Source: an uncultured Fretibacterium sp.
Lineage (GTDB): Bacteria > Synergistota > Synergistia > Synergistales > Aminobacteriaceae
Length of the DNA stretch: 64,000 nt
Assembly (NCBI GenBank): GCA_947168585.1
Contig: CAMVMK010000007.1
Span: forward strand, 1-64,000
Direction: 5' to 3'
Position numbers and translations under genes: made by a program. The notes below the pieces were generated by a model. It saw only the letters and a program-made list of their open reading frames with translations, was not told the DNA's origin and made no database searches. Shown here in pieces: positions 1 to 64,000 of the stretch (position 1 is the stretch's first letter; every line of letters starts with the position of its first letter).

Positions 1-79
1 GGTATTATCCAAAAAAGTATAACCCCGTCAAGAAGAAAGCGTGAAAATATTTTGCGCGGAATTAATTTAGCTGGAGGCG

Positions 80-1177
80 ATGAAAACCATGATTAAACTT
101 GAACACTTGAAAAAAGTTTACCCTAACGTTGTACCGTTGAAAGACGTGAACGCGGAGATAAACGAAGGCGACATAATTTCTGTTATCGGACCTTCAGGAA
201 CAGGAAAAAGCACGCTCCTAAGATGTATAAATCTTTTGGAACGTCCTGACGGCGGAAAAATTTTCTTTAAGAACGAAGAAATTACTTCGCCTAAATGCAA
301 CGTCCCTAAAATCCGTCAGAAAATGGGCATGGTTTTTCAATCGTTCAATTTATTCGGGCATTTAACAGTGATTGAAAATATCATGCTCGCGCCCGTGAAA
401 TTAAAAGGCGAAACACGGCAGGCGGCTTACGACAACGGCATGAGGCTTCTTAAAATGGTAGGATTGAGCGATAAATATCTGAACTATCCTGACGAATTGT
501 CCGGCGGCCAGAAGCAGAGAATTGCAATAGCGCGGACTTTGGCTATGAATCCAGATGTTATTTTGCTCGATGAGCCTACAAGCGCGCTTGACCCTACAAT
601 GGTCGGAGAAGTTCAAGCAGTAATCCGCGAACTTGCAAAGACCGGGAAAACTATGATGATAGTTACTCACGAAATGAATTTTGCCCACGCTATCTGCAAC
701 AGGGCTTTTTATATGGACGAGGGCGGAATTTACGAGGACGGAACTCCCGATGAGATTTTTGTAAATCCCAAACGCGAAAACACACGGAGATTTATTCACA
801 GACTTAAAACTCTTGAATTTTCGATCGAGAGCAAAAATTACGATTTTCCGGCTGTTGTTTCAGGGATTGATACATTCTGCCAAAAAAATATGATTTCAAG
901 ACGCAAGACAAATTCTCTTCATCTTTCTTTTGAGGAATTAATACAGCAAATTTTACTGCCGTCATTAGTAGAGCCCAAAATTAAAGCCGTCATCGAATAT
1001 TCTGAAGAGAACGATGAAATTTCTTTTGAAGTTTTTTACAACGGTGCTGTTATTTCTCCTGAAGAGAGCGATAATAAATTATCGTATGGAATTTTGAAAA
1101 GTTCTGCTTCCGAACTCACTCACGAGGCATATAACGGGCAGGATTACTCGAATAAAGTTAAAATGATCTTTAAGTAG
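80..1177 (+). CDS. Polar amino-acid ABC transporter ATP-binding protein (GlnQ-like) with ~110-aa C-terminal extension
   Basis: Walker A GPSGTGKST, signature LSGGQKQRIAIAR, Walker B VILLDEPTSALDP. Start could also be ATG at 89. Confidence 0.92.
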   Translation: MKTMIKLEHLKKVYPNVVPLKDVNAEINEGDIISVIGPSGTGKSTLLRCINLLERPDGGKIFFKNEEITSPKCNVPKIRQKMGMVFQSFNLFGHLTVIENIMLAPVKLKGETRQAAYDNGMRLLKMVGLSDKYLNYPDELSGGQKQRIAIARTLAMNPDVILLDEPTSALDPTMVGEVQAVIRELAKTGKTMMIVTHEMNFAHAICNRAFYMDEGGIYEDGTPDEIFVNPKRENTRRFIHRLKTLEFSIESKNYDFPAVVSGIDTFCQKNMISRRKTNSLHLSFEELIQQILLPSLVEPKIKAVIEYSEENDEISFEVFYNGAVISPEESDNKLSYGILKSSASELTHEAYNGQDYSNKVKMIFK

Positions 1178-1248
1178 TGAGGGGTTAGGAGTTAGGGGTG
1201 AGGAGTTTTTTTACTTCCTACTTCCTAACTTCTACTTCCTACTTGCTT
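1178..1248. repeat. Heptad inverted-repeat element (copy A) filling a convergent intergenic region
   Basis: GGGGTTAGGAGTTAGGGGTGAGGAGTTTTTTTACTTCCTACTTCCTAACTTCTACTTCCTACTTGC; 7-bp periodic arms around a T-run. Confidence 0.8.
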
Positions 1249-2577
1249 TTATCTTACTAAGCAGGGTTTTTTGTTATCGAACTTCCAGCCCGGAATTAAA
1301 TACTGCATTCCGATAGCGTCATCACGTGCTCCTAAAGCGTGCTTGAAATAAAGTTCGTTGGCTTTTTTAATCTGAGACATATCAACATCAACGCCGAGAC
1401 CGGGCTTTTTAGGCAGGTCGATACAGCCGCCTACAATCTGCATAGGCTCAACAGTAAGTCTTTCTCGTCCCTCCTGCCAAATCCAGTGAGTGTCGATACC
1501 GTTCATTTTTCCAGGAATTGCCGCCGCGCACTGAACTACCATAGCGAGCGAAATATCAAAATGATTATTTGAGTGGCAGCCCCACATTAATCCGAAATCA
1601 GCGCATAACTGACCGACACGGACTGAGCCGTTCATTGTCCAAAAATGAGGGTCGGCCAAAGGAATATCGACAGCCTGAAGAGTTAAAGCGTGGCACATCT
1701 GCCGCCAATCCGTGTTAATCATGTTCGTAGCAGTCGGCATCATTGCGGCTTTTCTAAATTCGGCCATGACTTCGCGTCCGCTGAAACCGCCTTCAGCACC
1801 GCAGGGGTCTTCGCAGTAAGCTAAACACTCTTTTAATTCCGGCGCAATTTCGAGAGCCTCTTTCAAACTCCAGCACCCGTTGGGGTCTAAATCAACGCGG
1901 GCATTAGGGAAAGCCTTTTTAATTGCCTGAACAGCTTTTAATTCTTCGCGCGGCGGCAAAACTCCGCCTTTTAATTTGAAGTCTTCAAAGCCGTATTTTT
2001 CGTGAGTAGCCTTAGCAAGAGCGACAATTTTTTCGGGCGTGAGAGCTTCTTCGTGTCTAAGTCTGTACCAGTCGCAGGGCGAGTCGGGTTCTTCTTCGTA
2101 AGGCAGGTCTGTTTTTTTTCTGTCGCCGATATAGAAAAGATAACTTAAAAATCTTACTCTTTCTCTTTGAACGCCGTCCCCCATGAGAGCCGCCGCAGGA
2201 ACGTCTAAAAATTTTCCCATTAAGTCAAGCAAAGGAGCTTCGACAGCCGTAACGACATGAACGCCCGTTCTTAAATCGAAAGTTTGCAGGCCGCGAACGT
2301 CGTCTTTAATATTTTCATCGAGCCATTTGCGGATTTGATTTAACGTGTTTTTGTAATCGGCAATTCTGGTACCTACAACGAGGTGTTTAATATCTTCGAG
2401 AGCCTTAGTAATTTTTTGTCCGCCAGGGACTTCGCCTGCTCCGATATTGCCGGAACTGTCCTCAAGAATTACTATGTTGCGTGTGAAAAACGGCGCGTGA
2501 GCTCCGCTTAAATTTAACTCCATGCAGTCATGACCGGCAACGGGGTAAACGTCCATTTTTACAATCGTTGGAATCAT
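1249..2577 (-). CDS. gudD: Glucarate dehydratase
   Basis: Enolase-superfamily glucarate dehydratase sequence throughout ([66 protein letters not shown]). Confidence 0.93.
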
Positions 2578-2759
2578 AAAATTCTCCCCTTTTGAAAAAT
2601 TTTTAATTTATTATTCGGTGATAAAATTCTATCAATGCTAATTTTAATTTGCAAGACTCTTAAAAATAAAATTTTGTTTCGTGAATTTTTGAAAAGTTCT
2701 CGAGAAAAAAATGATTTTGATTTTTAATTTTGACTGCCTCATAAAATTTTGCGGTTACG

Positions 2760-2807
2760 AATTAAAATTAAGATTTTTTGAGTGGAAAAATGAGTGGAAA
2801 AAATAAT
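2760..2807 (-). repeat. Twin 12-bp-period element upstream of gudD
   Basis: Minus strand reads TTTTTTCCACTCATTTTTCCACTCAAAAAATCTTAATTTTAATT; near-identical to 44344-44392. Confidence 0.7.
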
Positions 2808-2868
2808 TTTTTATTTCAGTCAGGGAAATTTTACTTTTGAAATTATATCATAAAAAATAAATTTTCGT

Positions 2869-4848
2869 TCAATTTTTTAATTTTCGCCGTGAATATCGTA
2901 AAAATCCGAGAGCCGCAAAAAAAGTTACCCCCCCCCACGAACTGCAGCTTCCTCCTCCGCTGTTAGTATCAGTATTTTCGGAGTTTTTATTGTCTTTAAG
3001 TTCAGCTGCGGCCGCGTTTACGTCCATTAAAATATTTTCAAAATTAGTTTGGTAATTATATTTTATTGCCGCAGGAGCTTTCTCGAATGAGATTTCGCCG
3101 GTGTTTTCGTTGAGATTGAAGAATATAATTCTGCCGTCATCGTCAAGAGCCTGAAAGTCTTTAATATAATTAAGTTCGCTCAAAGAATTTTCAGCAGCTG
3201 AAAAAATTTCCGGGTCTATCCTAAATAAAAAATCTATAAAATTAAATTTTTCGCCTATTTTAACGCCGTTTATATTTTGATGATCGCATTTAAGAATATC
3301 TAAATTTTCAAAGCCGGATAAATTTAGTCTTGTGAGGGAGTTATAAGAGCAGTTTAATTCAGAAATTTTATTACAGCCGTTTATTTCGAGTTCGATAATT
3401 CCGCAGGAACTGCAATTTAATTTTTCAAGATTTACACAGCCGTTAGTATTTAATTTTGTAAGAGGCGAGTTGCTGACGTCAATTTTTATGAGGGTGCTGC
3501 TGTTTTTTACGTTAAGTTCTTGAATTTTTGTATCTTCCGGCAATAAAATTTCTGTAAGTCCTGTAACGTTAGATAAATCCAAAGTTTTAAGTTCAGTAAC
3601 GTTTTCAATTTTTTCGATTAAATCAGCAACATCTTGGCCGTCAGCGTTGCTTAAATCGCCGTATAAAATTACGTTTGAAGTATTTTCAAATTTTTCTTTT
3701 AGTTCTTCTTCAGTGAGATTGTTGAGGTCTTCAGTGATTATATTGACAGGAGGAGTTGTTTCGTTTGAGCCTGAATTATTATCGTTATCGTTATTATTTG
3801 AGTCAGTTTTTTTAGTGAAATTTAGTGTTGTTGTAGAATTTTTTTCGTTTTCTGTCGTTAATTTCAGCCATAACGCGGGACGAACGTATATAACTGTATT
3901 GTCTACACCGAAGCCAAGAATACTCAGTTGACCGTCTTGGTACACTGCTGCTACGCGACTATTAGTACTGCCAAGCGACCTAAGCCACCAAGTGTATGCA
4001 CTATTATTATTCAATCTTGCTATTCTGTCGTTATCGTCTTTGAAATAACTTTTTGCATCGTCCAAACTCAAAAAGAAGATTTTGTCATCGCCGGTATCAT
4101 CAATAATTTCAGTACTATTCTTATTTTGCCCCTCGCCGTCTTCAATCTTAACACTTAATATTTGGCTTTTTTCATTGTCTCCGAAGTTGTCAATCATAAA
4201 AAATTGTTTTTCGTTTTTGTTTGTACCGTTCAGCCATACTTTAACATCGCTTTCTGACCAAGTATTTTTGCTCTTGGATTTATTATATTTCATTTCTTTT
4301 AGACAATTTTCCGTAACTAACAACGCCCGTTTATTGGTATCATCAACGGTCAAAATCCGCCACGTTAAAGCGTTACCATTATATTTTCCAAATGTATACG
4401 AGCCTCTGACAACCGGAAGCAAATTTGAAGCAAATTTAATTTCAGTTTTATAATCTCCGTCTGAAGTATCGCCGGTAATAACTGCTCCGATAGTTACGCC
4501 GGCTTGAGCGTCAATCGAGGCCGCAGAAAATTCGATTTTATCGCCGCTGTTTAAGATTTTATAAGAGTCTGAAGTTCCTAAAACTAAATTGTAATTTATA
4601 GTCTGTGAAGAATTATTTGAATTTGTAAATTTACCGTCATGCTGAACAGTAACAATAACGTTTTTATTTTTATCAAATTTTTCTGACGCTGTAATTTTAA
4701 GCGTGCCGATTTCGTTATAAGAATTTTTAGAAAAATTTAAGTCTGTTTTATTTTCGGGAGTTATAAGCTGGTATTCAGTTGTTTCGGCGAATAACGGAGA
4801 TGTTAAAAGAGTGAATAAAATAACGAGAAAAAATCCTTTATATCTCAT
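2869..4848 (-). CDS. Secreted surface protein: DUF6273-like domain, leucine-rich repeats, Synergist-CTERM-like tail
   Basis: Signal peptide; TWRILTVDDTNKRALLVTENCL...WWLRSLGS...YVRPALWL (DUF6273-like); LRR-type repeats; C-term SGGGSCSSWGGVTFFAALGFLRYSRRKLKN. Confidence 0.75.
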   Translation of the reverse strand: MRYKGFFLVILFTLLTSPLFAETTEYQLITPENKTDLNFSKNSYNEIGTLKITASEKFDKNKNVIVTVQHDGKFTNSNNSSQTINYNLVLGTSDSYKILNSGDKIEFSAASIDAQAGVTIGAVITGDTSDGDYKTEIKFASNLLPVVRGSYTFGKYNGNALTWRILTVDDTNKRALLVTENCLKEMKYNKSKSKNTWSESDVKVWLNGTNKNEKQFFMIDNFGDNEKSQILSVKIEDGEGQNKNSTEIIDDTGDDKIFFLSLDDAKSYFKDDNDRIARLNNNSAYTWWLRSLGSTNSRVAAVYQDGQLSILGFGVDNTVIYVRPALWLKLTTENEKNSTTTLNFTKKTDSNNNDNDNNSGSNETTPPVNIITEDLNNLTEEELKEKFENTSNVILYGDLSNADGQDVADLIEKIENVTELKTLDLSNVTGLTEILLPEDTKIQELNVKNSSTLIKIDVSNSPLTKLNTNGCVNLEKLNCSSCGIIELEINGCNKISELNCSYNSLTRLNLSGFENLDILKCDHQNINGVKIGEKFNFIDFLFRIDPEIFSAAENSLSELNYIKDFQALDDDGRIIFFNLNENTGEISFEKAPAAIKYNYQTNFENILMDVNAAAAELKDNKNSENTDTNSGGGSCSSWGGVTFFAALGFLRYSRRKLKN

Positions 4849-6025
4849 AAAATTTTTTCACTTCTTCTTCAGCCTCGTCAAGAGCCGCGCTGAGTTTTTC
4901 AGAATTTTTTCCCCAGCCCTGCGCACTGAACGAACTTCCGCCGCCTTTACCGTCAAGAATTGAAATAGCTTTTTTGAATGCGGGGCGAACGTCAACATTT
5001 TTATTGTCCCTGTTTGTTCCGAACATTATAAAAACGCCTTCGGAATTTTCACAAGCGAGCAAAGCTACAGCCTCGCGGTTAATTTCAGTTATTAATCTGA
5101 ATAAATGTTTAACATCGTCTTGAGAAGAATTTTTCATGACGTATTTAATGATTTTATTTTCAGCTAAATCTTCAGCAAGAGGACGCAAAAATTTTTCGAG
5201 AGTTTTTTCATTTTCGTTTTTCAAGTCTTTAATTTGGGATTTCAAATTCAAAATTTTATCGTTTATACTTTCATAGCCGCAGACTAATTCGGTCTCAGCT
5301 TTTCGGACTTCGCTGTAAAAAGACGCAAGCCAGCGGTAAGCCGCCGCACCGCATTTAAGGTAAATTCGAGTGCCGCCCTTGTGATTTTCAAAGGAAGTTA
5401 TTTTTATTAATCCTACCTGACCCGTTGAACTTACATGAACACCGCAGCAAGGAACATAATCAACACCCTCGATTTTTACTATTCTAATAGGAAGTTCAGC
5501 ATTTTCCGGCGGAAGTTTTCTCGCAAATTTTTTAACTTCTTCAATATCCGGATATAAAATTTCTACGGGAATGTCGCGCCATACAGCTTCGTTAGCGGCT
5601 GCTTCGGCCTCAAAAATAAATTCTTCTTTGACTGGAGTATCTATGTCGATTGAAACATTGCCGCCCTCAATTCTCATGCGGGCCGTGTGAAGTCCGTGAA
5701 GATTGAATAACATTCCTGCGAAAATATGTTCGCCTAAATGCTGCTGCATGAATTCAAATCTACGCTCCCAATTTAAGACGCCGTGAACTTTTTTATTATT
5801 TAATCCGCCTGCAAGAACATGAATAATCTCGCCGTTTTTCTCTAAAACTTCTTTGACTTCAACGCCGTCAATAAATCCCGTATCGAAAGGCTGGCCGCCG
5901 CCGCTCGGAAAAAATAAAGTTTTGTCAAGAATTACGTGAAATTTTCCGTCATGTTCATATTGATTCAAGACTTCAGCGTCAAATTCGCGGGCGTAAAGAT
6001 TTTCATAATAAAGTTTCTGCGACAA
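4838..6025 (-). CDS. Alanyl-tRNA editing protein (AlaX-L type, with DHHA1 domain)
   Basis: QQHLGEHIF and CCGVHVSSTGQVG zinc/editing motifs; C-terminal GKGGGSSFSAQGWG DHHA1 motif. Confidence 0.85.
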   Translation of the reverse strand: MSQKLYYENLYAREFDAEVLNQYEHDGKFHVILDKTLFFPSGGGQPFDTGFIDGVEVKEVLEKNGEIIHVLAGGLNNKKVHGVLNWERRFEFMQQHLGEHIFAGMLFNLHGLHTARMRIEGGNVSIDIDTPVKEEFIFEAEAAANEAVWRDIPVEILYPDIEEVKKFARKLPPENAELPIRIVKIEGVDYVPCCGVHVSSTGQVGLIKITSFENHKGGTRIYLKCGAAAYRWLASFYSEVRKAETELVCGYESINDKILNLKSQIKDLKNENEKTLEKFLRPLAEDLAENKIIKYVMKNSSQDDVKHLFRLITEINREAVALLACENSEGVFIMFGTNRDNKNVDVRPAFKKAISILDGKGGGSSFSAQGWGKNSEKLSAALDEAEEEVKKFYEI

Positions 6026-6207
6026 TTAAATTCACTTCTCTAAAAATTTTTTCACGCGGATTATAACATAATTTTATTAAAATTTCGGAATTTTTGAACC
6101 AGCCTAAAAATTTTTGAAAAGTTAGATATTTTCATAGATAACAGAGCAGGTTTTTCATTATTCAAATCATGATTTATAATACATGCTATATATAAGGACG
6201 ATAAAGA

Positions 6208-9200
6208 ATGAATGAAAAAACAGCTGAAGAAAAATTAAGACAAACCCTTGAGGGCAATATGTCAGGAGACACCGCTAAAAGCACGCCTAAGCGTGTCGTT
6301 GTCCGTCGGATAAACAAGCCGGACTCCCCTGCAAAAGTTGCGGATTCTTTTATGGAAGACTTTGAAAAGAAACTCGAGCAAAGTCTTAACTTTGGTAGTG
6401 TTTCAAGCAAAAAAGGAACTGAAACTTCCGCACATAAAATAATAATAAAATCAGAACTGTCCGATGATACGCCCGTCAGATCCGGTAAAAACATAAAGCC
6501 CCGCGAGCTTAAAACGAAACCCGCAGCTTCTTTTATGGAAGACTTTGGAAAAAAACTTGAGCAAAGTCTTAATTTCGGTAGCTTTTCAAATAAAAAAGAT
6601 AAAAAAGAAACTGAAACTAAAATAATCATAAAAAGAAAATTAGACGTGTCGGATGATACGCCTGTCAAACCGAAACCAGTTGAAGCTCAAACTAAAATTT
6701 CAGAAATTCCGTCAGAGCCTATCGAAGTTGAGCCGGAAAAATCTACAGCACAGCCGCAGGAAGTTCAGCAGGAAATTAAAGTTGAAGAGCCGACTCAAAA
6801 AATTACTTCGGAAGCCGTCAGTGAACCTGACGAGACGCAAAATTTCGAGCCCGTTGAAGAAATTAAAGAAGAAGTTAAAGAGACGGAATTAGAGAAAGAA
6901 AAAGAAAATCTCGAAGAAAAATCTCAGCCGGAAAATATAGAAGCTATAACTGAAATCGAGCCGTCAGCTAATGAAATTGAAGAACCTGAAACGCAAATTT
7001 CAGAAATTCCGTCAGAGCCTATCGAAGTTGAGCCGGAAAAATCTACAGCACAGCCGCAGGAAGTTCAGCAGGAAATTAAAGTTGAAGAGCCGACTCAAAA
7101 AATTACTTCGGAAGCCGTCAGTGAACCTGACGAGACGCAAAATTTCGAGCCCGTTGAAGAAATTAAAGAAGAAGTTAAAGAGACGGAATTAGAGAAAGAA
7201 AAAGAAAATCTCGAAGAAAAATCTCAGCCGGAAAATATAGAAGCTATAACTGAAATCGAGCCGTCAGCTAATGAAATTGAAGAACCTGAAACGCAAATTT
7301 TAGAAACTTCGTCAGAGCCTATCGAGTCCGAGCCTGTGATTGATGCCGAAATTGAACAGAAACATGAAGAGCAAAAAGAGCCTGAAGCTGAAAATTCTGA
7401 ACTTCCTGACATTCCTTTAATCAGCGAAAATAGCGAAAATGAAACAGATGACGAAACTCAAAGCGGTCTGCCCGATATTCCTGTAGTCAATGCCGATTCT
7501 GAAAACGAATTTGAAAATGTCGATACATCTGGTTTAGAAAATGAAAATTTAGATGGCTTTGAATTTGAAGATGAAGATTTAGCTTTAGACTCCGGCGATG
7601 ATTCTGAAACTAAATCCGAAGAAGATTTTTCACCGTCCGCCGATGTCGTTGTCAATGTCGATGACGAAATCCCCGAGCAAACTCCCGAAGTTCAGCCCGA
7701 AGGCGGCCTTGCTCCTATCTCTGTCGAAATGCCGGAGAAAACCGAAACAGCCGAAGATAAATTAATGGCCGACATCGCCGAAGCCATGACCGGCACTCCT
7801 GTAACTCTCGAAACCCGCGAGCCTGTTGAGCCTTATAAACTTCCTGAGGATTTTCTTAACGAGGCCAATAAAGACCCGTCCCAGCAGACTGCTGAAAATA
7901 AATTAATCGCTAATATTGCTCAGGCTATGTCCGAGTCTACTCTTGACGCTGCCGCCGGTAACGCCGCTCAAAATTTTGAGGACGAATTAGATAATCTTAG
8001 TAATGAAGATTTAGCGTCAGTTTTTCCCGGCCGTGAAGAGCCATTGACCGAAGAAATAGATCTTTCAGCTTATGAAGCAGACGAGCCCGAAGTTCAAGAG
8101 CCAGCCCCTAAAGTTGAAGATGATGAGCCTGAAAAGCCCGAAACTGAAATTGAATCAACTTTCGATGAAAGCCCTTTGCCTGAGCCTGTCGATGAGCCGG
8201 AGCCTGAACCTGCAGAAGAACCGGATTTGACTCTCGCTCCTATTGAAGAGCCTGCAGACGAAGAAACAGAAGAAGCTCCGCAGGAAATTGAAATCGAGAG
8301 CGGGCCTGAAATTCAAGAAGAAAATCAAGAACAAGAAATTGAAGCAGAGCCGGAGCCGGATATTGAGCCTGAAAATCTTGAAGTTCCTGAAACTGAAAGC
8401 CTTTTATCTGAGCCGGAACCTGAACCTGAAATAGAAGAAGTAAGCGAACCTGAAATAGAAAACGAGCCTGAAGAATTACAGCCTGAAATAAATTTAGAGC
8501 CTGAAAATCAAGACGAAGACGATGATTCTGATTCGTCTTTCTTTGACGGACTTCCTGACGAACTTCTTGGGGCTATGTCAATGCCGGAAGAAAGTTCCGA
8601 AGACGAGAGTTTAATTTCCGAAAATTCAGAGCCTGATGTAAGTTCTTATTCTTTGAGAAAAAATAAGTCTGAACAGAGTTTAATATCAGAATCAGAAAAT
8701 GAAAATGACGAGAATTTTGAAGACGTTGAAGAATCTAATGATGATTTCGATATAAATTCTCTCGGCGAAGATTTTAACAGGGCTATTGCAGCACCTTCTA
8801 ATAAAGAGCCGGAATTTGAGCCTGAACCCGAAATTGAAGAAGAAAATGATTACGGTTTTGACGAAAATTCGCCCTCTCACGGAGGTTTTATGACTACTGA
8901 CCCGGGCGAAGAAGAAGAAAAAAATAAAGTAAAAGATTTACGCGGCAGATTAGCTGAACGGGGAAATTCTTCAATTGAAATAAACGATGATGATGAAGAC
9001 GAAAATGATAATGACAACGAAAATTCTAAATCATCGGGAAGAATTGTAACGCCGTTATTATTAACTGCTTTGCTCGGTCTCGGAGGCTTTATAGCGTGGC
9101 AGACTATGCAGTTCACTAATAATTTAGCGGGCGGCCTGCCTAATGTTTCTTCGAGTTCTGCGTCAATGCCGGGATCGCTTAATCCGTCATATGAATACGC

Positions 9201-9351
9201 TGTCGATTTTATTTTTGACTCGAATTTATCGGGACGAATGGCTCAGCGCGGCAAAGACGGCTGGAAAGTCGCAAGTTCAAGGCGTACTCAAGACAGCATA
9301 ACAGGCCAATTAGGTTATGAATTTATATTTTTGCGGGAAAATAAAAATTAA
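6208..9351 (+). CDS. Giant Glu/Pro-rich acidic membrane protein with internal repeats, one TM helix and C-terminal DUF4177-like domain
   Basis: About 930 aa of E/P/D-rich sequence, TM VTPLLLTALLGLGGFIAW, then YEYAVDFIFDSNLSGRMAQRGKDGWKVASSRRTQDSITGQLGYEFIFL. Confidence 0.75.
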   Translation: MNEKTAEEKLRQTLEGNMSGDTAKSTPKRVVVRRINKPDSPAKVADSFMEDFEKKLEQSLNFGSVSSKKGTETSAHKIIIKSELSDDTPVRSGKNIKPRELKTKPAASFMEDFGKKLEQSLNFGSFSNKKDKKETETKIIIKRKLDVSDDTPVKPKPVEAQTKISEIPSEPIEVEPEKSTAQPQEVQQEIKVEEPTQKITSEAVSEPDETQNFEPVEEIKEEVKETELEKEKENLEEKSQPENIEAITEIEPSANEIEEPETQISEIPSEPIEVEPEKSTAQPQEVQQEIKVEEPTQKITSEAVSEPDETQNFEPVEEIKEEVKETELEKEKENLEEKSQPENIEAITEIEPSANEIEEPETQILETSSEPIESEPVIDAEIEQKHEEQKEPEAENSELPDIPLISENSENETDDETQSGLPDIPVVNADSENEFENVDTSGLENENLDGFEFEDEDLALDSGDDSETKSEEDFSPSADVVVNVDDEIPEQTPEVQPEGGLAPISVEMPEKTETAEDKLMADIAEAMTGTPVTLETREPVEPYKLPEDFLNEANKDPSQQTAENKLIANIAQAMSESTLDAAAGNAAQNFEDELDNLSNEDLASVFPGREEPLTEEIDLSAYEADEPEVQEPAPKVEDDEPEKPETEIESTFDESPLPEPVDEPEPEPAEEPDLTLAPIEEPADEETEEAPQEIEIESGPEIQEENQEQEIEAEPEPDIEPENLEVPETESLLSEPEPEPEIEEVSEPEIENEPEELQPEINLEPENQDEDDDSDSSFFDGLPDELLGAMSMPEESSEDESLISENSEPDVSSYSLRKNKSEQSLISESENENDENFEDVEESNDDFDINSLGEDFNRAIAAPSNKEPEFEPEPEIEEENDYGFDENSPSHGGFMTTDPGEEEEKNKVKDLRGRLAERGNSSIEINDDDEDENDNDNENSKSSGRIVTPLLLTALLGLGGFIAWQTMQFTNNLAGGLPNVSSSSASMPGSLNPSYEYAVDFIFDSNLSGRMAQRGKDGWKVASSRRTQDSITGQLGYEFIFLRENKN
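6695..7300 (+). repeat. Exact 300-bp tandem duplication (100 codons, in frame)
   Basis: Lines 6721-6960 and 7021-7260 are identical; identity runs 6695-7000 vs 6995-7300. Confidence 0.97.
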
Positions 9352-9362
9352 AGGAGAAAATT

Positions 9363-9776
9363 ATGGGTTTACGCGAAAAAGTAGCTAACAAAATAAAAAG
9401 TAAAAGCAGCGGAGGAGGCAATGACGCTCCAATGAAAGTAAAAAGCAAAAAAACTTCATCGGGCGGAGGACTTTTCACAACATTATTATTAATTGCTCTG
9501 CTTGGTGTCGGAGGTTTCATAGCGTGGCAGTTAATGCAGCTTAATACTCGCCTTTCGGGCGGTATGCCTGACATGAGCGCGGGATTTTCGTCCGTATCGG
9601 GGTCAGGTAATTCGTCATATGAATACGCGGTTGATTTTATTTTTGACTCGAATTTATCGGGACGAATGGCTCAACGAGGTAAAGACGGCTGGCAGGTCGT
9701 AGGCTCGCGGCGCACCCAAGACAGCATTACAGGGCAATTAGGCTACGAGTTTATTTTTATGCGTAAAGCGAAGTAA
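9363..9776 (+). CDS. Small single-TM protein with DUF4177-like domain, paralogous to the C-terminus of the preceding protein
   Basis: Shares LLLxALLGxGGFIAWQxMQ and YEYAVDFIFDSNLSGRMAQRGKDGWxV with ORF 6208-9351. Confidence 0.8.
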   Translation: MGLREKVANKIKSKSSGGGNDAPMKVKSKKTSSGGGLFTTLLLIALLGVGGFIAWQLMQLNTRLSGGMPDMSAGFSSVSGSGNSSYEYAVDFIFDSNLSGRMAQRGKDGWQVVGSRRTQDSITGQLGYEFIFMRKAK

Positions 9777-9783
9777 AAAAATC

Positions 9784-10713
9784 ATGGCTTTATTTTCAAA
9801 ATTAAAAGAAAGTCTTAAGGGCGTTCGTGAAAAATGGAGCGGAGGAATTTCAAAGTTATTTTCCGCTAAAAATTTTGACTCTGAATTTTGGGACGAACTT
9901 GAAGCACAATTAATTGCGGGCGATACCGGGCTCGATTTTACTGAAGAAATTTTAGATTTTCTTAAATCCGAAGCTAAAAATAAAAAAATTAAAACTCCGG
10001 GCGAATTAAAAAATATTTTCGTTGAAAAAATCACAGACGAATTAAATTCCGTTCCGGGCATGGGCAAAAGTTTTGATTTAAGCAACAAGCCTTTAATTTT
10101 ATTAATGATCGGCGTAAACGGAAGCGGAAAAACAACTTCAGCCGGAAAACTTGCAACGATGTATAAATCTCAAGGCAAAAAAGTTATCATGGCCGCCGCA
10201 GATACTTTCAGAGCCGCCGCAGTCGAACAGTTAAAAATTTGGGGCGAACGTTCCGGCGTTAGAGTTGTCGCTCAAGGTCAAGGCAGTGATCCTGCCGCTG
10301 TAGCTTTTGACGCATGGAAAGCCGCAGAAAGTTCTAAATCAGATGTTTTAATTGTTGATACAGCCGGAAGACTTCATGACAAGCATAATTTAATGGAAGA
10401 ACTGAAAAAAATTCACCGTATTCTTTTGCGCGAGGCAGGCCAAGAAAGGCTTGAAACTGTTTTAGTTTTAGATGCCGTTTTAGGTCAAAATTCTGTTGCT
10501 CAGGCCGAAACTTTTAATAATATAATTCCGGTCTCGTCTATAATTTTAACGAAATACGACAACACTGCAAAAGGCGGCGTAGTTCTTTCAATCGCTAAAA
10601 AACTGCGTGTTCCTGTCCGCTATATCGGGCTCGGTGAAGGTGCTGAAGACTTGAATAATTTTGAGCCGAACGAATTTGCTGATGCCTTAATGGAAATGGA
10701 AAAACTTTCGTGA
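9784..10713 (+). CDS. ftsY: Signal recognition particle receptor FtsY
   Basis: SRP GTPase motifs GVNGSGKTTSAGKLA, DTAGRLHDKHNLMEEL, LTKYDNTAKGG. Confidence 0.96.
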   Translation: MALFSKLKESLKGVREKWSGGISKLFSAKNFDSEFWDELEAQLIAGDTGLDFTEEILDFLKSEAKNKKIKTPGELKNIFVEKITDELNSVPGMGKSFDLSNKPLILLMIGVNGSGKTTSAGKLATMYKSQGKKVIMAAADTFRAAAVEQLKIWGERSGVRVVAQGQGSDPAAVAFDAWKAAESSKSDVLIVDTAGRLHDKHNLMEELKKIHRILLREAGQERLETVLVLDAVLGQNSVAQAETFNNIIPVSSIILTKYDNTAKGGVVLSIAKKLRVPVRYIGLGEGAEDLNNFEPNEFADALMEMEKLS

Positions 10714-11684
10714 ACAATCCTTACACTGATTTAAGTTTATTAACGCCGGACTCTACGCTTTTATTTTTTTTGCGGACTCTTTTCAGCACTTCCGCAGAGT
10801 ATGGCGTTTATATTCCTGACTCGGGCGGTGCTGTCGTGATTAATAAAGGACAGTTAATTTCGATGGTCGAGAGAAACTGCTCCGAAGCAATGATTAAAAG
10901 ACTGCCTCAATTAGCCGAGAGAAATATTTTCAAGCCTCTTGACATTACTAAAATTGACGAGAATGAACTCGAAGACTCTCTTGCTTTATACGTCAAAAAC
11001 ACCGGCTCTTTTTTAGAAAATCTTGAATTTGCTTTAGACCCTGACGCTCCGCAATTTCCTGAATGGTGGAACGCCCCTGTACCTTTTGCAATGTCGTCGC
11101 GCGGAGTTTTGAAATTAAATAATAAAGCCGTGAGTATGTTCGGAACGGGACTTGAGAAATTAAACGCTGCTGAACTTCCTGACCGTGATGAATTTATTGT
11201 GCGTCTTGACGGCCTTAACGGGACGAGATTTATAGCTTTCCGGTATTTAAGTCCGGGAATTTTCTCGATTGACGACTGCACGGAAGATTTAACTGATGCT
11301 CAAGATATTACATGGTGGGCAGCTGTCGGGCGTACTTGGGTAAAAGAAATAGAAGCGCGCGGAGGAACTTGGCAGAGGCTTTCAACCCCTCCCGAAGGCA
11401 AAAATTTCCGGGCTTGCGAATGGGACGATGAAATTCAAGGCTATTTGAATATCGAGATGCCGAAGAAAAAAGCTAAGAACGAAGACTTAAATAAAAAGAA
11501 AAAAACGGCTCCTAAACCTAAACTTGAAGAAGTTAAAGTTAATGAAGAAGCAGAAAAAGAAAACGAAACTCCTGAAACTGAAATCAAAAAAAATCCTGAT
11601 GACGTAATCGGTCAAATAGGCCCGCAGGCTATGGCTTTGCTTGCCTCAGGACAGCCGCGTGAAGGAACGTCGTTCTTAATTTAA
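10710..11684 (+). CDS. Conserved hypothetical protein
   Basis: Long ORF overlapping ftsY stop by 4 nt; no family recognised. Confidence 0.7.
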   Translation: MNNPYTDLSLLTPDSTLLFFLRTLFSTSAEYGVYIPDSGGAVVINKGQLISMVERNCSEAMIKRLPQLAERNIFKPLDITKIDENELEDSLALYVKNTGSFLENLEFALDPDAPQFPEWWNAPVPFAMSSRGVLKLNNKAVSMFGTGLEKLNAAELPDRDEFIVRLDGLNGTRFIAFRYLSPGIFSIDDCTEDLTDAQDITWWAAVGRTWVKEIEARGGTWQRLSTPPEGKNFRACEWDDEIQGYLNIEMPKKKAKNEDLNKKKKTAPKPKLEEVKVNEEAEKENETPETEIKKNPDDVIGQIGPQAMALLASGQPREGTSFLI

Positions 11685-11742
11685 TATTTCTTAATTCTTA
11701 CTTAAAAACTCCCCCTCACGTAAAAAATCATCCGCGAAAAAT

Positions 11743-11770
11743 TAAAGTCTTAAAAATTTCATTCCGACAA
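11743..11770 (+). promoter_or_regulatory. Candidate sigma28 (FliA)-type promoter for flagellin 1
   Basis: TAAAGTCT-N12-TCCGACAA resembles TAAAGTTT-N11-GCCGATAA. Confidence 0.45.
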
Positions 11771-11777
11771 TCTGAAT

Positions 11778-12109
11778 GAAACACAATGAAAGGCCTTTAA
11801 CTTTAATATTAAGGCCGGACTCTAAAATTTATTTAATTAATATGAAACCTTTTCGCGAACAGGATAAAGGTTACTAAAGCAACAAAGCGCACACAGCCAA
11901 CGCCGCAGTAGTTTGCACCGGTACTCATGAGGAACGGGCGCGAGCGTTTCAAGACTGGGATAAATTCCGGAAAAGAATTTCTGCGAAACGGGCGGGGAAC
12001 TCTCGAAAAATTTTTATATTTTTAAGAGAGACGGAATTAAAACTAAAACTCTTGCACACGGAAGGCAGGAGCGAACATTTACTAAACATTTACAGGGAGG
12101 TATTTTACA
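11778..12109 (+). promoter_or_regulatory. Long structured 5' leader of flagellin 1
   Basis: Hairpins GGCCTT/AAGGCC (11792-11816), AACCTTT/AAAGGTT (11846-11872), CTCTCgAAAAAT/ATTTTTaaGAGAG (12000-12030); RBS GGGAGGT before ATG 12110. Confidence 0.45.
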
Positions 12110-14905
12110 ATGTCAATGGTAATTAATAACAACATACCGGCTTTACAGAGCTACAATATTGTTAATAACACAAGCAATGCTCTTCAGAAGTCGATAGCGA
12201 AACTTTCAAGCGGTCTCCGCATTAACTCAGCCGCAGACGACGCAGCAGGACTCGCAATCAGCGAAAAGATGCGCGCTCAGATCAGCGGACTTGATCAGGC
12301 AGTCAGCAACACTCAGGACGGTATCAGCCTCATTCAGACAGCTGAAGGCGCACTCAGTGAGACTCACTCAATTCTTCAGAGAATGCGCGAGCTTTCAGTT
12401 CAGGCAGCCAACGACACTTTGACACAGCAGGATAGAAGCTATATCCAGGAAGAAATCGGCCAGCTTAAGGAAGAAGTTACCCGTATCGGCAACACGACAC
12501 AGTTCAACAAAAAGAAACTTCTTAACGGTGATGCCGCAGTTCTTTGGAGCAGCAGCGACAGCGAAACAAAAGCTATCGTAAACGGCGGTCTCCGCGAGAT
12601 CGACCAGTTCGGCCAGAAAAAGTCAATCGAAGGCAACTATAAAATCCGCGTAAAAGCAGATCCCGGTCAGGGCGAAGTTCAGAAGTCGGACATCATGAAG
12701 ATTAAACATGAAAACGTCATCATGAACAAGTCCGTAAACTCTGACTACGGCGTTAAAGACCTCACAGTCAACGGCGTACCTGCAGGCAACTATACAGTTA
12801 CTTACGAGACTGAAGGCCCTGAAGGTGCTCAGCTTACCGGCTCTTACGGTATCGGCGGCGACTTGTACACTACAACAAGTGCTATTACGCTCAATGACAC
12901 GACATCACCGGTAACAAAAGTTTCAGTTGTTACTGACGACGGCGTAGAGATTTGGTCAACCACCGGTTCAGACATTTTCGGAACTGGCGGCGGAGCAACA
13001 GCGGATGAGCAGAGAGAGTTCTTTGTTGGAACTGACGAGAACCCCGGCGGTGTTTGGAATGAAATCATCGCAGCAGCAAGAAATAAAGGCGTAAATATTA
13101 CACCTCCTGATGCTGATTCAGTAGCAGATTTGAGCGAAATCACGACTACAAAAATCGGCGGTTCTGCAGCCGGCTTAAAGATCGTCTATGAAGGCGGCGG
13201 AAGCGGCACAGGCCCGACATCAGAAATTACGACAACCAGTGCAGAGGAAGCAGAAGCAATCGATGCAACATCTGTATTTGCTCTTGATGCTTCAAACGTT
13301 ACTGAAAACGCCAGCATTCTCTTTGAAGTTACAAATATTGACGCAGTCAGCCAGTCCGTTACTCTCAAAGCTACGGCCAACAAACTTTCAGAGACCGGCG
13401 TAACTTCAACAGCAGTTCAGGATAATATCGTCCTTTCGATCGGCGGCGATGAGCCCAGCACAGTCAAACTTGATAAACTTTTTGATGCAAAAGATGGTGC
13501 TTATGCAACGATCACATTCGGAGATAGCGAAAACGCTTTCAACGCCATTCAAGACGGTGCAAAGTTTGTCTACTCAGTTACGCCTTCAGAATTAACCGGC
13601 GGCGGAGAGAACACGCTTTATCTCGGACTTGATGCTTCAATGGACAGCGAATCGGATAACAAGTGGGACGGCGGTCCTTTCAACGGCCTTAATCCGACTT
13701 ATATCTTAGACGGCGACAAAGTAGCAGACACCGAAATCAACATGACAAACTTCTATCTTAACGAGAAGACCGGTGTTGCTACAGAAGGTACAGTAACGCT
13801 TGTAACCGACAGCAATTTCCAGATGACCAACGGAGCTATTTCCGGCGATCATGATCCTGCTATCACAGACGGCACAGTTCTTGCAAGCGGCACAGTTGCT
13901 TACATCGGCAAAGTTGCTACAGGCGACACGAAACTCCGCGACCTTGACAAGTTCTGGAACTCAGAGGGCGTATTTATGCTTGAAGATCCCAAGACGCTTA
14001 CCCTTAATCAGGGCGACGGCAAGACAGCAAGCGTAACTCTCTATGCTAACGACACTCTTGACGATGTAGCGAAGAAATTCAACGATGCAATCGCAAACGA
14101 TCTCGGCCAAAGCAAATATGTTGATGACTCATCGAAGTTCACTACATTTGTTGACGGCGGTACAAAGAATTCTGAATCAGTCGGCGGCACGTTCCTTATC
14201 CGTTCAGTTGTACCCGGCAAAGCCGGCGAAATCACTCTTTCAGGAGACGAGCAGTTAATCAACGCTTTCTCGCTCAACACGATTCAGGACTCGAAAGAGA
14301 CTACATACACCGTTGATGTCAGCGATGCTCACACCGGCGCATCAATAGCTCAGGGCGTAAAAGTAACAGGCAATGTTGCTCACGGCGTAATTTCACCGAA
14401 CGTTGACGTTGAGTTCAGTGCTCTCGGCGGTATCAACGCTGCCTGGAACGATGACCTCAAGAAATTCACATACACGTCATCGACAGAAGAGTCAATCCTT
14501 CACCTTTCAGACAACACGACCGTTCTTCAGATCGGTGCAAACGAAGGCGAAGACATGGGCTTGAACATCGGCGATATGCGCTCGCATGCACTCGGACTTG
14601 ACGGCGTCAACGTTATGAGCCAGGATAGAGCAGCACGCTCAATCACGATCATCGACAACGCTATCGATAAAGTTTCGACACAGCGCGCTAAATTAGGTGC
14701 GTACCAGAACAGACTCGAATACACAGCAAACAACCTGACGACGGCCAGCGAGAATTTGACCTCAGCAGAGAGCAGAATCCGCGATGCCGACATGGCAAAG
14801 GAAATGATGCAGTTCACAAAACTTAACATCATGCTTCAGGCTGGTAACTCAATGCTTGCACAGGCAAACCAGCAGCCTCAGAACGTCCTTAGCCTGATCC
14901 GTTAG
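12110..14905 (+). CDS. Flagellin 1 (931 aa, very large central domain)
   Basis: N-term MVINNNIPALQSYNIVNNTSNALQKSIAKLSSGLRINSAADDAAGLAISEKMRAQ and C-term LGAYQNRLEYTANNLTTASENLTSAESRIRDADMAKEMMQFTKLNIMLQAGNSMLAQANQQPQNVLSLIR. Confidence 0.97.
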   Translation: MSMVINNNIPALQSYNIVNNTSNALQKSIAKLSSGLRINSAADDAAGLAISEKMRAQISGLDQAVSNTQDGISLIQTAEGALSETHSILQRMRELSVQAANDTLTQQDRSYIQEEIGQLKEEVTRIGNTTQFNKKKLLNGDAAVLWSSSDSETKAIVNGGLREIDQFGQKKSIEGNYKIRVKADPGQGEVQKSDIMKIKHENVIMNKSVNSDYGVKDLTVNGVPAGNYTVTYETEGPEGAQLTGSYGIGGDLYTTTSAITLNDTTSPVTKVSVVTDDGVEIWSTTGSDIFGTGGGATADEQREFFVGTDENPGGVWNEIIAAARNKGVNITPPDADSVADLSEITTTKIGGSAAGLKIVYEGGGSGTGPTSEITTTSAEEAEAIDATSVFALDASNVTENASILFEVTNIDAVSQSVTLKATANKLSETGVTSTAVQDNIVLSIGGDEPSTVKLDKLFDAKDGAYATITFGDSENAFNAIQDGAKFVYSVTPSELTGGGENTLYLGLDASMDSESDNKWDGGPFNGLNPTYILDGDKVADTEINMTNFYLNEKTGVATEGTVTLVTDSNFQMTNGAISGDHDPAITDGTVLASGTVAYIGKVATGDTKLRDLDKFWNSEGVFMLEDPKTLTLNQGDGKTASVTLYANDTLDDVAKKFNDAIANDLGQSKYVDDSSKFTTFVDGGTKNSESVGGTFLIRSVVPGKAGEITLSGDEQLINAFSLNTIQDSKETTYTVDVSDAHTGASIAQGVKVTGNVAHGVISPNVDVEFSALGGINAAWNDDLKKFTYTSSTEESILHLSDNTTVLQIGANEGEDMGLNIGDMRSHALGLDGVNVMSQDRAARSITIIDNAIDKVSTQRAKLGAYQNRLEYTANNLTTASENLTSAESRIRDADMAKEMMQFTKLNIMLQAGNSMLAQANQQPQNVLSLIR

Positions 14906-14962
14906 TAGTTAGAGTCATTTACTGACCCTAAAATTTAATAAGCGCTGCAAATGGGGGAAGGG

Positions 14963-14986
14963 GGGAAACTCTCTTTCCCTTTTTTA
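14963..14986 (+). terminator. Rho-independent terminator after flagellin 1
   Basis: GGGAAA CTCTC TTTCCC TTTTTT. Confidence 0.8.
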
Positions 14987-15028
14987 ATCTAAACGCTTTT
15001 TAATTTTTTTACTGCTGAACGGAAGCAG

Positions 15029-15457
15029 GTGATTGATAATGAAAATGGGATGAGCGTGAACGATCCGTCCGAATTTTTGCAAAATCAATCACAGCCTGCT
15101 GAACAACGTCAGGTAGTCAGGACTAAAACACTTGGGAGCGTTGCGGATCAGCCTCAAAAAAAAGATTATAGAAAAATAGCCGAAAAAATTTCACGCGAGC
15201 AGGCACGTTCTCAGCAAAACGAACAGCGAGCCGAACGAGCCGATGAAATTCAGGGCAAAATAATCGATAAGGCTTCCGAAATGCGCCACTTAAAGTATGA
15301 AGTTATAGATGACGCTGATATTGTTCAGATCAGCGTGGTTAATTCCGCAGACGGGACGGTAGTGCGTAAAGTTCCGCCGGATAAAATTGTCAATTTCGTT
15401 AAAGAAGTTCGCGGAAAAAAATCTAAAGAAAAACGAAATTTTGACATTAAAGCATAA
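15029..15457 (+). CDS. flaG: FlaG family flagellar protein
   Basis: C-term MRHLKYEVIDDADIVQISVVNSADGTVVRKVPPDKIVNFVKEV; located between two flagellin genes. Confidence 0.8.
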   Translation: MIDNENGMSVNDPSEFLQNQSQPAEQRQVVRTKTLGSVADQPQKKDYRKIAEKISREQARSQQNEQRAERADEIQGKIIDKASEMRHLKYEVIDDADIVQISVVNSADGTVVRKVPPDKIVNFVKEVRGKKSKEKRNFDIKA

Positions 15458-15461
15458 AAAA

Positions 15462-15557
15462 TTAGTTAGGGGTTAGGAGTTAGCCTGCCAGCCTGACAGG
15501 CGGGGAGTGAGAAGTTTTTTCGTTCCTGCTTCCTGCTTCCTAACTCCTACTTGAAAA
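15462..15557. repeat. Heptad inverted-repeat element (copy B) with GC-rich hairpin insert
   Basis: AGTTAGGGGTTAGGAGTTAG-CCTGCCAGCCTGACAGGCGG-GGAGTGAGAAGTTTTTTCGTTCCTGCTTCCTGCTTCCTAACTCCTACTTG. Confidence 0.8.
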
Positions 15558-15576
15558 AAGGGGTGAGAAATAGAAA

Positions 15577-18012
15577 ATGTCTATGATAATGAACCACGAT
15601 ATGACTTCAATTATGGGGCAGCGGATTATGAGAAATAACTCGCTGGCTATGCGCCGTTCTCTGCAGAAATTGTCATCGGGTTTGCGCACTAAAATTGCTG
15701 ATTTAGACAGCGTTGCCGAACTTTCTATAGGCGAAGTCATGCGCTCCCGTATTTACGGAATGGAAAAAGCCCTGAATAATTCGCAGGACGGTGTGAGCAT
15801 GATTCAAACTGCTGTCGGCGGACTTACTCAAACTCAGTCAATGTTAAACAGAATGAGAGAACTTTCCGTTCAGGCTGCTGACGATACTTTAACTCAACAG
15901 GATCGAAGTTATATTCAAGTCGAAATTAACGAGATTAAAGAACAGATAGATTTAATCGGAAACTCTACGCAATTTAACAGAAAGAGTTTATTAAACGGCG
16001 ATAACGCTATTTTATGGAGCAGCTCAGACAGCAAAGTAAAAGCTATCGTAAACGGCGGTCTGCGTTCAATAGATCAATACGGGCAAAAATACAGCGTTGA
16101 CGGAAATTTTAAGCTTACCGTAGAAACTCAGGCCGGGCAGGCTCAAGTTCAAAAGTCAAACGTTTTTCGCGTCAAGCATGATAATTCTGCAGCAGCTAAA
16201 ACTGTAAATTCAAATTTAGGCGTTGAAGATATTGAAGCAGCTGGCGATGTTCCTCCGGGAAATTATAGTTTGTCGCTTTCGAGTTCTGAAAGTCAGGGCG
16301 TAAAATTCACTGGTTCTTATAAAATCGGTGAAGCTGTAGAGACTTCAAGAGTAGTTGACATTGACGAAGACACCGGAGAAGTTGAAATCGAAGAACTTGA
16401 CGAGGACGAACTCACAAGAAATATCGACGAAATTTTTACGATCGAAACTTCCGATGGTTTGACAGACAACGCGAGCATTTTATTTGAAGTTCAAAGTGTA
16501 GATCAAAGCAGCGGCATAGTAACGTTAAAAGCAACTGCAAATATTTTATCTCAAGAGGGCATAGCTAAACGGGAAACTATCGACAACATTATGCTTCAAG
16601 AGGGCGGAAACGCTATAAATTTGAGCAAATTTTTCGGCTCGAATTCTTTGAGCATTTCCCTCAACGAAGAAAGCGCGAATTATGTCCAAAGAGGCGGGGC
16701 TTTTGTCGTAAGTGTTTCAGCTGAAAGTCCTGTTGATGACGCTGTTGGAATAGACATTAACGGCGTTATTGACAGCAATTACAGCGATAAATGGGCGGGC
16801 GCGCCGTTCAATAATGAAACTTTGCATTATTCTCTTGACGGTACTAAATTAGCTGACACTGAAATTAAATTTGCGAATTTTATTATTAATGAAAATAACG
16901 GCGTTATCTCCGAAGGAAATTTATATTTGAAGACTAATCCGGATTTTCATAATTTTGAAGACGTTGAAGAAGGAACTTTTATAGCGAATTTAACAACAAA
17001 CGCTAAGGGCGAAACTCCTACCGGAGATACAAGCCTAAGAGATATAGATAAATTTTGGGACGCTCAGGGAAATTTTTTGCTCGCTGACCCTAAAGAAATA
17101 ACTTTAACTCAAGGCAACGGAAAGCAGGCAAAAGTTACAATTTACGCCGATGATACGTTAAATTCTGTCGCAGCAAAATTGAATGACGCTGTAGCACACG
17201 AGCTCGGCCAGGCTGATTATGTCGAGGACGCTTCAAAATTCGTTTCGTTCGTTGAGGGCGGAACGAGCGGCACTGAAGCCGTAGCTGGAACTATGGTAAT
17301 GCGTTCGGTCTTGGCCGGTCAAAAAGGCGAAATAATAATGTCCGGCAATGAAGATATATTAAACGCTTTCGGCATGAACGAAATTCAAAGCTCAATCGAA
17401 AACAGTTATAGCGTAACCGTGAGAAATGCTCATGATAATTCTTTAATTGCTGAACACGTCCAAATCACCGGCAATAAATTAGTCGGAGTTATTCACAAGA
17501 ATGTCGATGTTGAATTTGATCCCATGCTCGGACTCAGCACAAAATGGGACGATACAGACAAAACTTTCAAATACGCTGAAACAGATATGAGTGAAATTAA
17601 GCTTCATCTTGCCGACAACACTACAGTAATTCAAACCGGAGCTTCTGAAGGCGAAGACGTTATGATTAATATCGGCGACATGAGAGCTCACGCGCTCGGC
17701 CTCGACAGTGTAAATGTTATGAGCCATGAAGCGGCAATGAAATCTATAGCAATAATTGACTCGGCTACGGATAAAGTTTCCATGCAGCTTGCTAAATTAG
17801 GAGCTTCTCAAAACAGACTCGAACATCATATCGGGAATTTAACTGACGAAATGGAAGCGTTAATCGAAGCTAACAGCACAATACGCGATACAGATTACGC
17901 TAAAGAAATGATGGAGTTCACGCGAATTAGAATTTTAATGGAATCTAATTCGGCAATGCTGGCTCAATCGAATGCCATTCAAACTAACAGTATTTTAAGT
18001 TTAATGCGCTAA
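15577..18012 (+). CDS. Flagellin 2 (811 aa, divergent paralog)
   Basis: Flagellin N- and C-terminal domains; central domain homologous to flagellin 1 (KWAGAPFN, DPKEITLTQGNGKQAKVTIYADDTLNSVAAKLNDAVAHELGQADYV). Confidence 0.95.
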   Translation: MSMIMNHDMTSIMGQRIMRNNSLAMRRSLQKLSSGLRTKIADLDSVAELSIGEVMRSRIYGMEKALNNSQDGVSMIQTAVGGLTQTQSMLNRMRELSVQAADDTLTQQDRSYIQVEINEIKEQIDLIGNSTQFNRKSLLNGDNAILWSSSDSKVKAIVNGGLRSIDQYGQKYSVDGNFKLTVETQAGQAQVQKSNVFRVKHDNSAAAKTVNSNLGVEDIEAAGDVPPGNYSLSLSSSESQGVKFTGSYKIGEAVETSRVVDIDEDTGEVEIEELDEDELTRNIDEIFTIETSDGLTDNASILFEVQSVDQSSGIVTLKATANILSQEGIAKRETIDNIMLQEGGNAINLSKFFGSNSLSISLNEESANYVQRGGAFVVSVSAESPVDDAVGIDINGVIDSNYSDKWAGAPFNNETLHYSLDGTKLADTEIKFANFIINENNGVISEGNLYLKTNPDFHNFEDVEEGTFIANLTTNAKGETPTGDTSLRDIDKFWDAQGNFLLADPKEITLTQGNGKQAKVTIYADDTLNSVAAKLNDAVAHELGQADYVEDASKFVSFVEGGTSGTEAVAGTMVMRSVLAGQKGEIIMSGNEDILNAFGMNEIQSSIENSYSVTVRNAHDNSLIAEHVQITGNKLVGVIHKNVDVEFDPMLGLSTKWDDTDKTFKYAETDMSEIKLHLADNTTVIQTGASEGEDVMINIGDMRAHALGLDSVNVMSHEAAMKSIAIIDSATDKVSMQLAKLGASQNRLEHHIGNLTDEMEALIEANSTIRDTDYAKEMMEFTRIRILMESNSAMLAQSNAIQTNSILSLMR

Positions 18013-18013
18013 A

Positions 18014-18090
18014 GTTCAAGTTTAAGTTTAAGCGAGAGGTTAAGGGTTAGGGGGGATAAAAAATTCCTAATCCTTAATTTTTTTTGCTTT
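18014..18090. repeat. Degenerate heptad repeat element (copy C)
   Basis: GCGAGAGGTTAAGGGTTAGGGGGGATAAAAAATTCCTAATCCTTAATTTTTTTTGC. Confidence 0.55.
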
Positions 18091-18176
18091 TATTATGCTC
18101 TGAAAAATTTATTTTTTTCGCGCCTCCGTTATATACTTATGCAAATAATTAATAAAGTGAAGGGAGATTTTTTTCT

Positions 18177-18437
18177 GTGGCTGTTTCAAGTTTAGTTGTG
18201 AATATTGATGATTTTGACAAAATGAAATTTAATGCTTTTTGTTCTGATATAGGGCTTGATGCTTCTTCGGTGATTAATATGTTCGTTAAGACTGTTATTC
18301 GGGAAAATTGTATTCCGTTTTTAATTTCAAGGAATTCAGATCCGTTTTACAGTAAAAAAAATATAGACTACATAATGAAGTCCGTTCAAGAATTAAAAGA
18401 CGGTAAAGGCACGCCGCATGAATTAATTGAGGCGTGA
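18177..18437 (+). CDS. RelB/DinJ-family antitoxin
   Basis: LVVNIDDFDKMKFNAFCSDIGLDASSVINMFVKTVIRENCIPFLI; overlaps downstream toxin gene. Confidence 0.75.
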   Translation: MAVSSLVVNIDDFDKMKFNAFCSDIGLDASSVINMFVKTVIRENCIPFLISRNSDPFYSKKNIDYIMKSVQELKDGKGTPHELIEA

Positions 18438-18438
18438 A

Positions 18439-18708
18439 ATGACTGAAAAAATTTGGTCGGACAACGCTTGGAATGATTATCTATACTGGCAAATGCAAGA
18501 CAAGAAAACTATAAGGCGAATTAATTTACTGATAAAAGACATAGAAAGAAACGGCTGCACTGACGGTATAGGCAACCCGGAACCTTTATCTGATAATCTG
18601 CAGGGCGAATTTAGCAGAAGAATTAACGAAAAAGACAGGCTCATTTATCACATTGAAGACGGCAGAATTTATATATCAAGCTGTAAGGGACGTTATGACG
18701 AAGATTAA
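18439..18708 (+). CDS. Txe/YoeB-family toxin (catalytic His replaced)
   Basis: MTEKIWSDNAWNDYLYWQMQDKKTIRRINLLIKDIERN...GNPEPLSDNLQGEFSRRINEKDRLIYHI. ATG at 18439 preferred over the tracked start 18427. Confidence 0.85.
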   Translation: MTEKIWSDNAWNDYLYWQMQDKKTIRRINLLIKDIERNGCTDGIGNPEPLSDNLQGEFSRRINEKDRLIYHIEDGRIYISSCKGRYDED

Positions 18709-18737
18709 AATTTTATTTATATTAAAGGACTAAAAAA

Positions 18738-20396
18738 ATGGCATTTGGACCGGAATTTATATCAGGACTTTCAGGAGCTTTGAAAAAATTTCTGCCTCTG
18801 CGGGTTAACCGTATCGAGGGCGGCGACACTTGGGCGGCTCTAAAAAATTCAAATGAAAATTGGCTTTTAATTTCATGGACTTCGGGAGCGGCTGGAATTT
18901 GTCCGGCTTCTCAAAACGAAATTAACGCATTAAAAGAAATTTCTCCGGCTCGCGCGTCAATCTCTGAGGCATTAAAAAGCAGACTTATGCACGGCGGCGA
19001 AATTATTTCAGTACGTCAATTAAATCACGATAGAATTTTAGAATTTGAAGCACATCGGCGGATTTCTGCAGGGATAAGCGTGAATTATTTTTTAATTTTA
19101 GAAATCACTGAGCCTGTAGCAAATTTTTTATTGCTCGATGAAAATCATAAAATCGATGAGGCAGCAAGACATTCAACTCCCGATGTAAATTCTTTCAGAA
19201 CAATTCTGCCCGGACACGTTTATTCAGCTCCTCCGGCTTTTGAAGGCATTGAAATTAATAAATCAAGTTCATTAAATTTCGAGGACGTTCAAAATATTAA
19301 AGGTATCGGCAGACCTTTAGCGCGTTTAATTCAATCGCATTGGGAAGAACGCGAAAATATTTCGTGGCTGTCAGCGTTAAATGAAGTTAGGAGTGAGGGG
19401 TTAGGGTTTAGGGGTGAAAAAATTCCCTGCCGTCTCATTAAAAAAAATAATTATTTAACAAGATTTGATTTCGATTTTCCTGAAACAGTTTCGCTCGGCG
19501 ATGATGTTCTAAAGGCTTCACGGCATGGAGTTTTAATCCCGTTATTAAGACAAGGCCGCGAGAAAGTTTTACATTCAATCGATGCTAAATTAAAACGCGC
19601 CGTTAAATCAAAGCAGCGTCATCAGGACGGATTATTAAAACAGCTTAAAGAATGTCAAGAGGCTGAAATTTTCCGCAAAAAAGGCGAGGCAATTTTGACT
19701 CATATTTATGAAATTCCTAAACGCGCTGAAAAAATTAATCTTACTGACTGGGAGGGCAGCGAACTTGAAATAATTTTAGACCCGAATTTAACGCCGTCCC
19801 GAAATGCCGAAAAATATTTCAAACGTTACCGTAAAGCTAAAGGAAATCCGGACGAAATTCAAGCTAATTTAGAACAGATTAACGCTGCTATTAAAGAATT
19901 AAAAGAACAGTCGGCTCTGCTTGACGCTGTCGAAGACCCTGAAAATTTTAATCAAGCCGTAAAAGACTTAAATGAATGGATAGACCCGGGCGAAAAAAAA
20001 TCAAAATTAAAATCCCGTAAGAAAAAACAGCCGGATATTCCTCCGTTCTTGAATATTAATAGAGACGGCATAAATATTTTAGTCGGGCTTTCAGCACGCG
20101 GAAACAGGCACGTAACTTTCAAAATGGCTAATCAAAACGATATTTGGCTTCATGCTCACGAAATGCCCGGAGCTCACGTGATTATAAAAGGTGCGTCCCG
20201 TGAAGAGCTCGAAACTTCAAAGCGTGAAATTTTAGAGTATGCTGCAGGGTTAGCGGCTTCTCATTCATCAGGCAAAGAAGCTAATTCAGTGCCGGTTGAC
20301 TACACTGAAAGAAAATATATTAGAGCCGTGCCTGGAACTGTTGCGCTCGTTACTTATACTAATCCTGGAACTTTGAGAGTTTCGCCGGTGAACTAA
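18738..20396 (+). CDS. NFACT family protein (RqcH / fibronectin-binding A-like)
   Basis: NFACT-N-like N-terminus, HhH-like region, coiled coil, and NFACT-R motif ARGNRHVTFKMANQNDIWLHAHEMPGAHVIIKG. Confidence 0.87.
   Translation: MAFGPEFISGLSGALKKFLPLRVNRIEGGDTWAALKNSNENWLLISWTSGAAGICPASQNEINALKEISPARASISEALKSRLMHGGEIISVRQLNHDRILEFEAHRRISAGISVNYFLILEITEPVANFLLLDENHKIDEAARHSTPDVNSFRTILPGHVYSAPPAFEGIEINKSSSLNFEDVQNIKGIGRPLARLIQSHWEERENISWLSALNEVRSEGLGFRGEKIPCRLIKKNNYLTRFDFDFPETVSLGDDVLKASRHGVLIPLLRQGREKVLHSIDAKLKRAVKSKQRHQDGLLKQLKECQEAEIFRKKGEAILTHIYEIPKRAEKINLTDWEGSELEIILDPNLTPSRNAEKYFKRYRKAKGNPDEIQANLEQINAAIKELKEQSALLDAVEDPENFNQAVKDLNEWIDPGEKKSKLKSRKKKQPDIPPFLNINRDGINILVGLSARGNRHVTFKMANQNDIWLHAHEMPGAHVIIKGASREELETSKREILEYAAGLAASHSSGKEANSVPVDYTERKYIRAVPGTVALVTYTNPGTLRVSPVN
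19384..19421. repeat. Heptad repeat segment (copy D) inside the NFACT coding sequence
   Basis: GTTAGGAGTGAGGGGTTAGGGTTTAGGGGTGAAAAAATTCCC, translated within EVRSEGLGFRGEKIPC. Confidence 0.75.
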
Positions 20397-20405
20397 ATAA
20401 GAAAA

Positions 20406-21527
20406 TTATTTAGAACGCAAAATAAATAAACTTATCTCCGACGGGTCGAAAAGTCTGAAAGCAAAGCCGTTCCACTGCGAAGTTCCCGGACTTACATATA
20501 ATTTCATTCCGTCAACATCATACCAGCCGCGAATGAAACCTTTATTAGCACGCTTAACTAATTGATATATTCCGGGCATTTGTCCGCCGTGAGTATGGCC
20601 TGAAACCTGCAGAGCTATATTTTTGTGTTTAGCGTTTTCTTTTGCCGCGTCCGGTCTGTGATCCATTAAAATTACAGGCGTGTCTTCCGGTGCTTCTTTC
20701 AAAGCCTTTTCTAAATCCGGCGCAGTAAATCCCATCATTTTGCCCGTAATGTCAGGAACTCCGGCAATAATTAATTTCGAGTCTCCTGAAGTTAAAATAA
20801 CTTTTTCGTTGTTTAATAAATTCACGCCTAAATTTTGAATTTCTTTCAGCCAGCCTTGAAAATCAAAATAATATTCATGATTTCCCGTTACGCCTAAAAC
20901 TCCGAATTTTGCTTTAAGATTTTTAATCGGAGCTAAATCTTTTGAGCGTGCTCTAACTGAACCGTCAACAAAATCGCCTGGAATTAAAATTAAATCCGGG
21001 TTTAATGCGTTAGTTTTGTCTACGATTTTTTGAACGGCTTTATAATTCGTAAGTTCATCGGCGTGAATGTCAACTAACATAGCTATTTTCATTCCGTCAA
21101 ATTCGCGGCCTAAATTTTTTATAGAAATTTCATGAGTTACAACCGGCGGAATTTTTAAGCCCTCGTAAGTTCCGTAGAGAGTTGTACATAAAGCAATGCT
21201 GAATGCAAAAAGCGAGGCATAATAGCCGGGAAATTTAATTTTCAAAAAAATTTTCCATAAAATAAAAGCTGCGTCTTTAACAAGCAAAATAAAAAACGCT
21301 ACGATTATAAAATTAAAAATTATTGAGATTAAAAGCGCACCGCCGTAAGGAATTTCAATAATATCAAGACCAAGCGGCGTTCTTCGATATAAAAATCCTT
21401 TTAACAATCCCGATAACAAAATTAAATACGATAAAATTCTTCCCCAAAGAGGCAGCTTAAGCGGCAAAATTAAACTCGCAATTTCATAAATACAAACCGC
21501 AAGCGGAATTAACATAAATGCTCTCAT
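20406..21527 (-). CDS. Metallophosphoesterase (YkuE/YaeI-like) with N-terminal TM segments
   Basis: MLVDIHADELTN, LILIPGDFVDG, GVTGNHEYY, SGHTHGGQMPG. Confidence 0.88.
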   Translation of the reverse strand: MRAFMLIPLAVCIYEIASLILPLKLPLWGRILSYLILLSGLLKGFLYRRTPLGLDIIEIPYGGALLISIIFNFIIVAFFILLVKDAAFILWKIFLKIKFPGYYASLFAFSIALCTTLYGTYEGLKIPPVVTHEISIKNLGREFDGMKIAMLVDIHADELTNYKAVQKIVDKTNALNPDLILIPGDFVDGSVRARSKDLAPIKNLKAKFGVLGVTGNHEYYFDFQGWLKEIQNLGVNLLNNEKVILTSGDSKLIIAGVPDITGKMMGFTAPDLEKALKEAPEDTPVILMDHRPDAAKENAKHKNIALQVSGHTHGGQMPGIYQLVKRANKGFIRGWYDVDGMKLYVSPGTSQWNGFAFRLFDPSEISLFILRSK

Positions 21528-21892
21528 GCCGTTACGTCTAACCTTGAAGCAGCTTCGTTAGCTTCACGGATTTCTTTAGCTTCTTTATCGGCGGCAACTT
21601 TGCTAATCATGCTGTCATAAAGCATTTTCCAAAGTCCTGCACCGCCGGAACTTTCAATTAAATCGTCCGTAGCCATTTCAAGCGACAAATCTTCCATTTG
21701 TTTATAAGGACGCTCTTTATCTGCTCCGCTGATTGACATCGCAGACTGTTTCATGTCTTTCCAAAGTTTTGACCATAAAATTGCTTCAAACTGCTGACAG
21801 GACTCTTTTAACTTCAAAGCGTCTTCAGTTTTATGAATTTCAGGGTCGATATTATTTTTTATAATTCTTGATGAACTTATGCCGTTTATCAT
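21524..21892 (-). CDS. flgJ: Flagellar rod-binding protein FlgJ (N-terminal-domain type)
   Basis: LKESCQQFEAILWSKLWKDMKQS...LSLEMATDDLIESSGGAGLWKMLYD; next to flgI. Confidence 0.78.
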   Translation of the reverse strand: MINGISSSRIIKNNIDPEIHKTEDALKLKESCQQFEAILWSKLWKDMKQSAMSISGADKERPYKQMEDLSLEMATDDLIESSGGAGLWKMLYDSMISKVAADKEAKEIREANEAASRLDVTA

Positions 21893-21910
21893 AAAAAATT
21901 CTCCTTAAAA

Positions 21911-23047
21911 TTACATCGTTACGAGTTCGCCGTGTAATGCTCCGGCGCGGTCGATAGCCTGTAAAATTTCAATAATATCGCGGGGCGTTGCTCCTAAAGA
22001 GTTCATGACTCGGACTAAATCTCTTACTGTTGTCGTGGCCGGCATTGCCAACATACTTCCGCCCTCTTCATTTGCAGAAATATCATTGCGGTTTTGGCCG
22101 TCAACGTTAGTAAGTTCGTCAATATTTTCGGGAAGAACATTAGGATTATCGCCGACTTCAACAGTTAAAAGCCCGTGAGCAACTCCGACCGAACTTATTC
22201 TGACATTGCCGCCCATTACGACAGTGCCGGAACGTTCATTAATTGCAACTTTAGCGGCTGTATCGGGTTCAATTTCAAGTCCTCCCATATTTGCTAAAAA
22301 GGCCGCAGGGGCTTGAATATATTGACCGGGCAAATTAATTTCTACTCTTCCTGCATCGACTGCATAAGCTACAACACCGTAAGCCCTGTTAATAACGTCC
22401 GTAATTCTTTGAGCCGTTGTGAAATCCGGATCTCTTAATAATAACGCGACTTGGCCTCCTGCTGTGTAATCGCTCGGGACTTCACGCTCGACAATAGCAC
22501 CGTTATGAATTCGTCCGGCGGTCAAAATATTTTGAGGTCTCATGTTACGGCCTCGAAGTTCGGGAGTTTCCTGCGTTGAGTTAAAGCCCGTTATTACCGG
22601 CCCTTGAGCAACAGCATAAACTTTTCCGTCTGCGGCTTTGAGCGGTGATTGAATTAAAACTCCTCCTTGAAGGCTTGAAGCGTTGCCCATAGTATTTACA
22701 TTAACGTCAATATTTTGTCCAGGCCTTACATAAGGCGGCAGATTAGCAGTCAAAGCTACAACGGCTATATTTCGGGTTCTCACAGAACGGGCATCGAGAG
22801 TTACTCCGAAATTTCTCATCATGTTCCGCATCATTTGGACGGCCATTTGAGAGTTATCGCCTGTTCCGTCAAGCCCTGTAACTATTCCGATACCTGTAAG
22901 CTGGTTGCTTCGTGCTCCCTCGACTTCTGTAATATCTTTAATTCTTACTCTCGGATTAACGCGGTTGAAATCCATGTTTTGAAGATCTACAGCAGCAAAC
23001 GACTCAGAAGCTATTAATATAAAAATTAAAGCTAAAAATTTTTTCAT
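21911..23047 (-). CDS. flgI: Flagellar P-ring protein FlgI
   Basis: RIKDITEVEGARSNQLTGIGIVTGLDGTGD, NERSGTVVMGGNVRISSVGVAHG, RDIIEILQAIDRAGALHGELVTM. Confidence 0.96.
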   Translation of the reverse strand: MKKFLALIFILIASESFAAVDLQNMDFNRVNPRVRIKDITEVEGARSNQLTGIGIVTGLDGTGDNSQMAVQMMRNMMRNFGVTLDARSVRTRNIAVVALTANLPPYVRPGQNIDVNVNTMGNASSLQGGVLIQSPLKAADGKVYAVAQGPVITGFNSTQETPELRGRNMRPQNILTAGRIHNGAIVEREVPSDYTAGGQVALLLRDPDFTTAQRITDVINRAYGVVAYAVDAGRVEINLPGQYIQAPAAFLANMGGLEIEPDTAAKVAINERSGTVVMGGNVRISSVGVAHGLLTVEVGDNPNVLPENIDELTNVDGQNRNDISANEEGGSMLAMPATTTVRDLVRVMNSLGATPRDIIEILQAIDRAGALHGELVTM

Positions 23048-23080
23048 TTTTTATTTCCTGCTTCCTAACTCCTGCTTAAA
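23043..23080. repeat. Heptad repeat half-arm (copy E)
   Basis: TTTTTTATTTCCTGCTTCCTAACTCCTGCTTAA. Confidence 0.5.
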
Positions 23081-23656
23081 TTAAAAGATTGCCTGCAAAA
23101 GCTGCGTAACAACGCCGACTTTTTGAGTACGCGAGATAATTCCGCGACCTTTCACAGCTATTTCAGCATTAGCGATTAAAGAGCTGTTAATTTGATTATC
23201 AGCGTTGACATCCTGAGGGCGAATAACTCCGAATAATTGAAACTGCAAAGTTTCTTCGCTTGTTCTTACGTCTCGTGTGCCTTCGATGACTAAATTTCCG
23301 TTCGGCAAAACTTCCGTAACTAAACACGCAAGAGTTGCTGTAGCGTGATGTTTTCTTTCTGTCGAGCCTTCTCCGGCTGAAGCGTTATTGGCCGAAAATG
23401 TTAAGCCTCGAATAAAACTCAAAATTCCGTTGCCGTCATTACCGCCGTTAATGTCGTTAGTGCTGCTTTTAGTAACTTCCATAGTGGCTTCATCTTTAGC
23501 GTCTGTACGTTCATTAACTAAGACTGTGATAATGTCGCCTACTCTGCCGGGTCTTGCGTCGCCGTACCAGTTAGCGTTATCGTTCCATAAAGACTGAGCC
23601 GAAGCTGACGAAATTAAAATTAAACTTAAAATTATTGCCGTAAAAAATTTTTTCAC
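23081..23656 (-). CDS. flgH: Flagellar L-ring protein FlgH
   Basis: GDIITVLVNERTDAKDEA...VLPNGNLVIEGTRDVRTSEETLQFQLFGVIRPQDVNADNQINSSLIANAEIAVKGRGII. Confidence 0.93.
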   Translation of the reverse strand: MKKFFTAIILSLILISSASAQSLWNDNANWYGDARPGRVGDIITVLVNERTDAKDEATMEVTKSSTNDINGGNDGNGILSFIRGLTFSANNASAGEGSTERKHHATATLACLVTEVLPNGNLVIEGTRDVRTSEETLQFQLFGVIRPQDVNADNQINSSLIANAEIAVKGRGIISRTQKVGVVTQLLQAIF

Positions 23657-23720
23657 TAAAAAACTCTCCTTTCACGTTTTATTAATTAGGAGTTAGAAAT
23701 TAAAAAATTTATAAAAATTA

Positions 23721-23987
23721 TCATATTCTTTCGTAATGCGTCCAAAGGCTGATAATTTTTATTATATGCTCTTCTTCAAAAACTTGATAAACCATTCGAT
23801 GTTGATCGTTAATTCTTCTTGAAAAAGCACCTTTCAAATCTCCCGAAAGTTTTTCAAATAAAGGCGGACTTTTGAAAGGATTTTCTTTAAGAATATCAAT
23901 CAGCATCTTGGCTTTAATATCAAGATGAGCAGATTTTAGTTTTTGAATATCCTTTTGAGCCGTATGAGAATATACGATTGTATACAT
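23721..23987 (-). CDS. Txe/YoeB-family toxin
   Basis: MYTIVYSHTAQKDIQKLK...FEKLSGDLKGAFSRRINDQHRMVYQV...LWTHYERI; preceded by a Phd/YefM antitoxin. Confidence 0.87.
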   Translation of the reverse strand: MYTIVYSHTAQKDIQKLKSAHLDIKAKMLIDILKENPFKSPPLFEKLSGDLKGAFSRRINDQHRMVYQVFEEEHIIKIISLWTHYERI

Positions 23988-24236
23988 TTACCAGCCTACA
24001 TCTTCTTCAGATATACATTCAGATAACGGTTCGGACATTCCTGCAAGCAGTTTATCTCTCATTCCGGGAACAGAAAGCAGGTAAAGCGTTTCTTTCATTC
24101 CGCGATAATCTTCATCACTTAAAATTACTGCGCTGCCTTTATCAGTGCTTACGTTAAAAGCTTCATGATTGGTAATAGCTTTATCAAGAACGTTAAATAT
24201 ATTCTTACTAAAATTCAAAGCAGTTATGTTATTCAT
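23988..24236 (-). CDS. Phd/YefM-family antitoxin
   Basis: NFSKNIFNVLDKAITNHEAFNVSTDKGSAVILSDEDYRGMKETLYLLS. Confidence 0.88.
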   Translation of the reverse strand: MNNITALNFSKNIFNVLDKAITNHEAFNVSTDKGSAVILSDEDYRGMKETLYLLSVPGMRDKLLAGMSEPLSECISEEDVGW

Positions 24237-24272
24237 GAAATTTTCACCTCAAAAAAAATTATATCAGCGTTT

Positions 24273-24342
24273 ACTAAAAAACTCCTCACTCCTTGTCTGC
24301 CGACAGGCAGGCCTAACTCCTAACCCCTCACCGCTTTTTCTC
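24273..24342. repeat. Heptad repeat element (copy G) with GC-rich hairpin insert
   Basis: Minus strand: GGTGAGGGGTTAGGAGTTAG-GCCTGCCTGTCGGCAGACAA-GGAGTGAGGAGTTTTTT. Confidence 0.8.
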
Positions 24343-25297
24343 AGTCAACTTTAACTTCAACTAAATTTTCATTAATTATTTTTGCTCTCAACGTAACTCT
24401 TTTATTATCAGCGCGGCGGACTTTCACCCAATCGCCCGGCCTGCCGTCTTCTAATAAAACTCCGTCTATTGAAGCTGTAGTTCCGGCAGAACGTGCGTAA
24501 ATTTTTACTCGTCTTCCGCGTTTAATTAAACTCGAACTCGTTAAACTTGAAAGCAAAACGGGCTCGCCCTGCTGAATATTTTTATTAGCCGTGAAGCCTG
24601 CTATCTCGTTAGGGCTTGAAGCGTACATTCCAGGCCTCGTAATTCTTACGGGACGCGAATATAAATCCTGCGGGCTAATTCTGTCGCCGCGTTTAATATT
24701 CCTCGCTGCTATCATAGCATTTTGAGTCCAAATCATCTGAACGGGCAAAGATTTAATTCTGCCGCTGCTGTCCTGAAATCTTAAATTTGCATAGCTTGTG
24801 CCTGGTACGATGCTCGCAGGGTCAATTAATTTTCCGTCCGGTACAGGATAATTATTCGTTGAAATTTCAAGCCCTCCGTGCCATGCCGCAAGAGATTTTA
24901 TTAACGGAACTAACTCAGCGGGCGAACGGTACAGGCTTTGAGGCTCTGTCTCCGTAAAATTTCCCTCATAGTTAGGGGTTTCAATACGCGATAAAACCGG
25001 CATATATAATTCTATTCTTGCGTCTCCGGCATCGCTCTCGTTAATTGCCCGTAAAACATCAGCACGTTCAATGGCTCCGTTATCGGGATAAATTTCAATG
25101 TTAGATAAAATCCGTCTAAGTTGTCTGCTTCCGCCCGTAATATTTGCAATTTGTCCGAGCCTGAAATAACTTCGGGTTGAATAAATTGTTTCGGGAATTT
25201 TAATTTTTACAGTCTGTGAAGCTTCTGAAATATTCACGAACAATAATAATAATAAAAAAAGGAGCAATATCTGCCCCGATTTAATTTTTCTATACAT
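24341..25297 (-). CDS. flgA: Flagellar P-ring assembly chaperone FlgA
   Basis: SAF-like C-terminal region IAARNIKRGDRISPQDLYSRPVRI...NKNIQQGEPVLLSSL...VRRADNKRVTLRAKIINENLVEV; adjacent to flgG. Confidence 0.85.
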   Translation of the reverse strand: MYRKIKSGQILLLFLLLLLFVNISEASQTVKIKIPETIYSTRSYFRLGQIANITGGSRQLRRILSNIEIYPDNGAIERADVLRAINESDAGDARIELYMPVLSRIETPNYEGNFTETEPQSLYRSPAELVPLIKSLAAWHGGLEISTNNYPVPDGKLIDPASIVPGTSYANLRFQDSSGRIKSLPVQMIWTQNAMIAARNIKRGDRISPQDLYSRPVRITRPGMYASSPNEIAGFTANKNIQQGEPVLLSSLTSSSLIKRGRRVKIYARSAGTTASIDGVLLEDGRPGDWVKVRRADNKRVTLRAKIINENLVEVKVD

Positions 25298-25307
25298 GAT
25301 TAATTTT

Positions 25308-26099
25308 TTAACGTTTCAATCCGTTTGCAATTCTTAATAACTCGTCAGCAGTCTGAATACCTTTTGAGTTAGCTTCATAAGCACGCTGGGCTACTATCAT
25401 CTCGACCATTTCTTCAACGACTTGAACGTTAGACATTTCGACAACATTCTGAAGAACTGTCGGCATTCCGTCTTCACCGGGGTTTCCTAAAATAGGCTGG
25501 CCGCTCGCAGGGGTTTCTACGAAAAGTCTATCGCCCGCCGCCCTAAGTCCTGTAGGGTTTACAAATCTCGCAAGCTGAATTTGTCCGAGTTCCTGAAGTT
25601 CGACTTCTTCGCCGACTTTAGCACTTACGACTCCGGTCGGAGATAATGTAATTGAAATAGTATTGTTCGGAATAGTTATAGCCGGTTCAAGCAAATATCC
25701 GTTCTCGTCAACTATTTGTCCCTGATCGTCAATCTTCCACGAACCTCCGCGTGTATAGCCTATTCTGCCGTTGCCCATGTCAACCTGAAAGAAAGCTCCC
25801 TCACCGTTAATTGCCCAGTCTAAAGGCCCGTCAGTAATCTGAAAATTTCCCTGAACCATGAAACTCGGAGTTGCTACGACACGAGTTCCCAAACCGACCT
25901 GAATACCCGTAGGCACAAGTGAATCAGGCTCAACCGGAGCACCGGGTTCACGGCCGATCTGATACATTAAATCTTCAAAATCTGCGCGGCGTTTTTTATA
26001 GCCTTGAGTGTTTACGTTCGATAAGTTATGAGTAACGACATCTAAGTGAGTTTGCTGCGCTATCATTCCCGTAGCACTCGTCCATAATGAGCGTAACAT
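25308..26099 (-). CDS. flgG: Flagellar basal-body rod protein FlgG
   Basis: MLRSLWTSATGMIAQQTHLDVVTHNLSNVNTQGYKKRRADFEDLMYQ...QRAYEANSKGIQTADELLRIANGLKR. Confidence 0.96.
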   Translation of the reverse strand: MLRSLWTSATGMIAQQTHLDVVTHNLSNVNTQGYKKRRADFEDLMYQIGREPGAPVEPDSLVPTGIQVGLGTRVVATPSFMVQGNFQITDGPLDWAINGEGAFFQVDMGNGRIGYTRGGSWKIDDQGQIVDENGYLLEPAITIPNNTISITLSPTGVVSAKVGEEVELQELGQIQLARFVNPTGLRAAGDRLFVETPASGQPILGNPGEDGMPTVLQNVVEMSNVQVVEEMVEMIVAQRAYEANSKGIQTADELLRIANGLKR

Positions 26100-26131
26100 T
26101 TTTTACTTCCTGCCTCCTAATTCCTGCTTAA
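26100..26131. repeat. Heptad repeat half-arm (copy H)
   Basis: TTTTTTACTTCCTGCCTCCTAATTCCTGCTTAA. Confidence 0.5.
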
Positions 26132-26134
26132 TTT

Positions 26135-26941
26135 TTAGCCTCTGCTGAATGACGTTATTAATTTTGTTGTCTGTTCGTCATGGGTCATTAAGGCTTTTGA
26201 CGCGCCCTCATAAACTCTTTGGGCTTCAATCATTCTAACCATTTCTTCAACAACACTGACATTCGAGGCCTCTAACATTCCCGACCAAATTTTTACGTCA
26301 GCAACAGGGTCAGCACCGCCGGAGCGTTCTGTAGGCTCTAATAAATTATTTGCGGCCTGCCTTAAATATGTAGGATTTTCAAAATTAAACACAGCCACCC
26401 GCCCTACGACTTCACCGTCAGCTATAACCTGCCCCGTTCTATTTACTTCGACTTTCCTTGCGTTACCGATTGAGATTGCTCCGCCCTCGCCCTGCAAAGT
26501 CATTCCGTTAGTTGAAACTATATTTCCGTTTTCGTCAGGGATAAAATTTCCCATTCGGGTGTAATAAATATCTCCGTTGCCGTTAGCTACTGCAAAAAAT
26601 CCGGGCCCGTCTATAGCCATATCTAAAGGGCTTTCAGTAGATTTCACAACGCCGGGACTTGTATCCGTAACATCTTCAGAAAAAACTGTAGCAAGAGCAA
26701 ACGAACCTATAATAGCGCGTCCTTTGAAAGGCATATCGGCAGGCAAAATCGTAGTGATTTTAGTTTCGCCGTCCTCTGAAACTTTTTCTATTCTGTCCAT
26801 TAATGCAGAAAAATCAGAGTTCGCGCTTACTCTTTTCTTAAATCCTGCTGTATCTACGTTCGCTAAATTATTCGTAACGACATCTAAATTTGTCTCCTGC
26901 ACAATCATTCCTGAAGCTGCTTCATATATTCCCCTGTGCAT
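26135..26941 (-). CDS. flgF: Flagellar hook-basal body protein (FlgF-type)
   Basis: MHRGIYEAASGMIVQETNLDVVTNNLANVDTAGFKKR...ASNVSVVEEMVRMIEAQRVYEGASKALMTHDE. Confidence 0.88.
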   Translation of the reverse strand: MHRGIYEAASGMIVQETNLDVVTNNLANVDTAGFKKRVSANSDFSALMDRIEKVSEDGETKITTILPADMPFKGRAIIGSFALATVFSEDVTDTSPGVVKSTESPLDMAIDGPGFFAVANGNGDIYYTRMGNFIPDENGNIVSTNGMTLQGEGGAISIGNARKVEVNRTGQVIADGEVVGRVAVFNFENPTYLRQAANNLLEPTERSGGADPVADVKIWSGMLEASNVSVVEEMVRMIEAQRVYEGASKALMTHDEQTTKLITSFSRG

Positions 26942-26978
26942 TTATTTAATTTTCATCTCCCCGTGAAGTTTTTTTTAA

Positions 26979-28025
26979 TTAATATCTTTTACGGCTTGAG
27001 CGTTTCAAATTTACTAACATATTGCTCCGGCCTGAATTTTTAATATTATCAATTTCCATTAAGGCTTTGCCCGTACCGAGTGCAACGCTTTCCATAGGAT
27101 TTTCCGCCGTGAAGCAGTTTATTCCCGTCTGCTGTGCGATTAATTCAGGAAGTCCGCGCAATAAAGCCCCTCCGCCGGTCAAGACTATACCTCTATCAAT
27201 AATATCGGCTGATAATTCCGGAGGTGTATCTTCTAAAACATTTCGGATTCCGTCTATTAAATTTTGAACCATCTCGCCTATCGCCATATTAACCGCCGAA
27301 CTTGTAACTTCAATCTGACGCGGAAGACCTTGAACTAAGTCGCGGCCTTTCACTATCATTTTTTGATCTTCTTCGAGGGGTATACAAGTCCCGATCATGA
27401 TTTTAAGATTTTCTGCAGTCTGGTCGCCTATAGCTAAATTATATTGACGGCGTAAATATTTCATTATGGCTTCGTCAAATTTATCGCCGCCGATCCTCAA
27501 AGATTTTGAATGAACGACTCCGCCGAGAGAAATTACAGCAATATCGCTCGTTCCGCCGCCGATATCGACAATCATTTTTCCCCTTGCTTCTTCAACATTC
27601 AAATCTGCTCCGATAGCTGCGGCCATAGGCTCTTCAATTAAATAAGCCTCACGCGCTCCGACTTCGAGGGCTGCCTCTAAGACTGCACGGCGTTCAACGT
27701 CAGTAGCTCCGGAGGGTACGCAGATCATTGCTCTATTTCTGAAAAATTTTTGAGTTCCTTTAGTAACACGTTTCATAAAATGCTGCAGCATTGCTTCAGT
27801 CATTTCGTAATTTGCTATAACTCCGTCTCTAAGCGGCCTGACTGATGTAATACTTCCGGGAGTTCTTCCTACCATGCTTTTAGCGTCATAGCCGACTGCT
27901 AAAATTTCGCCGGTTTCATTGTCAACTGCAACGACTGACGGCTCACGCAGGACAACTCCGTGATGTTTTTCATAAATTAATACAGTGGCTGTGCCTAAAT
28001 CTATGCCTATATCTGTCCCGAACAA
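26979..28025 (-). CDS. mreB: Rod shape-determining protein MreB/Mbl
   Basis: DIGIDLGTATVLIYEKHHGVVLREPSVVA, MIVDIGGGTSDIAVISLGG, GIVLTGGGALLRGLPELI. Confidence 0.95.
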   Translation of the reverse strand: MFGTDIGIDLGTATVLIYEKHHGVVLREPSVVAVDNETGEILAVGYDAKSMVGRTPGSITSVRPLRDGVIANYEMTEAMLQHFMKRVTKGTQKFFRNRAMICVPSGATDVERRAVLEAALEVGAREAYLIEEPMAAAIGADLNVEEARGKMIVDIGGGTSDIAVISLGGVVHSKSLRIGGDKFDEAIMKYLRRQYNLAIGDQTAENLKIMIGTCIPLEEDQKMIVKGRDLVQGLPRQIEVTSSAVNMAIGEMVQNLIDGIRNVLEDTPPELSADIIDRGIVLTGGGALLRGLPELIAQQTGINCFTAENPMESVALGTGKALMEIDNIKNSGRSNMLVNLKRSSRKRY

Positions 28026-28699
28026 AATTTTTTGCCCCTTCCGATTTCAATAATTAATAATGCTGCGAAAATTCCAAGTCCAACCGCGTTACAACCGCTG
28101 CTTGTTTCTTCTTCTGTAGAAGGTTTTTCCGTCCCGTCTTTCCATAGAGCGCAGTCAGCGTTTATTTCACATTCGCCGACGGTATCGAAATCAACATAAC
28201 CCTGCACCCGCAATTTTCCTGATGATTCTGAAATAAAAGTTAAAGTTAAATTCAGGTCATTTACTTTGACTGTAGGAAGGACAAAAGGCTCGTTGAGGGT
28301 CGGCCGGGCTTCCGGCAATAATAAAGGAATTTTAACGGCGTTATTTACAGCACCTTCCCAGACTTTAATATCTAAACCGGTATTGTCGAACATATAAATT
28401 CTTAAATCAATATCGCACGAAGTTAAAACTTTTCTGTTCTCGTTGACAACATTGCGGTTAATTTCTTTTGTTCCGTCAAGAAGTTTATCGATTTTTTCAT
28501 CAAGATTTTTAACGATGTCGGTTTCTTGGTTCATTTCGCCCTCAATCCTGAAAGAAACTCTCACAAAACTTTTTTCAACAAAACTTGTGCCCTCGATGTT
28601 CCATTTTCCGGGCAAAATCGAATCTATATATTCAGCAGCATTTAATAAGGAACACGAAGAAATTAAAATTAAAAATATTAATATAAAAATTTTTTTCAT
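28007..28699 (-). CDS. Secreted protein with Synergist-CTERM-like tail
   Basis: Signal peptide MKKIFILIFLILISSCSLLNA; C-term SSGCNAVGLGIFAALLIIEIGRGKK. Confidence 0.65.
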   Translation of the reverse strand: MKKIFILIFLILISSCSLLNAAEYIDSILPGKWNIEGTSFVEKSFVRVSFRIEGEMNQETDIVKNLDEKIDKLLDGTKEINRNVVNENRKVLTSCDIDLRIYMFDNTGLDIKVWEGAVNNAVKIPLLLPEARPTLNEPFVLPTVKVNDLNLTLTFISESSGKLRVQGYVDFDTVGECEINADCALWKDGTEKPSTEEETSSGCNAVGLGIFAALLIIEIGRGKKFCSGQI

Positions 28700-28725
28700 T
28701 TTTACTTCCTACTTCCTACTTGCTT
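28690..28725. repeat. Heptad repeat half-arm (copy I)
   Basis: TTTTTTTCATTTTTACTTCCTACTTCCTACTTGC. Confidence 0.5.
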
Positions 28726-29473
28726 TATTAATCATTCCGGCGAGATAGCCTGCTCCGAAACCGTTATCAATATTAACAACACTGACTCCGCTCGCGCATG
28801 AATTTAACATAGCAAGCAAAGCAGCAACTCCCCCGAATGAAGCTCCATAGCCGACGCTCGTAGGCACAGCGATAACAGGACAATCGGCCAAGCCTCCTAA
28901 AACGCTCGCCAATGCCCCCTCCATTCCTGCGACTGCAACTATAACACTCGCGCTCATAATTTCGTCAACGTGAGATAAAACTCTATGAAGTCCTGAAACT
29001 CCAACGTCATATAATCTTTTAACTTTATTCCCTAAAACTTCGGCAGTAAGGGCAGCTTCTTCAGCAACAGGAATATCACTCGTTCCGCCGGTAGCTACAA
29101 CTATAAAATTTTCTCCTTCGGGCTTGGGAATTTCACCGTAAATTCCTATGCGTGCTTCGGCATGATAATTTATTTCACAGCCTAAAGTTTTTAATTTGTC
29201 GGCAGATTCCTGCGATAGACGGGTGATTAAAACCGCGCCTTGATGATGTTCCTGCATTACATTAACAATCCCTGCGATCTGCTCGGGAGTTTTTCCTGCT
29301 CCGTATATAACTTCAGAAGCCCCCTGACGGATTTTTCTATGTAAATCAACTTTAGCGTAACCGATGTCTTCAAAGGGTTTTTCTTTTAATTTCAAGTAAG
29401 CTTCATCGACAGAAATTTTATTTTCTTGAAGTTCATGAAGAATTTTTTTTATATCGTTCAAAAAACTTTTCAC
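28709..29473 (-). CDS. larB: Nickel pincer cofactor biosynthesis protein LarB
   Basis: AKVDLHRKIRQGASEVIYGAGKTPEQI, VATGGTSDIPVAEEAALTAEVLG, AGMEGALASVLGGLADCPVIAVPTSVGYGASFGG. Confidence 0.93.
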   Translation of the reverse strand: MKSFLNDIKKILHELQENKISVDEAYLKLKEKPFEDIGYAKVDLHRKIRQGASEVIYGAGKTPEQIAGIVNVMQEHHQGAVLITRLSQESADKLKTLGCEINYHAEARIGIYGEIPKPEGENFIVVATGGTSDIPVAEEAALTAEVLGNKVKRLYDVGVSGLHRVLSHVDEIMSASVIVAVAGMEGALASVLGGLADCPVIAVPTSVGYGASFGGVAALLAMLNSCASGVSVVNIDNGFGAGYLAGMINKASRK

Positions 29474-29582
29474 CTCTCCATGAAAATAATATCACAAGAA
29501 AGGCAAATAGATATTATAATCGATAAAATATGATAAAATAATTTTTAAGAATTTTTCAAAGCTTTCAAAGTTGAGAAAAAAT

Positions 29583-29629
29583 ATTTTTTGCCACAACTTT
29601 TGCCACAACAAAAAAGTTCAAATTTTTTA
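29583..29629 (+). repeat. Twin 12-bp-period element upstream of dnaB
   Basis: ATTTTTTGCCACAACTTTTGCCACAACAAAAAAGTTCAAATTTTTT. Confidence 0.6.
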
Positions 29630-29750
29630 GTAATCATAATTTCTTTCAGATATAAATTTCAAAATAAAAATCACAGAAAAATAAAATTAAAAGTTAAGCA
29701 TTATAATATTCAAATTATAAATTAAAAAAGGAATCTAAAAATAATCTAAA

Positions 29751-31109
29751 ATGAACCCAATTTACACAAACCTTCCGAATAATACCGAAGCTGAACGCGC
29801 CGTTGTGGGTGCGGCTATGCTTTCTAAAGAGGCACTGGGAAGCGTCATTGAAATTCTCAAGCCCGAAGATTTTTTTGACATTAATAATAAAATCGCTTAC
29901 GAAATTTTAATTTCAATGTATATGGCCGACAAGCCTTTAGATTTCATTACGATTTCAAACGAATTTAAGGCTAAAGGAGTTTTTGACCGTTTAGGAGGAC
30001 AGCCTTTTATTGCCGAACTTATGGACGATATTTCAGTGCTTGCCAACGTAACTTATCACGCAGGAATAGTCCGGGAACATTCAATAAGAAGAAAGTTAAT
30101 TGAGGCCGGAAATAAAATCGTTGCTCTTGCTTATCAAAACGACAAAACTACTGCTGAAATTATAGCTGAAATTGAAAAATTAATTTTTGATGCCTCGCAA
30201 AATAAAAATTTCTCAGAGTTCCGGCATGTCCGCGATGTTATTACGCCGGTCTTCGTAAATGTTGAAGAAAGAGTTAAGAAAAACGGCGCTCATACAGCCG
30301 GATATCCGACAGGCTTTGTGGATTTAGACGGTTATACGGGAGGCTTTCAGCCTGGCAGTTTGAATATAATTGCGGCTCGTCCTTCTATGGGAAAGACGGC
30401 TTTTGCTATGAATATCGCTCAATTCGGAGGCACGGAGGCAAATATTCCCGTCTTAGTTTTCAGTCTCGAAATGCCCGCCGAGCAGTTAGTTTTAAGAATG
30501 TTAGCAGCTGAAGCAGAAGTAAATTTATCGGAACTCAGCACAGGAATTTTTACCACTGAAAATTTTAACTTAGTCCGCGAAGCCTGTGATGTTTTAGCAA
30601 AACGCGAAATTTATATCAGCGATGACTCAATGCTCACAGCTATAGATTTCAGAACACGATGCAGGAGATTTAAGACTAAACACCCGGAACTCGGTTTAAT
30701 AATTGTCGATTATCTTCAGTTAATGAGCTCCGGAGTTTCAAACATTAATAGCAGCCGTCAGCAGGAAGTTGCAGATATTTCGAGAATGTTAAAAGCCGTT
30801 GCCCGTGAATTAAACTGCCCTGTCGTAGCTTTGTCGCAGTTATCGAGAGCCGCCGAGCAAAGAGTAGAGAAAAAGCCTCAGCTTTCAGACCTTAGAGACT
30901 CCGGTGCTATTGAACAGGATGCTGACGTTGTAATTTTATTATTCCGAGAAGATTATTATTCAGACGATGAACAAAATGATGAGAAGAACAGTAAAGCCGA
31001 TATTAGAATTGCTAAGAACAGAAACGGAAGCACTGGGACTTTTCATATGACTTTCAGGCGCGAGATAACACGCTTCATGAATTACGGCGAAGATGATCCA
31101 GGCAATTAA
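29751..31109 (+). CDS. dnaB: Replicative DNA helicase DnaB
   Basis: [76 protein letters not shown]. Confidence 0.97.
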
Positions 31110-31171
31110 TAATTGTCTCTATGATATTATTAAACGCAAAAAATTTTTTAGTTGAAAGGAGAAAATTTTTC

Positions 31172-32683
31172 ATGGCCTATTATTGCAACGAACCTTCGCA
31201 CACGTTCTCGGAGTATTTATTAATCCCGACTTACTCTTCGGAAAACTGCGTGCCTTCAAACGTATCTCTTAGAACTCCTCTCTGTAAATTTAAGCGCGGC
31301 GAAGAGTCTCCGCTGTCGATAAACATTCCTTTAATTTCAGCCTGTATGCAGTCAGTTTCAAACGACAGCATGGCTATAGCTCTTGCCCGTGAAGGCGGAA
31401 TTGCTTTTATTTACTGCTCACAACCTATCGAAAAGCAGGCCGAAATGATAGCTAAAGTTAAAAGATATAAAGCCGGTTTCGTAGCGAATGACTCAGCCAT
31501 AAGCCCGGAGCAGACACTTAAAGATATTTTAAGACTTAAAGAGCAGACCGGACACACTACCGTAGCAGTAACTGAAGACGGAAGTTTAACGGGAAAATTA
31601 TTAGGCATAGTAACGAGCCGCGACTACCGCGTAAGCCGTACAGACCCCGCTACAAAAGTTCGTGATTTTATGACGCCTATCGACAAAGTAATTTCAGCAA
31701 AAGACGGCTTAAATCTCAGTGAAGCTAATGATTTACTTTGGGAACATAAATTAAACGCCCTCCCCGTTGTCGATAATGACGGCCATATGGTGGCTTTCGT
31801 TTTCAGAAAAGATTACGATATGCACAAAGAAAATCCTTTGGAACTTTTAGACTCTCAAAAACGTTATATGACAGGCGCAGGAATTAATACACGCGATTAT
31901 GAGCAGAGAGTTCCGGCCTTAGTTGAAGCTGGTGCAGATGTTTTATGTATAGATTCTTCAGAAGGTTTCACGGAATGGCAGCGCAGAACTCTTCAATGGA
32001 TTAGAAAAAATTACGGCGATGAAGTCAAAGTCGGCGGCGGAAATGTTGTTGATGGAGACGGATTTAGATTTTTAGCTGAAGCCGGAGCAGATTTCGTTAA
32101 AATCGGTATTGGAGGCGGCTCAATCTGTATCACACGCGAAGCTAAAGGCATAGGACGCGGACAGGCTACTTCAGTTATCGAAGTTGCTAAAGCACGCGAT
32201 GAATATTTTAAGGAAACAGGAATTTATATCCCGATTTGCTCTGACGGCGGGATTGTAATGGACTATCACATAACTTTGGCTCTTGCTATGGGTGCTGATT
32301 TTTGTATGTTAGGAAGATATTTTGCACGCTTTGATGAAAGCCCGACTAACCGAGTCATGATTAACGGGAATTACGTCAAAGAATATTGGGGAGAGGGTTC
32401 AAGCCGTGCCCGAAACTGGCAGAGATACGACAGCGGAGACGCTTCACAGTCTAAACTTTCATTTGAAGAAGGCGTTGACAGCTACGTACCTTACGCCGGA
32501 AGTTTAAGAGATAACGTCAACGAAACTTTAAGCAAAATTAAATCAACGTTCTGCAACTGCGGCGCATTAAATCTTGCGGAAATGAGAGAAAAAGCAAAAT
32601 TAACTCTCGTGTCGCCCGTAACTTTAATGGAAGGCGGAGCGCATGACGTAATTATGAAAGAAGCAGTAAGGCGAACTAAATAA
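31172..32683 (+). CDS. guaB: IMP dehydrogenase (with CBS domains)
   Basis: [24 protein letters not shown], paired CBS motifs, [44 protein letters not shown] 31172 preferred. Confidence 0.9.
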
Positions 32684-32685
32684 AA

Positions 32686-33729
32686 ATGATAGAACTTGAA
32701 CATATAATAAAAAATTTTCATTCGGACAAAGATAAAAATAAAAATATTCATGCTGTCAATGACGTTTCTTTAACGATTAATGACGGCGATATTTACGGGA
32801 TTATAGGCTTTTCGGGCGCAGGAAAATCTACTCTCGTGCGCTGTATAAATTTGCTCGAACGTCCAGACTCCGGCAGCGTTAAAATTGACGGTGTAGAGAT
32901 GATGAAGTTAAAACCCCGTGAACTCTACAAAGCCCGGACTAAAATCGGAATGATTTTCCAGCAGTTTAATTTAATGCCGTCCCGTACAGTTTTTCAAAAT
33001 GTAGCTTATCCGTTAAAAGGCATGAGCAAAGATGAAATAAAAAATAAAGTCCGTTCTTTATTAGAATTAGTCGAAATCAGCGACAAAGAAAACGCTTATC
33101 CTTCAGAACTTTCAGGCGGCCAGAAGCAAAGAGTTGCTATAGCACGGGCGTTAGCTAATGACCCTAAAATTTTATTGTGTGATGAAGCTACGAGTGCTTT
33201 AGACCCTCAGACAACCGGCTCAATTTTGCAGTTATTAAAAGACTTAAATAAAAAATTAGGTTTAACGATTGTTGTAATAACTCACGAAATGGAAGTAGTT
33301 AAACATATCTGCAGAAAAGCCGCTGTTATGGACGCAGGAAGAATTATTGAACGCGGAGATGTTTTCACGATTTTTTCCGACCCTCAACACCCTGTAACCC
33401 GAAATTTCGTAAGAACAACTTCAAATTTATCCAAAATCGAGACGTTATTAAAAGATAATTCCCCGATGGTGAAATTAAAGCCGGGTGAATTAATGGCGCG
33501 TCTTGTTTATATTCACGCTGATGTTTCAGAGCCTTTAATTTCGTTTGCTTCGAGGGCGTTCGACATTGAAATTAATATAATCTTAGCTGACGTTGAAATC
33601 GTAGCCGGAGCAATGGTCGGAGGGACTGTCGTAATTTTCAACGGCCCGCGCGATAAAATTAACAAAGCTATAGACTATTACAGAAGCAAAAATATAAGAG
33701 TGGAGGTTATTCAAGATGCCGGAGCTTAG
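32686..33729 (+). CDS. metN: Methionine ABC transporter ATP-binding protein MetN (with NIL domain)
   Basis: GFSGAGKSTLVRCINLLERPDSGSVKIDG, LSGGQKQRVAIARAL, C-terminal NIL-type region. Confidence 0.9.
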   Translation: MIELEHIIKNFHSDKDKNKNIHAVNDVSLTINDGDIYGIIGFSGAGKSTLVRCINLLERPDSGSVKIDGVEMMKLKPRELYKARTKIGMIFQQFNLMPSRTVFQNVAYPLKGMSKDEIKNKVRSLLELVEISDKENAYPSELSGGQKQRVAIARALANDPKILLCDEATSALDPQTTGSILQLLKDLNKKLGLTIVVITHEMEVVKHICRKAAVMDAGRIIERGDVFTIFSDPQHPVTRNFVRTTSNLSKIETLLKDNSPMVKLKPGELMARLVYIHADVSEPLISFASRAFDIEINIILADVEIVAGAMVGGTVVIFNGPRDKINKAIDYYRSKNIRVEVIQDAGA

Positions 33730-34393
33730 TGTTTTACTGCCGAATTTAATGAAACGTCTGCCGGAGTTTTGGAAGGCTTGCGGTGATACTCTTTTAATGG
33801 AAGTATGGTCGGGAGCAATAATTTTTATTTTCGGGCTTATATTCGGAATAATTTTGACGGTAACGAAACCCGGCGGAATTATGGAAAACCGTCCGCTTTA
33901 TCAAGTTTTGGATAAAATCATAAATTTGTTCCGTTCGATACCTTTTATAATTTTGCTGACAGCTTTAATGCCTCTCTCGCGCTGGATAATGGGAACGGCT
34001 ATTTATGTTCGCGGCGTTATAGTTCCGTTAGTTTTTGGTGCTACTCCGTTCTTCTCGCGTCAGGTTGAAAGCGCACTCGCCCAGACTGATAAAGGTCTTG
34101 TTGAAGCGGCTCTTTCAATGGGTTCAAGTCCTTTTGAAGTAATTTTCAGGGTTTATTTGCGTGAAAGTTTAGCCCCGATAATACGCGCTATAACTATAAC
34201 TATAATAAGCCTTTTAGGTTTAACAGCAATGGCTGGAGCAGTCGGTGCAGGCGGTTTAGGCGACTTTGCAATCCGTTACGGCCACGATAGAAATATGGCG
34301 GATATAACTTGGGTTGTTGTAATAGTTTTAGTTTTAGGTGTCAGCCTTGTTCAATGGGTAGGCGAAACTTTAGCACGAAAAAATACACATTAA
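33716..34393 (+). CDS. metI: Methionine ABC transporter permease MetI
   Basis: RSIPFIILLTALMPLSRWIMGT, VEAALSMGSSPFEVIFRVYLRESLAPIIRAITITIISLLGLTAMAGAVGAGGLGD. Confidence 0.92.
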   Translation: MPELSVLLPNLMKRLPEFWKACGDTLLMEVWSGAIIFIFGLIFGIILTVTKPGGIMENRPLYQVLDKIINLFRSIPFIILLTALMPLSRWIMGTAIYVRGVIVPLVFGATPFFSRQVESALAQTDKGLVEAALSMGSSPFEVIFRVYLRESLAPIIRAITITIISLLGLTAMAGAVGAGGLGDFAIRYGHDRNMADITWVVVIVLVLGVSLVQWVGETLARKNTH

Positions 34394-34414
34394 ATTTTTA
34401 CGGAGAAAATTATC

Positions 34415-34639
34415 ATGGACTGCAAAATAAAATTATTTTGGGACAGCGAGGCGGCTGTGTGGGTGGCCACGAGTGATGAACTGCCGACTCTTGCTCTTGA
34501 AGCGGGGTCTGTTGATGCTTTAATAGAACGAGTGAAATATATCGTGCCTGAACTTCTTGAAATTGAAGATGTCAAAGTTGATTATTGCGATTTAGATTTT
34601 ATAACTGAAAGACGCGACAGGGTGCGGATAATTGGCTGA
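34415..34639 (+). CDS. DUF1902 domain protein (HicB-like antitoxin fold)
   Basis: KIKLFWDSEAAVWVATSDELPTLALEAGSVDALIERVKYIVPELLE. Confidence 0.75.
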   Translation: MDCKIKLFWDSEAAVWVATSDELPTLALEAGSVDALIERVKYIVPELLEIEDVKVDYCDLDFITERRDRVRIIG

Positions 34640-34678
34640 GTATGAAACAAGCCGGATTAACTTTCAGATTTAGATAAA

Positions 34679-35986
34679 ATGACTAAATCGTTATTTTCAA
34701 TTCCGTCTGATGAGCCGCTCGCCGCCCGAATGAGACCGCAGACCCTTGAAGAATTTGCAGGCCAAGAACATTTAATTGCGCCGGGAAAAATTTTGCGTAA
34801 CATTATCGAAGGCGACAGAATACCCTCAATGATTTTTTGGGGGCCTCCTGGCGTGGGGAAAACTACACTCGCAAGCATTATCGCAAGAAAAACGCAGGCT
34901 TCATTTATAAATTTTTCTGCTGTAACGAGCGGAATTAAAGAAATCCGCGAAATCATGAAGCAGGCTGACGCAAATAAAAATTTCGGTGAAAGAACTATTG
35001 TTTTTGTTGACGAAATTCACAGATTTAACAAGGCTCAACAGGACGCTTTTCTGCCGTTTGTCGAGAAAGGCAGCATTATTTTAATCGGTGCTACAACTGA
35101 AAATCCTTCGTTTGAAATTAACGGGGCTTTGTTGTCGCGCTGTAAAGTTTTTGTGTTAAAGGCTCTCAGCGTTGATGATGTCGTGAAATTATTAGAGCGG
35201 GGCTTAAAAGTTTTAGGCGAAAATTTTTACGCTGACGAAGAAATTTTGAAAGCTATTGCAGTTTTTTCAAACGGCGATGCCCGTGCTGCTTTATCTTTGC
35301 TTGAGATGACAGCTATAAACAGCAGCGAAGATGATAACGGAAAAATTGTAATTACTAAAGAAATTTTAGAGCAGTGTACTTCAAAAAAATCGCTTTTATA
35401 TGATAAAAACGGAGAAGAACATTACAATTTAATTTCAGCTTTGCATAAATCTATGAGAAATTCCGACCCTGACGCGGCTGTCTATTGGCTTGCAAGAATG
35501 TTAGAGGCCGGAGAAGATCCGTTATATATTGCGCGGCGTGTTGTGAGATTTGCGAGTGAGGATATCGGACTTGCTGAACCTAACGCCCTTTCTATGGCTG
35601 TAGCGGCTTATCAGGCCTGCCATTTTTTAGGTATGCCGGAATGTAACGTGCATTTAACTCAAGCTGTCGTTCATATGTCGATAGCTCCGAAATCTAACGC
35701 CCTCGATGTCGCTTATATGCGGGCAAGAAAAGACGCTTTAGAAAATATCGCCGAACCTGTTCCGCTTAATATCCGCAATGCTCCGACTAAATTAATGCGT
35801 GAACTTGAATACGGCAAAGGCTATAAATTTGCTCACGATTACGAAAATAAAATTACTGACATGCAATGCCTGCCGGACGCTTTGAAAGACCGCGAATATT
35901 ACACTCCGACAGAACAGGGGCAGGAAATTAATTACAAAAAAAGGCTCGAACAGATTAAAAATTGGAAAGCTAACTTAAAAGCATAA
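34679..35986 (+). CDS. rarA: Replication-associated recombination protein A (MgsA/RarA)
   Basis: PLAARMRPQTLEEFAGQEHLI, WGPPGVGKTTLASIIA, VDEIHRFNKAQQDAFLP. Confidence 0.95.
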   Translation: MTKSLFSIPSDEPLAARMRPQTLEEFAGQEHLIAPGKILRNIIEGDRIPSMIFWGPPGVGKTTLASIIARKTQASFINFSAVTSGIKEIREIMKQADANKNFGERTIVFVDEIHRFNKAQQDAFLPFVEKGSIILIGATTENPSFEINGALLSRCKVFVLKALSVDDVVKLLERGLKVLGENFYADEEILKAIAVFSNGDARAALSLLEMTAINSSEDDNGKIVITKEILEQCTSKKSLLYDKNGEEHYNLISALHKSMRNSDPDAAVYWLARMLEAGEDPLYIARRVVRFASEDIGLAEPNALSMAVAAYQACHFLGMPECNVHLTQAVVHMSIAPKSNALDVAYMRARKDALENIAEPVPLNIRNAPTKLMRELEYGKGYKFAHDYENKITDMQCLPDALKDREYYTPTEQGQEINYKKRLEQIKNWKANLKA

Positions 35987-35995
35987 AATAAAATT

Positions 35996-37453
35996 ATGAA
36001 AGAAAAAATCGCAGCAATCTTAAAAACTCTTCCCGAACGTCCCGGCGTTTATCTAATGAGAGACGCTGAAGGAAAAATTATTTATGTCGGTAAAGCTATT
36101 AAATTAAAACGCCGCGTGTCGTCTTATTTCAGGCACACTCATTTATCATCGCGGTTAAATAAACTTGTCTCTTTAATCGAAGATATTTCTATAATCAGAA
36201 CTGAAACCGAAGCCGAAGCCTTAATCGTTGAAGCTAAATTAATACGCCGTTATTCGCCGTTCTTTAATATAGCTTTGAAGATGAGCGATAAATATCCATA
36301 CATAAAAATCACTGATGAAGATTTTCCGCGCCTCGAAATTACACGGCATAAATGTAATGACGGTGCTGTATATTTAGGTCCTTTTGTTGACGCAGGAAAT
36401 ATCAGAAATTTAATGAGGCTTTCAGAAAGATATTTCCCGCTTAGGGTCTGCCGCTCGAAAATTAAACCTGACAAAAATAAAAGACCTTGCGTTGAATATA
36501 ATTTAGGCCGCTCAATGGGTGCCTGCGCCGCTTTGTGTTCAAAGGACGAATATAGAGAAAGAGTTGCGGATTTAATTTTATTATTCGAGGGAAAATCCGC
36601 CGAATTAGTTGAAAGATTACGCGAACGAATGAGCCTCGCCGCCCAAAATTTAGAATTTGAAAAGGCCGCTCATTTTCGTGATACTATCCGTGCAATTTGG
36701 AAGTTGTCGCGTCAGCAAATTTCCTCAGCTCTGCAGGAAGATTTAGACTCCGAAACTTGGAACGTCTTAAATCGAATTCAAAAAATTTTAGGGCTTAAAA
36801 CTTTAGCATGGAGAATTGACGCTTTCGATATTTCGCACACTCACGGCCACGACACTTACGGCTGTTGCGTAGTCTTTGAACAGGGACGGCCTAACCCGAA
36901 TTTATATAGAAGATTTAAGATAAAATCTATTGATGACGGCGAAATTAATGACTTTCAATCTATTTACGAAACTGTTAAACGCCGTTATTCTCACGTTATA
37001 AATAATTCTGAGCCCGCTCCGCAGTTAGCTTTGATTGACGGCGGTCCTATTCAGCTTGAATATGCCGAAAGAGCTTTGAAAGAATTAAATTTCGATTTAC
37101 CTTTAATAGCGTTGGCCGAACGTGAAGAATTAATTTTTTTGCCCGGCCGACCTGACGAGCCTTTAAGACTTGAATTCAGCGATCCGGCTCTGCAGTTGTT
37201 TCAAAGAATCCGCGATGAAGTTCACCGTTACGCAATCACTACTCACAGACGAGCTCGAAATAAACACATGAGAGACTCAAAACTTTTTCATATTAACGGT
37301 CTGGGCAGGAAAAAAGTTGTTGACTTAATCGTTAAATTCGGTTCAGCAAGCAAAATAGCCGCTCTCAGCCCCGAAGATTTACAGCAGGTTTCAGGTATAG
37401 GGCCGGTCTTAGCGCGAAAAATCCTTGAGGAGTTAGGTGTTAAGGGTGAGTAA
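35996..37453 (+). CDS. uvrC: Excinuclease ABC subunit UvrC (short form, 485 aa)
   Basis: GIY-YIG PGVYLMRDAEGKIIYVGKAIKLKRRVSSYF, UVR motif, FDISHTHGHDTYGCCVVFEQGRP, C-terminal HhH. Confidence 0.93.
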   Translation: MKEKIAAILKTLPERPGVYLMRDAEGKIIYVGKAIKLKRRVSSYFRHTHLSSRLNKLVSLIEDISIIRTETEAEALIVEAKLIRRYSPFFNIALKMSDKYPYIKITDEDFPRLEITRHKCNDGAVYLGPFVDAGNIRNLMRLSERYFPLRVCRSKIKPDKNKRPCVEYNLGRSMGACAALCSKDEYRERVADLILLFEGKSAELVERLRERMSLAAQNLEFEKAAHFRDTIRAIWKLSRQQISSALQEDLDSETWNVLNRIQKILGLKTLAWRIDAFDISHTHGHDTYGCCVVFEQGRPNPNLYRRFKIKSIDDGEINDFQSIYETVKRRYSHVINNSEPAPQLALIDGGPIQLEYAERALKELNFDLPLIALAEREELIFLPGRPDEPLRLEFSDPALQLFQRIRDEVHRYAITTHRRARNKHMRDSKLFHINGLGRKKVVDLIVKFGSASKIAALSPEDLQQVSGIGPVLARKILEELGVKGE

Positions 37454-37458
37454 TTCAC

Positions 37459-38187
37459 TTAGCAGACATAATCGCGGCTGTTTGCACTCGTAAGCTGCTC
37501 AATATTATTTATGATATTCGAGTTAAGTCCCATAGCCTTAGCTAATTTGTCTAAATATCTTTTTTCGGCTTCAGTGTCGACCTCGATAGCCATTAATGAC
37601 GCTGAATAAACCTGCGCCGCAAGTTCCGGACGGCCTCTGACCGCTGCAACGATTTTCGCCGTTTCCATCGGGCCCTGCAATTTTGAAATTACGTAATTAA
37701 CTCCGTCTTGGCCTGCTCCTGATGATTGAAGATTAGTCATGATTTTATTAATTTCTTGAGGATCGACTTGGCCGTCAGCTTTTGCTGCGTCGATCATTGC
37801 CGTTAAAATTATTTCTGCATCGCTCGCCTGCTGCTGCGGTGAAGGCTGAGTGTAAGTCATAGTCTGCTGCTGTTGTGTTGAAGACGAGCTTGAAGAATTT
37901 TTGAGTGCCTTGTAAGCCAACATTCCTAAAAGTCCCATCATTCCGCCGCCGAGAGCGTTAGCAGTTGTGCTTCTTGAACCTCCGAGCAAAGTCCCGAGTA
38001 ATGCTCCGACTCCGCCTGCCGCTAAATTATCTCCGCCGACCCTTTGAGTCATGCTCTGCCCCGCGCCCATTAAAGAGCCGAGTAAATCTTGAATTCCTCC
38101 GCCAGCGTTTGACATTCTCGAACTTGCCGCCGGTGATGACGACATTGTGCCCTGTACCATTGAGCCTAACAAACTCATGAAATCCAT
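37459..38187 (-). CDS. DUF533 / TerB-like protein
   Basis: Gly-rich N-term; AEIILTAMIDAAKADGQVDPQEINKIMTNL...YSASLMAIEVDTEAEKRYLDKLAKAMGL. Confidence 0.8.
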   Translation of the reverse strand: MDFMSLLGSMVQGTMSSSPAASSRMSNAGGGIQDLLGSLMGAGQSMTQRVGGDNLAAGGVGALLGTLLGGSRSTTANALGGGMMGLLGMLAYKALKNSSSSSSTQQQQTMTYTQPSPQQQASDAEIILTAMIDAAKADGQVDPQEINKIMTNLQSSGAGQDGVNYVISKLQGPMETAKIVAAVRGRPELAAQVYSASLMAIEVDTEAEKRYLDKLAKAMGLNSNIINNIEQLTSANSRDYVC

Positions 38188-38256
38188 GAAAAAATTTCTC
38201 CTTTTTTAATGAAAATTTTAATTTATTCTTAAAAAATATTATACAATTAAAAAATT

Positions 38257-38826
38257 ATGAGCAGACTTAAAAAATTATTAATAAGAAACCTTATGCGCGG
38301 CCGACAAAAAAATTTATCTAAATATTATATTAAAGAAGCAAGCAAAAATATTCAGGAGCAGATTTTTTCGTCGGAACTTTATAAAAACGCAAAAAAAATT
38401 TTTACTTACGTCAGCATGCCTCGCGAACCTTCAACGATCGAAATTATAGAGCAGGCTTTTAACGAGGGCAAAGAAGTTTACGTGCCTAAATGCGAGGGTC
38501 TTAATATGTACGCTGTTAAAATTTATAATCTCGATGATTTAAGGCCGGGAAAACTTGGAATTTTAGAGCCTGACTGGCGTTCAGACAAGCCTGAAAATTT
38601 TTCGGAGACTTTGACTGCAAAAGAATTTGATTTAATTATCGTTCCTTGTCTTTCGGCTTATTTTGACGGAAGAAGACTCGGACACGGAATGGGCTATTAT
38701 GATAGATTTTTAGCGGACTGCAGAAAAAATAAAAATATAATCTGCCTTTGCTTTTATAAAATGTTAAGGTCAGATATTCCGATGAATGAAGATGACGTTT
38801 ATGTTTCAAAAGTTATCTCGGACTAA
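38257..38826 (+). CDS. 5-formyltetrahydrofolate cyclo-ligase
   Basis: IFTYVSMPREPSTIEII, EFDLIIVPCLSAYFDGRRLGHGMGYYDRFL. Confidence 0.9.
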   Translation: MSRLKKLLIRNLMRGRQKNLSKYYIKEASKNIQEQIFSSELYKNAKKIFTYVSMPREPSTIEIIEQAFNEGKEVYVPKCEGLNMYAVKIYNLDDLRPGKLGILEPDWRSDKPENFSETLTAKEFDLIIVPCLSAYFDGRRLGHGMGYYDRFLADCRKNKNIICLCFYKMLRSDIPMNEDDVYVSKVISD

Positions 38827-38862
38827 AAATAAAAAATTTTTTAAGAACGGAGCTTTTTAATC

Positions 38863-40002
38863 ATGAAAAAATTTTTAGGTCTTTTCATCGCGGTGAGTTT
38901 TATTTTAATTTTCCCGATGATTTCGTGCGCTTTTTTAGAGGACGTTCCAGAAGAAATTGAAAGAGAGCTGCAAGTTTTAATCGAACAGGCTAAGGACGGC
39001 GATACAGGCTCAAACAGAAAACTTCACCGCGAACTTAATCTTTATCAGAGCTTGGACTTATCGAGACATTCTAAAGACGAAATTTTAAGCCGCATAGAAA
39101 AACTTATAAGCTCCGGAAATTTTCCTGAATATGTTTTAGAGCGCGGCGAATATTCCTACACTCCTAACCAAAATTATTTATATCTCTCAGGAAGAAATGT
39201 AAATATGTATTCGCACCCCGTCTTAGATTCTTCGCTTTCAATCGCAAAATTTAATTCCGGCGGCGTTGACTACCTTATTAATTTAGGCGAATGGAAAACT
39301 CAAAGCGGACTTTTATGGGTCTTTGCACAGTCCCGCGAAACAGGTATAACCGGCTGGCTCGAACGCAGAAATGTTCATTTTGTCCCTAATTATAAATTTC
39401 AAGATTTTATTTCAGACATCACAAGCGGCCTGGCAGGCTACAACGTTACGACAATCCAAGAAACTCAAAAAGGCTCAGAAGCTATAAATTCGGCGGCTGT
39501 TAATTATAATAATTACACGAAAAATTTAGAGAGAAATATTTTAGCAGACATAAAATTATCTAAGAGCGGCAGCATCAACGCTAAGGCAAGTCTTAGAGAC
39601 AGGCTCGATTACTTCAACAGGATAGCAAAACGTCCGGCATTCGCTAAAAAATCATGGCACGAAAATGACGCTTACACTCAACAGTTAATAAAACAGAAAA
39701 AAATTTCCGGGCATTTATTCAGAGCAGGCTATAAATATGATGAGAGCGGAATCGTAATAATTACTCCTGACGCGGCGAATATCCGCCAAGAACCTGACGC
39801 GGATTCAAAAAGATTAGCCGGAACAAAACCGAACACTCCTTTAAGATATTTAGGAGAGAGGCTCAATAAGCAGGGCGAAAAATGGTATTTAGTTGACGAC
39901 AACAAAGGCAACATCGGCTGGGTTATTGAAAGAGTTATCGAGATTATTCCTATTGAAGCTGTAAAATTTTTTGCGGATCAAATTGAAAAAGCACTTCTTT
40001 AA
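38863..40002 (+). CDS. Secreted SH3-like domain protein
   Basis: Signal peptide; bacterial-SH3 patterns ANIRQEPDADSKRLAGTKPNTPLRYLGE...GEKWYLVDDNKGNIGWVIERVI. Confidence 0.7.
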   Translation: MKKFLGLFIAVSFILIFPMISCAFLEDVPEEIERELQVLIEQAKDGDTGSNRKLHRELNLYQSLDLSRHSKDEILSRIEKLISSGNFPEYVLERGEYSYTPNQNYLYLSGRNVNMYSHPVLDSSLSIAKFNSGGVDYLINLGEWKTQSGLLWVFAQSRETGITGWLERRNVHFVPNYKFQDFISDITSGLAGYNVTTIQETQKGSEAINSAAVNYNNYTKNLERNILADIKLSKSGSINAKASLRDRLDYFNRIAKRPAFAKKSWHENDAYTQQLIKQKKISGHLFRAGYKYDESGIVIITPDAANIRQEPDADSKRLAGTKPNTPLRYLGERLNKQGEKWYLVDDNKGNIGWVIERVIEIIPIEAVKFFADQIEKALL

Positions 40003-40072
40003 GTTAGGAGTTAGGAGTGAGGAATTAGGAGTTTTTTCGTTCCTAAATTTTCTAATTTATGCTTGCTTTTAG
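39999..40072. repeat. Heptad repeat element (copy J)
   Basis: GTTAGGA GTTAGGA GTGAGGA ATTAGGA GTTTTTT CGTTCCT AAATTTTC. Confidence 0.8.
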
Positions 40073-40133
40073 TATAATATAAACACTTCCGAAATTTTTA
40101 AGAATTAATTTAAGAAAGGAGAAAAATTCTTTC

Positions 40134-41624
40134 ATGGCATTATTAAACTATAAAGTTTTAGCAGAGTCAGGCTACAAAGGCTACGTTCTCAAGGACGCTC
40201 CGGAAAAAGTTATGCAGTTCGGCGAGGGAAATTTCCTCCGCGCTTTCGTTGATTATTTTTTTGACATCGCTAACGAAAAAGCAGGCTTCAACGGCAAAGT
40301 CGTTTTAGTTCAGCCTATAGCTTCGGGTCTCACGAAAATGATCGACGACCAAGAGGGGCTCTACACTCTTTATTTAAGAGGAAGCGAAAAGGGCGAGAAA
40401 GTTGACTTAAAGCGCGTAATTTCTTCATGCAGTCGCGGCCTTAATCCTTACGATGCAGGCGGTTGGGATAAAGTTTTAGAGCTTGCGAGAAGCAAAGATT
40501 TAGAGATTGTCGTCAGCAACACCACCGAAGCCGGAATCGTTTACGATGAGGGCAGCAAATTCGACCAGGTTCCTCCGAACAGTTTCCCTGCGAAATTAAC
40601 GAGAGTTTTATATGAAAGATTCAAAGCCGGACTTGACGGACTTGTTATTTTAAGCTGCGAGTTAATCGACAACAACGGCAAAGAATTATTAAAGTGCGTC
40701 AATAAACACATTGACGACTGGAAACTCGGCGCAGACTTCAAAGACTGGGTAAACAACAAAAATATTTTCTGCTCGACCTTAGTCGATAGAATCGTTCCCG
40801 GCCGTATCCGCGACCCGAAAGAACTTGAAGCACTCAACAAAGCTAACGGCTATGAAGATAATTTGCTCGATGTCGGCGAAGTTTTCGGTGTTTGGGTCAT
40901 CGAAGGACCTGCAGGACTTGAAGATAAACTTCCTTTCAAGAAAGCCGGAGTTCCTGTCCATGTTGTGCCGGACGTAACGCCTTACAAGAAACGCAAAGTC
41001 AGAATCTTAAACGGTGCTCATACAGGTTTCGTACCAGGAGCTTATTTAGCAGGCTTTGACATTGTCCGCGACTGTATGCACGATGATGTTATTAAAAACT
41101 TTATGAACAAAATGCTCTATGACGAAATTATCCCGACGCTTCCTCTCGATAAAAAAGACTTGAACGATTTCGCCGCCGCCGTTCAGGACAGATTTAATAA
41201 TCCGTTCGTAAATCATGAACTCATGAGCATTTCTCTTAACTCGACTTCAAAATGGCGCGCCCGTAACATGCCGAGCCTTCTTGAATATGTCGAGGAGAAA
41301 AAAGCTCTTCCTCCGTGCCTCACTATGAGCCTTGCTGCTTATATCGCTTTCTATTCAAGCAACATTAAAGAACTCAACGACAAAGGACTCGTCTGCGCCC
41401 GCGAAAAGAACGAGTATACAATCAGCGACGACCGCTGGGCACTCGAATTTTATTTTGCTCATAAAGACGACTCTCCGGAAGCACTTGTTCACGCAGTCTT
41501 GACGAACACAGAAATGTGGGGACAGGACTTAACGAAAATTGCAGGACTTGAAGCCGCGGTTGTCGAAGGCTTGAAAAAGATTCGCAGCGAAGGAGCTAAG
41601 GCCGCTTTCAAGAGCGTAATCTAA
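40134..41624 (+). CDS. uxaB: Tagaturonate reductase / altronate oxidoreductase
   Basis: MQFGEGNFLRAFVDYFFDIANE, VDRIVPGRIRDPKE, RKVRILNGAHTGFVPGAYLAGFD. Confidence 0.92.
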   Translation: MALLNYKVLAESGYKGYVLKDAPEKVMQFGEGNFLRAFVDYFFDIANEKAGFNGKVVLVQPIASGLTKMIDDQEGLYTLYLRGSEKGEKVDLKRVISSCSRGLNPYDAGGWDKVLELARSKDLEIVVSNTTEAGIVYDEGSKFDQVPPNSFPAKLTRVLYERFKAGLDGLVILSCELIDNNGKELLKCVNKHIDDWKLGADFKDWVNNKNIFCSTLVDRIVPGRIRDPKELEALNKANGYEDNLLDVGEVFGVWVIEGPAGLEDKLPFKKAGVPVHVVPDVTPYKKRKVRILNGAHTGFVPGAYLAGFDIVRDCMHDDVIKNFMNKMLYDEIIPTLPLDKKDLNDFAAAVQDRFNNPFVNHELMSISLNSTSKWRARNMPSLLEYVEEKKALPPCLTMSLAAYIAFYSSNIKELNDKGLVCAREKNEYTISDDRWALEFYFAHKDDSPEALVHAVLTNTEMWGQDLTKIAGLEAAVVEGLKKIRSEGAKAAFKSVI

Positions 41625-41625
41625 T

Positions 41626-41692
41626 TCAGTTAGGAGTGAGGAGTTAGGAGTGAGGAGTTTTTTTAATTTCCCGCTTCTAATTCCTTAAATTT
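41626..41692. repeat. Heptad repeat element (copy K)
   Basis: GTTAGGA GTGAGGA GTTAGGA GTGAGGA GTTTTTT TAATTTC CCGCTTC TAATTCC. Confidence 0.8.
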
Positions 41693-42515
41693 TAATTCTA
41701 ATTCTGTCAGGGTGTTCACCGCTCCAGCCTGACGGGGGCATATTCTCAAGCCTTGAAATATCTTCCGGCGAAAGACTGAAATTCAAGCACTCTAAATTTT
41801 CTTTTAATCTTTCCGTTGATGACGCTTTCGGCAAAGGCATAACGCCTTCTTCAATGCAAAATCTCAAGCAGATTTGAGCCGTTGTAACGTGATATTTTTC
41901 AGCAAGTTCGATAATTAATTCGTCATTCGAGACCCGGCCGCGTGCTATAGGGCTCCAAGCCTGAAGCAAAATTTTTTTCTCGCGGTAATAATTCAGAGCA
42001 AAAGTCTGAGTATGTCCGGGGTGAAATTCAAGTTGAGCAACAGCCGGAAAAACTTTAGAATTTTTTATGATATTTTCAGCGTGATACGGCAAAAAATTGC
42101 TGAGGCCAAGAGCGCGGATTTTTTTCTGCTCATAAAATTCTTCGAGTGCCTTCCAAGTTTCTAAATCAATTTCTCGCCAGTCTTCCCTGTTATCTATATC
42201 AGGTCTCGGCCAATGAATCATAAAAACGTCGACATAATCTGATTCAAGATTTTCGAGAGTTTTATTGAAAGCCGTCTTAGTTTTTTCGTAGCCTAAATCG
42301 AATTTCCAAAGTTTTGAAGCTATAAAAAAATTTTCGCGTTTAAGTCCGCTGAGTTTAATAGCTTCCGCGATATTTTTTTCAGTTCCGTAAAAAGACGCTG
42401 TGTCAAAATATCTATAACCTGCTTCAATAGCTTTGAGGATCGCGCCTGTTTCTGATTTATAAGTTCCGAATCCGATTTCAGGAAATTCGAGGCCGTTATT
42501 TAATTTGAATTTCAT
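41685..42515 (-). CDS. Aldo/keto reductase
   Basis: EIGFGTYKSETGAILKAIEAGYRYFDTASFYGTEKNIAEAI, YVDVFMIHWPRPD, ALGLSNFLPYH. Confidence 0.93.
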   Translation of the reverse strand: MKFKLNNGLEFPEIGFGTYKSETGAILKAIEAGYRYFDTASFYGTEKNIAEAIKLSGLKRENFFIASKLWKFDLGYEKTKTAFNKTLENLESDYVDVFMIHWPRPDIDNREDWREIDLETWKALEEFYEQKKIRALGLSNFLPYHAENIIKNSKVFPAVAQLEFHPGHTQTFALNYYREKKILLQAWSPIARGRVSNDELIIELAEKYHVTTAQICLRFCIEEGVMPLPKASSTERLKENLECLNFSLSPEDISRLENMPPSGWSGEHPDRIRIKI

Positions 42516-42639
42516 AATTTTTTCACGCTCCTTTTTTTAATTTTCTAAATATATTATATTGTGTTTTAATTTTTGCGGTGATATATTTTCAAAAAATTTT
42601 TTTGTTTTATTTGAATTTGAAAGAAGGAAATTTAATTTC

Positions 42640-44292
42640 ATGAACGGATTAACACTTGTCGGAATTGCTATAGTTGTGCTTGTCCTTGCGTATATTTTAT
42701 ACGGCCGCTGGCTCGTCAAAACTTGGGGAATAGATCCCGATGCAAGAACTCCAGCCGTAAGACTTTCAGACGGTCAGGACTATGTTCCGGCTTCACGTTT
42801 CACAGTATTCTCTCATCAATTTAACTCAATCACCGGAGCAGGCCCCGTAACAGGTCCGATAATTGCGGCAATGTTCGGCTGGCTTCCTGCGTTTTTATGG
42901 CTTTTAATTGGAGGAGTTTTCTTCGGAGCTGTTCAAGATTTTACGGCTCTTTATGCTTCAGTTAAAAATGACGGAAAATCTATGGGCTTATTAATCGAAA
43001 AATATATCGGAAAGACAGGCCGGAAATTATTTTTATTATTCTGCTGGCTCTTTACACTTTTAGTTATAGCGGCATTCGCTGATATTTTAGCGGGAACTTT
43101 CAACGGCTTTACTAAAGACGGCGGTCAAAACGTTCCGGGCGCGGCGGCGGCTTCGATCTCAATGATTTATATTTTCGCGGCTATGTTCTTCGGGATTTTC
43201 ATGCGTGCGGTTAAAAACGGTTTTGTACAATTTATAGCCGGAGCAGTTCTTGTAGTGTTAATCTTATGGGCAGGAATTAAATATCCTTTATATTGCACGG
43301 CGGAAGAGTGGCGTTATGTAGTCTTTGCTTACTGCTTTATAGCTTCAGTAATGCCGATGTGGCTTTTGAAACAGCCGAGAGATTATCTCAGCGTCTTTTT
43401 GCTTTTAGGAATGATTTTAGGCGGCGCGCTTGGAATTATAATCGCTAATCCTAAAATTGAAATGCCTATGTTCGCGGGCTGGACGGTTAAAAATCAGCCT
43501 TTATTCCCGATTTTGTTTATAACTATAGCCTGCGGAGCTGTATCAGGATTTCACAGTCTTGTATCGTCAGGAACATCATCGAAATCAATTTCAAATGAGC
43601 GCGATATGCTTTCTGTAGGTTACGGGGCTATGTTAGTCGAAACTTTGCTCGGAGTAGTTGCTTTAGTTATAGCCTGCGCTGCTGCTTCAGACGGAAAACT
43701 CCCGGCAGGTACACCGTTCCAAATTTTCGGACATGCTGTCGGCGGATTTTTCACGATGTTCGGGCTTCCGGCTCACATTTCGACCTGCATTATTATGATG
43801 TGTGTTTCGGCTCTCGCAATGACGACTATAGACGCGGTTACAAGAATTGGAAGAATGTCTCTGCAGGAATTTTTTGCACCGTCCGAAGGCGAGAAAAACG
43901 GCGTTATCGTTAAATTTATCACTAATAATTATGTTGCTACGTTAATAACCCTTGCTCTTGCTTACGCTTTGTGCCTTGCAGGTTACGCGAGTATCTGGCC
44001 ATTATTCGGAGCATCTAATCAGCTTCTTTCGGCGTTAGTTTTGACGGCTCTTGCAGTTTTCCTGAAAGTTACGGGAAGAAAAGGTTTTATGCTTTATATC
44101 CCGATGATATTTATGTTTGTTGTAACGATGTCGGCATTATTAATCAGCGTTTATAACATAATCATGAAACTTTCAGGCGGAAATTTTGTTTTCATGGTAG
44201 ACGGATTGCAGTTAATAATCGCAGCGGCTTTGATGACGCTTGCTGTTTTAGTTGTTACAAACTGCTATAAAAAATTAGTGAAAAGTAAATAA
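42640..44292 (+). CDS. cstA: Carbon starvation protein CstA family transporter
   Basis: FSHQFNSITGAGPVTGPIIAAMFGWLPAFLWLLIGGVFFGAVQDF. ATG 42640 preferred over the tracked start 42559. Confidence 0.93.
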   Translation: MNGLTLVGIAIVVLVLAYILYGRWLVKTWGIDPDARTPAVRLSDGQDYVPASRFTVFSHQFNSITGAGPVTGPIIAAMFGWLPAFLWLLIGGVFFGAVQDFTALYASVKNDGKSMGLLIEKYIGKTGRKLFLLFCWLFTLLVIAAFADILAGTFNGFTKDGGQNVPGAAAASISMIYIFAAMFFGIFMRAVKNGFVQFIAGAVLVVLILWAGIKYPLYCTAEEWRYVVFAYCFIASVMPMWLLKQPRDYLSVFLLLGMILGGALGIIIANPKIEMPMFAGWTVKNQPLFPILFITIACGAVSGFHSLVSSGTSSKSISNERDMLSVGYGAMLVETLLGVVALVIACAAASDGKLPAGTPFQIFGHAVGGFFTMFGLPAHISTCIIMMCVSALAMTTIDAVTRIGRMSLQEFFAPSEGEKNGVIVKFITNNYVATLITLALAYALCLAGYASIWPLFGASNQLLSALVLTALAVFLKVTGRKGFMLYIPMIFMFVVTMSALLISVYNIIMKLSGGNFVFMVDGLQLIIAAALMTLAVLVVTNCYKKLVKSK

Positions 44293-44317
44293 TTTATGTT
44301 ATAATAAGCTAAATTAA

Positions 44318-44350
44318 AAATTCCCGGCATGAGTCGGGAATTTATTTTTT
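44318..44350 (+). terminator. Terminator after cstA
   Basis: AAATTCCCG-gcatgagt-CGGGAATTT then ATTTTTTT. Confidence 0.8.
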
Positions 44351-44392
44351 TCCACTCATATTTCCACTCAAAAAATTTTAATTTTAATTAGT
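44344..44392 (+). repeat. Twin 12-bp-period element upstream of the AIM24-like gene
   Basis: ATTTTTTTCCACTCATATTTCCACTCAAAAAATTTTAATTTTAATTAG. Confidence 0.7.
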
Positions 44393-44428
44393 GATTGTAA
44401 AGTTTTACGAGAAAGGGGAAATAAAAAA

Positions 44429-45106
44429 ATGAAATACGAAATTAAAGGCGAACCTATGCCGGTAGTTATTTGCAATTTAGAACCTAACGAGACTGTAACC
44501 TGCGAGGCTGGTGCTATGTGCTGGATGAGCCCTAACATGGAAATGAAAACGGCAGGCGGCGGCTTAGGCAAAATGCTCGGCCGAATGATGTCGGGCGAGA
44601 GTCTTTTTCAAAATCATTACACAGCTAAAAACGGCGCGGGAATGATAGCCTTTGCTTCGAGTCTTCCGGGTTCTATACGGGCTTTTGAAGTTACTCCGGC
44701 GGCTTCCATAATTTGTCAGAAAAAAGCATTTTTAGCGTGCTCTGAAGGTGTCGAATTATCCGTGCATTTTCAGAAAAAACTCGGCGTTGGATTTTTCGGC
44801 GGCGAGGGTTTTGTAATGCAAAAAATTTCAGGCAGCGGCATTGTCTTTTTAGAAATCGACGGCTCTACAGTCGAATATAATTTGAGCGCAGGACAACAAC
44901 TAATTGTCGATACGGGCTATCTTGCAATGATGGATGAGACTGTAAAAATGGAAATTCAAAGCGTCAAGGGCGTAAAAAATGCTTTATTCGGCGGCGAAGG
45001 AGTTTTTAACACAGTCGTAACAGGACCGGGACGTGTTCTGCTTCAAACTATGCCGATAACGGGTTTTGCTGCGTTAATTGCTAAACTGCTTCCGTCAAAA
45101 AGTTAA
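44429..45106 (+). CDS. TIGR00266/AIM24 family protein
   Basis: MPVVICNLEPNETVTCEAGAMCWMSPNMEMKTAGGG...GEGFVMQKISGSGIVFLEIDG...GLGVE-type beta-rich pattern. Confidence 0.85.
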   Translation: MKYEIKGEPMPVVICNLEPNETVTCEAGAMCWMSPNMEMKTAGGGLGKMLGRMMSGESLFQNHYTAKNGAGMIAFASSLPGSIRAFEVTPAASIICQKKAFLACSEGVELSVHFQKKLGVGFFGGEGFVMQKISGSGIVFLEIDGSTVEYNLSAGQQLIVDTGYLAMMDETVKMEIQSVKGVKNALFGGEGVFNTVVTGPGRVLLQTMPITGFAALIAKLLPSKS

Positions 45107-45130
45107 ATTAAATTTTATTTCATGCTAAAA

Positions 45131-45160
45131 AAACCTCCGGGAAGTCGGAGGTTCTTTTAT
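45131..45160 (+). terminator. Rho-independent terminator
   Basis: AACCTCC-gggaagtc-GGAGGTT-CTTTTATTT. Confidence 0.8.
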
Positions 45161-45177
45161 TTATTATTTATAAATTT

Positions 45178-47271
45178 TTAGAAAATATTTCTGAGAGAGT
45201 CAATCGTTGATTCAGTTTCTAACGGTGAACGCTTTTGCTTATTTACATTCGGAAAAATTCCTTCAAGAGGCGAAGGAGTTTTTATTTTTGCCGGAGAATT
45301 TACGGGCATATGAATATTTTTCGATGTTTCAGGCTTTTCTGGAAGTACAACCGGCTGAATTTTTTGCGGTTTAGTTTCAGGTTGAGCAGTTGAATCACCG
45401 TCAATAAGTTTTTTCCCGTCAGTAACTCTGAAATCATAAATATATCCTGCAAACATTCCGTCAGAATCCCATGATGATTTTCCTAAATAAGCAATCGAGT
45501 AATGACGGCGAGGAACAGCAGCATCGATTTTAGCTTTTAATTCGCCGTTGATATAAAGCCACGTTATAGTTCTTTTGTGATCGTAAACGATAGAGAAATT
45601 AAAAAGTTTATCGACTAAAGGCCCGGCGTTTTTAGTATTGCTTTCAATATCGAGAGTAATATCACTTCCGTTGCCGTAACGGCTTAATAAAATTCTCTTG
45701 TTGCTCTTGGCTGCGACATTAAATTCAAAAATTCTTCCGTAGCTTCCGCAGCCTGTGTCGATAAAAGCCCAGCCGTCAATCGTGAAATCCCGGCCGCCTA
45801 AAGAAATTCCGTCTTCAGCCTGCAAATAAGAATCGCCGTCTAATTGTAAAGCAGAACGGGGCGAGGCAGCTCCTTTTGAATTAGAATTTGAAACTACAGG
45901 TTCGCCGTGCGGAGTCCAGTCATTGCCGCTTGAATCGCTGAGGTTATTATCGAAATGTAACATTACGGCTTCATTTTCAGATTTTACTGAAACTTCCGGA
46001 GGCGTGAAATTATCCTGCCATAACTGTTTTCCGTCAGTAACTCTGAAATTATAGAGATAGCCTGCAAACATTCCGTCAGAATCCCATGATGATTTTCCTA
46101 AATAAGCTAACGAGTAATGACGGCGCGGAATAGGCGAGTCGATTTTAGCTTTTAATTCGCCGTTGATATAAAGCCACGTTATAGTTCGCTTGTGATCGTA
46201 GACGATAGCAAAATGAAAAAGTTTATCGACTAAAGGCCCGGCGTTTTTAGTGTTGCTCTCTATATCGAGAGTAATATCACTTCCGTTGCCGTAGCGGCTT
46301 AATAAAATTCTCTTGTTGCTCTTGGGCGCGACGTTAAACTCAAAAATTCTGCCGTAGCTTCCGCAATTCGTATCAATAAACGCCCAGCCGTCAACCGTAA
46401 AATCCCGGCCGCCTAAAGAAATTCCGCCCTCAGCCTGCAAATAAGAATCGCCGTTTAATTGCAATGCTGGACGGAGTGAAGCAGCTCCGCACGGATTAAT
46501 TTCAGAAACTGAAGGTTTAGTACTTCCGTGAGGTTTCCAAACATTTCCGCCGCCGTCAGTGAAATCTTTATCGAAAGCCAGCATAATTGACTCGGCTTCG
46601 GGAATTTCCTGAACGGACGGGGGCGTGAATTTATCTTTCCAAAGTGCTTGGCCGTCAGTAACTTTGAAATCATAAATATAGCCGACGAACATTCCGTCAG
46701 AATCCCAAGAAGATTTGCCGATATAAGCTACATCGTATTTTCGGGCGGGGATTTTAATTTTTATAGTGTTTTTCAATTCGCCGTTGACGTAAAGCGAAAC
46801 TAATTCTTTTTCGTCATCGTAAACATAAGCGAAATGGAAAAGTTTATCGACGCAATAACTTGCGGTTTTACTTTCGCCGTCAGCATAGAAAACTAAATCA
46901 TTCCCGCTGCCGTATCTTGCGAGCATTATTCTTTTACTGCTTTTAGGTTCGACATTAAATTCAAAAATTCTGCCGTAGCTTCCGCAGCTTGTGTCGATAA
47001 AAGCCCAGCCGTCAATCGTGAAATCTTTGCCGCCTAATGAAATTCCGCCCTCAGCCTGCAAATAAGATTTTCCGTCTAACTGCAGAGCCGGACGAAGTGA
47101 AGCCGCGCCCTTAGAGTTAATCATTGATACTATAGGCTTGCCTTCAGCTTTCCAAGCGTTTCCGCTGTCGTCTTGTGTCGGTGAAGAGTCGAATTTAAGA
47201 GTTACAGATGCTTCAGCCGCTAACGATATTATAAAAACGAAAATTAAAGCAATGGATAAAAATTTTTTCAT
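45178..47271 (-). CDS. Secreted protein with three LamG-like (concanavalin A-like) repeats
   Basis: Three ~200-aa copies of QLDGxSYLQAExGISLGGxDFTIDGWAFIDTxCGSYGRIFEFNV...YIGKSSWDSDGMFxGYxYxFxVTDG; signal peptide. Confidence 0.85.
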   Translation of the reverse strand: MKKFLSIALIFVFIISLAAEASVTLKFDSSPTQDDSGNAWKAEGKPIVSMINSKGAASLRPALQLDGKSYLQAEGGISLGGKDFTIDGWAFIDTSCGSYGRIFEFNVEPKSSKRIMLARYGSGNDLVFYADGESKTASYCVDKLFHFAYVYDDEKELVSLYVNGELKNTIKIKIPARKYDVAYIGKSSWDSDGMFVGYIYDFKVTDGQALWKDKFTPPSVQEIPEAESIMLAFDKDFTDGGGNVWKPHGSTKPSVSEINPCGAASLRPALQLNGDSYLQAEGGISLGGRDFTVDGWAFIDTNCGSYGRIFEFNVAPKSNKRILLSRYGNGSDITLDIESNTKNAGPLVDKLFHFAIVYDHKRTITWLYINGELKAKIDSPIPRRHYSLAYLGKSSWDSDGMFAGYLYNFRVTDGKQLWQDNFTPPEVSVKSENEAVMLHFDNNLSDSSGNDWTPHGEPVVSNSNSKGAASPRSALQLDGDSYLQAEDGISLGGRDFTIDGWAFIDTGCGSYGRIFEFNVAAKSNKRILLSRYGNGSDITLDIESNTKNAGPLVDKLFNFSIVYDHKRTITWLYINGELKAKIDAAVPRRHYSIAYLGKSSWDSDGMFAGYIYDFRVTDGKKLIDGDSTAQPETKPQKIQPVVLPEKPETSKNIHMPVNSPAKIKTPSPLEGIFPNVNKQKRSPLETESTIDSLRNIF

Positions 47272-47313
47272 GAAAATTCATCTCCTATTCTTGGGATTTT
47301 TTTTCATTATAAC

Positions 47314-48354
47314 CTAGACTTTCAAAAATTCCGGTAAAATTTTCTCTAAATCTTCAAATTTATATTCGCCTGCCGGTTTGCCTTCACGGAATAAAACCGC
47401 TCCGCCCGGAGTTCCGGCAATTCCGAATTTAGCGTGCCGGGCTTCTTTAGGGCCATTGACTTCACAGCCCATAACAGCAACTGAAACACCGTCAGGAAGA
47501 TTTTTCAATAAAGGCTCAACAACTTTAACTAATTTCATAACATCAGCGCGCCGCCTTCCGCAAGTCGGACAGGAAATTAAATTCACACCCTTAACTCTAA
47601 GTTCAAGAGCCTTGAGAATTTCGTAACCTACTTTAACTTCACGTTCAGGTTCGTCCGTCAGAGAAACTCTCAAAGTGTCGCCGATACCTTTTAATAATAA
47701 ATTTGAGATACACGCCGTGCCTTTTACTATGCCGCCGTCGCCGGGGCCTGCTTCAGTTAGCCCTATGTGCATGGGAAAATCCGGATAATTTTTTGCGATT
47801 AATTCGTTGGCTTTTATACATTCCGGAACGCTCGAAGATTTTGCAGATAAAATTAAATCCGTGAAATTTTGACTTAATAATAATTCAGCCTGCTGCCGGA
47901 CAGCAAGATAAAGAGCTTGAGCCCTGTCGCCTTTTGCTTCGTCAAGCTGTTTTTGAGAGATTGAACCGCCGTTAGCACCGATACGAATTACAACGCCCAA
48001 ATTTTTCGCTGTAGTTATAACATCGTTTAATTTGTTTAATGGCATATTTCCTGGATTAATTCTAATTGCACGGCAGCCTGACTCCATTGCGGCGATAGCT
48101 AATGCAGGATCGAAATGAATATCAGCCATAATAGTTAATTTCGTGTGTTCTGTTAAAAATTTTAAGTCAGGAGCAAATTTTAAGTCAGGCAGAGCAGCCC
48201 GCGCCATTTCGCAGCCCGAGTCAATTAATCTTTCACACTGAGCTAAAACTTCTTCGTGTTTATCGAGAGAAATTTTTAACATACTTTCGACCCGTACAGG
48301 AGCAGAGCCGCCGATCGTTAGATTATTAATTTTTACTTTTCTTTTGCTGTTCAT
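47314..48354 (-). CDS. ispG: 4-hydroxy-3-methylbut-2-enyl diphosphate synthase (flavodoxin/ferredoxin)
   Basis: PVRVESML, MADIHFDPALAIAAMESGCRAIRINPGN, LISCPTCGRRRADV, VAVMGCEVNGPKEARHAKFGIAG. Confidence 0.95.
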   Translation of the reverse strand: MNSKRKVKINNLTIGGSAPVRVESMLKISLDKHEEVLAQCERLIDSGCEMARAALPDLKFAPDLKFLTEHTKLTIMADIHFDPALAIAAMESGCRAIRINPGNMPLNKLNDVITTAKNLGVVIRIGANGGSISQKQLDEAKGDRAQALYLAVRQQAELLLSQNFTDLILSAKSSSVPECIKANELIAKNYPDFPMHIGLTEAGPGDGGIVKGTACISNLLLKGIGDTLRVSLTDEPEREVKVGYEILKALELRVKGVNLISCPTCGRRRADVMKLVKVVEPLLKNLPDGVSVAVMGCEVNGPKEARHAKFGIAGTPGGAVLFREGKPAGEYKFEDLEKILPEFLKV

Positions 48355-48357
48355 TTT

Positions 48358-48415
48358 TAATAGTTAGGGGTGAAATCTTTTACATTCCTAAATTCTCACT
48401 CCTCATTGCCTTTCT
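48358..48415. repeat. Heptad repeat element (copy L, degenerate)
   Basis: AGTTAGGGGTGAAATCTTTTACATTCCTAAATTCTCACTCCTCATTGC. Confidence 0.6.
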
Positions 48416-49483
48416 TTAGTGTGTGAAAAATAAATTGTAAACGTCTTTGAAAGTTATTAAAACCATCAGCGAAATTAAAAGAGCAAAGCCCGCCATATGA
48501 ATATAATTTTCAACTTTTTCGGGAAGTCTCCGGCGCACAATCATCTCGAGCAAAACAAATAAAAGTCTTCCTCCGTCAAGCGCAGGTATCGGAAATAAAT
48601 TCAAAATCCCTAAATTCAAAGCGATTATCGCAATGAAAGTTATAAAATCCCAAAATCCTTCGCGCATTGCCTTGCCCGACATTGACGCTATACCGACAGG
48701 GCCTGTAACGTCAGCTTCCTGACGGCGAGTGATTAATTCATAAAATCCTCGAAGCATCATTGATGTCATTCTATAAGTGTAACCGATTGAACTTTTTACA
48801 GCCTTAAAAAATCCGTAGCGTGCATGAGACGGCGACACTCCGAGCATAGGCCGCCCGTATTCTTCGTTGACGGGAATTTTAAGATTAAATGAAAGATTTT
48901 CTTCTCCGCGTTTGATTTCGAGAGTTACATTTTCATTTTTAAGACTTTCAGTGCGAATTAACTCGGACATTCCGCGCCATTTTGAATTTTTTTCGCTGTC
49001 TTCAGGTTTTTGGCCGTTGACGCTTAAAATTTCATCGCCTGCTCTAAGTCCTGCAATTTCAGCCGGAAAACCTGGCATAATTTCGCCGATTTTCGTGCTG
49101 TCCATATCAAGAACTCCGTAACCGCATAAATAAACGGCCATTAATAAAACCGCGAGCAGAATATTAAATAAAGATCCGTTGAGCAAAATTAAAAATCTTT
49201 TCCACGCGGGCTGTTCGTCAAAGCCCATGCCGGAAATAACCTGCTCTCCCTCTTCGTCTTCGTTCATTCCTGCGAGCCTGCAAAATCCTCCGACAGGAAA
49301 TAATCTCCATGACCAGAGCATTTTAGTTTTTTTATTGCGGTGCTGAAGAATTGCCGGTCCCATTCCGAAAGCAAATTCATGGACTTGAACGCCTAAAATT
49401 TTCGCTGTGATATAATGCCCGAACTCGTGAACTATTACACACACAGCTATTACTATAATGAAAGCTATTAAACTTGTAAGCAA
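48416..49483 (-). CDS. rseP: Site-2 protease RseP (M50 zinc metalloprotease with PDZ)
   Basis: VIVHEFGHYITAKILGVQVHEFAFGMGPAI, PDZ-like PGFPAEIAGLRAGDEILSVNG, NLFPIPALDGGRL. Confidence 0.95.
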   Translation of the reverse strand: MLTSLIAFIIVIAVCVIVHEFGHYITAKILGVQVHEFAFGMGPAILQHRNKKTKMLWSWRLFPVGGFCRLAGMNEDEEGEQVISGMGFDEQPAWKRFLILLNGSLFNILLAVLLMAVYLCGYGVLDMDSTKIGEIMPGFPAEIAGLRAGDEILSVNGQKPEDSEKNSKWRGMSELIRTESLKNENVTLEIKRGEENLSFNLKIPVNEEYGRPMLGVSPSHARYGFFKAVKSSIGYTYRMTSMMLRGFYELITRRQEADVTGPVGIASMSGKAMREGFWDFITFIAIIALNLGILNLFPIPALDGGRLLFVLLEMIVRRRLPEKVENYIHMAGFALLISLMVLITFKDVYNLFFTH

Positions 49484-49687
49484 AATTTTTTCCCCTTTCT
49501 ATATTTATATTAATCAATTATTATCATAAATATAATATAGCGTTTTTTTTCGTAATTGACTATTGTAGCAGTGTAAAAGATTTTTCAGTATTTTTATTTT
49601 TTTATGGCGTTCATGAACTCTTACGGAAAAATTTTTTTCGCGTGTTAAAATTTTTTTCGAGACTTAAAAGACGGAGGAAAATTTTTC

Positions 49688-51046
49688 ATGAGAGACTTAG
49701 AAGAAATTAAAGACGAAATTAAAAATTTAATCGAGGCTAAAAATGTCCGCGAGCTTCGCAATTTAACCGAAGATATGAACGATGCCGACTTGGCCGATAT
49801 TTTAGAAGGGCTTGAACCAGAACAGAGCGTAATTTTATTTAGAATGTTAGGGCGCGATATGGCCGCTGAAGTTTTCGCTCACTTAAATCCCGACACTAAA
49901 GAGGCTCTCGTTTCGCAATTAACAGCCCCTGAAATCGGCGGAATAGTTGACGAATTATTTTTAGATGACGCTGCTGACTTAGTTGAAGAATTGCCTGCTG
50001 ATGTTGTTAAAAGAGTTTTAGAAAGTGCAAGCCCCGAAACAAGGCGCGGAATTAATCAGCTTCTTCAATATCAGGAAGACTCTGCCGGTAGCATAATGAC
50101 TACAGAATATATTTCTTTAAGACCGGATATGAACGTTGAAGAATCTTTCAGGCATATTAGAGAGGTCGGTATGGACAAAGAAACTCTTTACACATGTTAC
50201 GTTACTGACCCTAAAGGAATTTTAATCGGAGTTGTTACCGTCAGGACAATGTTACTATCACAATACGCCGACAAAATCGCTGACATTATGACCGACACTA
50301 ATATTATCAGCGTCAACACTAACGACGACCGCGAAAAAGTTACGGAATTATTCCAAAAATATGACTTTATGGCTATACCCGTTGTAGATTCTCAAAATCA
50401 TTTAGTCGGAATTGTTACGGTCGATGACGCTATGGAAGTTTTAGAGGAAGAAAGCACCGAAGACTTCCATAAAATGGCCGCTATCTTGCCGATTGACGAG
50501 CCTTATTTATCAATGGGAGTTGTCGAACTCGCAAAAAAAAGAATTATTTGGCTCATGGTCTTGATGATTTCGGCGACCTTGTCAGGGCAGATTATTACTC
50601 ATTATCAATCAGTTTTCGCGGCTCTTCCGGCATTAATTGCTGCTATCCCTATGTTAATGGATACCGGCGGCAATGCGGGCTCGCAGTCTTCAACTCTCGT
50701 AATTCGCGGAATTGCTGTAGGCGAGTTAAAAATTTTTGACGCTCTAAAAGTTCTTTCAAAAGAAATTCGGGTGAGTTTAATGGTCGGCGGCGGTCTTGCT
50801 GTCGTTAATTTTCTTTATAAATACGCTATGAGCGGAGATCTTTTGCTTTCTTTGACCGTTGGAATAAGTTTATTTGCTACAGTAATTTTTGCTCAGACTA
50901 TCGGCGGAATGTTACCGCTGCTCGCTAAGGCCTGCGGTTTTGACCCCGCGTTAATGGCCGCTCCGATAGTTACGACTATTGTTGACGCAGGAAGCCTCAC
51001 GATGTATTTCATGGTCGCAAGTAAAGTTATGAGCATCGGCGCGTAA
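49688..51046 (+). CDS. mgtE: Magnesium transporter MgtE
   Basis: MgtE-N helical repeats, CBS pair, IPMLMDTGGNAGSQSSTLVIRGIAVGE. Confidence 0.95.
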   Translation: MRDLEEIKDEIKNLIEAKNVRELRNLTEDMNDADLADILEGLEPEQSVILFRMLGRDMAAEVFAHLNPDTKEALVSQLTAPEIGGIVDELFLDDAADLVEELPADVVKRVLESASPETRRGINQLLQYQEDSAGSIMTTEYISLRPDMNVEESFRHIREVGMDKETLYTCYVTDPKGILIGVVTVRTMLLSQYADKIADIMTDTNIISVNTNDDREKVTELFQKYDFMAIPVVDSQNHLVGIVTVDDAMEVLEEESTEDFHKMAAILPIDEPYLSMGVVELAKKRIIWLMVLMISATLSGQIITHYQSVFAALPALIAAIPMLMDTGGNAGSQSSTLVIRGIAVGELKIFDALKVLSKEIRVSLMVGGGLAVVNFLYKYAMSGDLLLSLTVGISLFATVIFAQTIGGMLPLLAKACGFDPALMAAPIVTTIVDAGSLTMYFMVASKVMSIGA

Positions 51047-51094
51047 TTTTTTGAGAGTGATAAAATAAATTAAATTTTTTTCGGAGGTTTAATT

Positions 51095-52102
51095 ATGAAA
51101 AAATTAATTTTGCTTTTAGTATGTTTAATCGCGCTTTCGAGTTCTGCGTATGCCGCTGAAAAGCCGCAGATTTCAATTTATACTTCAATGTATGAAGATA
51201 TTATTGACGCTATGACTAAGACAATGAAAGAAAAATTCCCTGATTATGATATAGAATTTTTCTACGGCGGTACAGGAACTCTTCAAGCAAAAATCGCCGC
51301 TGAACGCGAAACAAATAAACTCGGCTGCGATATGCTCATGGTAGCTGACCCGTCTTATTCTCTCGAGTTAAAAGCAGCAGGACTTTTACACCCTTATATC
51401 AGCAAAGAAGCTGAAAATATTGCTCTCGAATACGACCCCGAAGGTTACTGGTATCCCGTCAGAAATTTGAACATGGTCTTAGCTTATAATCCCGAAATTT
51501 CTAAAAAAGAAGATCTGCCCAAGTCTTTCAAAGAATTTGCTGAAAATTCTTCGCTTAAGGGATTAATTTCCATGCCCAACCCTTTAACGTCAGGCAGTGC
51601 TCTCGTTGTAATGTCGGCGTTAAAAGACAAATACGGCTATGAATATTTCGATAAATTAGGCCAAAATAAACCTATGGTTGAGTCCGGCTCAGTTGCTCTC
51701 ACAAAATTAGAAACAGGCGAGTGCAAAGTCGTAATGATCCTCGAAGAATCAGTCTTGAAAAAACGCGAAGAAGAAGCAAGTGCTCTTTCAGTAATTTATC
51801 CTGAAGACGGAGTTATCTGCGTTCCGTCGCCGATTATGACGATAGATGACAAATTCAGTGCTCACGGAAATTCAAAAATCTGCGAAGAACTTACAGACTG
51901 GTTTTTATCGCCCGAAGGCCAGAGTTATATCGTAAAAGGCTGGATGCACTCAGTTTTGAAGAACCCGCCCGCAATTCCTTACGACTCAATTAACACGTCT
52001 GAAATAATTAAAAATTCAATGCCGGTTAATTGGGAAAACTGCTTGAAAGACCGCACTGAACTTAGAATGAATTTTGAATCTAAAGTAAAAAATAAAAAAT
52101 AA
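51095..52102 (+). CDS. Iron(III)-type ABC transporter substrate-binding protein
   Basis: Signal peptide; ISIYTSMYEDIIDAMTKTMKEKFPDYDIEFFYGGTGTLQAKIAAERE. Confidence 0.87.
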   Translation: MKKLILLLVCLIALSSSAYAAEKPQISIYTSMYEDIIDAMTKTMKEKFPDYDIEFFYGGTGTLQAKIAAERETNKLGCDMLMVADPSYSLELKAAGLLHPYISKEAENIALEYDPEGYWYPVRNLNMVLAYNPEISKKEDLPKSFKEFAENSSLKGLISMPNPLTSGSALVVMSALKDKYGYEYFDKLGQNKPMVESGSVALTKLETGECKVVMILEESVLKKREEEASALSVIYPEDGVICVPSPIMTIDDKFSAHGNSKICEELTDWFLSPEGQSYIVKGWMHSVLKNPPAIPYDSINTSEIIKNSMPVNWENCLKDRTELRMNFESKVKNKK

Positions 52103-52109
52103 AAAATAA

Positions 52110-53816
52110 ATGAAGATACAAAAAAATAATTCCTACTTCCCGCTTCCTAATTCCTACTTGAATATAAAGGCTGCATTGATTACCGCAATAGCGGCCTTTT
52201 TGTTAGTCTTTAATGTCTTTCCGATGGGCTATCTTGTTTTCAGGTCATTTTGGGGCGAAAACGGTTTCACTCTTGAAACTTTTGAAAGAATTTACACTTA
52301 CGCTCTAAATTGGAACGCCTTAAAAAATACTTTATTAACTGCCGGATTAGCTATGATTTTCGGCGTTATGATTGCTTTTCCTTTAGCTTGGCTTGTAGGC
52401 AGGACGGATCTTTACGGAAAAAAATTTTTCAGGACTTTATTCGTTATGACTTACATGGTGCCGCCTTATGTCGGTGCTATGGCGTGGCTTAGATTATTAA
52501 ATCCGAGAGTAGGAACTTTGAATGTTTTTTTAGCAAATTTATTCGGGCTCAGTGAAAATCCTTTTAATATTTACACTTTGGGCGGACTGACTTGGGTTTT
52601 AACGACGTTTTATTATCCGTATGCTTTTATAACGATTTCAAGGGCTATGGAAAATATGGATCCGTCGCTCGAAGAAGCCTCGAAAATTTCAGGAGCATCG
52701 CCGCTTAAAACCGTAATGACTGTAACTTTTCCGATTATGCTTCCGTCAATAGTCGCGGCGGGGTTATTAGTTTTTATTTCGGCTGCTTCATGTTACGGAA
52801 TACCCTCGATAATAGGCGCGCCAGGCCAGATTGATACGATAACTACAAGAATTATAGATTATGTTTATGTCGGCTCGTCTGACGGATTAAACGATGCTAC
52901 GGCTCTCGCAGTTTCTTTAATGATAATTGCGAATATAGTTTTGTATGTTTCAACTTTTATCTGCGGAAAAAAACAATATATAACAGTATCGGGAAAATCT
53001 ACGCGCCCTAATATCGTTGAGCTTGGAAAATGGCGCGTCCCTGTAACAATTTTAGTAAGTTTATTTGCTGTTGTTGTTGTTATTATTCCGTTCGCTACGG
53101 TTGCTATGACTTCATTCACTGTAAATTTAGGAAAGCCTTTAACGTCCGCGAATTTTACTACAAAATATTGGAACATTTTATTGACTCGTCCTGCTATCTT
53201 AAAGACCGTGAAAAATAGTTTAATAGCCGCGTCTGCCGCTGCTACAGCAGGAATTATAATTTCTTGCGTCATGGCCTGGCTCTTAACCCGTACTAAAGCA
53301 AAAGGCCGTCATATTCCGGACTTTTTAATAACACTCGGAAGCGGAACTCCGAGCGTAGTAATTGCCTTAGCTTTAATCATGACGATGTCGGGGAAATTCG
53401 GAATAAATATTTACAACACTTTAACTATAATGATAATAGCTTACATGATTAAATATTTATTAATGGGTATGAGGACAGTAGTTTCAGCGATGAGCCAAAT
53501 TCACCCGTCTCTTGAAGAAGCCGCTTTAATTTCGGGGGCTGAATGGCATCGGGGATTTTGGGACGTTACTCTGCCTTTAATTGCTCCGTCTGTCGTTGCG
53601 GGGTGGTTTTTAATTTTCATGCCGAGTTTTTACGAGCTTACAATGTCGACGCTTTTATATTCGACTGATACAAAAACTATAGGCTATGAACTTTATTTTT
53701 CTCAGACTTATAACAGCCAGCAGACCGCAAGCGCAATAGCTACAGGAATTTTAATTTTAGTAATCGCTGTGAACTGGTTATTAAATAAACTCACGAAAGG
53801 AGAATTTTCAATATAA
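52110..53816 (+). CDS. Iron(III)-type ABC transporter permease (fused, two permease modules)
   Basis: Two BPD_transp modules (EEASKISGASPLKTVMTVTFPIMLPSI and EEAALISGAEWHRGFWDVTLPLIAPSV). Confidence 0.9.
   Translation: MKIQKNNSYFPLPNSYLNIKAALITAIAAFLLVFNVFPMGYLVFRSFWGENGFTLETFERIYTYALNWNALKNTLLTAGLAMIFGVMIAFPLAWLVGRTDLYGKKFFRTLFVMTYMVPPYVGAMAWLRLLNPRVGTLNVFLANLFGLSENPFNIYTLGGLTWVLTTFYYPYAFITISRAMENMDPSLEEASKISGASPLKTVMTVTFPIMLPSIVAAGLLVFISAASCYGIPSIIGAPGQIDTITTRIIDYVYVGSSDGLNDATALAVSLMIIANIVLYVSTFICGKKQYITVSGKSTRPNIVELGKWRVPVTILVSLFAVVVVIIPFATVAMTSFTVNLGKPLTSANFTTKYWNILLTRPAILKTVKNSLIAASAAATAGIIISCVMAWLLTRTKAKGRHIPDFLITLGSGTPSVVIALALIMTMSGKFGINIYNTLTIMIIAYMIKYLLMGMRTVVSAMSQIHPSLEEAALISGAEWHRGFWDVTLPLIAPSVVAGWFLIFMPSFYELTMSTLLYSTDTKTIGYELYFSQTYNSQQTASAIATGILILVIAVNWLLNKLTKGEFSI
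52126..52165. repeat. Heptad right-arm repeat (copy M) inside the permease N-terminus
   Basis: ATTCCTACTTCCCGCTTCCTAATTCCTACTTG, translated as NSYFPLPNSYL. Confidence 0.65.
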
Positions 53817-54851
53817 ATGGCCTCGATAACTTTAAGCAATATCACAAAATTTTACGGAAAAGTTCAGGTTATAGAAAAATTCAGCGGAGTTTTTAATGAC
53901 CATGAATTTATAACCCTCTTAGGCCCGTCAGGCTGCGGAAAAACTACAATGCTCCGAATGATAGCAGGCTTCGAGAAACCTACGAGCGGCGAAATCAAAA
54001 TTAATGACGAAATTGTGAGCGGCTCGGGAGTTTTTGTCCCTCCTAATCTTCGCGGAATAGGCATGGTCTTTCAGTCTTACGCCGTCTGGCCTCACATGAA
54101 TGTCTTTGATAATGTCGCTTACCCGTTAAAAATTCAGAAAGTTTCGCGTGCTGAAATAAAAAAACGTGTCGAAAATATTTTAGAGGCCGTTCATCTTGCG
54201 CCTTTTATCGAGAGAATGCCGAATGAATTATCGGGCGGTCAGCAGCAGAGAGTTGCACTTGGCCGCGCTTTAGTTTCAAATCCGAGTGTTCTTTTGCTTG
54301 ACGAACCTTTGAGCAATCTTGACGCAAAATTACGTGAAGCTATGCGTTTTGAAATCAAAGAAATTCAAAAAAATTTCGGAATTACTGTAGTCTATGTTAC
54401 TCACGACCAGACCGAAGCAATGGCCATGAGCGACAGAATTATAGTTTTTGATCGCGGAGTAGTTCAGCAGGTCGATACTCCCATGAATATTTATAAAAAT
54501 CCTGCTAATGAATTTGTCGCTGATTTCGTTGGAAAAATTAATTTCATTAACGGCACTGCTTATGAAAATTTCATAGAATTTCAAGGCGGCCAAAAAATGA
54601 ATTACAACGGAGATAAACGCGGCTCAGTTGTTGTTGCTGTAAGACCCGAAAATATTTTAATTAACCGTGAGCGAGGAATATTAAAATCTAAAATTTTACA
54701 GTCTTATTATTTGGGCGATATTAATGACTGCCGCGTCGACATTGACGGAACTATTTTCAGAGTTACCGCTCCGGGCAAAACTTACGGCGGATTTTCTAAC
54801 GGCTCTGAAGTTTTTTTAGATTTCGATGAATATTTAGTCTTTCAAAAATGA
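53817..54851 (+). CDS. Iron(III)-type ABC transporter ATP-binding protein
   Basis: LLGPSGCGKTTMLRMIAGFEKPTSGEI, LSGGQQQRVALGRAL, LLLDEPLSNLDAKLRE, C-terminal TOBE-like region. Confidence 0.93.
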   Translation: MASITLSNITKFYGKVQVIEKFSGVFNDHEFITLLGPSGCGKTTMLRMIAGFEKPTSGEIKINDEIVSGSGVFVPPNLRGIGMVFQSYAVWPHMNVFDNVAYPLKIQKVSRAEIKKRVENILEAVHLAPFIERMPNELSGGQQQRVALGRALVSNPSVLLLDEPLSNLDAKLREAMRFEIKEIQKNFGITVVYVTHDQTEAMAMSDRIIVFDRGVVQQVDTPMNIYKNPANEFVADFVGKINFINGTAYENFIEFQGGQKMNYNGDKRGSVVVAVRPENILINRERGILKSKILQSYYLGDINDCRVDIDGTIFRVTAPGKTYGGFSNGSEVFLDFDEYLVFQK

Positions 54852-54915
54852 TATAGTCTTAAGCCTCCGTGAATTTCGCTTAATGTTATAATTTTCAGCG
54901 TTAAATTTAACGGAG

Positions 54916-56307
54916 GTGTTTTTTATGCCTGAAAATAATTCAAGAGAAACTTTCGCAAGCCGCTTGGGCTTTATATTTTTGTCTGCAGGCTGTGCGATAG
55001 GTCTCGGAAATGTCTGGCGCTTTCCATTTATAACAGGTCAGTATGGAGGCGCGGCTTTTGTTTTAATTTATATTTTGTTCTTATTATTATTTGCTATGCC
55101 GATCATGGTCATGGAGTTTGCAGTAGGCCGTGCTTCACAGCAAAGTGTTTCGCGTTCGTTCGCGGTTCTTCAGCCGAAAAATAAAATCTGGTCTTTATGG
55201 GGCTATGCAGGCTGGATAGGGAACTGTCTTTTGATGATGTTCTACACGACTGTAACGGGCTGGATGATTTCTTACACTTATTATTCAGCCGCAGGAACTT
55301 TTGAGGCACTTGACACTGAAGCAGTCGGAGGCTTTTTCAACGCTCTTCTTGACGATCCGAAAGAATTAGCTTTATGGATGGCAATAGCAGTTTTAATCGG
55401 AGCGTCTATCTGCTGGGCAGGACTTAGAAACGGCGTTGAAAGAATTACAAAAATCATGATGTTCGGAATGTTAATTATCATGATTGCTCTTGCTATCCGT
55501 TCAGTAACTCTTGAGGGAGCAGAAAAAGGACTTGAATTTTATCTCAAACCCGATTTTAATAAGTTAGTCTCTCAGGGTCTCGGTACAACTTTATACGCGG
55601 CATTAGGCCAAGCATTTTTTACTTTAAGTTTAGGTATCGGCTCAATGGCGATTTTCGGAAGCTATATCGGAAAAGACAGAAGCCTTTTCGGCGAGAGTAT
55701 TTTAGTAACCAGCCTCGATACGTTTGTAGCTTTGACTGCAGGATTAATAATTTTCCCGGCGTGTTTTGCTTACGGCGTAAATCCCGGAGCAGGTCCCGGA
55801 TTAATTTTCGTAACGTTGCCGAATATGTTTAACAAAATGCCTAACGGTCAAATTTGGGGAACATTATTCTTTTTATTTATGAGTTTTGCGGCGCTCTCGA
55901 CAGTTGTAGCAGTTTTTGAAACTATCGTAGCGTGCTTCATGGACGCTTGGCACTGGTCAAGACATAAATCAACGCTTGTAATGGCGGTTTTAGTTTTCGT
56001 GTTCTCAATTCCCTGCGTCTTAGGCTTCAATCTTTGGAAAACTTTTGAGCCTCTTGGAGCGGGCACAGGAGTTTTAGACCTCGAAGACTTCATAGTCAGC
56101 AACAATTTACTTCCGATAGGCTCAGTAATTTATTTATTATTCTGCGTTACCCGCTACGGCTGGGGCTGGGATAAATTCGTTGCCGAAGCAGATTTAGGAA
56201 CGGGCTTAAAATTCCCGAAAATTCTCCGCGCCTACTTTACTTACGTAGTGCCCGTAATAATGTTGATAATAATTTTTGTCGGATATTACCAGACTTTTAA
56301 TAAGTAG
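54916..56307 (+). CDS. Neurotransmitter:sodium symporter (NSS) family transporter, copy 1
   Basis: SRLGFIFLSAGCAIGLGNVWRFPFITGQYGGAAFVLIY. Start may be at the second Met. Confidence 0.94.
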   Translation: MFFMPENNSRETFASRLGFIFLSAGCAIGLGNVWRFPFITGQYGGAAFVLIYILFLLLFAMPIMVMEFAVGRASQQSVSRSFAVLQPKNKIWSLWGYAGWIGNCLLMMFYTTVTGWMISYTYYSAAGTFEALDTEAVGGFFNALLDDPKELALWMAIAVLIGASICWAGLRNGVERITKIMMFGMLIIMIALAIRSVTLEGAEKGLEFYLKPDFNKLVSQGLGTTLYAALGQAFFTLSLGIGSMAIFGSYIGKDRSLFGESILVTSLDTFVALTAGLIIFPACFAYGVNPGAGPGLIFVTLPNMFNKMPNGQIWGTLFFLFMSFAALSTVVAVFETIVACFMDAWHWSRHKSTLVMAVLVFVFSIPCVLGFNLWKTFEPLGAGTGVLDLEDFIVSNNLLPIGSVIYLLFCVTRYGWGWDKFVAEADLGTGLKFPKILRAYFTYVVPVIMLIIIFVGYYQTFNK

Positions 56308-56322
56308 TAAGGAGTTTTTTCA

Positions 56323-57705
56323 ATGAGTGAGTTAAAATCCCGCGAAACTTTAGGGAGCCGCTTAGGATTTATATTTTTGTCGGCGGGCTGTGCTATAGGT
56401 CTCGGCAACGTCTGGAGATTTCCGTTTATAACAGGTCAGTACGGCGGAGCGTTTTTTGTTTTAATTTACGTTTTATTTTTGTTATTTTTTGCTCTGCCGA
56501 TTTTAGTAATGGAATTTGCTGTAGGCCGAGCCTCTCAGAGAAGTGTGAGCGAAAGTTTCAAAGTTCTTGCACCGAATAAAAGCAAAATCTGGTCATTATG
56601 GGGTTATGCAGGCTGGATAGGCTGCTGCCTCTTAATGATGTATTACACAGTCGTAGCAGGCTGGATGGTAGCTTATACTTTTTACTCTGCTTCAGGAATG
56701 TTAGACGGCCTTACGCCCGAACAGGTCGGAGGAGTTTTCGGCAATTTAGTTTCAGACCCTGAAAGAACTGCTCTTTGGCTCTACGCTGCTGTCTCGATAG
56801 GTTTCATAGTCTGCTGCTCAGGCTTAAGGAGCGGAGTCGAACGCGTAACTAAAATCATGATGGCCGGACTTTTAGTCATAATGATTGCTCTTGCTGTACG
56901 TTCTGTAACTCTCGAAGGCTCAGAAAAAGGTTTAAGTTTTTATCTCAAACCTAATTTTGAAAATCTCACGGCCAAAGGCTTTTGGACGAGTGTTTATGCG
57001 GCATTAGGACAGTCATTTTTTACTTTAGGTTTAGGAGTAGGCTCAATGGCGATTTTCGGAAGCTACATAAGCAAAGAAAAATCTTTAATGGGCGAGAGTT
57101 TAATAGTTACAGTTTTAGATACGTTTGTAGCTTTGACGGCAGGATTAATAATTTTCCCGGCGTGTTTTGCTTACGGAATAAATCCCGGAGCAGGGCCAGG
57201 CTTAATTTTCGTTACTCTTCCCAATATGTTTAACTCAATGCCTAACGGAAGAATTTGGGGTACATTATTTTTCTTGTTCATGAGTTTTGCGGCACTCTCG
57301 ACAGTTATAGCGGTCTTTGAAAATATTATCGCTTGTTTCATGGACAGACTCGGCTGGACGAGATTACGAGCCTCAATAGTAACCTGCGTAGGAATTTTTA
57401 TTCTCTCGCTTCCTTGCGCATTCGGTTTTAATATTTGGGAAAGCTTCATGCCTTTCGGAGAAGGATCAAATGTTCTTGACTTAGAAGACTTTATTTTGAG
57501 CAATAATATTTTACCGATTGGAACGATAATTTATTTGTTATTCTGCACGACCCGTTACGGCTGGGGCTGGGATAATTTTATAAAAGAAGTCGACGAGGGC
57601 ACCGGCTTGAAATTCCCGAAATTTTTGCGCGTTTATTTAACTTACGTTGCGCCTGTAATAATGTTAATAATTTTTATTGCGGGCTATTGGGAAAAATTTA
57701 ATTAA
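56323..57705 (+). CDS. Neurotransmitter:sodium symporter (NSS) family transporter, copy 2
   Basis: Tandem paralog of copy 1 with the same NSS signature. Confidence 0.94.
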   Translation: MSELKSRETLGSRLGFIFLSAGCAIGLGNVWRFPFITGQYGGAFFVLIYVLFLLFFALPILVMEFAVGRASQRSVSESFKVLAPNKSKIWSLWGYAGWIGCCLLMMYYTVVAGWMVAYTFYSASGMLDGLTPEQVGGVFGNLVSDPERTALWLYAAVSIGFIVCCSGLRSGVERVTKIMMAGLLVIMIALAVRSVTLEGSEKGLSFYLKPNFENLTAKGFWTSVYAALGQSFFTLGLGVGSMAIFGSYISKEKSLMGESLIVTVLDTFVALTAGLIIFPACFAYGINPGAGPGLIFVTLPNMFNSMPNGRIWGTLFFLFMSFAALSTVIAVFENIIACFMDRLGWTRLRASIVTCVGIFILSLPCAFGFNIWESFMPFGEGSNVLDLEDFILSNNILPIGTIIYLLFCTTRYGWGWDNFIKEVDEGTGLKFPKFLRVYLTYVAPVIMLIIFIAGYWEKFN

Positions 57706-57755
57706 GCTATTATGCTATAATTAGCGAAAATTTAACGAGGGAGGTTTGAAAAAAA

Positions 57756-57914
57756 ATGACAAAATATGTCTGCACAGTATGCGGTTATGTTTATGATCCT
57801 GAGGTCGGCGATCCTGACAACGGAATAGCCCCCGGCACACCTTGGGAACAAGTCCCTGAAGATTGGGTTTGTCCGTTATGCGCAGTTGGAAAGGATATGT
57901 TCGAGGCTCAATAA
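57756..57914 (+). CDS. Rubredoxin (52 aa; absent from ORF track)
   Basis: [52 protein letters not shown]; CxxCG...CPxC pairs. Confidence 0.96.
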
Positions 57915-57956
57915 AAAAGAGTCTTTTTGAAATTTAGAAAATAAAATAGAAAAATT

Positions 57957-57995
57957 AAACGAGGAGTTTTTATAACTTCTCGTTTTTAGTTTTTT
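57957..57995 (+). terminator. Terminator after rubredoxin, convergent with the recD2-like gene
   Basis: AACGAGGAGTT-tttat-AACTTCTCGTT-TTTAGTTTTTTT. Confidence 0.75.
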
Positions 57996-60193
57996 TAGTA
58001 TTCGTCTTCAGCTTCTCTGAAAAGATTTTTTAATTTTGTAATTAAATCCGTGTTTCGTTCCTGAATTTTATTATTTTTTTTAGCATAGAACACAGCGCGC
58101 ATTTCGCCGACAAGAATTAAACCTTTTTTGGCTCTCGTTACTCCGGTATAAAGCAAATTTCTTTGAAGCATAATAAAATGGCTCATCATCATTGGTATGA
58201 TTACATAAGGGAACTCGCTGCCCTGCGATTTATGAATTGTTGTTGCATAAGCTAAAACAATTTCGTCAAGTTCTTCGCGCTCATAAACTACATTATTCTC
58301 ATCATCGAAAATAACTGAAATAGCACCGCTGTTTGTGTCTATCTGGGAAATAAAACCGATGTCGCCGTTGAAAACTCCTTTTTCATAATTGTTTCGGATC
58401 TGCATGACTTTATCTCTGACACGAAATTCTGTATCGCCGTAACGTATTGAAACATTGCCGGGATTTAAGGCATTTTGAAGTCTTGCATTTAATACAGCAG
58501 TCCCGATAACGCCGCGCCTCATCGGTGAAAGAACCTGAATATCAACGGGATTAATTTTATATTTCTCCGGCAGAATTTCAGAGCATAAATTTACAATTAA
58601 ATCCGCAGCTTTTTCCGGTTCTCCTTCTTCCAAGAATACAAAATCAGACTCATCAAAATTTTTATAATTGAGTTCAATAAAGCCGTCATTATTAATTCTG
58701 TGAGCGTTCGTGATAATTTTGCTTGTCTGAGCCTGACGGAAAATTTTATCGAGTTTAACGAACGGAACAACACCCGACTCTAAAATATCGGACAAAACTT
58801 TTCCCGCTCCTACGCTCGGAAGCTGATCGACATCTCCGACTAAAATTAAAGTCATATTTTCGGGAATTGCTTTTAATAAACTATTCATCAATAAAATATC
58901 AATCATCGAACATTCATCGACAATCAAAACATCGCCCTCGAGCGGATTATCTTCATTGCGTCCGAAACCTGCAGGCGGACGGGCCTCGAGCAGTCTGTGA
59001 ATAGTTTTTGCCGTCATTTTTGTAACTTCGGACATTCTTTTAGCCGCTCTTCCTGTAGGTGCAGCGAGTAAAACTCTTGCTCCGGCCTGTCTGTAAGCAC
59101 TTATAATTCCTAAAGTTGTTGTAGTTTTACCTGTACCGGGACCGCCCGTCAATACCAAAACTTTATTTTTAACAGCCGCTTTGATTGCTTCGATTTGTTC
59201 ATGAGCGTAACGGATACCGTAAGGAGCAATATAACTTACGTCATCATCATCAAGATCATCGAAATAACCACGCGACCCGCAAATTAATTTTACAAGTTTT
59301 CGCGCCGTTCCAAGTTCGGAATAATAATACAACGGAAGATAAATTGCCGTTTTTGAGCCGAAATCTGCTTCCGCGTCGAAAATTTCTTCTTGGATAATAT
59401 CTTTACCGTACACCATTTTTTTAATGACGGGAGTTAATAAAGTTTTATCAATTTCAAGCAGTTCAGCAGCCTTTTCTATCAAAACATCTATGAACGAAAA
59501 ACAATGTCCGTCATCAGACATTTTATTGAGAGTGTATAAAATTCCGCAGCGTATTCTGTCGTAATTTTCTTTTGTGAAGCCTAATTTAGCGGCCATAATG
59601 TCGGCAGTTTTGAAGCCTACGCCCCAAATTTCGTCAGCTAATTTATAAGGATTTTCCTTTAGAACTTTGACCGAGTCTGCACCGTAATAATTATAAATTT
59701 TTGTTGCAAGAGCAGTTGTTGCGCCGTAACTCTGCAGGAAAGCCATAATTTTATTAATTTCTCTGTTGCTGTCCCAGCTTTCTTGGATTAATTTTAGGCG
59801 TTTTTCCGTCATTCCTTTAACTTCAAGGAGTTTATTAATTTTTTTGTCTAAAATATCAAAAGTTTTTTTGCCGAACTGTTCTACAATTCTTTCCGCAAAA
59901 GTTTCTCCGATACCTTTAATTTTTCCGGCAAGATATTTTTTCATGCCTTCGGGAGTAGTCGGGAGTTTTTCCTCAAAACTTTCAAAATTAAACTGCATTC
60001 CAAATTTCGGGTGCATTACCCATTTCCCGCCGAACTCTATTAAACTTCCGAGCGACGGTTCAGTCATACAGCCTACTACGGTTATGCGCTCTTTAGATTT
60101 TCCTTTTCTGCATTTTAAGACAGAATAGCCGTTATCTTCGTTTCTAAAAGTAATTACTTCAACTACACACTCAATTTTTTCAAGATCTGCCAT
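57995..60193 (-). CDS. recD2: RecD2-type ATP-dependent DNA helicase
   Basis: VLTGGPGTGKTTTTLGIISAYRQAGARVLLAAPTGRAAKRMSEVT, LVGDVDQLPSVGAGKVL, YATTIHKSQGSEFPYVIIP. Confidence 0.95.
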   Translation of the reverse strand: MADLEKIECVVEVITFRNEDNGYSVLKCRKGKSKERITVVGCMTEPSLGSLIEFGGKWVMHPKFGMQFNFESFEEKLPTTPEGMKKYLAGKIKGIGETFAERIVEQFGKKTFDILDKKINKLLEVKGMTEKRLKLIQESWDSNREINKIMAFLQSYGATTALATKIYNYYGADSVKVLKENPYKLADEIWGVGFKTADIMAAKLGFTKENYDRIRCGILYTLNKMSDDGHCFSFIDVLIEKAAELLEIDKTLLTPVIKKMVYGKDIIQEEIFDAEADFGSKTAIYLPLYYYSELGTARKLVKLICGSRGYFDDLDDDDVSYIAPYGIRYAHEQIEAIKAAVKNKVLVLTGGPGTGKTTTTLGIISAYRQAGARVLLAAPTGRAAKRMSEVTKMTAKTIHRLLEARPPAGFGRNEDNPLEGDVLIVDECSMIDILLMNSLLKAIPENMTLILVGDVDQLPSVGAGKVLSDILESGVVPFVKLDKIFRQAQTSKIITNAHRINNDGFIELNYKNFDESDFVFLEEGEPEKAADLIVNLCSEILPEKYKINPVDIQVLSPMRRGVIGTAVLNARLQNALNPGNVSIRYGDTEFRVRDKVMQIRNNYEKGVFNGDIGFISQIDTNSGAISVIFDDENNVVYEREELDEIVLAYATTIHKSQGSEFPYVIIPMMMSHFIMLQRNLLYTGVTRAKKGLILVGEMRAVFYAKKNNKIQERNTDLITKLKNLFREAEDEY

Positions 60194-60198
60194 TAAAT

Positions 60199-61260
60199 CT
60201 AATCCTTTTCAAAAATTTTTTTCAAGCTGCTCGAATACGGCGGCCTGGCTATTCCATGTTCTGTTATAATGCCCGTTATTAATTCATTTTCAGCGACATC
60301 AAAGGCGGGATTATAAACTTTTACATTTTCAGGAGCCGTACGCTGCTTGTAAAAAAGTTCAGTAATTTCATTTTCGTTGCGTTGTTCGATTACGATTTCA
60401 GCACCGTTTTTAATGTTCATATCTATAGAAGAAGTCGGAGCGAAAACATAAAACGGAATTTTGTAAAATTTAGCTAAAACAGCAAGCCCTGAAGTTCCGA
60501 TTTTGTTGCATGAATCTCCGTTGGCGGCTATTCTGTCAGCCCCGACAAAAACTGCATTAACCCAGCCGTTTTTCATGATCTGCGAAGCCATATTATCACA
60601 AATTAAAGTTGTATCTACACCGTCAGCAAGAAGTTCAAAAGTTGTGAGCCTCGCGCCTTGTAATAACGGCCTTGTCTCATCGCAATAAACATGAAAATTC
60701 ATACCGCGCTCGCGTCCTAAATGAATAGGAGCTAAGGCCGTGCCGTACTTAGCAGTCGCAAGCTGTCCGGCGTTGCAATGAGTTAAAATCCCGTCGCCGT
60801 TTTTTATCAAAGTCAAGCCGTACTCGCCTATTTTGCGGCACATTTCTGAGTCTTCGGCTTTAATTTTTACAGCTTCATCGCGCAGTAAAATTTTAATTTC
60901 GCTGATTTTTTTATCGCGGTTTAATTCTGCTGTTTTTTCCATTCGGTTTAATGCCCAAGATAAATTTACGGCAGTCGGCCTCGATGAGTTTAGATATTCT
61001 TTTGCTTCATGAAGACGGGCGAAAAAAGTTTCAAAATCGTCAACGTCAAAATTTTTCACAGCAAGATACAAAGCGAAAGCCGCCGCAATACCAATAGCAG
61101 GAGCTCCGCGAACTTGTAATTTATAAATAGCCTGCCAAATTTCTTTAATGTCTTTCAAATGTAAAAAATTAATTTCGCAAGGCAGTTTTGTTTGATCGAG
61201 AATAATCAACGCTCCGTTATCATCGTCAAGAGCAACTGATTCATAATTTAGTACGTTCAT
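60199..61260 (-). CDS. mtnA: Methylthioribose-1-phosphate isomerase family protein
   Basis: LQVRGAPAIGIAAAFALYLA, ILTHCNAGQLATAKYGTAL, VFVGADRIAANGDSCNKIGT. Confidence 0.92.
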   Translation of the reverse strand: MNVLNYESVALDDDNGALIILDQTKLPCEINFLHLKDIKEIWQAIYKLQVRGAPAIGIAAAFALYLAVKNFDVDDFETFFARLHEAKEYLNSSRPTAVNLSWALNRMEKTAELNRDKKISEIKILLRDEAVKIKAEDSEMCRKIGEYGLTLIKNGDGILTHCNAGQLATAKYGTALAPIHLGRERGMNFHVYCDETRPLLQGARLTTFELLADGVDTTLICDNMASQIMKNGWVNAVFVGADRIAANGDSCNKIGTSGLAVLAKFYKIPFYVFAPTSSIDMNIKNGAEIVIEQRNENEITELFYKQRTAPENVKVYNPAFDVAENELITGIITEHGIARPPYSSSLKKIFEKD

Positions 61261-61367
61261 TTTTATGTTCCTGAATTAAATTTTGTTTCATTATAAACGA
61301 GAAATTGAGAATCTGAAAGTAAAAAATTAAAATTCTAATTCTAAAATTAAAGCTGTGAGTTTTGATG

Positions 61368-61418
61368 AGCGCGAAAAAATTTTGAGATTTTTGTAGTTGA
61401 AAAAGTAGTTGAAAAATA
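61368..61418 (-). repeat. Twin 12-bp-period element upstream of mtnA
   Basis: Minus strand: TTATTTTTCAACTACTTTTTCAACTACAAAAATCTCAAAATTTTTTCGCG. Confidence 0.6.
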
Positions 61419-61448
61419 AAAGTCCCCGAAAAATTTTTCGAGGACTTA
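61419..61448 (-). terminator. Terminator after the 61477-62340 gene
   Basis: AAGTCCTCGAAAAATTTTTCGGGGACTTTTATTTTT on the minus strand. Confidence 0.75.
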
Positions 61449-61476
61449 ATTTACAAAATTATTTTATCATAAAAAA

Positions 61477-62340
61477 TTATTTTTCGTAGTATTTAATCAA
61501 TGCTTGGATACCGTTTTCACTCAATCCGTGCTCATCAAGTTTTCGATAAAGCCCCATAACAGTAGCAAGGACATCGAGGTCTAAAGATTCTTTCTGAGCC
61601 TCGTCAAGAGCTAATAGCATATCTTTTATAAAATGACGGACTGAAAAACCGGGCTCAAAATCTCTGTCAAGAATTTTCGGCGCGGCTGTGTCAAGCTGTT
61701 TGCTCGCTGCTCCTCCTGTCGATGCTGCACGGAGAAATTTCGACATATTTAAGCCTTTTGCTTTTGCATAGGCCATTCCCTCGCATACTCCGGCGATAGT
61801 TCCCGCGATCATAATTTGATTAGCTAATTTTGCCTGCTGGCCCATTCCGGCCTCGCCCATGTAATTAATATTTGTGCCCATAGCCCTGAATAACGGAAGA
61901 CAAGCCTTGAAATCTTTTTCGCTGCCTCCGACCATTATTGAAAGCCGCGCATTTTTTGCCGCAGCAACTCCGCCGCTGACAGGAGCGTCAAGGAAATGGA
62001 GAGCGCGCCGCTTGCATTCTTCGCTGATCATCCGCGTTAAATTCGGGCTTGTTGTGGTCATGTCGATAATCTGCGCCCCGGGTGTTGCGCTGTCCAAAAG
62101 TCCGCCCGTTGCAAAATAAATTTCTTCAATGTCTTTAGGAAGTCCGAGCATTGTAATAATTATGCTGCATTCTTTGAGACAATCGCTGATAGAATTAAAA
62201 AATTTCGCGCCGTTGCTGATAACGTCGTAAACTTTCATAACGGAGCGTGCGTAAATATGAACTTCAAAGCCGAGTTTAACCAAATTTTTAACCATAGGCT
62301 TGCCCATTCTTCCTACGCCGATAAAAGCAATTTTTTTCAT
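61477..62340 (-). CDS. NAD(P)-dependent beta-hydroxyacid dehydrogenase (GarR / 3-hydroxyisobutyrate dehydrogenase family)
   Basis: IAFIGVGRMGKPMVKNLVKLGFEV, FLDAPVSGGVAAAKNARLSIMVGG, GMGQQAKLANQIMIAGTIAGVCEGMAYAK. Confidence 0.92.
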   Translation of the reverse strand: MKKIAFIGVGRMGKPMVKNLVKLGFEVHIYARSVMKVYDVISNGAKFFNSISDCLKECSIIITMLGLPKDIEEIYFATGGLLDSATPGAQIIDMTTTSPNLTRMISEECKRRALHFLDAPVSGGVAAAKNARLSIMVGGSEKDFKACLPLFRAMGTNINYMGEAGMGQQAKLANQIMIAGTIAGVCEGMAYAKAKGLNMSKFLRAASTGGAASKQLDTAAPKILDRDFEPGFSVRHFIKDMLLALDEAQKESLDLDVLATVMGLYRKLDEHGLSENGIQALIKYYEK

Positions 62341-62451
62341 TTTTAATTTTCCTCCGTTCAGTGAATTGTAAAATTATATCAGAGCGTGAAAAATTTTGGC
62401 TTTATGATAAAATTTTGAGAAAAAATTTTTATTAACGGGGAGTGAAAATAA

Positions 62452-63474
62452 ACGAGTAATTTTTTTCTTTCAATTTGTGTTCCGTCTTATAACCGCGATA
62501 CTGAATTAACTAGGCTGCTTAATTCGATTGATGCTTCCGGCGGTAACGTCAAAGATATTGAGATAGTTATCCGCGAAGATTTTTCGCCGCGCCGTACTGA
62601 AGTTGCTAAGGCAGTTGCTGATTTCAAAGCTCGTTCACCGTACTGCGTGAATTATATCGAAAACGAAAAAAATTTCGGCTATGATAAAAATTTGCGTTCT
62701 GTTGCGAAAAGTGCTTCAGGCGAGTGGGTTATCTTCATGGGAGACGATGATATTTTTATTCCGGGTGCATTAGATAAATTCATAGAATTTTTGCGTAAAA
62801 ATGAAGATGTCGGCTACGTTATGCGCCGTTATAGACGGCAATACAGCGATGGACGAATTGAAGAATATAGATACTCTCAAGGCGATGTATTTTTCAATCC
62901 CGGCACGGCGGCTATAGTTGAATTATTCCGGCGGAGTCTTTTTATATCGGGATTTACGTTCAGAAAAAAATTTTTTGATGATTATGACTGCGCAGATTAT
63001 GACGGGACTTTAATGTTTCAGTTGTATATTCTTGCGGCTGTTTGCAACGTTCATAAATCATGCTACTGCGACATAGCAATAACTCAGGCATTCGATAATG
63101 CAACGCCTTTTTTCGGCAAATCTGAATCTGAAAAAGATTTATATGACTCCGGCATGAACAGTGTCCGCAACAGTTTGAATTTTATGAAACAGGTTAAAAT
63201 CTTATCTGAAAGCATTGAAAAAAAATTAAATATAAAAATAACAGACGAAATTATTACAACTTATTCTAAATACTCATATGGATTTTTGTATGAACACCGC
63301 GATGACGGAATAAAAATCTTTCGTAATTATGCTCGGGAATTAAAAAAATTAGGTTTTGCAAAGACGTATCATTTTTATATTTATTATTTTGCGCTGCTGA
63401 TTTTGGGGAAAAAGAATTGCCAAAATTTAATAATGATGATTAAGAAACTTCGCGGCAGCACGCCGAAATTATAA
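62452..63474 (+). CDS. Family 2 glycosyltransferase, apparent ACG start
   Basis: In-frame ORF from ACG 62452: (M)SNFFLSICVPSYNRDTELTRLLNSIDAS...EKNFGYDKNLRSVAKSASGEWVIFMGDDDIFIPGAL; GGGGAG 9 nt upstream. The tracked GTG at 62647 would lose the GT2 N-terminal motif. Confidence 0.8.
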   Translation, partial: TSNFFLSICVPSYNRDTELTRLLNSIDASGGNVKDIEIVIREDFSPRRTEVAKAVADFKARSPYCVNYIENEKNFGYDKNLRSVAKSASGEWVIFMGDDDIFIPGALDKFIEFLRKNEDVGYVMRRYRRQYSDGRIEEYRYSQGDVFFNPGTAAIVELFRRSLFISGFTFRKKFFDDYDCADYDGTLMFQLYILAAVCNVHKSCYCDIAITQAFDNATPFFGKSESEKDLYDSGMNSVRNSLNFMKQVKILSESIEKKLNIKITDEIITTYSKYSYGFLYEHRDDGIKIFRNYARELKKLGFAKTYHFYIYYFALLILGKKNCQNLIMMIKKLRGSTPKL

Positions 63475-63493
63475 AAATTGGAGGCTGTGAAAT

Positions 63494-64000
63494 TTGAAAA
63501 TTCTTGTCGTTGGAGAGTTTATAACAGAAATTTACGAAGCTGCTTTTTTGGAAAGTTTCAAAGAAATGGGGCATGATGTCTACAAATTCAGCTTTAGTGA
63601 TTATTTTAATTTCAAATCGAGTTTTTCATTTAATTGGAAAAATTTTCTTTCATATCCCGCAAAATTTTTGGAAGCACTTAAGCGCGCTCAAAATAAATAT
63701 CATGTCGGACCTTTAGTAAATAAAATTAACCGCGATTTTATTGCGTATGTAAAAAAAATTAAACCTGATTTTGTATTTATCGAGCAGGGAATGTTTTTCT
63801 CAAGCAAAACTATTAGAACAGCAAAATCTAAATCGCCTGATACAAAAATTTTCGGCTATTGCCAAGATAATCCGTTTACAAAAACTGCACCTAAATATCT
63901 TTGGGGGAAATATCTTGAATCATGTCCGGCTTATGATCATATTTTTTCGTTTCATGTTTTCAATTTAGCTGATTATAAAAGGGCTTACGGTATTAATTCA
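63494..64000 (+). CDS. Glycosyltransferase-like protein (CgeB/DUF3880-like), truncated by window end
   Basis: TTG start: MKILVVGEFITEIYEAAFLESFKEMGHDVYKFSFSDYF...VKKIKPDFVFIEQGMFFSSKTIRTAKSKSPDTKIFGYCQDNPF; open to 64000. Confidence 0.72.
   Translation, partial: MKILVVGEFITEIYEAAFLESFKEMGHDVYKFSFSDYFNFKSSFSFNWKNFLSYPAKFLEALKRAQNKYHVGPLVNKINRDFIAYVKKIKPDFVFIEQGMFFSSKTIRTAKSKSPDTKIFGYCQDNPFTKTAPKYLWGKYLESCPAYDHIFSFHVFNLADYKRAYGINS

Follow-up and report, generated by a model that had tools for sequence, protein, structure and literature searches.

Intergenic DNA of rumen Synergistaceae carries a dispersed family of short elements, about 100 copies per genome, in which a predicted promoter precedes a tandem pair of 12-bp units. 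The copies are evenly spaced along the chromosome and indifferent to the genes beside them. We tentatively read them as dedicated chromosome-organising (domain-boundary) elements, with a confidence somewhat short of even; the spacing was measured, and the binding protein and mechanism are what we infer. The novelty rests on the measured spacing and on the exchange of the repeated motif, X, between copies. No account of repeat elements in Synergistetes was found in a literature search.

Twin sites in the window

The window, the whole 64,000-nucleotide stretch analysed here, is contig C7 of G000, a genome of 2.35 Mb in 110 contigs that its DnaB relatives place among rumen Synergistaceae/Synergistales. 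All genomes compared are MAG-like assemblies, with genes called by simple ORF rules. Four sites of the window had been described as a T-run, X, a second T-run, X again and an A-run, with an exact period of 12 bp, and we confirmed this layout at all four. For three of them TRF reports a 12-mer present in exactly 2.0 copies. The elements comprise the following features.

2842..2852, minus strand: extended -10 box TATGATATAAT, gudD-side element (sequence and copy alignment)
2774..2803, minus strand: twin core T6-CCACTC-ATTTTT-CCACTC-A6, subfamily A, gudD-side (sequence and pattern matches)
2711..2773, minus strand: tail, gudD-side element (R1 match 2711-2810, 52.4 bits)
29529..29539, plus strand: extended -10 box TATGATAAAAT, dnaB-side element (sequence and copy alignment)
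29584..29615, plus strand: twin core T6-GCCACAAC-TTTT-GCCACAAC-A6, subfamily C, upstream of dnaB (sequence and pattern matches)
29616..29678, plus strand: tail, dnaB-side element (R1 match 29578-29678, 58.9 bits; column information)
44295..44305, plus strand: extended -10 promoter box TATGtTATAAT, AIM24-side element (sequence; box enriched at such a distance in all copies)
44318..44343, plus strand: terminator-like hairpin AAATTCCCGGC-ATGA-GTCGGGAATTT, then T7, AIM24-side (fold of -15.6 kcal/mol)
44345..44375, plus strand: twin core T7-CCACTC-ATATTT-CCACTC-A6, subfamily A, AIM24-side (sequence and pattern matches)
44376..44434, plus strand: AT-rich tail, AIM24-side element (R1 profile match 44339-44434, 50.9 bits)
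61461..61471, minus strand: extended -10 box TATGATAAAAT, mtnA-side element (sequence and copy alignment)
61420..61447, minus strand: terminator-like hairpin AAGTCCTCG...CGGGGACTT, mtnA-side (fold of -16.0 kcal/mol)
61388..61416, minus strand: twin core T5-CAACTAC-T5-CAACTAC-A5, subfamily B, mtnA-side (sequence and pattern matches)
61320..61387, minus strand: tail ending in TTTAATTTTAGAATTAGAATTTT, mtnA-side element (R1 match 61320-61423, 65.4 bits)

On the AIM24 side, the two copies of CCACTC start at 44352 and 44364 of the plus strand, exactly 12 bp apart. The -10 box of this element begins 3 bp past the stop of the upstream ORF, and its tail overlaps the ribosome-binding site of the AIM24 gene at 44429. 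The dnaB-side element has no strong hairpin; its tail is well conserved within subfamily C, as judged by column information. The gene downstream of the 61388..61416 twin, mtnA-like, matches PF01008 (IF-2B).

The frequency of the pattern was compared with that in random sequence, the comparison on which the original prediction had staked itself. A back-reference scan for period 12 gave 25 strand matches in 461 kb of G000, against 0-1 per first-order Markov simulation, which excludes a chance origin of the twin sites. Over the whole genome, two degenerate patterns gave 66-77 matches, against 0-1 for the reversed control. The pattern is far above random expectation in both searches, and the prediction stood.

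Three types of X account for nearly all copies in G000: A (CCACTC), B (CAACTAC) and C (GCCACAAC), with the rare forms ATTATTAC, GCTAACAC, GCTAATAC and ACAACTAC. X had been thought private to each site, which does not hold. G016 has two sets on the one scaffold, GCAACTAC/ACACCTAC-type twins and TTGGGGACTACAATGGGGACTACA; other species carry GCCACTAC, CAGCTAC, GGTCACTAC or CAGCTGC. The 12-bp period is constant in every copy examined, and X changes between species while the scaffold is kept. In G016 and G064 the two units of one site differ systematically, GCAACTAC being followed by ACACCTAC, and such a fixed difference is not explained by simple local duplication. The duplication of local sequence, one of the two origins first suggested, is therefore rejected: a given X turns up at dozens of loci unrelated to one another, and the units of a single site can be unequal. 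Because X can be swapped while the scaffold stays fixed, the family lends itself to work on the evolution of binding specificity.

Even spacing along the chromosome

Within the window, successive sites lie 26.8, 14.8 and 17.0 kb apart. The spacing test was conceived after site positions had been seen; further contigs were then added to it, and other species were tested in turn. In G016, 58 sites in 1.04 Mb (contigs C1, C2, C4 and C5) leave 54 gaps with a mean of 17.7 kb and a coefficient of variation (CV) of 0.46. The null CV is 0.94 for uniform placement (minimum of 5000 simulations, 0.60) and 0.91 for a random draw from the intergenic gaps of the same contigs (minimum 0.58). None of the distances between sites falls below 5.5 kb, with 13.4 expected, and the distances have a gamma shape of 5.1. 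Spacing is also regular in G000 (CV 0.34 against 0.84 for random placement, p=1e-4) and, with estimated lengths of contigs, in G080 (0.50 against 0.86, p<1e-3) and G063 (0.58 against 0.84, p=0.03). G058 and G072, which are fragmented and have too few gaps, were left out of these statistics.

Neither X type of G016 is significantly regular by itself: type-1 sites are randomly spaced (CV 1.02), and type-2 sites have a CV of 0.71 (p=0.07). Taken together the two types are regularly spaced, and the regularity is lost when one is shifted against the other (p<2e-4). Copies that differ in X stand as far apart as copies that share it. Sites with different X are thus equivalent for whatever sets the spacing; since the subfamilies exclude each other in position, they form one system. 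Rare close doublets break the even pattern, at G063:C101:19630-19912 (184 bp), G072:C122:6124-6698 (470 bp) and G080:C1:73585-74886 (1.2 kb). Both strands are mixed along contigs of 335 kb and 328 kb, so that the elements show no polarity along the chromosome.

Independence from neighbouring genes

All four window sites are oriented with the downstream gene, as the original prediction stated, but this does not extend to the genome: in G000, 21 elements have the same orientation as the downstream gene and 22 the opposite one. With orientation random, a role as leader or attenuator of the downstream gene is rejected. Divergent, convergent and co-directional settings in G016 (19/11/26) equal the intergenic background (66/33/110). 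The neighbouring genes belong to 119 different Pfam families, none of them enriched. We found no conserved adjacency to the same genes between G000 and G016: genes that flank sites in the first rarely flank sites in the second (3/38, against 10/64 for non-site gaps). Copy number is nonetheless alike in the two genomes (~100), without site-by-site conservation. The distribution is even and gene-independent, as expected of a chromosomal domain boundary.

We also considered recombination at the elements as a cause of synteny breaks. Adjacency was kept at 2/10 site gaps and 10/17 siteless ones, a difference that is not significant (p=0.11). An empty-site comparison of G016 L102 with G000 L070 met regions both too diverged for alignment.

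Architecture of the element

Aligned copies share one scaffold of ~155 bp, made of an extended -10 promoter, a short leader, the twin and an AT-rich tail. Conservation drops abruptly at both ends. The -10 box, TATGnTATAAT, ends 45±6 bp before the core in the copy alignment. In G000, 39/63 copies reach an extended -10 score of at least 9/10, against 0/189 controls, and 52/63 reach at least 8, against 7/189; in G016, 57/58 copies score at least 8/10, against 2/174 upstream controls. These matches place a predicted sigma70-type promoter, TGnTATAAT, at a fixed position in the element.

About half of the leaders fold into a terminator-like hairpin followed by a T-run. The hairpin sequence is variable; its mean z is -2.65 in subfamily A and -2.0 in B, and subfamily C has none. 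A putative intrinsic terminator, with a stable GC-bearing hairpin and then a T-run, is therefore recognised only in about half of the copies. Presence of the hairpin goes with a co-directional upstream gene (19/25 against 9/33 in G016, p=4e-4), and most hairpin-bearing copies have one. The stop codon of such a gene is typically found 40-90 bp ahead of the core.

The twin core measures 27 bp, comprising two 12-bp units and the A-run. The AT-rich tail is ~70 bp long and extends to about +97, with a consensus common to subfamilies and species. A search for a conserved RNA fold in core and tail returned 0 consensus pairs. Rfam gave no gathering-level match in the window; at E<=0.5 it returned two tRNAs only, both outside the element. 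On these grounds, no consensus fold and no Rfam match at the elements, a structured RNA is rejected.

A direct repeat, GAAACAAAATTTTATTTTT, flanks some subfamily-A elements at about -70 and +121, for example at the L032 site 13775-13877 and at 2620-2660 of the window (minus strand). It is sometimes followed by a second TATAAT, and within 461 kb it occurs only beside twin elements.

Selection on the core

Copies of the same subfamily in G000 are 98% identical in the core, 59% in the leader and 61% in the tail, where random AT-rich sequence gives ~54%. The best whole-element identity between G000 copies is 0.85, so that our search for near-identical recent copies in this genome found none (tails of one subfamily are on average 0.61 identical, random sequence 0.54). 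G016 and G064, 94% identical, have 10/10 mappable sites in common. Across the 9-10 sites of this orthologue comparison, substitutions amount to 2.5% in the core (6/243) and 10% in the leader (55/549), with 5.2% in the tail and 6.1% in the -10 box. The flanks of these alignments, partly coding, differ by ~4.5%, a value from which the lower one of the core does not depart significantly (p=0.17); the contrast in constraint thus rests on the adjacent non-coding leader. A core that stays 98% identical where the rest falls to ~60%, and that changes fourfold more slowly than the leader between sister species, is under purifying selection. The sequences argue for constraint on the core at resident sites and against any recent burst of copies.

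The other origin first suggested, a family of related regulator sites, survives in part. The sites do form a single family, whose scaffold is fixed and whose X can be swapped, under strong site-by-site constraint. Regulation of the downstream gene does not survive, given random orientation, unrelated neighbours and positions that are not conserved.

Distribution among relatives

The family reaches high copy number in 16-18/43 congeners. R1 profile matches occur in 25/43; 18 congeners have at least 7-88 scored copies, the rest of the 43 none or few, counts that are lower bounds with 90-150 candidates scored per genome. In about 18 congeners no copy or just one was detectable, so that the genus as a whole does not share the function. 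On a dnaB tree, G000 falls within a clade of seven species, every one of them high-copy, and presence is patchy elsewhere; about 8 changes are needed, a value that 2/500 shuffles equal or undercut. A pattern search of 40 genomes from other genera of the family gave no convincing match and a few single weak ones.

Single copies stand beside unrelated genes in the otherwise element-free G037 (L136), G046 (L137), G067 (L138) and G070 (L139), with X mostly CAGCTAC. They look like relics or horizontal strays.

Comparison with known repeats and sites

REP/BIME sequences of Enterobacteria are likewise intergenic, gene-independent and present in 100+ copies per genome, and the idea that BIMEs are barriers to supercoil diffusion has been put forward and tested (PMC6907758). 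Unlike the twin element, a direct repeat with promoter and tail, REPs are palindromic and tied to a Y1 transposase (RAYT). We found no palindromic unit: core and tail give 0 consensus pairs, and the leader hairpins are variable and absent from about half of the copies. PF01797 (Y1/RAYT transposase) is absent from G016, G058, G054, G063, G064, G078, G056 and G065; as most high-copy species lack it, REP/RAYT identity is rejected. To our knowledge, genome-scale even spacing across types with different X is not a described property of REPs. The nucleoid RNA naRNA4/REP325, which acts with HU, also ties repeat-derived transcription to nucleoid architecture (PMC6907758); twin elements differ in having no palindrome or cruciform and no conserved RNA fold.

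Correia, ERIC, BOX and MITE-like repeats are short, dispersed and non-coding too. Some of them carry promoters or protein sites. Twin elements differ in their even spacing, their constrained core and the lack of recent copies; terminal inverted repeats or target duplications were not seen by eye.

Noc sites, matS/MatP and parS comprise tens to ~100 sequence-specific sites whose distribution matters and whose neighbours do not; twin elements resemble them in number and in gene-independent distribution. Such sites are single, mostly palindromic and stable in sequence, with no promoter or tail, whereas twin elements are tandem and come in several X types per genome. Tyrosine integrase arm-type sites are paired direct repeats with a period of ~10-12 bp in AT-rich DNA. 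G016 has about 100 twin elements and no match to PF00589 (tyrosine recombinase: 0 in this 100% complete genome), and integrase arm sites are rejected accordingly. G016, which has neither PF00589 nor PF01797, shows that the elements need no tyrosine recombinase or Y1 transposase as a partner.

A possible boundary element and its alternatives

The inference of bacterial topological domains goes back decades. In E. coli they range from 10 to 400 kb, bounded by barriers to supercoil diffusion that have yet to be identified; barrier placement appears random, and a transcribing RNA polymerase can act as a barrier, as can BIMEs (PMC6907758). Diffusible supercoils move within ~10 kb domains (PMC3420936). 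Local domains are also imposed by transcription units (PMC10948358).

A chromosome-organising role accounts best for a promoter-linked twin site that is laid out as if for cooperative binding, is kept by selection where it stands, disregards neighbouring genes and recurs at even distances. In this reading both units would be occupied cooperatively by a DNA-binding protein with sequence specificity, or by a few paralogues that differ in the X they recognise. RNA polymerase from the element's own promoter would run 35-65 bp into this protein complex or into the terminator, and the assembly of polymerase, protein and DNA may form a fixed barrier or anchor, either a boundary to supercoil diffusion or the foot of a loop. 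Such anchors would divide the chromosome into units of ~15-20 kb. The hairpin possibly shields the twin from read-through of a co-directional neighbour. Selection would act on the distance between elements, making one dispensable once another arises nearby. In its full form the proposal is of a chromosome subdivided by a dedicated boundary element evenly spaced at ~18 kb, where transcription from a promoter runs into a twin bound cooperatively and each genome has several interchangeable X codes, which change from species to species although spacing and copy number persist; we think it less likely than not and put it forward as a possibility. If it is true, the family would supply candidates for dedicated domain boundaries that can be tested directly, their ~18 kb spacing kept through complete positional turnover and change of X; related species with ~100 copies or none would provide a natural experiment. 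Several points weigh against a boundary: about 18 congeners have the element singly or not at all, a few close doublets occur, a plain protein barrier would need no promoter, and insertion immunity of a mobile element could yield even spacing without selection.

This last, a mobile element, is the main rival, though in our view unlikely. A non-autonomous, MITE-like element with target immunity would insert away from existing copies, its twin being the transposase-binding site and X tracking different or diverging transposases. High copy number and dispersal, positions that have all changed between G000 and G016, the patchy dnaB tree (about 8 changes), relic-like single copies in low-copy species, X subfamilies common to many loci and the lack of any gap below 5.5 kb all agree with it. 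Inert insertions should decay evenly, but the core is kept, fourfold slower than the leader, while the rest decays. No recent near-identical copies exist (best 0.85), G064 has 10/10 mappable sites in common with G016, aligned copies show by eye neither terminal inverted repeats nor target duplications, and the high-copy G016 matches neither PF00589 nor PF01797. Immunity would furthermore need to work across subfamilies with different X. PF09299 (Mu/TnsB-type transposase) was found in 0/43 congeners, with the control genomes silent as well. If insertion immunity does set the spacing, it belongs to an unusual mobile element with copies under purifying selection, which would be likewise unexpected.

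A multicopy family of small-RNA genes, whose AU-rich RNA of ~40-140 nt would expose unpaired twin X motifs to an RNA-binding protein or to RNA targets, as a sponge or nucleoid RNA, would explain the promoter at a fixed distance in nearly every copy, conservation that begins at the -10 box and ends near a T-run ~135 nt past the predicted start, and an unstructured core, as expected of a single-stranded RNA motif. We nevertheless think it improbable: a trans-acting RNA leaves the even spacing of its genes unexplained, compensatory pairs and Rfam matches at the elements are lacking, and in about half of the copies a strong terminator hairpin precedes the twin, which there would escape transcription. 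Sites for DNA replication, repair or segregation (fork pausing, restart, recombination or nucleoid occlusion), with a spacing important for the cell cycle, fit the regularity and gene indifference just as well, and the units faintly resemble DnaA boxes (TTTGCCACA against TTATCCACA). Mixed strands on the 335 kb and 328 kb contigs give no polarity, however, promoter and leader are unexplained, and several mutually different X per genome misfit one conserved initiator, so that this reading appears slightly more improbable still. An ordinary transcription-factor regulon, with promoter and tandem operator upstream of targets and three paralogous regulators, is already largely refuted and hardly to be expected. 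In its favour, the core is selected, and an operator of tandem direct repeats placed about +40 from a sigma70-type promoter is familiar from roadblock repressors; against it stand random orientation to the downstream gene, with 13 convergent sites included, neighbours without common function, the lack of any target conserved between species, and the even spacing.

Other features of the window

At 28709-29751, dnaB is preceded by a divergent gene and a twin element. In four related Synergistaceae it directly follows another ORF (rplI-like by eye) with no gap, a difference in context that indicates a rearrangement here.

Another intergenic repeat of the window consists of short arrays of G-rich 7-mers, (AGTTAGG/AGTGAGG)n, at 1176-1207, 15464-15483, 19386-19415, 40002-40033 and 41628-41659, with TACTTCC arrays at 1212-1244 and 28703-28721. 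AGTTAGG/AGTGAGG arrays occur at further loci of G000 too, sometimes adjoining twin elements (L002, L046). Lastly, a 1047-aa ORF at 6208-9351 contains an in-frame tandem duplication of 300 bp, 99% identical (repeat 6695-7325), followed by acidic, low-complexity repeats.
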